The notes under the pieces are model-generated. The model did not search any database. It worked only from the letters and a program-made list of their open reading frames with translations, and was not told the DNA's origin. This document shows positions 1-34,700 of a DNA stretch of 34,700 bases, in pieces. The position numbers and the translations under genes were made by a program. The DNA is from a virus, in the IMG/VR virus record IMGVR_UViG_3300047297_000030, positions 1 through 34,700 of that record; one strand, given 5' to 3'. Each line of letters opens with the position of its first letter. Positions within the stretch are counted from its first letter, which is position 1.

Positions 1-31
1 TTGGGCAGCAAATAATGGAATAAATCTGTGA
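1..31 (+). CDS. ninB: C-terminal end of NinB (partial, repeated from the other contig end)
   Basis: These are the last codons of the NinB gene, whose full copy is at 34203-34604. The stop is the TGA at 29-31. It is present only because the contig ends overlap and is not a separate gene. Confidence 0.85.
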   Translation, partial: WAANNGINL

Positions 32-50
32 TTAGGGTAAGTCCCTAGAA

Positions 51-77
51 TAAACATCTTGTTTAGTTTGCTATACT
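51..77 (+). promoter_or_regulatory. Extended -10 promoter with Cro-type operator
   Basis: An inverted repeat TAAACA-TCT-TGTTTA (51-65) is followed at a fixed distance by an extended -10 TGCTATACT (69-77). No good -35 is visible. The same arrangement, operator arm then TTTGC then TATACT, occurs at the cro promoter (30491-30518). A short hairpin TAGGG/CCCTA (33-47) and the word GTGATTA (28-34) lie just upstream. It should drive the small-gene block starting at 123 and perhaps the structural operon beyond. The Cro-like protein encoded at 30525 is the obvious candidate ligand, by inference. Confidence 0.65.
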
Positions 78-122
78 CACGTCAGCCCAAGCAATTCGCA
101 AGGGTACTTTTAAGGATTAAGA
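78..122 (+). promoter_or_regulatory. Conserved transcript leader with hairpin, rightward copy
   Basis: Immediately after the -10, this 5' UTR aligns almost base for base with the leader of the leftward operon (30388-30433 on minus). It folds as GCCC(85-88)/GGGT(102-105), a symmetric AA/AA internal loop, then GC(91-92)/GC(98-99) closing an AATTC loop. In the other copy the outer inner-stem pair is A-U instead of G-C, a compensatory change. The leader ends in a Shine-Dalgarno AAGGA (112-116) before the ATG at 123. Its role could be antitermination, stability or translation control. Confidence 0.6.
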
Positions 123-380
123 ATGAAATACGAATTTGACACAACTGTTGGTGAAGGCTCTGCAATCGTTACTGTTGTCATGGAGTACGAGCAAGACGAG
201 GAAGGCATCTATAACGAGAGCATTGACGAAATCTGGTTTCAGGGTCGCAATGTCTTGGGTATCTTGACTTACAAGCAATACCAAGAATTAGAGATCGAGG
301 GTTCTATGCGTTTGACCAAACACCTCATAGATGAGGCAGATCACGCTAAAACTGTTGACTACGACTTGCGTGGTGTCTGA
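123..380 (+). CDS. Hypothetical acidic phage protein (85 aa)
   Basis: This is the first gene after the operator-controlled promoter. It has an AAGGA ribosome site six bases before the ATG. The protein is acidic, with a beta-rich N-terminal half (repeated V/I/T strands) and a C-terminal helix. I do not recognise a domain. Its stop overlaps the next ATG by one base (TGATG), implying translational coupling. Position suggests an accessory phage function, but nothing in the sequence defines it. Confidence 0.75.
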   Translation: MKYEFDTTVGEGSAIVTVVMEYEQDEEGIYNESIDEIWFQGRNVLGILTYKQYQELEIEGSMRLTKHLIDEADHAKTVDYDLRGV

Positions 381-520
381 TGCTTGGCTGCAAACCAAAA
401 GAGCCTGATGCAAAGTGTCTAAATTGCAAAAGGTTCTCTTTACCTAATCCAGTAAATGTTAAGAACTCCAAAGACAAGGCTTGCATTTATGTACCTAAAT
501 CTTTACAGGTGAAAGCATGA
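380..520 (+). CDS. Small Cys-rich protein, possible zinc knuckle (46 aa)
   Basis: The 47-codon frame starts in a TGATG overlap with the previous gene and ends in an ATGA overlap with the next, which argues that it is translated. Cysteines at residues 4, 13, 16 and 35, including a C-x2-C pair, could bind zinc. It is basic, with many Lys residues. No family is recognised. Function is unknown; a small nucleic-acid-binding or host-interaction protein is possible but unproven. Confidence 0.6.
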   Translation: MLGCKPKEPDAKCLNCKRFSLPNPVNVKNSKDKACIYVPKSLQVKA

Positions 521-738
521 ACAGAGAAGACATTATTCGCATGGCACGAGAGGCTGGCTTTGTTGATTACGAGCTTGACGATGGAACTGACGATGCTTTT
601 GACATTCGTTATGTGCGTTTTGCAATTCTTGTTGCCACTGCTGAAAACGAGGCGTGTGCAAAGATTGCTGATGAAAATGCCGCGTATTGGGCAGGCTACA
701 AAATTGCCAACGCCATCCGTGCAAGGGGAAAAGAATGA
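517..738 (+). CDS. Conserved small phage protein (73 aa)
   Basis: It begins MNREDIIRMAREAGF and has a central FAILVATAENEACAKIADE helix and an AIRARGKE end. This layout resembles a small protein common in phages of Burkholderiales and other proteobacteria, with no assigned function that I know. It is predicted to be all-helical and soluble. Its ATG overlaps the previous stop, and its stop overlaps the ATG at 735. Confidence 0.8.
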   Translation: MNREDIIRMAREAGFVDYELDDGTDDAFDIRYVRFAILVATAENEACAKIADENAAYWAGYKIANAIRARGKE

Positions 739-1244
739 CTAAAGATGAAGCCTTGAAGCTGGCGCTAGAGGCGTTGCAAAACCCTTGGAAAGCTGGCCCT
801 GATGGTGTCGCTGATGCCATTATTGCCATCAAAGAAGCCTTGGCACAGCCAGAGCCTAAGTGTGTGGCTATTGTTGAGGTGTTTGGCAAAGATTGGCGGC
901 TTGATTTTATGTCGCTACCTGTTGGCAAACACAAACTTTACACACAGCAATACACCTACATTGCATCACAAAAACAAAACTTAGTTGGATGGAAACTTGT
1001 TCCAATAGAACCAACAAATGAAATGCTTAAAGCGATGGATGAGTGTTCAACAGAAGGTTATGACGAACGATTGCTTGCAGGGCATGCTTCATCTGTTTAC
1101 ATGGCGGCAGTTGATGTTTCGCCTACACCGCCACAGCGCACATGGGTTGGGCTGACAGAAGAGGAACTTGCAGATTGCATGGACATGAGTATTCAAAAAA
1201 CTTGTCGTGCCATTGAAGCCAAACTAAGGAGCAAGAATGACTGA
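735..1244 (+). CDS. Modular hypothetical phage protein (169 aa)
   Basis: The ATG at 735 is chosen over upstream in-frame starts because it overlaps the preceding stop and follows GGGGAAAAG. The N-terminal part (MTKDEALKLALEALQ, then AIIAIKEALAQPEP) and the C-terminal WVGLTEEELADC segment are modules I associate with variable, mosaic phage proteins of unknown function. The middle contains a WKLVPIEPTNEM segment also seen in such proteins. No enzymatic motif is visible. Confidence 0.75.
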   Translation: MTKDEALKLALEALQNPWKAGPDGVADAIIAIKEALAQPEPKCVAIVEVFGKDWRLDFMSLPVGKHKLYTQQYTYIASQKQNLVGWKLVPIEPTNEMLKAMDECSTEGYDERLLAGHASSVYMAAVDVSPTPPQRTWVGLTEEELADCMDMSIQKTCRAIEAKLRSKND

Positions 1245-1488
1245 ATGGACTAAAGAGGAAGACGAGGCTTTTAACGATGTTGAGCGAAACAGCAACCTTG
1301 GTAAGCAAATCCTGAGAGCAAACAAATCTAGCGGTATGGACTGTTGCACTTATGACTGTACCCAAGGCAGAAACTGCCCTGTACGCAACCAGACGCTAGA
1401 CGAGGTAGCCCATGAGTTCAGTTTAATGAAGTCTTTTGGGGACACAGCACAGAGTTTTGCCGCATTTGTAAAAAACCTCAAGAGATGA
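1237..1488 (+). CDS. Hypothetical phage protein with Cys cluster (83 aa)
   Basis: It overlaps the previous gene by eight bases. The N-terminus is acidic (MTEWTKEEDEAF). A central DCCTYDCTQGRNCPVR segment has four closely spaced cysteines that could bind a metal. A helical C-terminus (LDEVAHEFSLMKSFGDTAQSFAAFVK) follows. The family and role are unknown. The spacing and overlaps place it firmly in the operon. Confidence 0.7.
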   Translation: MTEWTKEEDEAFNDVERNSNLGKQILRANKSSGMDCCTYDCTQGRNCPVRNQTLDEVAHEFSLMKSFGDTAQSFAAFVKNLKR

Positions 1489-1943
1489 GAAAAAGAACGA
1501 AGCGCAAGCATTGGAATCTGGTGGACAATGTGACCCATGCAATCGTGGGAGCAGCGATAACCCAGAGGGACAAGCTGGACAAACTAAGGATGCTTGAATA
1601 TTCCGCTTTGGAGGCGATGGTAAGAGGTCAAGGGACAATCCATGACTGGAGAGTCCTAACCGATGTGCTTAATCTAAGTGAGATGATGGGAAAGGGCGGG
1701 GTGGGGCCAGAGGTGCTACCTGTCTGCCAAAAGGCTCAGGAAGGGCTACATAAGGCCGCTATGCGCTATCAAGATACAATGAGGATGGGATTAGATGGAC
1801 AGACAATTCAAGCCTGTCGAGACTTGATTCAGTTTGCTGATCTCCAACAAGGAAGTATCTCAAGAAGTGAGTTTGAGAGATACATTCAGAAAACAAAAGA
1901 CCACATAAGGTCAAACAGTAATCTGGTGGTTGAGATTGAATAA
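1485..1943 (+). CDS. Conserved hypothetical phage protein (152 aa)
   Basis: A basic start (MRKRTKRKHW) leads into a mostly helical protein with a HDWRVLTDVLNLSEMM segment, a GVGPEVLP linker and an AMRYQDTMRMGLDG stretch. I associate this pattern with hypothetical proteins in betaproteobacterial phages and prophages. It lies just before the HNH-type gene and the terminator, a position where lambdoid phages often carry late regulators. An antiterminator role is therefore conceivable, but no motif supports it. Confidence 0.75.
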   Translation: MRKRTKRKHWNLVDNVTHAIVGAAITQRDKLDKLRMLEYSALEAMVRGQGTIHDWRVLTDVLNLSEMMGKGGVGPEVLPVCQKAQEGLHKAAMRYQDTMRMGLDGQTIQACRDLIQFADLQQGSISRSEFERYIQKTKDHIRSNSNLVVEIE

Positions 1944-2193
1944 CAAACTTAGTGCTAGAGAAAGACTGCACCTAGCCAAGATCAAAGAGATGCCTTGTGG
2001 GGTATGTGGTCAGTCTGGGCCATCAGACGCACACCATATTGAGCAACATCATCAATACCTTTGTATTCCGCTTTGTAAGGACTGTCACCAAGGCTCGCAT
2101 AATGGGATTCATGGTCAAGCACGAATTTGGGCAGTTTATAAACATGACGAAATGTCCGTTTTAAACGAAACCCTGAGAAAGTTGTTAGGATAA
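1930..2193 (+). CDS. HNH-like nuclease, Ref/DUF968-like (87 aa)
   Basis: The protein has C-x2-C (PCGVCG), a DAHH motif, then IPLCKDCHQGSHNGIHG. This Cys/His constellation is typical of small phage HNH-fold nucleases related to Ref (the RecA-dependent nuclease of P1) and DUF968. The start is a TTG at 1930 inside the previous gene; a second TTG at 1936 is also possible. It is the last gene before a strong terminator. The likely role is nicking or processing DNA during recombination, by inference. Confidence 0.7.
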   Translation: MRLNNKLSARERLHLAKIKEMPCGVCGQSGPSDAHHIEQHHQYLCIPLCKDCHQGSHNGIHGQARIWAVYKHDEMSVLNETLRKLLG

Positions 2194-2242
2194 GGCACTC
2201 AGTTGCCATGAGTTTAGAGGGACTATGTGCCCTCTCTTTTTT
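2194..2242 (+). terminator. Rho-independent terminator
   Basis: A small hairpin GGCA/TGCC (2194-2207) is followed by AGAGGG (2216-2221), an eight-base loop, CCCTCT (2230-2235) and then C plus six T. This is a textbook intrinsic terminator closing the small-gene block. Structural genes downstream need either read-through or their own promoter. Confidence 0.85.
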
Positions 2243-2261
2243 ATCTCAGTATTTATATAAT
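2239..2261 (+). promoter_or_regulatory. Candidate promoter for the packaging region
   Basis: A perfect TATAAT (2256-2261) lies 18 bases before the ATG at 2280, right after the terminator, in AT-rich DNA. No convincing -35 is visible at 16-18 bases, so this could be a weak or activator-dependent promoter, or chance in an AT-rich stretch. Confidence 0.35.
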
Positions 2262-2279
2262 CGCCAATAAAGGTAAATT

Positions 2280-2924
2280 ATGCAAATAAATGTAACACTC
2301 AATATCAAAGACATAACCAATAATCTTAATAGAATACAAAAGGAACAAATACCTTTTGCTGCCAGTCAGACTATTAACCAATTGGCTTTTGAAATATCAA
2401 AGAAAACATTACCTAATAAAACAAAAGAAGTCTTTGAAGGTGGCGCAACTGCATTTACTCAAAAGGCTTTTAACTATGCTAAGTCGAATAAGCGTACACT
2501 AATAGCAAGAGTATTCATTGACGAAAAGCGAGAGAAGTACATGAGATTCATGGTGGCCGGCGGAACAAGAACACCAACTAAGAGAGCCATCCTTGTCGCA
2601 ACAGACAATAGCAAGGTTAACAAGTTTGGCAACATTCCTCGCGGCACAATCCAGCAAATGATCGAGGACAAATCTAAATACTTTAAAGGTGTCCCAAAAG
2701 GGCGCCAAGGACAACAATACGAAGGTATCTGGGAACGCTATGGAAGAACAGCTAAAGCCGGTGGCCAACGAATCCGCATGGTAGGACGATACACAGACGA
2801 AGCTCAGTACAAACCCTTGTTCATGTTCGCAAAGTACGCAAGTGACATCGTATTCGCTAGAGAAGGAGGCTTCAATAACCGCTTTAGAGCAAACTTACAG
2901 AGAGCACTCGCCAATGCTAGGTAG
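2280..2924 (+). CDS. Minor tail protein Z-like / tail completion candidate (214 aa)
   Basis: The gene starts after an AAAGG ribosome site. The layout is an N-terminal beta stretch (INVTLNIKDI), a helix with AASQTINQLAFEISKK, and a basic middle and C-terminus. It recalls lambda gpZ-type tail completion proteins, which begin similarly with a helix containing A-x-N-x-L/V. Similarity is weak and judged only by eye. It lies upstream of the terminase genes, not in the tail block, and has its own possible promoter. A different DNA-end or tail-joining role remains open. Confidence 0.5.
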   Translation: MQINVTLNIKDITNNLNRIQKEQIPFAASQTINQLAFEISKKTLPNKTKEVFEGGATAFTQKAFNYAKSNKRTLIARVFIDEKREKYMRFMVAGGTRTPTKRAILVATDNSKVNKFGNIPRGTIQQMIEDKSKYFKGVPKGRQGQQYEGIWERYGRTAKAGGQRIRMVGRYTDEAQYKPLFMFAKYASDIVFAREGGFNNRFRANLQRALANAR

Positions 2925-2949
2925 TTTGTAAGTAAAAGGTACTCCCACA

Positions 2950-3010
2950 GCTTTCATGTGTAAGGGTAATTCGCGCCGCGACTTTCGGCTAGTGACAGGG
3001 CATTAGATTG
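2950..3010 (+). other. Candidate cos (packaging cleavage) region
   Basis: The only sizeable non-coding gap before terS (2925-3036) contains TCGC-GCC-GCGA (2971-2981), a GC-rich dyad followed by CTTTCGGCTA. Lambda-type phages carry cos just before Nu1, with a GC-rich symmetric nick site followed by a TTTCGCTA-like segment, and the resemblance is clear. The terminase here is of the same lambda type. The exact nick positions cannot be read from sequence alone. Confidence 0.45.
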
Positions 3011-3036
3011 TCCGTTTTAATGGGGAAGAATGACAA

Positions 3037-3588
3037 TTGATAGTTAATAAGACACAATTAGCCGAGATCGTTGGTAGGTCTGAGAAGTGGATCACTGAGG
3101 TTCAAAAGCAACATGATTTCCCAATTTTGAAGCATGGCAGGGGTAGATTGGGTTCTCAGTACATGACTGCTGACGTTATTGCTTGGATGGAAAAGAAAAA
3201 GGTTGAGAATCTGATTGGCAATCAGGACGCAATTGATTTAGAGGAAGCCAAGCGCAGAAAAATGGCGGCTGAGGCTGGGTTAGCTGAATTGGAATTAATG
3301 AAGGAGCAGGGTTATTTAGTTGAGATTGAAAAGGTAGCGCAGGATTTTGGTGAGCAATTAACTAATTTCCGTGCCAAAATGATTTCAATTCCAAGTAAAT
3401 GCGCTGCTCAGATTTACACGGCTGATAATATTCAGGAAATTAAGTCCATATTAGAGGACGCAATCACAGAGGCACTAAATGAAATTAGAGGAGTCGGTCA
3501 GGGCAATTCAGAGGGAGAGTTTGCAGAAGGCTATTCAGAGTCAGATTTGGAAGCGACTGAAACCGCCAACGAAACTGTCGATCTCTGA
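3037..3588 (+). CDS. Terminase small subunit, Nu1-like (183 aa)
   Basis: The N-terminal winged-helix segment (NKTQLAEIVGRSEKWITEVQKQ, then LGSQYMTADVIAWMEKKK) matches the DNA-binding domain of lambda Nu1-type small terminases. A long charged helix and a C-terminal acidic stretch follow, of the kind used to bind the large subunit. The only in-frame start with a ribosome site (GGGGAAG at 3022-3028) is TTG at 3037. An ATG at 3030 opens a five-codon reading frame that overlaps it. The protein recognises the phage DNA near the cos-like site and recruits TerL, whose gene overlaps by 110 bases. Confidence 0.85.
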   Translation: MIVNKTQLAEIVGRSEKWITEVQKQHDFPILKHGRGRLGSQYMTADVIAWMEKKKVENLIGNQDAIDLEEAKRRKMAAEAGLAELELMKEQGYLVEIEKVAQDFGEQLTNFRAKMISIPSKCAAQIYTADNIQEIKSILEDAITEALNEIRGVGQGNSEGEFAEGYSESDLEATETANETVDL

Positions 3589-5329
3589 TTGGGCTGATCG
3601 TTATCGGAAATTAAGTCCTGAGTCCTCTGCTGAGTCTGGGACTTGGAACACCTCTCGCGCTGAATACCAAAGAGGCGTGATGAACGCGCTATCTGATCCA
3701 CACATTGAAACTGTGGTGATGATGTCCTCGGCTCAGGTTGGCAAGACTGAGATTCTGAATAACGCCATTGGTTTCTTTATCTCTCAAGATCCAAGCCCCA
3801 TGTTGGTGGTGCAGCCTACCCTAGATATGGCTCAGACTTGGAGCAAGGATAGATTGGCGCCAATGCTGAGAGACACTCCTATATTGTCAGGTTTGGTAAA
3901 AGACCCAAGATCTAGGGATTCTGGCAACACAACGCTGCACAAAGTGTTTGCCGGTGGCCATGTAACCGCCTGCGGTGCTAATTCGCCTTCTAGCTTGGCT
4001 TCTAGGCCGGTTAGGGTTGTTTTCTGTGATGAGGTTGACCGCTACCCTATATCTGCCGGCACTGAGGGCGATCCTGTCTCATTGGCCAGAAAGAGGGCAA
4101 CTACTTTTTGGAATCGAAAGATTTTCCTTTGCTCAACACCTACAAACAAGGGCGCCAGCAGGATTGAGGCATCTTATGAGGAAAGCGACCAAAGGAAATT
4201 TCACATTTGTTGCCCTGATTGCCAACATGAGCAAACCTTGAAATGGAGCCAAGTCAAATGGGAGACTGACCACCCAGATACAGCTAAATATGTCTGCGAG
4301 GAATGTGGCTCAATGTGGGACGACAATCAAAGAGCCAAAGCCATTAAGAAAGGACGATGGATTGCAAGCAAGCCAACTGGCAAGATTGCGGGTTTTCACT
4401 TATCTGCCTTGTATTCGCCTTGGAGTCCTTTGGAAGATGGGGTAAGAGATTTCCTTGAGGCAAAGAAACAACCAGCAACTTTAAGGGTTTGGGTTAATAC
4501 CTACCTTGGCGAAAGCTGGGAAGAAGACGGGGATGGGGTTGACGATTACTCTTTGGCTGAGAGGGCTGAGGATTGGGGCGATATAGTGCCTGCTGACGGT
4601 CTTATCCTAACCGCAGGCGTTGACGTACAGGATGATCGCTTAGAGGCTGAGATCGTAGCGTGGGGTAAAGATGAGGAATCATGGTCTATCGCCTATAAGA
4701 CTATTTACGGCGATCCTTCTGGGCCATTGGTTTGGCGTGACTTAGATGAGTTCTTATATGGGGTTTACGAGCATGAATATGGTGAGGAAATGGTTGTCAG
4801 GGGTACTTGCATTGACTCTGGTGGCCACCACACCCAAGCGGTGTACAAGTATGTCTCGACAAGAGAGGCAAGGCGTATTTTTGCAATCAAAGGTGTAGGT
4901 GGAGAGGGTAAGCCGATGGTTGGCAAGCCTTCTAAAAACAACATTGGAAAAATTAAACTATTTCCTGTCGGAGTTGATACAATCAAATATGAGTTGTTCT
5001 CAAGGTTAAAGATTACAGAGCATGGGGCTGGTTACTGCCACTTTCCGATAAACCGTGACCCTGAGTATTACAAACAACTGACAGCAGAAAAGATTGCGAC
5101 AAGGTATCACAAAGGTTTTGCAAGGCGTGAGTTTGTAAAAACAAGGACTCGAAACGAGGCGCTTGACGTTAGAGTGTATGCAAAGGCGGCTTTGGCTTTG
5201 CTTAATATCAATTTAAATAGCTTGGCCATCAAAATAGCACATAGAAAAGAGGCTGATTCGGCTATTAAAAAGGATAAATTAGTGATAAAACCAAAAAATC
5301 CTAACTCATTTGTCAACAGATGGCGTTAA
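3479..5329 (+). CDS. Terminase large subunit, lambda gpA family (616 aa)
   Basis: ATP-driven DNA packaging motor and nuclease. Visible parts: adaptor-like SISDWADRYRKLSPESS (34-50), Walker A variant SAQVGKT (84-90), Walker B VVFCDEVDR (180-188), a zinc ribbon with C245-x2-C248 and C273-x2-C276, and an RNase H-like nuclease with TAGVDVQDDRLE (D382). Length and order fit the GpA family. The ATG at 3479 has AGAGG seven bases upstream and lies inside terS; a TTG at 3521 with GGGAG is an alternative. Partners are TerS and the portal. This family usually makes cohesive ends at cos. Confidence 0.95.
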   Translation: MKLEESVRAIQRESLQKAIQSQIWKRLKPPTKLSISDWADRYRKLSPESSAESGTWNTSRAEYQRGVMNALSDPHIETVVMMSSAQVGKTEILNNAIGFFISQDPSPMLVVQPTLDMAQTWSKDRLAPMLRDTPILSGLVKDPRSRDSGNTTLHKVFAGGHVTACGANSPSSLASRPVRVVFCDEVDRYPISAGTEGDPVSLARKRATTFWNRKIFLCSTPTNKGASRIEASYEESDQRKFHICCPDCQHEQTLKWSQVKWETDHPDTAKYVCEECGSMWDDNQRAKAIKKGRWIASKPTGKIAGFHLSALYSPWSPLEDGVRDFLEAKKQPATLRVWVNTYLGESWEEDGDGVDDYSLAERAEDWGDIVPADGLILTAGVDVQDDRLEAEIVAWGKDEESWSIAYKTIYGDPSGPLVWRDLDEFLYGVYEHEYGEEMVVRGTCIDSGGHHTQAVYKYVSTREARRIFAIKGVGGEGKPMVGKPSKNNIGKIKLFPVGVDTIKYELFSRLKITEHGAGYCHFPINRDPEYYKQLTAEKIATRYHKGFARREFVKTRTRNEALDVRVYAKAALALLNINLNSLAIKIAHRKEADSAIKKDKLVIKPKNPNSFVNRWR

Positions 5330-5341
5330 AATCGGTAAAAT
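5313..5341 (+). promoter_or_regulatory. Possible internal promoter before gpW-like gene
   Basis: TCAACA (5313-5318), a 17-base spacer and TAAAAT (5336-5341) lie in one of the few intergenic gaps of the structural operon, 21 bases before the ATG at 5363. The match is modest in AT-rich DNA. Confidence 0.3.
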
Positions 5342-5362
5342 TTATGAAACTATGGGGTTGCT

Positions 5363-5956
5363 ATGGCTAACCTTTTCGATGTTACAAACGCGCCAACGAC
5401 TGAGCCTGAGATCGTCAGTCCCAGCGACTTTATTCAATGGAAGCGCACTGACTTAGGTGCAGACTATCCAAACAACGCTTACACGGCCACTTATGTTGCC
5501 CGCATTACTGGCGGCGGAAATACTGAAATTCAGATAACCGGCACTGCTACCGGCTCAGATTACTTATTCACTGTTTCAAGTGCAAACTCCGCTAGCTTTG
5601 TTGTCGGCCTTTATCACTGGCAATTGGAGATTGTTCGCAACTCTGACAGCAACAGGATCATTGTAGATCGAGGCTATTTCACTTGCGTTGCCGACTTGGA
5701 TGTCAATGGCGCCGACCCTCGCACTCATGCTGAGATTATGGTTGGCAAGATTGAGTCGATCTTGTCTGGCAAGGCTGATTCAGACGTTTCAAGTTACTCG
5801 GTCGCTGGGCGTAGTCTTTCCAAGATGTCTTTCAGAGAACTTACAGACGCAAGAGATTACTATCAAAGAGAAATACAAAAAGAAGTAATCGCCGAGCGTA
5901 TTCGTAAAAAGCAAGGCACTGGTGCAACCATCAAAGTGCGGTTTGGGAGTTTATAA
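5363..5956 (+). CDS. Head-tail joining gpW-like domain fused to an Ig-like N-terminal domain (197 aa)
   Basis: The C-terminal ~75 residues (HAEIMVGKIESILSGKADSDV, then AGRSLSKMSFRELTDARDYYQREIQKE) look like gpW, the small two-helix connector that sits beside the portal in lambda-type phages and is encoded between TerL and portal as here. The N-terminal ~115 residues are beta-rich (QWKRTDLGADYPNNAYTATY and further strands) and resemble a compact Ig-like domain of unknown role, perhaps exposed on the virion. gpW alone is about 68 residues, so this is a fusion. It ends directly before the portal ATG. Confidence 0.7.
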   Translation: MANLFDVTNAPTTEPEIVSPSDFIQWKRTDLGADYPNNAYTATYVARITGGGNTEIQITGTATGSDYLFTVSSANSASFVVGLYHWQLEIVRNSDSNRIIVDRGYFTCVADLDVNGADPRTHAEIMVGKIESILSGKADSDVSSYSVAGRSLSKMSFRELTDARDYYQREIQKEVIAERIRKKQGTGATIKVRFGSL

Positions 5957-7411
5957 ATGGGTATCTTAGATATTTTCTCTCGCAAGAAACCGCTAAAAAA
6001 GCGAGCTTATGCCGGTGCAAATCAAGGTCGGTTATTCTCTGATTTTGTAGCTTCTTCAAGATCAGCCGATGAGGAGATCAAAGGCGCTCTTAAAGTTCTT
6101 AGAAACCGATGCCGCGATCTAACCCGCAACAATGCTTATGCCAGACGATTCATTAATCTTGCAAAAGCCAACACTGTGGGAGATCGTGGAGTTACCTTAC
6201 AAGTCAAAGCCCGCAACGATAACGGCTCAATGGATAACATTGGCAACGATCAGATCGAGATTGCTTGGAAGCGCTGGGGTCGGATGGGGCAATGCTCTGT
6301 TGATGGAAAAATATCGTGGGTTGACGCACAAAGATTATTTATTGAAAACCTCGTGCGTGACGGCGAGGTATTGGTTCGCTTGGTCAAGTATCCAAACGAC
6401 TTTGGCTTTGCGATTGAGTTTATTGAATCTGACCTTTTGGATGAGGAATATAACGTTCAATTACCTAATGGCCACCGGATTCGGATGGGTGTTGAGTTAG
6501 ATGCTTTTAACCGACCTATTGCATATCACTTGTTTACAGCCCACCCGCATGACAATTCGACTATGTGGATGGGCAAATCATATAACCGCATACCTGCTGA
6601 AAAGATGATCCATGCTTTCTTGCCTGAAAGGGCAATGCAAACTCGTGGCGCACCATGGATGTCTTCTGTAATCGCTGATTTAAAGATGTTGCATGGTTAC
6701 AGAGAAGCGGAATTGATTGCTGCCCGTGTTGGCGCCTCAAAGATGGGTTTCTTTACCTCTCCTGCTGGCGATGGCTTTACGGCTGACGACATGGATAACA
6801 AAGTGCCAATTATGGAAGCGGAGCCGGCGACATTCCACCAGTTGCCTGCGGGAGTCGAGTTTCAGCAGTTTGACCCGACTCACCCAACAGGCGCATTTGC
6901 TGACTTTGAGAAAGCAATTCTCAGAGGCATCGCTTCTGGTTTGGGTGTTTCTTACACCTCTTTGGCAAATGACCTAGAGGGGGTGAGTTATTCATCTATT
7001 CGTCAGGGTGCATTAGAAGACCGAGATCAATGGAAAATTGTTCAAGACTTTTTGATTCAGCACTTTGTTGAGCCTGTTTATCGTGCTTTCTTGTTGTCAA
7101 TCATGGAAAAAACTGTGATTAACATTCCAGCAAGTCGCTTTGATAAGTTTGCTGAGGCTACGGTTTTCCGTGCTCGCGGCTTCCAGTGGGTTGACCCGTT
7201 GAAGGAAATGAACGCATCAGTCCTTGGCCTGCAAAATGGATTGTTGTCTATGCAAGACATTGCAAACCAACAGGGACGGGATGTTGAGGAGATCTTTGAC
7301 CAGATTCAAGCCGAGCAAGAAATGGCTCAGAGATATGGCTTGTCTATGGCTTTCCAGCCTTTTGGGACTAAAGCCCCAATTCCTGCGGAGATAAATGATG
7401 CCAGTGCCTAA
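5957..7411 (+). CDS. Portal protein, lambda gpB family (484 aa)
   Basis: Dodecameric DNA channel of the capsid vertex and nucleator of head assembly. Family hallmarks: the N-terminal ADEEIKGALKVLRNRCRDLTRNN, NAYARRFINLAKANTVGDRG, then WRWGRM-type and DGEVLVRLV segments, LLDEEYN, and a central GVSYSSIRQGALEDRDQWK (clip/stem region). Length is typical for lambda-type portals. The 3' end overlaps the capsid fusion start by 17 bases, suggesting coupled expression. Confidence 0.93.
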   Translation: MGILDIFSRKKPLKKRAYAGANQGRLFSDFVASSRSADEEIKGALKVLRNRCRDLTRNNAYARRFINLAKANTVGDRGVTLQVKARNDNGSMDNIGNDQIEIAWKRWGRMGQCSVDGKISWVDAQRLFIENLVRDGEVLVRLVKYPNDFGFAIEFIESDLLDEEYNVQLPNGHRIRMGVELDAFNRPIAYHLFTAHPHDNSTMWMGKSYNRIPAEKMIHAFLPERAMQTRGAPWMSSVIADLKMLHGYREAELIAARVGASKMGFFTSPAGDGFTADDMDNKVPIMEAEPATFHQLPAGVEFQQFDPTHPTGAFADFEKAILRGIASGLGVSYTSLANDLEGVSYSSIRQGALEDRDQWKIVQDFLIQHFVEPVYRAFLLSIMEKTVINIPASRFDKFAEATVFRARGFQWVDPLKEMNASVLGLQNGLLSMQDIANQQGRDVEEIFDQIQAEQEMAQRYGLSMAFQPFGTKAPIPAEINDASA

Positions 7412-9770
7412 TGAAGCAATGAAAGAAGAAGCTCAACGCGGCTTAGACTGGCGCGATGAGTATGGCCGTGGTGGTACTGAGATTGGTATTGCTCGCGCTA
7501 GAGACATTGTGAATGGGCGTGACCTTTCTGACGACACTATTGGCAGAATGGTTAGCTATTTTGCAAGGCATGAGGTTGATAAAGAGGCTGAAGGCTTTAG
7601 GCCAAACGAGGAGGGTTATCCCTCAAACGGTCGGATTGCTTGGGCTTTATGGGGTGGTGATGCAGGCAAATCATGGGCTGAAAATGAATATGCCAAGATT
7701 GAGAATGATCGCGCTGCCCCTGACGCTTTAGAGATTGGTGATTTTGTAAGCTGGAATTCTAGCGGCGGTATTGCTAGGGGTCAGATTGAACACATTATGC
7801 GAGAAGGTGTTTTAGGTATTCCTGATTCTAGTTTTAGCATAAATGCAAGTGAAGACGATCCAGCAGCTTTAATCAGGGTTTGGCGTGATGATGAGCCAAC
7901 AGAAACTTTAGTCGGTCATAAATTTTCTGAATTAAGAAAAATTAATGATATTCGCTCTCTTGCTGAAAACCCAAAAGAGTTGTTAGAATCAGACGAAATT
8001 GAAAGGTCTGGAATGGAAAATACATTGACCATTACTGAGGAAGATGTCATTGGCGAGGTGATCGCTGAGGAAGTCGTTATTCCTGAAGAAGTTGTTGCGG
8101 AACGCCGTGAGGCTCAAAAACTCACCCGTTCTGACGCAATGGAGGCTGTGGTTGAGGATGATCGCCGAGTAAATATGGCCATTTCCTCTGAGACACCAGT
8201 TGAGCGCTCTTATGGCTCTGAGGTGTTAGATCATGGCGCTGAGTCTATTGACTTGAGTTTCTTGAACTCTGGTCGAGCACCACTGCTTTTGGATCACGAT
8301 CCTGAAAAGCAAATTGGTGTTATTGAATCCGTTGCCCTCGATGGCTCGGCTCGTAAGTTACGAGCGACAGTGCGTTTCGGTAAGAGCGCATTGGCTTCAG
8401 AGGTGTACGGTGATGTCGCAGACAATATTCGCGGCAATGTTTCTATCGGCTACTCCATCAGCAAAATGCAGAAGGATAAAGACGGTCGGACATATCGCGC
8501 TATTGCTTGGCGACCGATGGAGGCAAGTATCGTTTCTATTCCTGCGGATGTCACCGTTGGCGTAGGTCGAAATCTTGATGAAGTCATCTCTGAAGCTGTG
8601 GTTTTTACACCACAAATTACCGAAACCGTAACTGAGGAAATCCGCACTATGGAGACTGAGGTTGCAATCCCAAAGGAAACTAAAATGGAAAATTCTGTAC
8701 AAGTCGCGGCTGACAGCCGTGCATACGACGCCCCCGTGCAAGAAGTTGGTTTGACAAAGACTGAAGTTAAGCGCTTTAGCCTGATGCGTGCCATCAATGC
8801 TTTGGCTAACCCAACTGATCGCGCTGCTCAACGCGCCGCCGCCTTTGAATTCGAGTGCTCTGAGGCCGCCCAGCGTGCCTTTGGTCAATCTGCTCAAGGC
8901 ATCTTGGTTCCCGCTGACGTTCTGCGCCACTGGGACAAGCGTGATTTGAATAGCTCTGACGATGCTGGTTTGGTCGGTCAAAACTTCCGCCCTGACGCAT
9001 TTGTTGACGTTTTGCGTAACGCCTCTAGCGTGATGCAAGCTGGCGCCACAATGCTGACTGGTTTGTCTGGCAATGTGAAGATTCCTAAGAAGTCTTCCGC
9101 ATCTTCTGGTGGTTGGTTTGCTGAGGGTTCTGCCGCTGCTGAAAGCGAAATGGGCATCACTTCTATCACTATGGCTCCAAAGACTGTCGGTGCTTTCACT
9201 GACGTGACTCGCCAATTGATGATGCAAGGTTCGCCTGATGTTGAGAGCCTGATTCGCACTGACTTGGCTCAAGCCTTGGCTTTGGCCATTGACTTGGGTG
9301 CTTTGTCTGGTAGCGGCTCAAGCGGTCAGCCTACTGGCATCCGTACTACCTCTGGTATCAACACCAAAGACTTTGCCGCCACTAACCCAACTTTCGCTGA
9401 GATCGTTGGCATGGAGACTGAAGTTGCCGCTGACAATGCTTTGTTGGGCAACTTGGCCTACATTATGAACGCTTCTATGGCTGGTGCTTTGAAGACCACC
9501 ACCAAAGATAGTGGCTCTGGTCAGTTCGTGTTGCAAGACGGTCAGATCAACGGCTATCGCGCCATTGTCTCTAACCAAGTTGCCGCCGGCGATGCTTACT
9601 TCGGTAACTTCTCCGACTTGCTGATCGGTATGTGGGGTGGTTTGGACATCTTGGTTGACCCTTACACTGCTTCGACTACCGGCACTGTCCGTATCGTTGC
9701 TATGCAATCGGTTGACGTGGCTGTTCGTCACGCCGTGTCGTTCTGCTTGGGTGATGCAGACATCGCCTAA
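7395..9770 (+). CDS. Prohead protease-major capsid protein fusion with extra N-terminal domains (791 aa)
   Basis: Residues 1-105 are an N-terminal module (LDWRDEYGRGGTEIG, FARHEVDKEAEGF, SNGRIAWALWGGD) often found with phage protease genes. Residues 110-185 resemble the small Tudor-like DUF2945 domain (GDFVSWNSSGGIARGQI). Residues ~265-395 are an S78/HK97-type prohead protease with H301 (LLLDHDPE) and S350 (GNVSIGYS). Residues ~431-791 are an HK97-fold major capsid protein, including SASSGGWFAEGSAAAES and a C-terminal ADIA. Usually these are two genes. In-frame ATGs with ribosome sites at 8013, 8649 and especially 8685 could give separate protease and capsid chains. The ATG at 7395 has GGAG five bases upstream. 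Confidence 0.93.
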   Translation: MMPVPNEAMKEEAQRGLDWRDEYGRGGTEIGIARARDIVNGRDLSDDTIGRMVSYFARHEVDKEAEGFRPNEEGYPSNGRIAWALWGGDAGKSWAENEYAKIENDRAAPDALEIGDFVSWNSSGGIARGQIEHIMREGVLGIPDSSFSINASEDDPAALIRVWRDDEPTETLVGHKFSELRKINDIRSLAENPKELLESDEIERSGMENTLTITEEDVIGEVIAEEVVIPEEVVAERREAQKLTRSDAMEAVVEDDRRVNMAISSETPVERSYGSEVLDHGAESIDLSFLNSGRAPLLLDHDPEKQIGVIESVALDGSARKLRATVRFGKSALASEVYGDVADNIRGNVSIGYSISKMQKDKDGRTYRAIAWRPMEASIVSIPADVTVGVGRNLDEVISEAVVFTPQITETVTEEIRTMETEVAIPKETKMENSVQVAADSRAYDAPVQEVGLTKTEVKRFSLMRAINALANPTDRAAQRAAAFEFECSEAAQRAFGQSAQGILVPADVLRHWDKRDLNSSDDAGLVGQNFRPDAFVDVLRNASSVMQAGATMLTGLSGNVKIPKKSSASSGGWFAEGSAAAESEMGITSITMAPKTVGAFTDVTRQLMMQGSPDVESLIRTDLAQALALAIDLGALSGSGSSGQPTGIRTTSGINTKDFAATNPTFAEIVGMETEVAADNALLGNLAYIMNASMAGALKTTTKDSGSGQFVLQDGQINGYRAIVSNQVAAGDAYFGNFSDLLIGMWGGLDILVDPYTASTTGTVRIVAMQSVDVAVRHAVSFCLGDADIA
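8672..8687 (+). promoter_or_regulatory. Internal ribosome binding site and start for free capsid protein
   Basis: AAAGGAAACTAAAATG gives a strong Shine-Dalgarno eight bases before the ATG at 8685, in frame with the fusion. Starting here makes a 361-residue protein that is essentially a normal HK97-type capsid subunit. A weaker site (GAGGA before the ATG at 8649) and one before the ATG at 8013 (AAAGG) could start other sub-products. Sequence alone cannot tell whether the virion uses internal initiation or proteolysis. Confidence 0.5.
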
Positions 9771-9794
9771 TGTTAAAGTCCTCTGATTGGGGAG

Positions 9795-9816
9795 CCTCCG
9801 AGAGAAATCTCGGGGG
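9795..9816 (+). promoter_or_regulatory. Stable GNRA hairpin after the capsid gene
   Basis: CCTCCGAGA (9795-9803), a GAAA tetraloop and TCTCGGGGG (9808-9816) form a nine-pair stem with one G-U wobble, 25 bases after the capsid stop. There is no U tract, so it is probably not a terminator. It may protect the 3' end of capsid mRNA or tune the next gene, because its 3' arm contains the G-rich ribosome site for the ATG at 9824. Confidence 0.6.
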
Positions 9817-9823
9817 TGTACCG

Positions 9824-10036
9824 ATGAAAGTTGAGTTTATTCGCAACACTATGACCAGTCTGGGTAATACTCGGATTGGTCAAGTTGTTGATTTGCCAGA
9901 GCAAGAAGCCAAGTCTATGATTCGCGCAGGCCGTTGTGCCGCTTATCAAGAAACAGTTTTGGTGAATAAATCTGTTGGCTTAGAAGTTTCTGAGGTTTCG
10001 CTTGTTAAGCGTGGCCGTCCTAAAAAGGTGATCTAA
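9824..10036 (+). CDS. Small head protein of unknown role (70 aa)
   Basis: The start is set at the ATG at 9824 (MKVEFIRNTMTSLGNTRIGQ), which follows GGGGGTG. An in-frame ATG at 9770 overlaps the capsid stop and would add 18 residues encoded through the hairpin. The TRIGQVVDLPEQEAKSMIRAGRCA segment is a pattern common in small phage proteins encoded right after capsid genes. The C-terminus is basic (VKRGRPKKVI). Position suggests head completion, but no firm family is recognised. Confidence 0.65.
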   Translation: MKVEFIRNTMTSLGNTRIGQVVDLPEQEAKSMIRAGRCAAYQETVLVNKSVGLEVSEVSLVKRGRPKKVI

Positions 10037-10341
10037 TGGCTGTCGAAACTGCTGCTGATCGTTTAGCAATGTTGGTCGATTTTGGCCAGAGCATTACTTA
10101 CACGGTGCAAAGCGGATCTCCTGTTACGATCACAGGCATTTTTGATGCTCAGTTTGTAGAGGTAGACGCTGGCGGCAATGTTGGTGTTGCGTATCAACAA
10201 CCCCGTCTAATGGTTCGCACAGCCGATGTCATTAACTGCACTGAGGGAGATACTTTTGTAGTCTCTGGTGCAACTTACCTTTCAAGAATTGTCCAAGACG
10301 ATGGCACTGGCATGACTATGATTGTGCTGGAGAAGCAATGA
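10036..10341 (+). CDS. Head-tail joining / head closure protein, gpFII-like (101 aa)
   Basis: A beta-rich protein of about 100 residues (TITGIFDAQFVEVDAGG, then QPRLMVRTADVINCTEGDTFVV and YLSRIVQDDGTGMTMIVLE). Size, strand pattern and position between capsid and tail terminator match lambda gpFII-type head-tail attachment proteins, which seal the portal and dock the tail. The start overlaps the preceding stop (TAATG), and its end overlaps the next ATG by four bases. Confidence 0.65.
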   Translation: MAVETAADRLAMLVDFGQSITYTVQSGSPVTITGIFDAQFVEVDAGGNVGVAYQQPRLMVRTADVINCTEGDTFVVSGATYLSRIVQDDGTGMTMIVLEKQ

Positions 10342-10781
10342 GCCATTTAAGACAACTTATTCGTACAAACATCGTCACCACTCTGACGGGTTTAACAACG
10401 ACTGCAAGCCGTGTCTTTGCAAGTCGAATCTATCCTTTAGAGCAGGCTAAGTTAGCTGGTCTTTGTATTTATACGAGTAGTGAGTCCACTGAGTACGACA
10501 CAATCTCGCCTCCCAGACGGCAAACTCGTACTTTACAAGTCATCATTGAGATTTACGCAAGTGCAACATCAAACCTAGACAATACGCTTGATACATCTTG
10601 CAAAGAAATTGAAGAAGCTCTTTACACGGATTTGACCCGTGGGGGCTATGCAAAAGACACCAGAGTTATTTCGTTTGAATCCGAGTTTAACGGTGATGGC
10701 GAAAAGCCTGTTGGTGTTGGTCGTTTAACGGTTGAAGTTATTTACTCTAACCGCGAAAATGAGGTTGAATCCGCTGCTTAA
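10338..10781 (+). CDS. Tail terminator, gpU-like (147 aa)
   Basis: The layout is an N-terminal helix (HLRQLIRTNIVTTLTGL), VFASRIYPLEQAKLAGLCIYT, then RRQTRTLQVIIEIYASA and a C-terminal strand GVGRLTVEVIYSNREN. This matches the alpha/beta tail terminator fold (lambda gpU and minor tail proteins), which caps the tail tube and joins it to the head. It starts in an ATGA overlap with the previous gene and directly precedes the tail tube gene. Assignment rests on position and layout. Confidence 0.65.
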   Translation: MSHLRQLIRTNIVTTLTGLTTTASRVFASRIYPLEQAKLAGLCIYTSSESTEYDTISPPRRQTRTLQVIIEIYASATSNLDNTLDTSCKEIEEALYTDLTRGGYAKDTRVISFESEFNGDGEKPVGVGRLTVEVIYSNRENEVESAA

Positions 10782-10817
10782 TGTGGCAAAATATCATTAT
10801 CTTTAAAGGAGCTAGAA

Positions 10818-11210
10818 ATGGCTAATCACACCGGATCCGAGGGCACAGTTCACGTTGGTAATGTTGCCATTGCTGAAATTCGTTCATATTCAATTAGTGA
10901 GACTGCTGACACTATTGAGGACACAGCGATGGGCGATACTTCTCGCACCTACAAATCGTCTTTGAAGTCGTTTAACGGCTCTGTGGACGTATTTTGGGAC
11001 GAGACTGACACAACTGGTCAAGGCGCTTTGACTGTTGGCGCTGATGTCACAATCAAGTTTTATCCAGAAGGCACAACTGCTGGCGATACGTTTTACACCG
11101 GCTCGGCTATTGTGACTGGTAAGACAATCAACGGTTCTTTTGATGGCATGGTCGAGGCTTCGATCACCGTCCAAGGCACTGGCGCATTGACTACTAGCAC
11201 TGCAAGCTGA
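10818..11210 (+). CDS. Major tail tube protein (130 aa)
   Basis: A beta-rich protein with SISETADTIEDTAMGDTSRT and SLKSFNGSVDVFWDETD, features of the siphovirus tail tube fold, and a FDGMVEASITVQGTGAL C-terminal strand. AAAGGAG lies eight bases before the ATG, the best ribosome site in the tail block, fitting an abundant product. The 36-base gap upstream contains TTGAAT (10765-10770) and AAATAT at 18 bases, a weak promoter possibility. The chaperone gene follows with a one-base overlap. Confidence 0.85.
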   Translation: MANHTGSEGTVHVGNVAIAEIRSYSISETADTIEDTAMGDTSRTYKSSLKSFNGSVDVFWDETDTTGQGALTVGADVTIKFYPEGTTAGDTFYTGSAIVTGKTINGSFDGMVEASITVQGTGALTTSTAS

Positions 11211-11548
11211 TGACCATCATTGATCGCGCAAAGGCTCACTTTAAGTCTCTCCATGTAAAAGCGATTGAGGTTGCTGAGTGGGGTGATGAGAATGGGCCAG
11301 CAGTGCTTTATGTTGAGCCATTCACCCTAAAAGACAAAGCAAAACTGCAATCTGTCTCAAGGGTTAGTGGCAGTGAAGTTGACGCCTTGGTTGAGTTGAT
11401 TGTCCTTAAATGTTTGGACAAAGACGGCAACAAGGTTTTTACAATTGAAGACAAACACGCCTTGCGTAACTCAATTGATGCCACTGTGATTGAGCGAATT
11501 TCAACAGAAATAATGCGCGTTGACGCAGGTGCAATCGAAAAAAACTAA
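11210..11548 (+). CDS. Tail assembly chaperone, gpG-like (112 aa)
   Basis: It lies between tube and tape measure genes, as lambda G does. The protein (AIEVAEWGDENGPAVLYVEPFTLKDKAKLQ) resembles gpG-type chaperones that coat the tape measure before the tube polymerises. Its last codons (GAA AAA AAC TAA) contain a slippery heptamer, so a fraction of ribosomes should make a longer G-T product. Confidence 0.85.
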   Translation: MTIIDRAKAHFKSLHVKAIEVAEWGDENGPAVLYVEPFTLKDKAKLQSVSRVSGSEVDALVELIVLKCLDKDGNKVFTIEDKHALRNSIDATVIERISTEIMRVDAGAIEKN

Positions 11549-11706
11549 GGGAGACTCCTGAGCGACAATTCATTTTTTATTTAGCCGAAAAGTTGCATAA
11601 GACTGTTGGCGAAATAGAGGAAATGCCTGTTGAGGAGTTCTTAGAGTGGCAAATTTGGTTTAAGTTGCAAAAGGAGCATCAGAAAAATGGCGGCACAAAA
11701 TCTTAG
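11210..11706 (+). CDS. G-T tail chaperone fusion made by -1 frameshift (165 aa)
   Basis: Slipping back one base at 11539-11545 opens the -1 frame from CTA at 11545 to TAG at 11704-11706. This adds 53 residues (LRETPERQFIFYLAEKLHK, then EEFLEWQIWFKLQKEHQ). This is the lambda gpGT arrangement, in which the T part recruits the tube protein. The extension has no start codon of its own and overlaps the tape measure start by 20 bases, which supports frameshifting. Confidence 0.82.
11539..11545 (+). promoter_or_regulatory. Programmed -1 frameshift site A AAA AAC
   Basis: The heptamer A AAA AAC is in the correct phase (zero-frame codons AAA and AAC) and sits one codon before the zero-frame stop. It is one of the most efficient bacterial -1 slippery types. 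The -1 frame after it encodes a plausible T domain of 53 residues. Confidence 0.85.
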
Positions 11707-13654
11707 TATTCAAATTGCCGCAACTGATAAAACTGGCGCGGCTTTTCGTTCTGTAAAGACAAGCATTAGCGATTTAAACAGTAGCGTGAGTAACGTTACT
11801 GGCAAGATCGCAGGCTTGACCGCCGTTCTCGCAACTGTTGGTAGTGCGGTTCAAATCAAGAGTTTGATTGACACCGCCGACAACATGAACAAATTGTCTC
11901 AGAAGACTGGCATTGCTGTTTCTGAGCTTTCATCATTGTCAAACACTGCTGATTTGGCAGGCGTATCTAACGAGCAACTTGGCTCGGCTCTTATTAGGTT
12001 AAACAAGAGTATTGCTGAGGCGGCATCGGGTAGCAAAGAACAATCTGAAGCATTTAAAAATCTTGGCATTAATGTCAAAGATGCCAACGGCAATATCCGC
12101 CCAACTGCTGACATCCTTGGTGAGGTTGCTGGCGCATTATCTGGCGCCGCCGATGGCGCTACAAAGACCCAATATGCAATGGCTTTGTTTGGCAAGGCCG
12201 GTGCTGACCTTATTCCTTTCCTTAATCAAGGCAAAGAAGGCATTAAAGAGTTTGGCGCTAGTTTTGGTGATGAGTTCGCGCAAAACGCTGAGAAGTTTAA
12301 TGACAACATTACAAAGCTGAATCAATCGTTTAAATTGATCTTGGTTGATGCAATTAACCCAGCGCTTGAAGGACTTAATAAATTAATCATTGAGTTTCAA
12401 GCTGGCACTAAACACTCGGGAGGGTTCTTAGATGCGATTAGAAACTTCGGAACAATTAACCCGTTTAAGACTACTGAAGAAAATCTTGCAACTGTTAGAG
12501 AACAAATTGAAACAAACAACGCTGCCATTGAGCGTTATAAGAGGGCAAATGCTGACACTCGCGCACTTGATGACTACAACAGACATTTACAGAATCGCTT
12601 AAATTATTTAAAAGCAATTCAAGAAAGTGAAATGAAACCAATGTTCCATCAAAGCATTGGTAAGGGTAGACGCGATATTGAGCCAACTAAAAAACCATTG
12701 CCTGCTTTAGGTAAGGTTGCTGATAAAAGTGAGGCTGAGAAAGAGCTTGAGAAAATAGCAACCGCTTATCAGTCTATCTCCACTGAGATTGAAAAACTTT
12801 TTTACACAGAAGATCAAATGCTTCTGAGCCAATTCCAAAGAATAACCAATGATGAAAAATCAATTGAACAATATAAAATCCTTCTTGCTGAACGCAGGAA
12901 AATCCTTAATCTTGACGCTGAACTCGAGCAAGCTGGGAAAACTGCTGACAAGTTACAAGAAGAAGCCTTAAAAAAGCAAAATGACTTGTTGCAAACTGCA
13001 AAAAAACTCTATGAGGACACAAGAACACCGCTAGAGAATTTCAATATTGAAATGGCTCGCCTTGATGATTTGCTCAATAAGGGTTATATAAGTTGGGATG
13101 TTTATTCAAGGGCTACTTTGAACGCTCTTGAGGACTTAGACACATTCAAAGAAAAAGGTAAAGACACTTTTGAGGAACTTAAAGACGCCATCAATGGATG
13201 GGGAAATGAGTTTACAAATGTGATGACCAGTGCTGTGATGACTGGCAAACTGTCTTTTTCTGATCTTGCAAATAGCATTATTCGCGATCTAATCAGGATG
13301 CAAATTCAATCTATGATTACAACGCCTTTAGTTGCTATGGGCAAGAGTTTCTTAAACATCAAGCCTGACGGCGCTCGCGCTATGGGTGGCCCTGTTACTA
13401 CTGGCAAGTCTTATTTGGTTGGCGAGAATGGCCCTGAGATTTTTACCCCAAGCGGATCCGGCGCCATCACTGCCAACAACCAGATCGCAAGCGGTGGTGT
13501 AACGGTCAATCAGGTTATCAATGTTTCAACGGGTGTACAGCAAACTGTAAGGGCTGAGATTTTGACCTTGATGCCTCAGATTGCTGGCGCCGCTAAAGCC
13601 GCTGTTGCGGATGCAAAAATGCGTGGTGGTGGTTATGCCGCTGCAATGAGGTAA
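11687..13654 (+). CDS. Tape measure protein, lambda H-like (655 aa)
   Basis: Sets tail length and is ejected with the DNA. The N-terminal region is helical (AATDKTGAAFRSVKTSISDLNSSVSNVTGK), then comes a hydrophobic IAGLTAVLATVGSAV segment, a coiled-coil region at ~335-455 (AEKELEKIATAYQSIS and onward), and a C-terminal WGNEFTNVMTSAVMTGKLSFSDLANS segment. That last segment and MGGPVTTGKSYLVGENGPE are typical of lambda-family tape measures. At 655 residues it predicts a tail shorter than lambda's (H is 853). The ribosome site AAAGGAG lies in the T frame. Confidence 0.92.
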   Translation: MAAQNLSIQIAATDKTGAAFRSVKTSISDLNSSVSNVTGKIAGLTAVLATVGSAVQIKSLIDTADNMNKLSQKTGIAVSELSSLSNTADLAGVSNEQLGSALIRLNKSIAEAASGSKEQSEAFKNLGINVKDANGNIRPTADILGEVAGALSGAADGATKTQYAMALFGKAGADLIPFLNQGKEGIKEFGASFGDEFAQNAEKFNDNITKLNQSFKLILVDAINPALEGLNKLIIEFQAGTKHSGGFLDAIRNFGTINPFKTTEENLATVREQIETNNAAIERYKRANADTRALDDYNRHLQNRLNYLKAIQESEMKPMFHQSIGKGRRDIEPTKKPLPALGKVADKSEAEKELEKIATAYQSISTEIEKLFYTEDQMLLSQFQRITNDEKSIEQYKILLAERRKILNLDAELEQAGKTADKLQEEALKKQNDLLQTAKKLYEDTRTPLENFNIEMARLDDLLNKGYISWDVYSRATLNALEDLDTFKEKGKDTFEELKDAINGWGNEFTNVMTSAVMTGKLSFSDLANSIIRDLIRMQIQSMITTPLVAMGKSFLNIKPDGARAMGGPVTTGKSYLVGENGPEIFTPSGSGAITANNQIASGGVTVNQVINVSTGVQQTVRAEILTLMPQIAGAAKAAVADAKMRGGGYAAAMR

Positions 13655-13656
13655 TC

Positions 13657-14274
13657 ATGCCAATTTCATATCCTGTAACTTTCCCCTCTATTGGCATACG
13701 GTCGATGATGATTCGCGCTCGCTCTGTGGTGGGTGTTGCACAATCCCCGTTTACCTTATCTCAACAGGTTTATAAACACCAAGGTCAGGCATGGGAGGCT
13801 GAGGTAACTTTGCCGCCAATGAAACGTGATGAGGCCGAGCAAATCGCTTCATTCTTGTTAAAGATGAATGGTCAATATGGGACATTCTTGTTAGGCGATC
13901 CTGCTAACACTGCGCCCCGTGGCGTTGGCACTGGAACACCCCTTGTTAATGGTGGCTCACAAACTGGCGATTCTTTAATCACCGATGGATGGACAATTAG
14001 CACAACGGGTATCTTGAAGGCTGGTGACTGGATTCAATTGGGTTCTGGTTCTGCTACTCGATTGCACAAAGTATTAGATGACGTTAATTCTGATGGCAGT
14101 GGCAATGCAACTTTAAGCATTTGGCCAAGCCTTCGGTCAAGCCCTGCTAACAATGCTCAGATCACGGTTGCCTCACCAAAGGGACAGTGGCGATTAGCTT
14201 CTAACGAAATTCAATACTCAATTGATGAGGCGAGCGTTTACGGCATTACCTTTGCTTGCGTGGAGTCTTTATGA
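13657..14274 (+). CDS. Distal tail / minor tail protein, M-like by position (205 aa)
   Basis: The gene follows the tape measure by two bases. The protein is beta-rich, with FTLSQQVYKHQGQAWEAEVTLPPM, then AEQIASFLLKMNGQYGTFLLGDP. These look like a distal tail protein core that binds the end of the tube, followed by an inserted beta domain (~90-175). Lambda M/L genes occupy this place. The family is widespread in siphoviruses, but I assign function mainly by position. The end overlaps the next start by four bases. Confidence 0.65.
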   Translation: MPISYPVTFPSIGIRSMMIRARSVVGVAQSPFTLSQQVYKHQGQAWEAEVTLPPMKRDEAEQIASFLLKMNGQYGTFLLGDPANTAPRGVGTGTPLVNGGSQTGDSLITDGWTISTTGILKAGDWIQLGSGSATRLHKVLDDVNSDGSGNATLSIWPSLRSSPANNAQITVASPKGQWRLASNEIQYSIDEASVYGITFACVESL

Positions 14275-14885
14275 GCCGTGATATTTCCGCAGGCGTACAG
14301 AGTGCCATTTCAGCGACAGAGGTACAGCCAATTATTCTGTTTGAGGGTTCGTTTGCCTCTGGGACTGTTTATGTTTGGTCAGGATATGGCGACCTAGTTT
14401 GGGATGGAGATACTTATTCAGGAGTGGGCACTTTAGGCGCTATTTCAAACGTCAACGAGGCTTCTGAGATAAGTGCTAAAGGCATCACTGTAAGTATGTC
14501 TGGTATTCCTTCTGACTTGATTTCCCTCGTTTTGGGTGATGTTCGCCAAGGTGCTGTCGGCAAAGTCCACATGGGATTTTTAAACTCCAATGGCTCAGTT
14601 ATTGACGACCCAATATTGATGTTTGAGGGAAAACTTGATGTCCCCTCGATCCAAGAGGGCAGCGACACCTCAACAATTACCCTCACTTATGAATCCCGCC
14701 TGATTGACCTTCAAAGAGCAAGAGAGAGCCGATACACAAATGAGGATCAGCAAAGAGCATTTGCTGGCGATCTAGGCTGTGAGTTTGTGGCTTCTTTGCA
14801 AGAAAAACAAATAAATTGGGGCAAGGCTGACGCCTCAAAACCCTCTACTCCATCGGTGACAAACTCAGTCAATCAGGAGGCTTAA
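14271..14885 (+). CDS. Minor tail / hub protein, L-like by position (204 aa)
   Basis: The ATG at 14271 is chosen over 14256 because it forms an ATGA overlap with the previous stop and has GGAG six bases upstream. The protein starts MSRDISAGVQSAISATEVQP and contains SAKGITVSMSGIPSDL, then TLTYESRLIDLQRARESRYTNEDQQ and INWGK near the end. This is a common siphovirus tail hub pattern. It probably sits in the baseplate ring next to the J-like protein. Confidence 0.65.
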   Translation: MSRDISAGVQSAISATEVQPIILFEGSFASGTVYVWSGYGDLVWDGDTYSGVGTLGAISNVNEASEISAKGITVSMSGIPSDLISLVLGDVRQGAVGKVHMGFLNSNGSVIDDPILMFEGKLDVPSIQEGSDTSTITLTYESRLIDLQRARESRYTNEDQQRAFAGDLGCEFVASLQEKQINWGKADASKPSTPSVTNSVNQEA

Positions 14886-15274
14886 TGCGTCACCAGAATT
14901 GGGAACACCGGCTTAACGAGTTTTTTAAGTCTGTTGGCCCATTTGAGTGGGGCACTAATGATTGCTGTATGTTCGCGGTCAATGCTGTTGAGGCTATGAC
15001 TGGAATGGATCACGGCAAGCCTTACAAGGGCTATAAAACCGCTTTAGGGGCTGTCAGAAGGCTTGAAAAGTTTGGTGGGGTTGAGGGTATAGCCACAATC
15101 GAGTTAGGCGATCCTAAGCCTATAAAACAGGCAAAGCGTGGTGACGTTGTTTCTGTTGAAAATGGTGAAAATATAATTCTTGGTATATGTGTTGGCGTTA
15201 AAATAGCGACAGTATCTGAAGACGGATTAACCTTTTTCAGCATGAGCGTTGCCAAAAACGCATGGAGTGTATAA
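14885..15274 (+). CDS. Tail-associated DUF6950 / NlpC-P60-like protein (129 aa)
   Basis: It contains WEHRLNEFFKSVGPFEWGTNDCCMFAVNAVEAMTG, of which W-x-N-D-C matches the cysteine helix of DUF6950 and NlpC/P60-type tail proteins. These correspond in position to lambda K. The expected later histidine is not obvious; the matching strand reads ILGICVGVKIA. Catalysis may therefore be lost and the role structural, or the His may lie elsewhere. The start overlaps the previous stop (TAATG). Confidence 0.65.
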   Translation: MRHQNWEHRLNEFFKSVGPFEWGTNDCCMFAVNAVEAMTGMDHGKPYKGYKTALGAVRRLEKFGGVEGIATIELGDPKPIKQAKRGDVVSVENGENIILGICVGVKIATVSEDGLTFFSMSVAKNAWSV

Positions 15275-18200
15275 ATGGCAAAAGCCGTAAAAGCTGCGAT
15301 TGTTATAGGTTTAGTTGCCACTGGTGTGGGTGCATTGACTGGCGCCATTGCCTCTGGGTCTGCCTTTAGTCTATTTGGCACAACGCTTGCCAAAGGTTCT
15401 CTATCTGCTTATTTTGCAACCCAATTCACGACATCTTTAGTTCTTGGCGCTGTTTCTCAGGCCATGAGCAAAAATGCTTCTGGTGCGATTAGCTCTGGGG
15501 CAACAATAACAGGGAGAAACGCTCTCTCGCCTCACCAAGTCATCTATGGACGTACCCGTGTGGGTGGGAATATCGTTTACATGGAAGGAACTGATGGCAA
15601 CAGGTATTTGCACGTTGTTGTTGCGATTGCCGGCCATGAGATTGATGCCATTGAGAAGTATTACCTAAATGATGAGGAAGTAACTATTGATGGAAGCGGA
15701 AATGTAACCGCAGGCTCTTATGCCAACAGGGTAAGGATTAAATCCAAGTTAGGCACTGATGACCAGACCGCCTTTAGCGAGCTTGTTTCTGAGTCTGCTT
15801 CCCTTTGGACATCTAACCATCGCTTGCGTGGTCGTGCTGTTGTTTATATACGACTTGAGTACGATCAAGATAAATTCCCAAGTGGGATGCCTAACTTCTC
15901 ATTCCAAGTGCGTGGCAAGAGGGTTTATGACCCTCGATCTAACACAACGGTTTGGTCGGCAAACCCTGCTTTGTGTATTGCTGACTATTTGACAAACACT
16001 CGATATGGTCTGGGTTGCGTTTACGCAAATGAGATTGATGAGGCGGCTTTGATTGCTGCGGCAAACGTCTGTGATGAGGATGTAACGCTTGCGGCTGGTG
16101 GCACAGAGAATAAATACGAGCTTCACGGCTCAATTCTGACCTCTGGAACGCCCGAGGACATCATTAATCAAATGTTGACCTCAATGGCTGGAAAGGCTAT
16201 TTGGACAAGCGGCAAATGGCGAATTCTTGCCGGTGCTTACTACACCCCGACTTTGACATTTGATGAAGACGATTTGCGCTCAGGTTTTACAGTGCAATCT
16301 TTGGTTAGCCGGCGTGAAAACTTTAATTGCGTTAAAGGTGTATTTGTCTCGGCTGAAGACAAATATATGTCTGTTGACTTCCCTCCCCTAATATCGGATG
16401 CGTTTATTGCACTTGATAATGGTGAGGCTGTTTACAAAAACATCACATTACCTTTCACCACTTCGGTGACGATGGCTCAAAGGCTGTCCAAGATTGAGCT
16501 TCTCAAGGCGCGTCAACAAATCACATTAACTTTGCCTTTGAAACTCCAAGGCTTAAAGGCCAATGTTGGCGATCTTGTTTATGTCAACAATACCCGCTTG
16601 GGTTGGTCATCTAAGCCATTTGAAGTGGTTGCAATGTCAATGTCTGTTGATGAGGCTCCAGCCGTTGATTTGGATTTGAGAGAGATCAGCACTGATGTTT
16701 TTAATTGGACAACCAATGAAGAACAAGCCTACGATCCTGCGCCTAATACAAGCCTGCCTAACCCCTTCCAAGTCTCGCCTGTTACCAATTTAACGATCAC
16801 TGCAACAAACGTGTTATCGCCTGATGGCGCTACTCAGTCAGGATTGTTGGTTACATGGACGCCACCAGTTAATTCTTTTGTCACCCAATATGAGGTTCAA
16901 TACATTCGAGGTGCGTCAAACTTTGACTATGGAACGATTACAGCAAGCCCGACAGAGACTTTAAATTATGGCGCTATCACTGGCGCGGCTGATACATTTG
17001 CTGACTACGGTGCTGTCTCTGATCCCACAACATCGGGCGAGACAAATTACAACTCAATTTTTGTAAGTACACCCTATTATGTGGTTGTGCCTGCGATTGC
17101 CGGCGTTGAGTATGCGGTCAGGGTTAGGGGTGTCAATACTTTAGGTGTTCGCTCCTCTTTTGTTACCTCTAACGAGATAACCTACGGCGATCAGACGGCT
17201 CCTAATGTTCCTTCGAGTATTGTTGCCTCGGCTGACTACAAACAAATCGTTGTCACATGGGTTAATCCTACAGTGGCAGACTTTGATTACGTTGAGGTTT
17301 ATCGCAATACCACTAACAACTCTGGAACTGCGACACTTGCTGGCATTTTGCGAGGATCGCGTTTTGTTGATGCGCCTTTGGACATTAATGTTACTCGGTA
17401 CTATTGGCTCAAATCTGTTGATCGCACTGGTAACAAATCTGGGTTTTCTAGCGTAGTTTCTGCAACCACTTTATTTATTGACTCTGATTCATTCTCACAA
17501 GAGGTTCTGAATCTGTTTAGTGAGGCTGGCGCTTATGGGATTGAGCCTGTAGCGTCATTGCCGGCCACTGGTGACTTTGACGGTCAAATTAAGTACAACA
17601 CCACTCAGAATAAACTTTATCGTTGGGACGCCTCAACCTCTACATGGACTGATGACATTTTCAGCATAGCGGCTGGAACTGTGGATGTTGCCTCTTTCGC
17701 CGCAGGCATTGAGCCTATTAAGATCGTCAATGAGCTACCCGTTGTCTCTGGTTATACAGGGCCAAAACTTGTATTCCTGACAACTGATAACACAATCTAT
17801 CGCTATACAGGTACGGCTTGGACTTCTGGCATAGATGCTGACGACATAAATGGCACTTTGCCTTCAAGCGCATTTAGTCAGTCTTTACGTCCTGTTGAGA
17901 TCGTTGGTGCTCTACCTTCTTCTGGAAACTTCCAAGGAAGAACGGTCATGCTCACGACCGATAACAAACTCTACCGATACACGGGTACGGCTTGGACTGC
18001 GGCTGTGCCATCTACCGACATTTCAGGCCAAGTATCTGATGCCCAGATTGCTGGGTTGTCTGCCGGCAAGGTTACTGGTCAACTGACAAACTCACAGATT
18101 GCGGATATTGCGACTGCAAAACTTACAGGGACTATCTCTGGATCTCAGATCGCCGATGCCGCCATTACTGCTGTGAAGATTGCTTCTGCCGCAGTCACAA

Positions 18201-20017
18201 CCGCAAAAATTGCCACTGACGCAATTACGGCGGATGTTATCGCGGCTGGCGCTATCACTGCACCAAAGATCGGTGATGCAGCTATCACGGCTGGAAAGAT
18301 TGCGGCTAACGCTGTTGAAACCGCAAAACTTGCTGTTGGTGCTGTAACTGAGGCTGTTTTGGCCGCCGGTGCTATATCGGCTGACAAGATCCAAACTAAC
18401 GCAATCACAGAAACAAAGATCGCCTCGGGTGCTATTACTACACCAAAGATTTCTGCTGGTGCGATTACCTCAGACACCATTGCGGCTAATGCCATTGTGA
18501 GTGCAAAGATTGAGGCTGGTGCTATTACCACTGCCAAAATATCAGCCGGAGCAATTACCGCAAGTGAGATCTCCTCTGGTGCAATTACTACGGTCAAGAT
18601 CGCTGCTGGTGCTGTTACGGCCACCGAGATCGGCGCAAGTGCCATTACCGCAGGCAAGATTGCCGCCGGTGCTGTTGAGACTGCAAAGATCGCCGCTGGT
18701 GCGATAACCACAGAGACTTTGGCCGCGGGCGCTATCACAACTGCAAAAATAGCCGCAGGCGCTATTACGGCAACTGAGATTTCGTCAAACTCTATCACTT
18801 CAGCAAAAATAGCGACAGATGCAATTACGGCTGAGAAGATTGCCGCAGGTGCGGTTACGGCTTCTGAGATTTCGGCAAATGCTGTAACGGCGGAAAAGAT
18901 TGAAGCGGCGGCGGTAACGACTGCAAAACTTGCCGCTGGCGCCGTGACTGCTGACACAATTGCCGCAAATGCTGTGACAACGGCAAAAATCTCTGCTGGC
19001 GCGATTGAGGCTGATAAATTGGCTGTCAACTCTGTGCAGGCAACAAACATCGCCGCCGGTGCTGTGACTGCTGGAAAGATTGCCGCCAATGCGGTGACTG
19101 CCACAGAGATTGCCTCTGACTCTATAACCTCAGCCAAGATTGTGGCTGGTGCTATCACGGCGACCAAGGTTCAAGCTGGCGCGATTGGGGCTGACCAGAT
19201 CGCCGCTAACGCCATCACAACAGGCAAGATCGCCGCAGGTGCTGTATCTGCTGACCAGATCGCGGCCAATGCGATTGTGGCCGGAAAAATTGCCGCTGAT
19301 GCGATTACGACAGACAAGATCCTTGCCGGTGCTATTCAGACTGACAAGATCGCTGCTAACTCAATTACGGGTGGTTTGATTGCGGCGGCTGGGGTTATTA
19401 CCTCTGCGGCTCAGATCAATGATGCGGTTATTACAAATGCCAAGATTGTCAATGGCGCGATCACAACGGCCAAGATTGGCGATGCTCAGATTACCACTGC
19501 AAAGATCAATGATGCGGCTATCACTTCTGCAAAGATTGAAAATGCCGCAATTACGAGTGCAAAGATTGGTGACGCTCAAATAACAACTGCAAAGATTGGC
19601 ACGGCTCAGATTGAAACTTTGACCATTGCTGGCAACGCTGTAACGGTTCCTGTTAGTTCATTTTCTGCGGGAGAGAGCAGGAATACAGCACTTGACACTT
19701 TCCAAGATGTTCAAACAGTAACAATTACAACTTCTGGTCAGAGAGTTTATATTGCTAGTTCTGCCAATTATCTTATTGGACTTGGTGATGCGGGTGAATC
19801 AGGCAATGCTCCGCTTTATGGTGTTTTTAGACTTGTCAGAGATTCGACTGAACTAATGCAATCAACTGAAACAGCAATGTCATACAGCGAAACTCCAGCC
19901 GCAGGGACTTACACATATAAACTTCAGTGCAAGACTTTAAATCCATCGTTTTATACTGTTATTTCTTATGCTGGCGCCTCAAACAGGTCATTATTTGTAA
20001 TTGAGACAAAACGATGA
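15275..20017 (+). CDS. J-like tail tip / host specificity protein with decapeptide repeats (1580 aa)
   Basis: Central tail fibre. The N-terminus is hydrophobic (AAIVIGLVATGVGALTGAIA, about residues 7-26), like lambda gpI-type segments, and followed by hub domains (VIYGRTRVGGNIVYMEG, DYLTNTRYGLG) to about residue 480. Two fibronectin-III domains lie at ~498-600 and ~642-735. Three related ~40-residue beta units (residues ~760-915) share LYRWDAST or YRYTGTAWT. About 51 tandem 10-residue repeats of A-G-A-I/V-T-x-x-K-I type run from ~940 to 1455, then a ~120-residue C-terminal domain that probably contacts the host. It starts one base after the previous stop. Confidence 0.9.
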   Translation: MAKAVKAAIVIGLVATGVGALTGAIASGSAFSLFGTTLAKGSLSAYFATQFTTSLVLGAVSQAMSKNASGAISSGATITGRNALSPHQVIYGRTRVGGNIVYMEGTDGNRYLHVVVAIAGHEIDAIEKYYLNDEEVTIDGSGNVTAGSYANRVRIKSKLGTDDQTAFSELVSESASLWTSNHRLRGRAVVYIRLEYDQDKFPSGMPNFSFQVRGKRVYDPRSNTTVWSANPALCIADYLTNTRYGLGCVYANEIDEAALIAAANVCDEDVTLAAGGTENKYELHGSILTSGTPEDIINQMLTSMAGKAIWTSGKWRILAGAYYTPTLTFDEDDLRSGFTVQSLVSRRENFNCVKGVFVSAEDKYMSVDFPPLISDAFIALDNGEAVYKNITLPFTTSVTMAQRLSKIELLKARQQITLTLPLKLQGLKANVGDLVYVNNTRLGWSSKPFEVVAMSMSVDEAPAVDLDLREISTDVFNWTTNEEQAYDPAPNTSLPNPFQVSPVTNLTITATNVLSPDGATQSGLLVTWTPPVNSFVTQYEVQYIRGASNFDYGTITASPTETLNYGAITGAADTFADYGAVSDPTTSGETNYNSIFVSTPYYVVVPAIAGVEYAVRVRGVNTLGVRSSFVTSNEITYGDQTAPNVPSSIVASADYKQIVVTWVNPTVADFDYVEVYRNTTNNSGTATLAGILRGSRFVDAPLDINVTRYYWLKSVDRTGNKSGFSSVVSATTLFIDSDSFSQEVLNLFSEAGAYGIEPVASLPATGDFDGQIKYNTTQNKLYRWDASTSTWTDDIFSIAAGTVDVASFAAGIEPIKIVNELPVVSGYTGPKLVFLTTDNTIYRYTGTAWTSGIDADDINGTLPSSAFSQSLRPVEIVGALPSSGNFQGRTVMLTTDNKLYRYTGTAWTAAVPSTDISGQVSDAQIAGLSAGKVTGQLTNSQIADIATAKLTGTISGSQIADAAITAVKIASAAVTTAKIATDAITADVIAAGAITAPKIGDAAITAGKIAANAVETAKLAVGAVTEAVLAAGAISADKIQTNAITETKIASGAITTPKISAGAITSDTIAANAIVSAKIEAGAITTAKISAGAITASEISSGAITTVKIAAGAVTATEIGASAITAGKIAAGAVETAKIAAGAITTETLAAGAITTAKIAAGAITATEISSNSITSAKIATDAITAEKIAAGAVTASEISANAVTAEKIEAAAVTTAKLAAGAVTADTIAANAVTTAKISAGAIEADKLAVNSVQATNIAAGAVTAGKIAANAVTATEIASDSITSAKIVAGAITATKVQAGAIGADQIAANAITTGKIAAGAVSADQIAANAIVAGKIAADAITTDKILAGAIQTDKIAANSITGGLIAAAGVITSAAQINDAVITNAKIVNGAITTAKIGDAQITTAKINDAAITSAKIENAAITSAKIGDAQITTAKIGTAQIETLTIAGNAVTVPVSSFSAGESRNTALDTFQDVQTVTITTSGQRVYIASSANYLIGLGDAGESGNAPLYGVFRLVRDSTELMQSTETAMSYSETPAAGTYTYKLQCKTLNPSFYTVISYAGASNRSLFVIETKR
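18097..19626 (+). repeat. About 51 tandem 30-bp repeats inside the J-like gene
   Basis: Period is exactly 30 bases (10 residues), with consensus near AAGAITTAKI. Nucleotide units differ at many third positions, so they are old and diverged, not freshly amplified. Such regular short repeats suggest a long beta-solenoid or fibrous shaft in the trimeric tail tip. The repetitive composition also keeps the opposite strand open (18145-19167), which is an artefact. Confidence 0.85.
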
Positions 20018-20418
20018 AATACTCTATCTATATCAGTAATGGGCAAATAGTCAGATTGCTTGATTGCGATAATATTCAAGATCAAATTGCCGATGGTGAG
20101 AATTATCTTAATGACTGGTTTCTTGATTCAGAATATTATGTTGAGAATGGTCAGGCAGTAAAAATGCCAGAAAAACCCAATGATTTTGTCGTTTTTAACT
20201 ATACGACAAAGGAATGGGCAGACCCTCGGACAGATCAGACTCAATGGCCTATTGTGATCCAAGAGAGAAAACTGAGGCTTTTGGCTTGTGATTGGACTCA
20301 ACTGGCAGACATACCCCTAGAAACAAAAGTTTTATGGGAGCCATATCGCCAAGCACTGAGAGACATTACAAAACAAGCTGATCCATTTAATATTGTTTGG
20401 CCCACAAAACCGAAATGA
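20014..20418 (+). CDS. Tail fibre assembly / chaperone-like protein (134 aa)
   Basis: The C-terminal region (RKLRLLACDWTQLADIPLETK, then WEPYRQALRDITKQADPFNIVWP) is the signature of small phage proteins with a tail fibre assembly or XkdW-like domain (R-x-x-L-L-x-x-S/C-D-W-T-Q-L). The N-terminal half (YSIYISNGQIVRLLDCD) is a beta domain. It starts in an ATGA overlap with the J-like gene and precedes the receptor-binding fibre, consistent with a fibre chaperone or fibre-associated subunit. Confidence 0.7.
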   Translation: MKYSIYISNGQIVRLLDCDNIQDQIADGENYLNDWFLDSEYYVENGQAVKMPEKPNDFVVFNYTTKEWADPRTDQTQWPIVIQERKLRLLACDWTQLADIPLETKVLWEPYRQALRDITKQADPFNIVWPTKPK

Positions 20419-20420
20419 AA

Positions 20421-20429
20421 TGCGATAAT
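20421..20429 (+). promoter_or_regulatory. Possible extended -10 promoter for tail fibre gene
   Basis: TGCGATAAT (TGn plus -10-like GATAAT) lies 17 bases before the fibre ATG in a 28-base gap. It resembles the TGC-TATACT elements at 69-77 and 30510-30518. No -35 is evident. Its -10 is also part of a small dyad GCGA/TCGC. Confidence 0.35.
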
Positions 20430-20446
20430 TCGCAAGAGGTAAAAAC

Positions 20447-23338
20447 ATGACTACTGCTGTACAACATCGCCGTGGCACTACTGCCGAACACGCCGCCTTC
20501 ACTGGTCTTGAGGGCGAGGTCACAATTGACACCACAAAAGACACTGCTGTTATCCATGATGGCACTTTAGCCGGCGGTTATCCTTTGGCAAAAGAGAACT
20601 TAGCCAATGTCACAACAAGCGGTTTGTCCTCGATTGATGGCGCCTCGACTGCCTCTGATGACAAGTTTTTCATCTTTGACCAAAGCGCAACATCACTGAA
20701 AACAATCACTCGCGCTGAGTTAAATAACGCTATTGAGCAAGATGCCTTAGCTAATGTGGCCATCACTGGTGGAACGATTAACGGGACAGCTATCGGGGGG
20801 ACTACGCCTGCTGCCGGTGCTTTTACTACCCTGAGTGCTTCAGGTGCGGCTACGCTGTCAGGTTTAACAGCCTCTACAGCCTTGGCATTGGATGGAAGTA
20901 AGAATATTGTCAGCGTGACAAATACAGGCACGGGTAGCAATGTTTTGGCAACTTCGCCTACTTTAGTAACCCCTGCCCTTGGAACACCATCAGCCCTTGT
21001 TGGAACGAACATCACTGGCACAGCCACTAGCTTTAACATTAACGGCACTGTAGGCGCTACAACCCCTGCCTCTGGTGCGTTTACCACTCTATCGGCTTCT
21101 AGCACATTGAGTGTTACTGGTGCAGGTAGTATCCAAGGCCTAACTGTTGGTCGTGGTGCTGGTGCTGTGTCTACCAATACTGCGGTGGGTGCGAGTGCTT
21201 TGGCGGCTAATACTACTGGTGACGCATCTGTTGCTATTGGTTATGAAGCGCTTAAAAGTAACACTACTGGCGAACAACAGATTGCTATTGGCTTTAGGGC
21301 ATTATTGGCAAACACAACAGGCACTTTAAATAGTGCCGTTGGTAGAAATGCCCTTGGTGCTAATACAACAGGCGGAAGCAATACAGCGTTAGGTGCGCTT
21401 TCTCTTGCCTCCAACACCACAGCCTCTAACAACACTGCTGTAGGTTATCAGGCGGGTTATTCCAACACGACAGCCGTAGGTTTAACTGCGGTGGGTTTTC
21501 AAACGCTTTACAGCAACCAAACAGGAACAAGCTACAACACTGGTCTGGGTTTTCAAGCTGGTTATTCAAACACTACAGGCGCATATAACGTATTTATTGG
21601 TGGCTATGATGCAACTGGGTATTCGGCTGGATTCTCAAATACCACTGGTGCATCAAACGTATCCATAGGCAATGGCGCACTGTCCCGCAACACCACAGCA
21701 TCTGAATCAACCGCTGTAGGGTATCAGGCTTTGTACAACTCAACAGGCGCTGACAATACCGCTTTAGGTTATGTTGCGGGTAAGTCTATTACTACTGGGG
21801 TGTACAACATATCCATTGGCCCTAACAGCATGGACAGTAGTGCTGGCGTTACAGGGTCAGACAATGTGGGCGTAGGCAGACTTACATTTAGGGCTTTAAC
21901 ATCAGGTTCTTCTAATACAGCTTTAGGCAATGGTGCTTTGTCCTCCAACACCACAGCATCTAACAACACTGCTGTAGGTTATCAGGCTGGGTATAGCAAT
22001 ACGACTGGTGCTTATTCTACTTTTATAGGTTTGGGCGCAGGATACACAAACACAACAGGTCAATTAACTGCTGTTGGCGCACAAGCCTTAAACAAGAACA
22101 CAACTGGCACATCTAATGCGGCTTTGGGTGTTAATGCTTTATTTGCAAATACAACAGGCGCATATAACTCTGCATTTGGTGAAGCATCACTTCAGAACAA
22201 CACCACAGCATCTAACAACACAGCGGTGGGGTATCAGGCGGGGTACAACATTACCACGGGCACAAGTAACACTGTTATGGGTTATCAGGCTGGAGAGTCA
22301 ATTACCACTGGTAGTTACAATGTAGCGCTTGGTCGTCTGTCAATGGACAATTCTGCTGGTGTTACTGGGGAAGAGAACACTGCATTAGGTAACGGCACAC
22401 TGCGAAATGTAACTTCTGGCGCAAATAATACAGCCGCTGGAAGCGGGTCGCTTGCAAATAACACAACAGCATCAAGCAACACTGGTATTGGTTTTCAGGC
22501 TCTTTTTTCAAACACCACTGGCGCTCAAAACACCGCTGTTGGTAATGAGGCTCTTGCCGCAAACACCACTGGAACTAATACTGCCGTTGGTCATCGGGCG
22601 GGTTATTCTCTTACAACGGGAAACACAAACACCTTGATTGGTCGTTTGTCTGGCACTTTAATTACCACAGGTAACTACAACAACGCCCTTGGTAACAACG
22701 CCCTACAAGCAAACGTCACGGCAAGCGGCAACACTGCCATTGGTGAAGGTGCTTTGTATGCGGCTACGGCAGGGGGTAATACGGCTGTTGGTAGTTTTGA
22801 CGGCTCTCGTAATGCCGCTGGTCGCTTCTTAACCACAGGAACTTACAACACATTCCTTGGAAGTGGTTCTGGCGCTGATATTACTACTGGCTCTAAAAAC
22901 GTCGTACTTGGCGGTTACTCAGGCAACCAAGGTGGCCTAGACATTCGCACAGCAAACAACTACATCGTGCTGTCTGATGGGGATGGGAATCCACAAATTT
23001 ACAACGATGGAACGAGCACTTATTTTAGGTATGTCGGGCTAACTGCCGGCGCTAAAATTTCAAGCAAATACACTGTATCCGTAACCACAAGTGCAACAAC
23101 AATTTCAGCATCAGTTAATGACTACGGACAAACTGTTATTGTTAACGGCTTTGATGGCGGTAATATTTTTACAGATTTGATTTTTACTTGTACAACCGCA
23201 GGACCAACTGTGCTGTCTGCTAAATCTATATCTGGCTCTCCAGCGGCACGTACCTACACAATGAGCAGTGGCAATCTACAACTTGCAATGTCAAGTGGAA
23301 CTTACGCTATATATTGCTCTCAACACACCGGAATTTAA
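20447..23338 (+). CDS. Receptor-binding tail fibre with YadA-like repeats (963 aa)
   Basis: The N-terminal ~50 residues (AVQHRRGTTAEHAAFTGLEGE) are an attachment domain found at the start of many phage fibres. Residues ~100-230 are a stalk with three G-T-P/L-T-T-L-S-A-type units. Residues ~240-820 hold many repeats with NTAVGYQAGYSNTTGAYN character, like YadA head or Hep-Hag left-handed beta-roll repeats that form trimers. The C-terminal ~100 residues (AKISSKYTVSVTTSATTIS onward) form a different beta domain. It likely binds the host surface. No peptidase S74-type chaperone domain is visible at the end. Confidence 0.85.
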   Translation: MTTAVQHRRGTTAEHAAFTGLEGEVTIDTTKDTAVIHDGTLAGGYPLAKENLANVTTSGLSSIDGASTASDDKFFIFDQSATSLKTITRAELNNAIEQDALANVAITGGTINGTAIGGTTPAAGAFTTLSASGAATLSGLTASTALALDGSKNIVSVTNTGTGSNVLATSPTLVTPALGTPSALVGTNITGTATSFNINGTVGATTPASGAFTTLSASSTLSVTGAGSIQGLTVGRGAGAVSTNTAVGASALAANTTGDASVAIGYEALKSNTTGEQQIAIGFRALLANTTGTLNSAVGRNALGANTTGGSNTALGALSLASNTTASNNTAVGYQAGYSNTTAVGLTAVGFQTLYSNQTGTSYNTGLGFQAGYSNTTGAYNVFIGGYDATGYSAGFSNTTGASNVSIGNGALSRNTTASESTAVGYQALYNSTGADNTALGYVAGKSITTGVYNISIGPNSMDSSAGVTGSDNVGVGRLTFRALTSGSSNTALGNGALSSNTTASNNTAVGYQAGYSNTTGAYSTFIGLGAGYTNTTGQLTAVGAQALNKNTTGTSNAALGVNALFANTTGAYNSAFGEASLQNNTTASNNTAVGYQAGYNITTGTSNTVMGYQAGESITTGSYNVALGRLSMDNSAGVTGEENTALGNGTLRNVTSGANNTAAGSGSLANNTTASSNTGIGFQALFSNTTGAQNTAVGNEALAANTTGTNTAVGHRAGYSLTTGNTNTLIGRLSGTLITTGNYNNALGNNALQANVTASGNTAIGEGALYAATAGGNTAVGSFDGSRNAAGRFLTTGTYNTFLGSGSGADITTGSKNVVLGGYSGNQGGLDIRTANNYIVLSDGDGNPQIYNDGTSTYFRYVGLTAGAKISSKYTVSVTTSATTISASVNDYGQTVIVNGFDGGNIFTDLIFTCTTAGPTVLSAKSISGSPAARTYTMSSGNLQLAMSSGTYAIYCSQHTGI
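21180..22900 (+). repeat. YadA-like repeat array with a larger duplicated block
   Basis: The repeat unit is roughly 21 codons. Near-identical DNA such as AACAACACTGCTGTAGGTTA recurs at about 21428 and 21960, with a variant near 22210. A longer block of ~80 residues around 21776-22015 (AGKSITTGVYNISIG, then SMDSSAGVTG) has a second version around 22290-22530 (AGESITTGSYNVALG, then SMDNSAGVTG). This indicates segmental duplication and a substrate for length variation by recombination. Confidence 0.75.
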
Positions 23339-23348
23339 AGGAAAAATT

Positions 23349-23600
23349 ATGCCCACTTGGAAATCCAAAATCTGTCGTGGTATGGATGTAGTTGAGACAA
23401 TTACATTCACCAGACAAGACACCGACAAAAACGGAAATCAGATTTTTGTTTCTGGAGTCCATGTTCCATCTGAACAAAAAATCAGAGAAGAATGGACACA
23501 AGCCGAGATTGATGCAATTGGCGAAATAGTAGCGCCATCACTTGATGCTGAACTTGCAAGACTTAAAGACAACCCTATTGAACTACCTCAAGGAGCCTGA
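23349..23600 (+). CDS. Small hypothetical protein after tail fibre (83 aa)
   Basis: The ATG at 23349 has AAAGGA eight bases upstream and lies ten bases after the fibre stop. The protein starts MPTWKSKICRGMDVVETITF and ends with an acidic helical stretch (REEWTQAEIDAIGEI) and a Pro-containing tail. I do not recognise a family. By position it may assist fibre folding or be a minor virion protein. Confidence 0.65.
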   Translation: MPTWKSKICRGMDVVETITFTRQDTDKNGNQIFVSGVHVPSEQKIREEWTQAEIDAIGEIVAPSLDAELARLKDNPIELPQGA

Positions 23601-23602
23601 AA

Positions 23603-23833
23603 ATGACTGAAATCGCAACCCTCGTGGAACAACCCACCGCAGAACAAATTGCCAAGCACTACTCTGCTTGCATGGACAGCGTAAACCTGATTAACGCAGG
23701 ACAACCAGAAGGCATGACTGCCGAAGACTGGGCTGACTGTGTTGCTCGTAACAAAGAGCACTTAGTTTTGATGTTGGCAAAACCGTTCTGGACAACAGAA
23801 GATTTGACACCTTTACAGGCGGCATCAGTATGA
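23603..23833 (+). CDS. Small hypothetical protein (76 aa)
   Basis: An AAGGAG ribosome site lies nine bases before the ATG. The protein is helical and acidic with three cysteines (SACMDSVNLI, DWADCVARN) and MLAKPFWTTEDLTPL near the end. The start is two bases after the previous stop, and the end overlaps the next ATG. No family is recognised. Similar small proteins often sit between fibre and lysis genes. Confidence 0.65.
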   Translation: MTEIATLVEQPTAEQIAKHYSACMDSVNLINAGQPEGMTAEDWADCVARNKEHLVLMLAKPFWTTEDLTPLQAASV

Positions 23834-23973
23834 AACTCGAATTAGAAGTAAACGAGATTAACTTTATCTTGCAGACTCTTGGCGAATTGCCAAGCAAGTC
23901 AGGAGTTTGGCCTTTGATTCTCAAGATCAAGGAACAAGCTGAAGCACAAGTACCTAAAGAGCCAGAGGCATAA
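23830..23973 (+). CDS. Conserved small phage protein (47 aa)
   Basis: It starts in an ATGA overlap with the previous gene. The sequence MKLELEVNEINFILQTLGEL, then PSKSGVWPLILKIKEQAEAQV, is a compact helical protein that recurs in many environmental phages near fibre or lysis genes. Function is unknown to me. It ends one base before the holin candidate start. Confidence 0.7.
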   Translation: MKLELEVNEINFILQTLGELPSKSGVWPLILKIKEQAEAQVPKEPEA

Positions 23974-23974
23974 C

Positions 23975-24187
23975 ATGAGCAATACCGCAGAAGCTGTATC
24001 AGTAGCAGCTAAGACAGCATCAGTAGCTACCTATGGGGGTGCTGGTAGTGCTGTGTTCTTTGGTTTAACAGCTAATGAGTTTGGTGCTATCTGCGGTGTT
24101 GTGATCGGTTTTGTTGGTCTTATAGCCAACATCTGGTTTAAGTATCAGCACTTAGAGGTTGCTAAAAAAGAGGCTGGGCTAAAGTGA
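23975..24187 (+). CDS. Holin candidate with two membrane segments (70 aa)
   Basis: Two hydrophobic segments (about residues 19-31 and 37-55, TYGGAGSAVFFGL and FGAICGVVIGFVGLIANIWF), a short turn containing ANEFG and a charged C-terminal tail (KYQHLEVAKKEAGLK) fit a class II phage holin. This type forms membrane lesions that release the endolysin. AGAGG lies six bases before the ATG. The endolysin at 26054 has no signal, so it needs such a partner. Confidence 0.75.
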   Translation: MSNTAEAVSVAAKTASVATYGGAGSAVFFGLTANEFGAICGVVIGFVGLIANIWFKYQHLEVAKKEAGLK

Positions 24188-24300
24188 GTTGGTTACTTGT
24201 ACTCGCATTGCAAGCTGAGTACAGGTGCGTAAAGTGGACATGGACAGGTGATGTGTATAACCGAAAGGTTATTTGCCTGAAGTGGGAAAAGAAGAAATGA
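24184..24300 (+). CDS. Tiny protein of lysis region (38 aa)
   Basis: It starts at GTG overlapping the holin stop and ends in an ATGA overlap with the next gene. The sequence has a short hydrophobic start (MSWLLVLALQAEY) and a Trp/Cys-containing basic remainder (YRCVKWTWTGDVYNRKVICLKW). The two cysteines could form a disulfide if exported. Similar tiny proteins occur next to holins in environmental phages. Function is unknown. Confidence 0.6.
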   Translation: MSWLLVLALQAEYRCVKWTWTGDVYNRKVICLKWEKKK

Positions 24301-24794
24301 TTATCGACCCCATAACTGCTTTAGAAGGCTTACAGCAAGCGATTGGACTCGTTAAGAAGGCCAGTAAGGTTGCTCAGGATTTATCTGGCTTAACCCCCAT
24401 GATTGCCAAGATGTTCGATGCTAAGAGCGTTGCAACAAAGGCGATGGTTGAGGCTAAGAGGTCAGGCAATAAATCTAATCTAGGTACTGCTTTACAAATC
24501 GAGATGGTTCTTGATGAGGCCAAGCGGTTCGAGGCTGAATTGATGCTTTTATTTCAGGCTACTGGTCGTGCGGATGTGTGGCAGAAGATTAAACAGCGTC
24601 AGCAGCAAATGGACTTAGAAGATGCTCACCTTGCCAGACAAGCCAAAGAAGAAGAAAAGAAGCGCAAAGAGGCCGAGCAAGAGCAAATGGAGTGGGCGGT
24701 AGGTATTGTGGTGATCGTGATGCTTCTAGGCGCTATTGGCTGGGGTATTAATGAACTTGCTGAAATGTGTGCTGGCTCAAGGTGTGGGCGGTGA
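24297..24794 (+). CDS. Coiled-coil membrane-anchored protein of lysis region (165 aa)
   Basis: The ATG at 24297 overlaps the previous stop. The first ~90 residues are helical with an AKMFDAKSVATKAMVEAKRSG segment. Residues ~100-135 are a highly charged coiled coil, with a transmembrane helix at ~138-155 (AVGIVVIVMLLGAIGWGI) near the C-terminus. This type is common beside lysis genes of environmental phages. A spanin-like or membrane-organising role is possible, but it has neither a signal sequence nor a lipobox, so it is not a classical Rz/Rz1. Confidence 0.65.
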   Translation: MIIDPITALEGLQQAIGLVKKASKVAQDLSGLTPMIAKMFDAKSVATKAMVEAKRSGNKSNLGTALQIEMVLDEAKRFEAELMLLFQATGRADVWQKIKQRQQQMDLEDAHLARQAKEEEKKRKEAEQEQMEWAVGIVVIVMLLGAIGWGINELAEMCAGSRCGR

Positions 24795-24940
24795 ATGAAT
24801 ATCAAAAACAGTTTGACCAGTTCCTCAAAGTCTTTGTTAGGCTGTGCATTGTGATCTGGGTGCTTGGTCTGCTCAAGTACATCCCTGATGAATTGGCGGA
24901 TAAGATCGTGGATAAACTTCTTGGAATGATTGGACTTTAA
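24791..24940 (+). CDS. Small single-span membrane protein (49 aa)
   Basis: GTG at 24791 overlaps the previous stop by three bases. The frame encodes MNEYQKQFDQFLKVFVRLCI, then VIWVLGLLKYIPDELADKIVD. It has one hydrophobic helix (residues ~13-30) and an amphipathic end. It ends directly before the ATG at 24941. An ATG at 24795 is in another frame. It could be an antiholin or holin accessory protein by position. Confidence 0.6.
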   Translation: MNEYQKQFDQFLKVFVRLCIVIWVLGLLKYIPDELADKIVDKLLGMIGL

Positions 24941-25456
24941 ATGCTTACATTACTCTCAACCCTGATCTCATTCTTGATGGGTGGATTGCCTAAAATTCTT
25001 GACTTCTTTCAAGACCGAGCAGATAAAAAGCATGAGTTAGAACTGGCTCAAATGCAAATTGCTCGTGAGCTAGAACTACGCAAAGCGGGATTTGAGGCAC
25101 AAGAGAGAATAGAGCATATCAAGTCTGAGCAACTAGCGACAGAGAGCGCAGCTAACACCACTCAAGTTTTGATTGGTGCACAGCAAGCTGAGATGCAAGC
25201 CCTCTATGCTCACGACACATCGCTTAACGAAGGCACTAGCGAGTGGATGAAAAACTTTAGAGCAAGTGTTCGCCCTGTCATTACCTTTGGATTCTTTTTC
25301 CTTTTGGTGTTTGTTGATGTTGGCCTGTTTGCCTACGGGTGGAGTCGTGGTGTCCCATTTACCGAGTTGGCTGAAATGCTTTGGGATTCTGAGACGCAAG
25401 CCTTGTTCGCCTCAATCATAGCTTTCCACTTTGGTGGCAGAGCGTTTGGCAAATGA
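24941..25456 (+). CDS. 3TM holin, GTA-type (171 aa)
   Basis: An N-terminal hydrophobic helix (LLSTLISFLMGGLPKILDFF) is followed by a long charged coiled coil (ADKKHELELAQMQIARELELR, ~residues 27-75). Then come EWMKNFRASVRPVITFGFFFLLVFVDVGLFAYG and a final hydrophobic ALFASIIAFHFGGRA. The SVRP-containing second membrane segment and overall layout match the Holin_3TM family described for gene-transfer-agent release. It probably cooperates or competes with the holin at 23975. Confidence 0.75.
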   Translation: MLTLLSTLISFLMGGLPKILDFFQDRADKKHELELAQMQIARELELRKAGFEAQERIEHIKSEQLATESAANTTQVLIGAQQAEMQALYAHDTSLNEGTSEWMKNFRASVRPVITFGFFFLLVFVDVGLFAYGWSRGVPFTELAEMLWDSETQALFASIIAFHFGGRAFGK

Positions 25457-25461
25457 AAAAT

Positions 25462-26022
25462 CTACTCATCATCTTGAATATGCGCCCATCGTTTGCCCTT
25501 TTCAATAAGATAGATTGTGGATGGGCTTACATTCGCAATGATAGACAAAGAGTTGGCTGGAACACCAACGCGCAAAGCCTTACGAATGTGAATCACTTGT
25601 CTTTGCGTAAGTTTATGCATAGGTTGATTTTCCCCGCGCAAATTAACAAGGCCAGTTTCCCATTCGTGTTTAGAATTTTGCGACAATGTAACCCATTCAA
25701 GGTTTTCGGGCCTGTTGTCTGTTTTAATTCCGTTAATGTGATTAACTGTTAAATGGGGTTTGTATCCATGCACAAAACACATAGCGATCAAACGATGGAC
25801 AAAAACTTTGGGTCTTTTACCATTTTGCAATGTAGATACCACCAAATACCCGTTGCGGTTCAAAAATGGGGAAAGTTTGACAGATGGCGAATGGCTTGTA
25901 AAAGACTGCTCAAAACCATTTCTAATGCGTTTAATCGTGCGTGTTCTAGCTTCGTTCCAAATGCTTCCGTCTTCGTAAACAAGCCAAGAAGCGTTTTTTT
26001 CAATTACTTTTATTGGGTTCAT
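25462..26022 (-). CDS. HNH homing endonuclease, NUMOD4-type, antisense in lysis region (186 aa)
   Basis: Contains an N-terminal NUMOD4-like segment (ASWLVYEDGSIWNEARTRTIK), YLVVSTLQNGKRPKVFVHRLIAMCF, an HNH core (LTVNHINGIKTDNRPENLEWVT) and a C-terminal helix-turn-helix (LTQRQVIHIRKALRVGVPAN). This is the plan of free-standing phage homing endonucleases. It lies on the strand opposite to its neighbours, between the 3TM holin and the endolysin. Start chosen at the ATG whose codon is 26020-26022, because a strong -10 (26032-26037) lies just upstream. An ATG at 26046 would add eight residues. Probably a mobile gene unrelated to lysis. Confidence 0.88.
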   Translation of the reverse strand: MNPIKVIEKNASWLVYEDGSIWNEARTRTIKRIRNGFEQSFTSHSPSVKLSPFLNRNGYLVVSTLQNGKRPKVFVHRLIAMCFVHGYKPHLTVNHINGIKTDNRPENLEWVTLSQNSKHEWETGLVNLRGENQPMHKLTQRQVIHIRKALRVGVPANSLSIIANVSPSTIYLIEKGKRWAHIQDDE

Positions 26023-26031
26023 AGTGTTCAT

Positions 26032-26040
26032 ATTATAGCA
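26032..26040 (-). promoter_or_regulatory. Extended -10 promoter of the homing endonuclease
   Basis: On the minus strand this reads TGCTATAAT, a perfect extended -10, with TTTTCA as a possible -35 17 bases upstream. The expected transcript start would be only about five bases before the ATG at 26022, so the mRNA would be nearly leaderless. The element sits in the gap before the endolysin gene. Confidence 0.6.
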
Positions 26041-26053
26041 GGACATTCGTAAG

Positions 26054-26530
26054 ATGAAAACTAGTTTAAAAACAATTGAACTAATAAAACATCATGAGGG
26101 TGTACGGCAAATGCCATACAAATGCCCCGCAAAACTTTGGACTTGTTGCGTGGGCCATGTCATGTTCCCAGAGCAAGGCAAACTCAAGATAGACCAACGA
26201 GATGCTTTTGTACCGCCTCCAGAGGCCATGCGTAAATACTCAATGGAGGAAGTTGATGCAATACTTAGGGCTGACCTTACTAGGTTTGAGAAAGGAGTGG
26301 CTACTTATTGTCCTGTGCCTCTTACTCAAGGACAGTTTGATGCGCTTGTATCCTTTTCTTTCAATGTAGGTTTAGGCACTCTCCAAAGATCAACCTTGCG
26401 TCAAAAGGTATTGCGTGGAGATATGGAGGGCGCTGCCGAGGAACTTTTAAAATATTGCATGGCAGGGGGTAAGGTTCTCAAAGGTTTACAGAAACGCCGT
26501 TTAGACGAACGGTCTTTGTTTTTAAACTAA
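26054..26530 (+). CDS. Endolysin, GH24 lysozyme (158 aa)
   Basis: Cleaves the glycan strands of peptidoglycan at the end of infection. The catalytic pattern E-x8-C-x5-T is exact: E15, C24, T30 (HHEGVRQMPYKCPAKLWTCC), as in lysozymes that use Cys instead of Asp. The downstream LTQGQFDALVSFSFNVG and LRQKVLRGDMEGAAEELLKY match phage lysozymes. There is no N-terminal membrane segment, so it depends on a holin. The start ATGAAAACT follows the inserted homing endonuclease. A similar ATGAAAAAT lies at 25453 at the other side of the insert. Confidence 0.93.
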   Translation: MKTSLKTIELIKHHEGVRQMPYKCPAKLWTCCVGHVMFPEQGKLKIDQRDAFVPPPEAMRKYSMEEVDAILRADLTRFEKGVATYCPVPLTQGQFDALVSFSFNVGLGTLQRSTLRQKVLRGDMEGAAEELLKYCMAGGKVLKGLQKRRLDERSLFLN

Positions 26531-26560
26531 ACTGTAATGAAAACCATGTAAGGTGTTGAT

Positions 26561-26935
26561 ATGGCTAACATTCCCACACCAGAAAACGCTAAACTATTTG
26601 CTGAAAGTGTCAGAAAATGGCAACAAGTGTTAAGTCTTGGCGATTGGAGAATCGAGAAGGGGAGTAAGCCTGCAAAGCAAGCAATGGCCTCTGTGGAGTT
26701 TAATGCTTCTGCAAGGTTAGCCACTTACAGATTAGGCGACTTTGGCGCTGAGAAGATAACGCCAGAGTCCTTAGACAAGACGGCATTGCACGAATTACTT
26801 CATGTGTTCTTACACGATTTAATGACTGTGGCACAAGACCCAAAATCCTCCCAAGACGAGGTGGAAATGCAAGAGCATAGGGTCATTAACTTGTTAGAAA
26901 ACTTACTCTCTAAGGATTCTCATGGGGTCAAATAA
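26561..26935 (+). CDS. Small zinc-protease-like phage protein (124 aa)
   Basis: ALHELLHVFLHDLM contains H77-E78-x2-H81 with a further His at 85, an HExxHxxxH zinc site like those of small metallopeptidases. The N-terminal WQQVLSLGDWRIEKG and FNASARLATYRLGDFG segments occur with this motif in proteins I have seen from environmental phages. Substrate is unknown. Being encoded after the endolysin, it could act on host or virion proteins. Loss of catalytic residues is not apparent. Confidence 0.65.
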   Translation: MANIPTPENAKLFAESVRKWQQVLSLGDWRIEKGSKPAKQAMASVEFNASARLATYRLGDFGAEKITPESLDKTALHELLHVFLHDLMTVAQDPKSSQDEVEMQEHRVINLLENLLSKDSHGVK

Positions 26936-27905
26936 CGAAGCCTGTACCGATGCTGAGTTCATCAAGATATGGAGTGAACATCGGTCTGCTGCCAAGGTTG
27001 CTGAAAAACTTGGAGTTGTTGTAAGAGCAGTCTATTTGCGTAGAAGGTTCATTGAGCAACACTACAAAATTAAGTTATCTGCTACTGACCCCAGAGGTTT
27101 GAAATACGATGTTGACAAACCAAAGTCATTCTCACCCCTCAAACAAGTTGATCTTGGCATACTTGATGGGTGTGTGATTGTCTTCTCTGATGCTCACTTT
27201 ATCCCACAGCAACGATCTACAGCCTTTAAAGGGCTTCTATGGGCCATCCAAGAGTTCAAACCCAAGGCGGTGATATGTAACGGCGATGCGTTTGATGGAG
27301 CGTCTATAAGCCGTTTTGATGCGTCTGAGCACCAGACTTCTGTTATTCAAGAGTTAAAGGCTTGTCAGGCAATGCTCGGTGAGATCGAGGAAGCGGCTAA
27401 AGCTGAGAGGCACAATGTAAAGTTGATATTTACATTTGGTAATCACGATTCTAGGTTTGCCAATAGACTAATCTCACACGCCCCTCAATTCAAGGATGTT
27501 GTGGGGTTTAAGCTGACAGACCATCTGCCTAATTGGGAGTTCTGCTGGGCTTGTTGGCCTACCCCAGATGTCATTATTAAGCACCGATATAAGGGTGGTA
27601 TTCATGCTGCTCACAACAACACAATCAACGCAGGTGTTTCGATAATTACTGGACACCTACATTCTCTCAAGGTCACGCCATTTAGTGACTATAACGGTGT
27701 GAGATATGGGGTAGATACAGGGACACTTGCTGAGATTGATGGCCCTCAGTTTACCTATGGTGAGTTAAACCCTAGTAACCACAGATCAGGGTTTGCAGTA
27801 CTTAACTTCTTTAATGGGAAGTTATTGTGGCCTGAACTTGTCCACAAGTTTGATGAGGACATGGTTCAATTTCGTGGTGAAGTTATAGATGTAGGTGCAT
27901 TTTGA
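26922..27905 (+). CDS. HTH-calcineurin-like metallophosphoesterase (327 aa)
   Basis: The N-terminal helix-turn-helix-like segment (~20-40, RSAAKVAEKLGVVVRAVYLRR) is joined to a calcineurin-like phosphoesterase. Metal-binding motifs in order: D90-x-H92 (FSDAHF), G121-D122 (CNGDAFDG), G173-N-H-D176 and G244-H-L-H247. Such fusions are found in phages, where a nuclease or phosphatase role in DNA or RNA processing is assumed. It overlaps the previous gene by 14 bases. The HTH suggests that it acts on nucleic acid, by inference. Confidence 0.85.
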   Translation: MGSNNEACTDAEFIKIWSEHRSAAKVAEKLGVVVRAVYLRRRFIEQHYKIKLSATDPRGLKYDVDKPKSFSPLKQVDLGILDGCVIVFSDAHFIPQQRSTAFKGLLWAIQEFKPKAVICNGDAFDGASISRFDASEHQTSVIQELKACQAMLGEIEEAAKAERHNVKLIFTFGNHDSRFANRLISHAPQFKDVVGFKLTDHLPNWEFCWACWPTPDVIIKHRYKGGIHAAHNNTINAGVSIITGHLHSLKVTPFSDYNGVRYGVDTGTLAEIDGPQFTYGELNPSNHRSGFAVLNFFNGKLLWPELVHKFDEDMVQFRGEVIDVGAF

Positions 27906-28045
27906 GCGCTTGGCTAATTATCCTCACAGGGGCGATATACGCTTACATAGCTGGTGAGCAGTTATGGAAAGACAACCCACAAATGGCAATAGTCTATGCA
28001 GGCTACGCCTTTTCAAATGTGGGTCTTTACTTGTTGGCTAAGTAA
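27902..28045 (+). CDS. Tiny two-helix membrane protein (47 aa)
   Basis: TTG at 27902 overlaps the stop of the phosphoesterase gene. The product MSAWLIILTGAIYAYIAGEQ, then LWKDNPQMAIVYAGYAFSNV, has two hydrophobic helices split by a charged turn. It is the last gene of the rightward late operon before the convergent leftward operon. Function is unknown; a membrane-acting accessory protein is plausible. Confidence 0.55.
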   Translation: MSAWLIILTGAIYAYIAGEQLWKDNPQMAIVYAGYAFSNVGLYLLAK

Positions 28046-28050
28046 CTTAT

Positions 28051-28081
28051 AGGTTTCTTTTGTTAGTCAGAATCGAAACCT
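28051..28081. terminator. Inverted repeat between convergent operons
   Basis: AGGTTTC (28051-28057) and GAAACCT (28075-28081) form a seven-pair stem with a 17-base loop exactly where the two operons meet. Neither side has a clear U tract, so it is at best a weak or Rho-assisted terminator, possibly bidirectional. Confidence 0.35.
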
Positions 28082-28239
28082 GAATCTTCAATGGTGACTG
28101 CTTCATAGTTGACTGCCCAACCATGTTTTTCTTGAAACATAATGAATTCTTGAAATATCTTTACCTTGTCAAAGTCAAAGGTTTCAATCGTGATTTTCTC
28201 AGGTTCAGCGTAACCAAACGAAATTTCAACTTTAAACAT
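28063..28239 (-). CDS. Small acidic hypothetical protein (58 aa)
   Basis: It reads MFKVEISFGYAEPEKITIET, then FDFDKVKIFQEFIMFQEKHG, and ends in an acidic EDSGFDSD tail. It is the last gene of the leftward operon, 14 bases after the stop of the preceding gene, with AAGGAC-type sequence before the ATG. No family is recognised. Acidic small proteins of this sort are often inhibitors or DNA mimics, but no evidence here shows that. Confidence 0.6.
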   Translation of the reverse strand: MFKVEISFGYAEPEKITIETFDFDKVKIFQEFIMFQEKHGWAVNYEAVTIEDSGFDSD

Positions 28240-28253
28240 TTTTAGTCCTTTGG

Positions 28254-28577
28254 CTAAGTAGCTTTCATAACTCTTTGTTTCTTACCAGATCGACCCAATC
28301 TAGTGCCAGTAATCTCGATATATCCCTTGTCTAACAAAGAGCGATAACGTGCTGTTATTGAGGAATAAGGGTAGTCTGGGTACATCTCTAGTATCTGGTC
28401 TGAGATACACCCATCAGGAAAGCCTTTAATGGCCTCATAGACCATGTTCTCTAGCTTGGCGCTGTCTACCCCTTGGGCGGCTTGATGGCTCGTTACAGGG
28501 TCTTCTTTTCTAACCAACTTAAATGCTGGTTGACCAAAGAATCTATCCATTGACTGCTTCATGTTATCGAAAATCAT
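28254..28577 (-). CDS. Winged-helix-like small protein (107 aa)
   Basis: The N-terminal part contains KEDPVTSHQAAQGVDSAKLE, a pattern I associate with small phage proteins, then YEAIKGFPDGCISDQILEMYPDYPYSSITARYRSLLDKGYIEITGTR, which reads like a winged helix-turn-helix with recognition helix SSITARYRSLL. C-terminal residues are basic. It probably binds DNA; it may regulate or assist recombination. It is preceded by a long structured leader (28595-28670). Confidence 0.7.
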   Translation of the reverse strand: MIFDNMKQSMDRFFGQPAFKLVRKEDPVTSHQAAQGVDSAKLENMVYEAIKGFPDGCISDQILEMYPDYPYSSITARYRSLLDKGYIEITGTRLGRSGKKQRVMKAT

Positions 28578-28594
28578 TATTTATTCCTTGAGGT

Positions 28595-28670
28595 GGGCGG
28601 TACTCGCTGCGTCTGTGCATTAAGTCAGATGCTTGTCATCGCAACTGGCGCAGCATCCGCTTTCCCGCCC
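28595..28670 (-). ncRNA. Structured RNA segment in leftward operon (candidate)
   Basis: Nested inverted repeats occupy a ~100-base gap: GGGCGG with CCGCCC (outer stem), GCTGCG with CGCAGC (middle stem), and a small inner hairpin GATG/CATC around ACAAG. On the minus strand it would be the leader of the 107-residue gene and ends in AAGGA near its ATG. GC content is higher than its surroundings. It could be a cis-regulatory element, a processed small RNA or a protein-binding site. I match it to no known family. Confidence 0.5.
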
Positions 28671-28676
28671 GTTAAC

Positions 28677-28928
28677 TTAAAATGGCAAATCTGAATCGTC
28701 GAATTCTTCTTGCTTAACCTTTTTCTTAGGTTGCAAAGAAGCGTCAGCGTTCTTGTTCTTGACAGACAAAGACATGAACTTATTCCCATCTTTGCTGATC
28801 TTTATCCAAGCAGATAGCCAGTAGTCTGTACCATCTACATTGATGCTGCCTTTATAGTCGGGAAACTTAGCATCGTCCTTGCGGTCGTTCTTGAAAAGAC
28901 TACCCCGATTGTTGTTGTCGTATTCCAT
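28677..28928 (-). CDS. Small ssDNA-binding-like protein with acidic tip (83 aa)
   Basis: A compact beta-rich body (DYKGSINVDGTDYWLSAWIK, then NKFMSLSVKNKN) is followed by a linker and the C-terminal end FDDSDLPF, which mimics the acidic tip of bacterial SSB (DDDIPF) used to recruit partners. The gene begins in a TAATG overlap with the annealing protein gene. I infer an SSB-like partner for recombination. The body also resembles small DUF736-type proteins. Confidence 0.6.
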   Translation of the reverse strand: MEYDNNNRGSLFKNDRKDDAKFPDYKGSINVDGTDYWLSAWIKISKDGNKFMSLSVKNKNADASLQPKKKVKQEEFDDSDLPF

Positions 28929-29578
28929 TATTCTTTCGCTTTCTTAATTGCTGTTCTTACTTTGCTTGGCAGTAGTCCCCACAAAGCCACTTTTTGATCG
29001 GCCTCTAGGTTTTCTGCTTCCATTTTCTCAAGTCCTTGCTTTCCATCAAGGGCTATGAGTTCCATTGCTAACTCCCTGAGATATTCCATCTCCTCTGGTG
29101 GTAGCGTATCTGCTATGCCTTGTGTAGGCGTAATGATGACCTTTTCTACTGGTGCATCCTCATTGGGCAAGTCTTGACCAGCATAGATGTATAACCCAAG
29201 TCCATGCAAGCCAAGTGCTTTGGTCATGCAGCGCATAATGGCTGTGTTGACCGCAAAAGCATCGCACTCAACCCGATACTCTTTGCCGTACTTAGAAACT
29301 GCTGTATAGCCCTTCAAAGGGATTGCTTTGTTGCTTGAATCCATAACTGGAAGCTGGCAGGTCATTGGCTTGTCAAACATGGTAACTGTCACCCAGACCA
29401 TTGCTGTGCCATTGATCTCCATGTAGCACTTGTCACCAAACATTTCTACCTTGTAAGTAGCTTTAGGGTCTGCTTTAAGAGCTTCTGCCCATGCCCAAGC
29501 CCATGACAGGTAGGTTAGGTTTTGTTTCTTTTCTGTGTGTTCATTAACATTTAACTTGAGTAGTGCTTCTATTGACAT
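28928..29578 (-). CDS. Single-strand annealing protein, Sak/DUF1071-type (216 aa)
   Basis: The N-terminal LKLNVNEHTEKKQNLTYLSWAWAWAE, the QLPVMDSSNKAIPLKGYT segment and VNTAIMRCMTKALGLHGLGLYIYAGQDL are diagnostic of DUF1071/Sak-type single-strand annealing proteins in the Rad52-like superfamily. They pair complementary single strands during phage recombination and replication. A charged C-terminal helix region follows. Encoded with an SSB-like protein, as in many phage recombination cassettes. Confidence 0.9.
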   Translation of the reverse strand: MSIEALLKLNVNEHTEKKQNLTYLSWAWAWAEALKADPKATYKVEMFGDKCYMEINGTAMVWVTVTMFDKPMTCQLPVMDSSNKAIPLKGYTAVSKYGKEYRVECDAFAVNTAIMRCMTKALGLHGLGLYIYAGQDLPNEDAPVEKVIITPTQGIADTLPPEEMEYLRELAMELIALDGKQGLEKMEAENLEADQKVALWGLLPSKVRTAIKKAKE

Positions 29579-29579
29579 T

Positions 29580-29756
29580 TCATTCTTCCTTTAAATAATC
29601 TTCAATTAACATTTCTTTATCTTCTTCATAGAGGTCTGCAAACTCTACAAAGTGATTCTCTTGGCAGCAACTCCATCTATCACCCTTGGTTTCTAAGCAG
29701 TAGCAACAGTAGGTCGTATGAGATAAATCCTTGATTGCGTCTTCTCTGGTAATCAT
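29580..29756 (-). CDS. Small Cys-rich acidic protein (58 aa)
   Basis: It reads MITREDAIKDLSHTTYCCYC, then LETKGDRWSCCQENHFVEFA, and ends acidic. Five cysteines and a histidine in the middle (YCCYC, SCC) suggest a zinc site. The start overlaps the previous gene's stop (ATGA), and its stop lies one base before the annealing protein ATG. Unknown family; possibly a recombination accessory. Confidence 0.6.
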   Translation of the reverse strand: MITREDAIKDLSHTTYCCYCLETKGDRWSCCQENHFVEFADLYEEDKEMLIEDYLKEE

Positions 29757-29911
29757 TGGATTCTTTCAACCTGTTTAGCAAGCAACCACTTGTCACCAAG
29801 TTTAAGAACAGACCTAACCCACTTACGCTGATTGAGTTGGTTAACCTCTGTAGGCACTAGCTTGTTGTTGTAAAGCTGTCTGGCTTTGCGTCTTAGTTCT
29901 TGTGTGTTCAT
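29753..29911 (-). CDS. Small basic protein (52 aa)
   Basis: It reads MNTQELRRKARQLYNNKLVP, then TEVNQLNQRKWVRSVLKLGD. It is strongly basic and helical, with ATGA overlaps at both ends, so translational coupling is likely. Size and charge would suit a small nucleic-acid-binding protein. No family is recognised. Confidence 0.6.
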   Translation of the reverse strand: MNTQELRRKARQLYNNKLVPTEVNQLNQRKWVRSVLKLGDKWLLAKQVERIQ

Positions 29912-30120
29912 TTCAACTCCACAAGTTCAAGCACTAAACCTTCTTCATCAGGGTCGCCACCATAACTAAGAACACCATATTTTTTGTTTTTAAGTTTGAC
30001 AACAAGAGGAACATCTGGATTGCAGAAGTCATCTTTATCTGGTGCGTTATCGTATTTGACCATGCTTTCAGCCATTGCTTTACAGACTTGGCGCGTTGTG
30101 AATGGTAGTAAAAATGCCAT
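29908..30120 (-). CDS. Hypothetical small protein (70 aa)
   Basis: The ATG at 30120 is chosen because GGAGAGG lies just upstream; a longer in-frame reading from 30183 would overlap the preceding gene entirely. Sequence: MAFLLPFTTRQVCKAMAESM, then KYDNAPDKDDFCNPDVPLVV and a beta-rich C-terminus (KYGVLSYGGDPDEEGLVLEL). Unknown family. Its stop overlaps the next start. Confidence 0.6.
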   Translation of the reverse strand: MAFLLPFTTRQVCKAMAESMVKYDNAPDKDDFCNPDVPLVVKLKNKKYGVLSYGGDPDEEGLVLELVELK

Positions 30121-30122
30121 GA

Positions 30123-30215
30123 TTAACCTCTCCATGCCAACATAACACCCCAACCGCCAAAGATGACGACTGCCAATGTCCACTCAACTAGCGTTTGAAT
30201 AATCTTACTTTTCAT
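30123..30215 (-). CDS. Tiny single-span membrane protein (30 aa)
   Basis: AAGGAG lies eight bases before the ATG. The product MKSKIIQTLVEWTLAVVIFG, then GWGVMLAWRG, is one transmembrane helix with a basic N-terminus and Arg near the end, so probably inserted N-in. Very short, but the ribosome site and tight packing with the next gene support translation. Function is unknown; early phage operons often carry such membrane peptides. Confidence 0.5.
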   Translation of the reverse strand: MKSKIIQTLVEWTLAVVIFGGWGVMLAWRG

Positions 30216-30232
30216 TTTGGTTCTCCTTAGAT

Positions 30233-30248
30233 GGGGGACTAAGCCCCC
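30233..30248 (-). terminator. GC-rich hairpin between first two leftward genes
   Basis: GGGGG (30233-30237) and CCCCC (30244-30248) enclose a six-base loop. No U run follows on the minus strand; on the plus strand TGTTGATTTATT follows. It may attenuate or process the leftward transcript, and AAGGAG for the next gene lies right after it. Confidence 0.4.
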
Positions 30249-30258
30249 TGTTGATTTA

Positions 30259-30387
30259 TTACTCGACTCTGCCATCAGCGTAAACAACAACATTCTTGCC
30301 ACTAGGCAAATGCACGTTGCAAGAAACTGCACCAGCTTCAGCTTTGAGGTAACGAATTACAGAGGCGATAACTTGAGAATCTGTCAT
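30259..30387 (-). CDS. First leftward gene, small protein (42 aa)
   Basis: It starts with MTDSQVIASVIRYLKAEAGA and ends VSCNVHLPSGKNVVVYADGR-VE. It lies directly under the leftward promoter with the conserved hairpin leader and an AAGGAG ribosome site. The fold looks like a helix followed by two strands. No family is recognised. Its position as first gene of an early operon would suit an immediate-early host-directed or regulatory function, but this is inference. Confidence 0.6.
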   Translation of the reverse strand: MTDSQVIASVIRYLKAEAGAVSCNVHLPSGKNVVVYADGRVE

Positions 30388-30433
30388 TTCTGACTCCTTA
30401 AAAAGACCCTTACGAATTGTTTGGGCTGAGGTG
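30388..30433 (-). promoter_or_regulatory. Conserved transcript leader with hairpin, leftward copy
   Basis: The minus-strand copy of the leader at 78-122. The hairpin spans 30426 down to 30406: GCCC, AA, AC, AATTC loop, GT, AA, GGGT. Compared with the other copy, one inner pair changes from G-C to A-U on both sides at once, while the loop, internal AA/AA and outer stem are unchanged. It ends with TTTTTAAGGAG before the ATG at 30387. Confidence 0.6.
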
Positions 30434-30463
30434 ATTGTAAACTAATCTAAACAGACTTATCAA
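30434..30463 (-). promoter_or_regulatory. Leftward early promoter
   Basis: On minus: TTGATA (30463-30458), an 18-base spacer and TACAAT (30439-30434). Both hexamers differ from consensus at one base. The spacer contains TGTTTAGAT, like one arm of the operators, so the Cro-like protein may also touch it, but no full inverted repeat is present. Confidence 0.7.
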
Positions 30464-30490
30464 GATATTTATCTAAGTGATTACCCTAAC

Positions 30491-30518
30491 ATCAACACTT
30501 TGTTGATTTTGCTATACT
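30491..30518 (+). promoter_or_regulatory. cro promoter with operator
   Basis: A perfect seven-base inverted repeat ATCAACA-CTT-TGTTGAT (30491-30507) is followed after TTTGC by TATACT (30513-30518), with TGC forming an extended -10. Spacing and sequence match the operator/promoter at 51-77. The operator covers the place where a -35 would sit, so binding should block RNA polymerase. The expected transcript start is near 30525, the A of the cro ATG. Confidence 0.7.
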
Positions 30519-30524
30519 GTCGAG

Positions 30525-30677
30525 ATGGATATACATCAAGCTATCACACTTGCTGGCTCACAGAGTGAGCTTGCTAGAATCTTTGGCATTACAAGGGCGG
30601 CTGTCAACCATTGGAAGACAATCCCTCCTCTACGCCTATACCAACTAAAAGAACTCAAGCCAGAATGGTTTAAATGA
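30525..30677 (+). CDS. Cro-like HTH regulator (50 aa)
   Basis: MDIHQAITLAGSQSELARIF, then GITRAAVNHWKTIPPLRLYQ, is a minimal helix-turn-helix of the Cro/YdaS type (turn AGSQSELARIFG, recognition helix TRAAVNHW). It lies directly behind an operator-bearing promoter, so autorepression is likely. Its expected mRNA starts at or next to the ATG, i.e. leaderless. No divergent CI-type repressor exists, and the opposite side holds only the leftward operon. The stop overlaps the next ATG. Confidence 0.82.
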   Translation: MDIHQAITLAGSQSELARIFGITRAAVNHWKTIPPLRLYQLKELKPEWFK

Positions 30678-31036
30678 CACAAGAAGCAATAATTAAAGCC
30701 CTCCAGAACGGCCCTCTGACCTCTCGTGAAGTGGTAGATGCCACAGGTATGTCCCAAGCTGCTGTGCTGTCTACAGCTAAGAAGCTACGCTACCAAGGCA
30801 AGCTGACCACAGAGCAAGTCAAGGTCGGTCGGTATTGGGTAGCCAAGTTCACTCTAGACGATAGTCTTATACAAGACTCTCCAAAGTATGAAGATAGATG
30901 TTTACTCAATCCTTTTGACATTCGCAATGCCAAAGGTATCTTTACTAAGGCTGAGTACGCTGTGATGAACTCACAGGCCAAGAGATTGCTTGGTAGATCA
31001 GAAAAAAAAGAAATTACCAACAATCAATTTATTTGA
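30674..31036 (+). CDS. Winged-helix DNA-binding protein (120 aa)
   Basis: The first ~60 residues (QEAIIKALQNGPLTSREVVDATGMSQAAVLSTAKKLRYQGKLTT) are a clear winged helix with a MarR/replication-terminator-like layout. The remainder is basic and less structured (NPFDIRNAKGIFTKAEYAVM, KRLLGRSEKKE). The gene starts in an ATGA overlap with cro, so it is probably co-regulated. It could be a second transcription regulator or a replication accessory. Confidence 0.75.
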   Translation: MTQEAIIKALQNGPLTSREVVDATGMSQAAVLSTAKKLRYQGKLTTEQVKVGRYWVAKFTLDDSLIQDSPKYEDRCLLNPFDIRNAKGIFTKAEYAVMNSQAKRLLGRSEKKEITNNQFI

Positions 31037-31042
31037 TACAAT
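31014..31042 (+). promoter_or_regulatory. Promoter before replication gene
   Basis: TTACCA (31014-31019), a 17-base spacer and TACAAT (31037-31042) overlap the end of the preceding gene. The predicted transcript starts near 31049 and has a ~95-base leader with strong structure (next entry). Confidence 0.45.
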
Positions 31043-31053
31043 GTTTTGAAACA

Positions 31054-31126
31054 CGGCTAGGTGCGAAGTCATGAGCGCACCGAAAAGAGTTACCTCCCTC
31101 TCCTGCCGCAGTTTCTTTTAAGGGAG
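31054..31126 (+). ncRNA. Structured leader before DUF1376 gene (candidate cis-RNA)
   Basis: The hairpin GGTGCG (31060-31065)/CGCACC (31076-31081) sits inside a wider CGGC (31054)/GCCG (31105) pairing. CTCCCT (31094-31099) can pair with AGGGAG (31121-31126), close to the ribosome site AAAAGGCGAG of the gene at 31145. Two competing folds could switch ribosome access. No known riboswitch is recognised. Confidence 0.45.
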
Positions 31127-31144
31127 ATTTAAAAGGCGAGTGTT

Positions 31145-31927
31145 ATGCACTACTACCAACATCATATTGGTGATTTCATTAAGGACACTTCATTTTTAAC
31201 TAATGAAGAAATTGGGATTTATCTCAAGTTAATTTGGCTTTACTACGACTCTGAAAAGCCATTGCCAAACAATTTATTTGAACTTGGAATGAAGACAGGG
31301 ACTAGGGACAACCAAGTTGTTCTTGAGGGTCTTTTAGAGATGTTCTTTATTCTTGATGAGCAGAATAAATGTTGGAATCACAGTAGATGTGACAAAGAAC
31401 TTGAACACTACAAACAGCAATTAACAACTGCTTCTAAGGCTGGAAAAGCATCAGCACTTAAACGAGCGATGAACAAGAATCCAACGAGCGTTGAACAAGC
31501 GTTAAACGAACGTTCAACAGAGGTTCAACCAACCAATAACCATAAACCAATAACCAATAACCAAGAGAAGAAGGCACTCGGCAAACGCCTCGCTTCTGAT
31601 TTTAGTTTTCCAAAAGAATGGGAAGACTTCTGTCAACAGACAAGACCAGAACTTAGCCCTGTAAAAACCTTTGACCAGTTCAAGGACTACTGGATAGCCC
31701 AAGCAGGTCAAAAAGGTGTGAAGCTGGATTGGTTTGCTACTTGGCGTAATTGGGTGAGAAACACAAATGCACCGAAAGCTAATCCTGCCGACAACATCAG
31801 GCTCACAGTTCCTGCGTCAAATGAGCCTGAACCTGCTTTACTAAAGATTGAAGCTGACAGAAAAAAAGCAGTTCCTATTCCGTTAGAAGTGTTAGCAAAA
31901 ATGGCAGAGTTGAGGAGAAAAGCATGA
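31145..31927 (+). CDS. Replication protein with DUF1376 and DnaT-like domains (260 aa)
   Basis: The N-terminal ~90 residues (MHYYQHHIGDFIKDTSFLTNEEIGIYLKLIWLYY) are DUF1376, a winged-helix domain typical of phage replication initiators. A low-complexity Asn/Pro/Thr linker follows (~105-140). The C-terminal FPKEWEDFCQQTRPELSP and FDQFKDYWIAQAGQKGVKLDWFATWRNWVRN resemble the DnaT/primosomal ssDNA-binding domain. It probably opens the origin and loads host helicase, since no phage helicase is present. The linker-coding DNA holds the candidate origin. Confidence 0.82.
   Translation: MHYYQHHIGDFIKDTSFLTNEEIGIYLKLIWLYYDSEKPLPNNLFELGMKTGTRDNQVVLEGLLEMFFILDEQNKCWNHSRCDKELEHYKQQLTTASKAGKASALKRAMNKNPTSVEQALNERSTEVQPTNNHKPITNNQEKKALGKRLASDFSFPKEWEDFCQQTRPELSPVKTFDQFKDYWIAQAGQKGVKLDWFATWRNWVRNTNAPKANPADNIRLTVPASNEPEPALLKIEADRKKAVPIPLEVLAKMAELRRKA
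31461..31562 (+). other. Candidate replication origin (iterons within replication gene)
   Basis: AACGAGCGATGAACAAG (31461-31477) repeats as AACGAGCGTTGAACAAG (31483-31499), 22 bases apart. An inverted relative GTTCAAC appears at 31512 and again at 31523. An AT-rich stretch with three copies of ACCAATAACC (31532-31562) follows. Iterons plus an AT-rich segment inside an initiator gene recall lambda O/ori. Low-complexity coding for the linker could produce the same pattern. Confidence 0.45.
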
Positions 31928-33003
31928 CACATACATTTCCATACAATTGGACTTTAGCAGATGCTAATTTTACAAAAGACAAAGGTAAGGTGTTTTCATG
32001 CTTTGCTTGCGGTGGTGGTTCAACAATGGGCTACAAGTTGGCTGGGTTTGATGTTCTTGGATGTAATGAAATTGACCCTAAAATGATTGAAGCCTACAAG
32101 ACAAACCACAAGCCTAAATATGCTTTTCTTGAGTCTATTCAGGAATTTAAGTTGCGTGATGATATACCTGAAGAACTTTACAACTTAGACATTCTTGATG
32201 GCTCTCCTCCATGCTCTAGTTTTTCAATGGCAGGAAATAGAGAAGACGATTGGGGCAAAAAAAAGAAATTTAGAGAAGGCCAAGCAGAACAAGTTTTAGA
32301 TACATTATTTTTTGACTTTGTAGATTTAGCTAGAAAACTTCAACCCAAAGTAGTTATTGCCGAAAATGTTAAAGGCTTGTTAATAGGTGAGGCTAGGTCT
32401 TATGTATCTAAAATTTATGAAGCGTTTGATGCTGCAGGTTATATTGTTCAGCATTGGTTGTTAGACAGTTCAACTATGGGTGTTCCACAAAGACGAGAAA
32501 GAGTTTTTTTTGTAGCTATGAGGAAAGATTTAACAGACCCATTTTTAGAATCAATTGATATGTTTACAGTTGCGCCTAAATTGCAACTTAAATTTAATGA
32601 ACCAAAAATAAAATTTAATAATTTTTATCAACCTAACATTGATGATAGGCCATTAGGCAAAGGAAAAATATTTGACTATTGGAATTTAAAACAAGAGGGA
32701 GATAAATCTTTTTCTGATGCTTTGATTAGAGAGTATGGTAGAAATTCTTGTTTTAATCTTTGTTATTTACACTTGGATGATGTATCTCCAACGTACACAG
32801 CAAATGGAGATTGTTTATATTTGTTCAACGAATACAGAAAGCCAAATAAATTTGAAAGTTCTTGCATTGGAAGTTATCCACAAGACTACAACTTTTGCAA
32901 AAGTCAATATCACTATTTAATTGGCATGAGTGTTCCACCAGTGATGACTGCTCAGGTTGCAAAACAAGTTTACGAACAATGGCTTTCAAAGATAAACATA
33001 TGA
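31924..33003 (+). CDS. DNA cytosine-C5 methyltransferase (359 aa)
   Basis: Motif I CFACGGGSTMGYKLAGF (26-42), catalytic motif IV GSPPCSSFSMAG with C97, motif VI ENVKG (147-151), motif VIII GVPQRRERVFFVA (186-198) and a C-terminal SVPPVMTAQVAKQV (motif X). The gene is visibly richer in A/T than its neighbours, a sign of separate origin. No cognate endonuclease is present, so it likely protects phage DNA from restriction. It overlaps the previous stop by four bases, with GAGGAG upstream. Confidence 0.95.
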   Translation: MTHTFPYNWTLADANFTKDKGKVFSCFACGGGSTMGYKLAGFDVLGCNEIDPKMIEAYKTNHKPKYAFLESIQEFKLRDDIPEELYNLDILDGSPPCSSFSMAGNREDDWGKKKKFREGQAEQVLDTLFFDFVDLARKLQPKVVIAENVKGLLIGEARSYVSKIYEAFDAAGYIVQHWLLDSSTMGVPQRRERVFFVAMRKDLTDPFLESIDMFTVAPKLQLKFNEPKIKFNNFYQPNIDDRPLGKGKIFDYWNLKQEGDKSFSDALIREYGRNSCFNLCYLHLDDVSPTYTANGDCLYLFNEYRKPNKFESSCIGSYPQDYNFCKSQYHYLIGMSVPPVMTAQVAKQVYEQWLSKINI

Positions 33004-33024
33004 ACCACTTTGAATGGCCTACAA

Positions 33025-33240
33025 ATGAACGCAGAAGAATTAGAACACTTCAAAAACTGCGAAGCCCAAGATTGGCTCAGACGCTACCAAGCCAAGAAGT
33101 CGATGATTGGCTCAAGCAAAGCGTTGCTCTGGTGGCAGGGAGTGTGCGTGGACTTGGAACGAATCAGAGGCGAGTCCGCTACTTTGGATTTGAGAAACCG
33201 CATGACGAGGTTACGAAATGAGACGAGCAGCAAGAGTTGA
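33025..33240 (+). CDS. Small helical phage protein (71 aa)
   Basis: The ATG at 33025 gives MNAEELEHFKNCEAQDWLRR, then YQAKKSMIGSSKALLWWQGV and ERIRGESATLDLRNRM. The pattern CEA-x-DWLRRY...ALLWWQ...IERIRG recurs in small phage proteins I recall, so this frame is preferred over the overlapping frame that starts at 33000 and looks Arg-rich. A TTG at 33010 is an alternative start. It overlaps the nuclease gene by 23 bases. Function is unknown. Confidence 0.65.
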   Translation: MNAEELEHFKNCEAQDWLRRYQAKKSMIGSSKALLWWQGVCVDLERIRGESATLDLRNRMTRLRNETSSKS

Positions 33241-33484
33241 TGCTAACCAAGAACAGATAGTCTCTGCATTGCGAGGTGCAGGGGCATACGTCTGGATTAT
33301 TGGCTTACCTGTTGACCTTTTGGTTGGCTACAAAGGTCACACCTTTCTTGTAGAGATCAAGGATGGCTCTAAAAAGCGTTTAACTAAGCTACAAGCCGAC
33401 TTTTTTGAGAATTGGTCTGGAAGTACCTTGTGTAGGGTTGACAACCCAGAAGCGGCTCTACGAATGATCGGGGTGGTTAAATGA
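33218..33484 (+). CDS. VRR-NUC-like nuclease (88 aa)
   Basis: A small PD-(D/E)xK nuclease: DANQEQIVSALRGAGAYVWI, then LPVDLLVGYKGHTFLVEIKDG with the catalytic D and E-x-K, and LTKLQADFFENWSG. Minimal VRR-NUC-type enzymes of this size occur in phage recombination regions as Holliday-junction or flap nucleases. Together with NinB here and the annealing protein in the leftward operon it makes a recombination set. Confidence 0.82.
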   Translation: MRRAARVDANQEQIVSALRGAGAYVWIIGLPVDLLVGYKGHTFLVEIKDGSKKRLTKLQADFFENWSGSTLCRVDNPEAALRMIGVVK

Positions 33485-34206
33485 GAATAGTTTGTTGGTT
33501 TTCCTGTGGTGCTGCTAGTGCGGTAGCTACAAAGTTGGCAATTGCTGAGAACGCTGGCAAGTTACCTTTAATCATTGCTTACACAGAAGTTAAAGAAGAA
33601 CATCCTGATAACAAGCGATTCCTCAAAGAATGTGAGAAGTGGTTTGGTCAAGAGATACAGATTCTGGGAAATGACTTCTACGACAGGTCAATCTATCGGG
33701 TATTTGAGAAGAACTACATTCGCACACCCAAGGGCGCACCTTGTACCAGAGCCTTGAAAAAGCAGATCAGAGAGCGTTTTGAGGAAGCTACTGACAGACA
33801 AGTTTTTGGTTATACGGCTGAAGAACAAGCTCGACTAGACCGATTTATTGATGCCAACAACGATGTAAACATTTGGACACCATTGATTGACAAAGGTTTG
33901 AGCAAAGAGGATTGTTTGGGGATGCTGAGAAACGCCAACATTGAACTGCCAGAGATGTACCGCCTTGGGTATCACAACAATAACTGTATTGGTTGCGTCA
34001 AGGGTGGGATGGGTTACTGGAACAAGATCAAGGTTGATTTTCCAGAACACTTTGACAGAATGGCTAAGTTGGAGCGATTTAAGAAGCAAACAATCTTTAA
34101 AGACCGTTATCTAGATGAGTTAAAGCCTACGGATGGAAACTATCCTGAAGAACAACATATTGAATGTTCTATCTTTTGCCAACTTGCAGAGGAAGAATAC
34201 AAGTGA
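33481..34206 (+). CDS. PAPS reductase / PP-loop family protein (241 aa)
   Basis: The PP-loop variant WFSCGAASAVATKLA (6-20) replaces the usual SGGxDS, with a cysteine inside the loop. Further features: IIAYTEVKEEHPDN, GAPCTRALKK (C88), HNNNCIGCVKGGMGYW (C169-x2-C172) and a late SIFCQL. Members of the phage PAPS reductase-like family have been linked to sulfur metabolism or DNA modification, but the substrate is unclear. Co-transcription with a DNA methyltransferase and recombination genes favours a nucleic-acid role over sulfate assimilation, by inference. It overlaps neighbours by four bases. Confidence 0.82.
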   Translation: MRIVCWFSCGAASAVATKLAIAENAGKLPLIIAYTEVKEEHPDNKRFLKECEKWFGQEIQILGNDFYDRSIYRVFEKNYIRTPKGAPCTRALKKQIRERFEEATDRQVFGYTAEEQARLDRFIDANNDVNIWTPLIDKGLSKEDCLGMLRNANIELPEMYRLGYHNNNCIGCVKGGMGYWNKIKVDFPEHFDRMAKLERFKKQTIFKDRYLDELKPTDGNYPEEQHIECSIFCQLAEEEYK

Positions 34207-34604
34207 TTATCCAACTGACAAGCACAGAACAGGCGAAAACCAGTATTCGTCTTCATTGGGACAAGATAACCAAGGCTTTGGACTCTGGCAAACATCTAAC
34301 GATGGAAATCAAGCTGGTCAGCAAAACCAGAGAACAAGAGGAAAAGTATCACGCCATGATTGGCGACATTGCCAAACAAGCACAGCACATGGGTGCTAAG
34401 TGGTCAGCAGAGGATTGGAAAAGGTTGCTGGTTGACCAATACTTGCGTGAAACAGAAAACCTACAAGGGAAGATCATTCCTAACCTAGATGGCTCTGGAA
34501 TAGTCCAATTAGGCTACCAAACCCGTAAGTTCACCAAAGAGCAAGCAAGCGAATTTGTAGAGTGGCTTTACTTTTGGGCAGCAAATAATGGAATAAATCT
34601 GTGA
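34203..34604 (+). CDS. ninB: NinB recombination protein (133 aa)
   Basis: GTG at 34203 overlaps the previous stop and gives MIIQLTSTEQAKTSIRLHWD, which removes a spurious N-terminal extension. Downstream, LTMEIKLVSKTREQEEKYHAMIGDIAKQAQ and KWSAEDWKRLLVDQYLRET match lambda NinB (Orf). Length fits (lambda 146 aa). It binds ssDNA and helps recombination mediators. Its end lies in the contig overlap, and the operator/promoter follows immediately. Confidence 0.9.
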   Translation: MIIQLTSTEQAKTSIRLHWDKITKALDSGKHLTMEIKLVSKTREQEEKYHAMIGDIAKQAQHMGAKWSAEDWKRLLVDQYLRETENLQGKIIPNLDGSGIVQLGYQTRKFTKEQASEFVEWLYFWAANNGINL

Positions 34605-34700
34605 TTAGGGTAAGTCCCTAGAATAAACATCTTGTTTAGTTTGCTATACTCACGTCAGCCCAAGCAATTCGCAAGGGTACTTTTAAGGATTAAGAATGAA
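34574..34700. repeat. Terminal direct repeat, right copy (circular-assembly overlap)
   Basis: Identical to 1-127. It contains the end of ninB, the operator/promoter, the hairpin leader and the first five bases of the gene at 123. See the left copy for interpretation. Confidence 0.9.

Follow-up and report, generated by a model that had tools for sequence, protein, structure and literature searches.

The leader of phage T7 gene 10, a phage expression leader, combines a 5′ hairpin with a U-rich stretch and a strong Shine-Dalgarno (SD) sequence. A 5′ hairpin added to bla mRNA stabilizes the transcript and impedes RppH (PMC3997798), and T4 gene 32 mRNA is stabilized by a 5′ hairpin (PMC8948821). 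The put RNA elements of phage HK022 are approximately 70 nt long and comprise two stem-loops with a triplex (PMC9378689). Here, we describe a pair of hairpin leaders on two opposed operons in a window of 34,700 nt (IMG/VR virus record IMGVR_UViG_3300047297_000030, positions 1 to 34,700), a terminally redundant or circular record with a 127-bp direct terminal repeat from an uncultured, freshwater tailed phage.

Terminase and structural genes run rightward from about 2.3 kb in this genome, the leftward operon encodes a Sak annealing protein, and a P22-Cro/YdaS-like regulator (30525-30677), a DUF1376 protein and NinB are also encoded. On the circular genome, the two leader promoters diverge across the cro/replication region (Table 1). 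The motif GCCCAARCAATTCGYAAGGGT lies at 85-105 (+) and 30406-30426 (-), in each case about 7 nt past the -10. The window contains three exact matches, compared to 0.00 expected in dinucleotide shuffles with up to 3 mismatches; since the match at 34658-34678 is part of the terminal repeat, there are two real copies, not three. The sequence-only reading had proposed twin leaders on opposed operons whose inner stems differ by a compensatory change, and both points hold: the leaders are present at these positions, with G91-C99 in one and A30420-U30412 in the other. One compensatory pair between two copies is weak evidence of structure, and the decisive structural evidence is the family rather than the two window copies.

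Several other features of the genome were apparent. Operator-like repeats (TAGGG..CCCTA, GTTTAG..CTATAC) are common to the regions upstream of both leaders (33-60 (+) and 30460-30495 (-)), and possibly a single repressor would bind both. The cro-like gene apparently yields a leaderless mRNA (30492-30527 (+) in the window), as its -10 ends 5 to 6 nt before the ATG in 104/105 loci, in contrast to the two hairpin leaders. An HNH-like open reading frame (ORF) of 194 aa, recognized by eye at 25462-26052 (-), is embedded in the late region, whose genes run rightward, across from two ORFs of the plus strand; it is a possible homing endonuclease insertion. No host assignment was reached; the closest TerL in a bacterial record (74% identical) is located at the end of a 582-kb Akkermansiaceae metagenome-assembled genome (MAG) contig, which could be either a host clue or the result of misbinning.

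Table 1. Features of the two leaders and their operons in the 34,700-nt window.
Feature	Position	Strand	Details
Right leader promoter	33..77	+	Operator-like TAGGG...CCCTA repeat; -10 TATACT at 72-77; read from sequence; motifs recur with varying sequence in relatives
Predicted transcription start	84	+	A of CA initiator, 7 nt after -10; placed by -10 spacing
Right hairpin GCCC-AA-GC-AATTC-GC-AA-GGGT	85..105	+	Pairs 85-105, 86-104, 87-103, 88-102, 91-99, 92-98
Right spacer ACTTTT (U-rich) and SD AAGGA	106..116	+	AAGGA at 112-116
Right operon first ORF	123..380	+	ATG at 123; 85 aa, MKYEFDTT...; function unassigned; relatives in 143 loci
Intrinsic terminator closing right leader operon	2216..2242	+	Candidate late promoter TATAAT at about 2257 next
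Left -10 TACAAT	30434..30439	-	Predicted +1 at about 30427
Left hairpin GCCC-AA-AC-AATTC-GT-AA-GGGT	30406..30426	-	Inner-stem A-U replaces G-C
Left spacer CTTTTT and SD AAGGA	30395..30405	-	AAGGA at 30399-30395
Left operon first ORF	30259..30387	-	ATG at 30387; 42 aa, MTDSQVIASVIRYLKAEAG...; read from sequence
Right-hairpin repeat in terminal redundancy	34658..34678	+	Same copy as 85-105
Second hairpin GGGGGCTTAGTCCCCC	30233..30248	-	Unrelated to leader hairpin; between genes 1 and 2 of left operon, directly before AAGGA

A motif scan of IMG/VR placed the leader in at least 118 contigs, further scans recovered two more classes, one with a long stem and one other (84 and 7 stretches, respectively), and a covariance model gave 276 matches over the 193 sources searched. 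About 275 copies from some 190 loci reduce to roughly 65 distinct leaders. Both copies in the window match a model built from the long-stem class only (R1), at 36.3 and 33.4 bits (E values of 8.4e-06 and 4.3e-05), and a pattern search that specified a -10 and an SD joined by a short leader, but no hairpin, yielded the hairpin leaders, coding-like matches and otherwise nothing notable. The wealth of covarying relatives returned by covariance-model searching refutes the proposition that no further covarying homologues exist, and a large population of uncultured freshwater phages commonly carries the leader. Wherever both copies were present (84 loci), they formed one divergent pair flanking the cro/replication region, 2.3 to 4.3 kb apart (84/84). 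Among relatives, the Sak-type or other annealing protein (28928-29578 (-) in the window) and the replication gene (31145-31927 (+)) are exchanged while the leaders stay, and the late modules differ. Where the side could be assigned by the DUF1376 marker, right copies in relatives were of the GC-AATTC-GC type in 50/56 cases, a share biased upward because many loci were fetched by that type; none of 51 left copies equaled this dominant right type.

Across the family, the hairpin occurs in classes that include GC-AATTC-GC, AC-AATTC-GT, GA-AATTC-TC and GCCCAC-A-AC-AAAAC-GT-AA-GTGGGT, with further classes GCCCGC..GTGGGT, ACCCGC..GCGGGC and GCCCT-A-GC-AAATT-GC-AAA-AGGGT. In the roughly 65 distinct leaders, compensatory changes (G-C/A-U/G-U, C-G/A-U and A-U/G-C/G-U) preserve the fold, which also persists as stem length varies. 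Among 36 distinct leaders, pairing of the inner helix is complete (100%), and each of its two pairs has changed on both sides; none of 500 shuffles matched its percent paired or its covariation score, and sliding the partner by 1 to 3 columns reduced pairing to 0-43%. A covariance-model alignment (A4) showed two-sided changes at four pairs, and again 0/500 shuffles reached its score. In alignment A3 and in the long-stem class taken by itself, most pairs are invariant, and for this reason the covariation score did not exceed that of shuffles. Predicted hairpin energy is modest (-4.9 to -6.9 kcal/mol). The leader hairpin is thus a genuine RNA-structure family kept by compensatory change. These data bear on two explanations that do not invoke RNA. 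One is that the leader marks a conserved recombination boundary, a short shared sequence kept as homology for exchange of gene cassettes; different first, replication and annealing genes do adjoin it, but homology would preserve sequence, whereas stem bases change compensatingly, stem length varies and left and right copies have not been homogenized, making this reading very improbable. The other, improbable but somewhat less so, is a signal at the DNA level, either an operator dyad or an initially transcribed sequence that tunes promoter escape. The conserved block starts at the predicted +1 of promoters with operator-like repeats, and a DNA dyad would also show some compensation; however, AA opposite AA in the internal loop breaks dyad symmetry, both the inner stem and the base contain wobble G-U pairs, and conservation continues to the SD at fixed spacing.

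The anatomy of the leader is strikingly constant. The hairpin spans 21 to 24 nt and begins at the predicted +1/+2, the -10 precedes it by 7 to 8 nt in 259/274 copies, and the distance from +1 to the SD is about 31 to 36 nt. All 274 copies place AAGGR either 6 nt (227) or 4 nt (47) beyond the hairpin, and all but two have the ATG 5 to 9 nt after AAGGR. If +1 is the A before GCCC, a single 5′ base is unpaired in 147 of 154 folded contexts and two in the other 7; the hairpin is predicted to lie within a few nucleotides of the 5′ end, with an overhang of 0 to 2 nt when the transcription start is placed by its spacing from the -10. The SD was mostly unpaired in 122/154 of the folded contexts. Mean entropy within the hairpin was 0.15 bits for right-type copies (n = 18, obtained through the other copy of their locus) and 0.29 bits for long-stem left copies (n = 19), compared to 0.67-1.5 bits upstream and 0.94-1.6 bits across the opening 45 nt of the ORF. 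The earlier suggestion that conservation spans hairpin, internal loop and ribosome site is supported across the family, in which the internal loop is A-rich.

We propose, at roughly even odds (a probability of about 0.5), that the element is a 5′-terminal stem-loop and ribosome-site leader for mRNA protection and translation. Each divergent promoter would produce an mRNA whose first nucleotide is followed by the 21- to 24-nt hairpin; a U-rich spacer of 4 or 6 nt then leads to AAGGA and the start codon. With 0 to 2 unpaired 5′ bases, the hairpin could shield the triphosphate end from 5′-end-dependent decay of the RppH/RNase E type, while the constant spacer may hold the ribosome site open, and the putative outcome would be long-lived, well-translated messages from both operons.

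Our preference for this protective role goes no further than roughly even odds, since invariant bases not explained by the fold point to a possible binder. Any stem should suffice for a pure stabilizer, yet CCC/GGG and base pair 1 are constrained. CCC/GGG is invariant among the approximately 65 distinct leaders aligned by the covariance model (one GCCT outlier appeared in the -10/SD pattern search), and base pair 1 is G-U (267) or its wobble-shaped equivalent A-C (7), never G-C or A-U. CCC/GGG, the wobble pair at the base and A-RC-ANNNY-GY-RA are all conserved although the fold alone would not call for them, which suggests that a factor may recognize the hairpin as well. A tentative alternative is accordingly a protein-binding RNA operator, in which a phage or host protein reads a terminal module in both leaders (the A-rich internal loop, 2 bp and a loop beginning with A) and coordinates translation or decay of both operons. 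The hairpin's entropy, far below that of its flanks, would suit such an operator, as would the switch of base pair 1 between G-U and A-C only and the invariant bases shared by left and right copies that otherwise differ within a genome (0/51). Against it, loop bases 2 to 4 are free to vary, the hairpin does not include the SD, the first genes are unrelated and no candidate RNA-binding protein was identified. The stability element fits the anatomy better than the operator does. It is doubtful, in turn, that the leader represents a new class of phage RNA regulon element, in which one trans-acting factor of phage or host origin would read the 5′-terminal hairpin on both operons and set their translation or decay together.

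Genes downstream of the leaders are diverse: first-gene N-termini numbered 29 on the left and 19 on the right, with some families following both leaders. Since the first genes differ, the leader is not the operator of one gene, and it is portable between first genes. At internal gene junctions in 50 loci, the GGGGGCTTAGTCCCCC hairpin and its variants stand directly ahead of AAGGA, so that the layout of a hairpin before a ribosome-binding site itself recurs. With the operon end located through the HNH gene, a terminator of varying stem follows that gene in the right operon of 71/74 distinct relatives. Directly past the terminator (2216-2290 (+) in the window) lies a conserved -10-like TGTGNGANAATG, a candidate late promoter, and then the late genes.

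The distribution of terminators also bears on one of the options raised by the sequence-only reading, a put-like RNA which would bind RNA polymerase so that it ignores terminators downstream of both promoters. Like the leaders described here, putL and putR of HK022 form a pair of RNA elements situated close to where two opposed early operons begin, putL closely following PL (PMC9378689). The likeness ends there: the leader forms one hairpin of 21 to 24 nt, falling short of the two stem-loops and triplex in about 70 nt that characterize put (PMC9378689). Furthermore, there is almost nothing for an antiterminator to overcome, as in 40/42 loci the left operon showed no intrinsic terminator over 2.5 kb, and right operons mostly carry only the terminator that closes them, with the candidate late promoter immediately after. 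Terminator distribution, size and shape therefore make a put-like role the least probable of the explanations considered. A lambda nut site, with boxA upstream of the boxB hairpin bound by N protein, was also rejected: with +2 as the predicted first base of the leader hairpin, no transcribed sequence would precede it. No N- or Q-like protein occurred among the proteins searched, a subset of the ORFs.

The leader apparently constitutes an undescribed class of phage RNA, as the sequence-only reading had suspected. Rfam 15 gave no match in the window, and a permissive threshold returned only eukaryotic miRNA and snoRNA families far below gathering scores. Cultured phages gave chance matches only, and the exact motif was absent from 84,980 prokaryotic (GTDB species) genomes. 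Nor was the leader present in phages related through TerL, namely Roseobacter phage CRP-811 and two Manatee Spring phages (12 kb each), and a covariance-model search of whole genomes reached through TerL loci, run without a positive control, found no match. Searches of these other collections were exact or near-exact, so distant versions may exist. In the literature, we found no paper on phage leaders of this type or on a phage in which several operons share a structured 5′ leader in this way. The leader is small enough for reporter-plasmid work; it could find use as a compact, portable element for expression, or lead to an RNA-binding factor.

Among described systems, the leaders of Escherichia coli ompA and papA and of T4 gene 32 are similar in that a hairpin sits at the 5′ end or close to it, leaving few bases unpaired, and a free ribosome site follows. 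Those stem-loops belong to single genes, whereas the phage family heads two opposed operons in many phages and, unlike them, has invariant bases in stem, internal loop and spacer. The T7 gene 10 leader has the same succession of 5′ hairpin, U-rich stretch and strong SD; compared by description only, the leader described here bears no recognized sequence relation to it and differs in its host-type promoters, smaller hairpin and A-rich internal loop. The intergenic CUUCGG hairpins of T4-like and other phages (PMC8948821) are likewise small and located in phage intergenic regions but differ in loop and sequence, and the internal GGGGGCTTAGTCCCCC hairpins are their nearer parallel. In its proposed role, the leader would act as known 5′ stem-loop leaders do, but it forms a distinct family, one that comes in pairs and is highly conserved.
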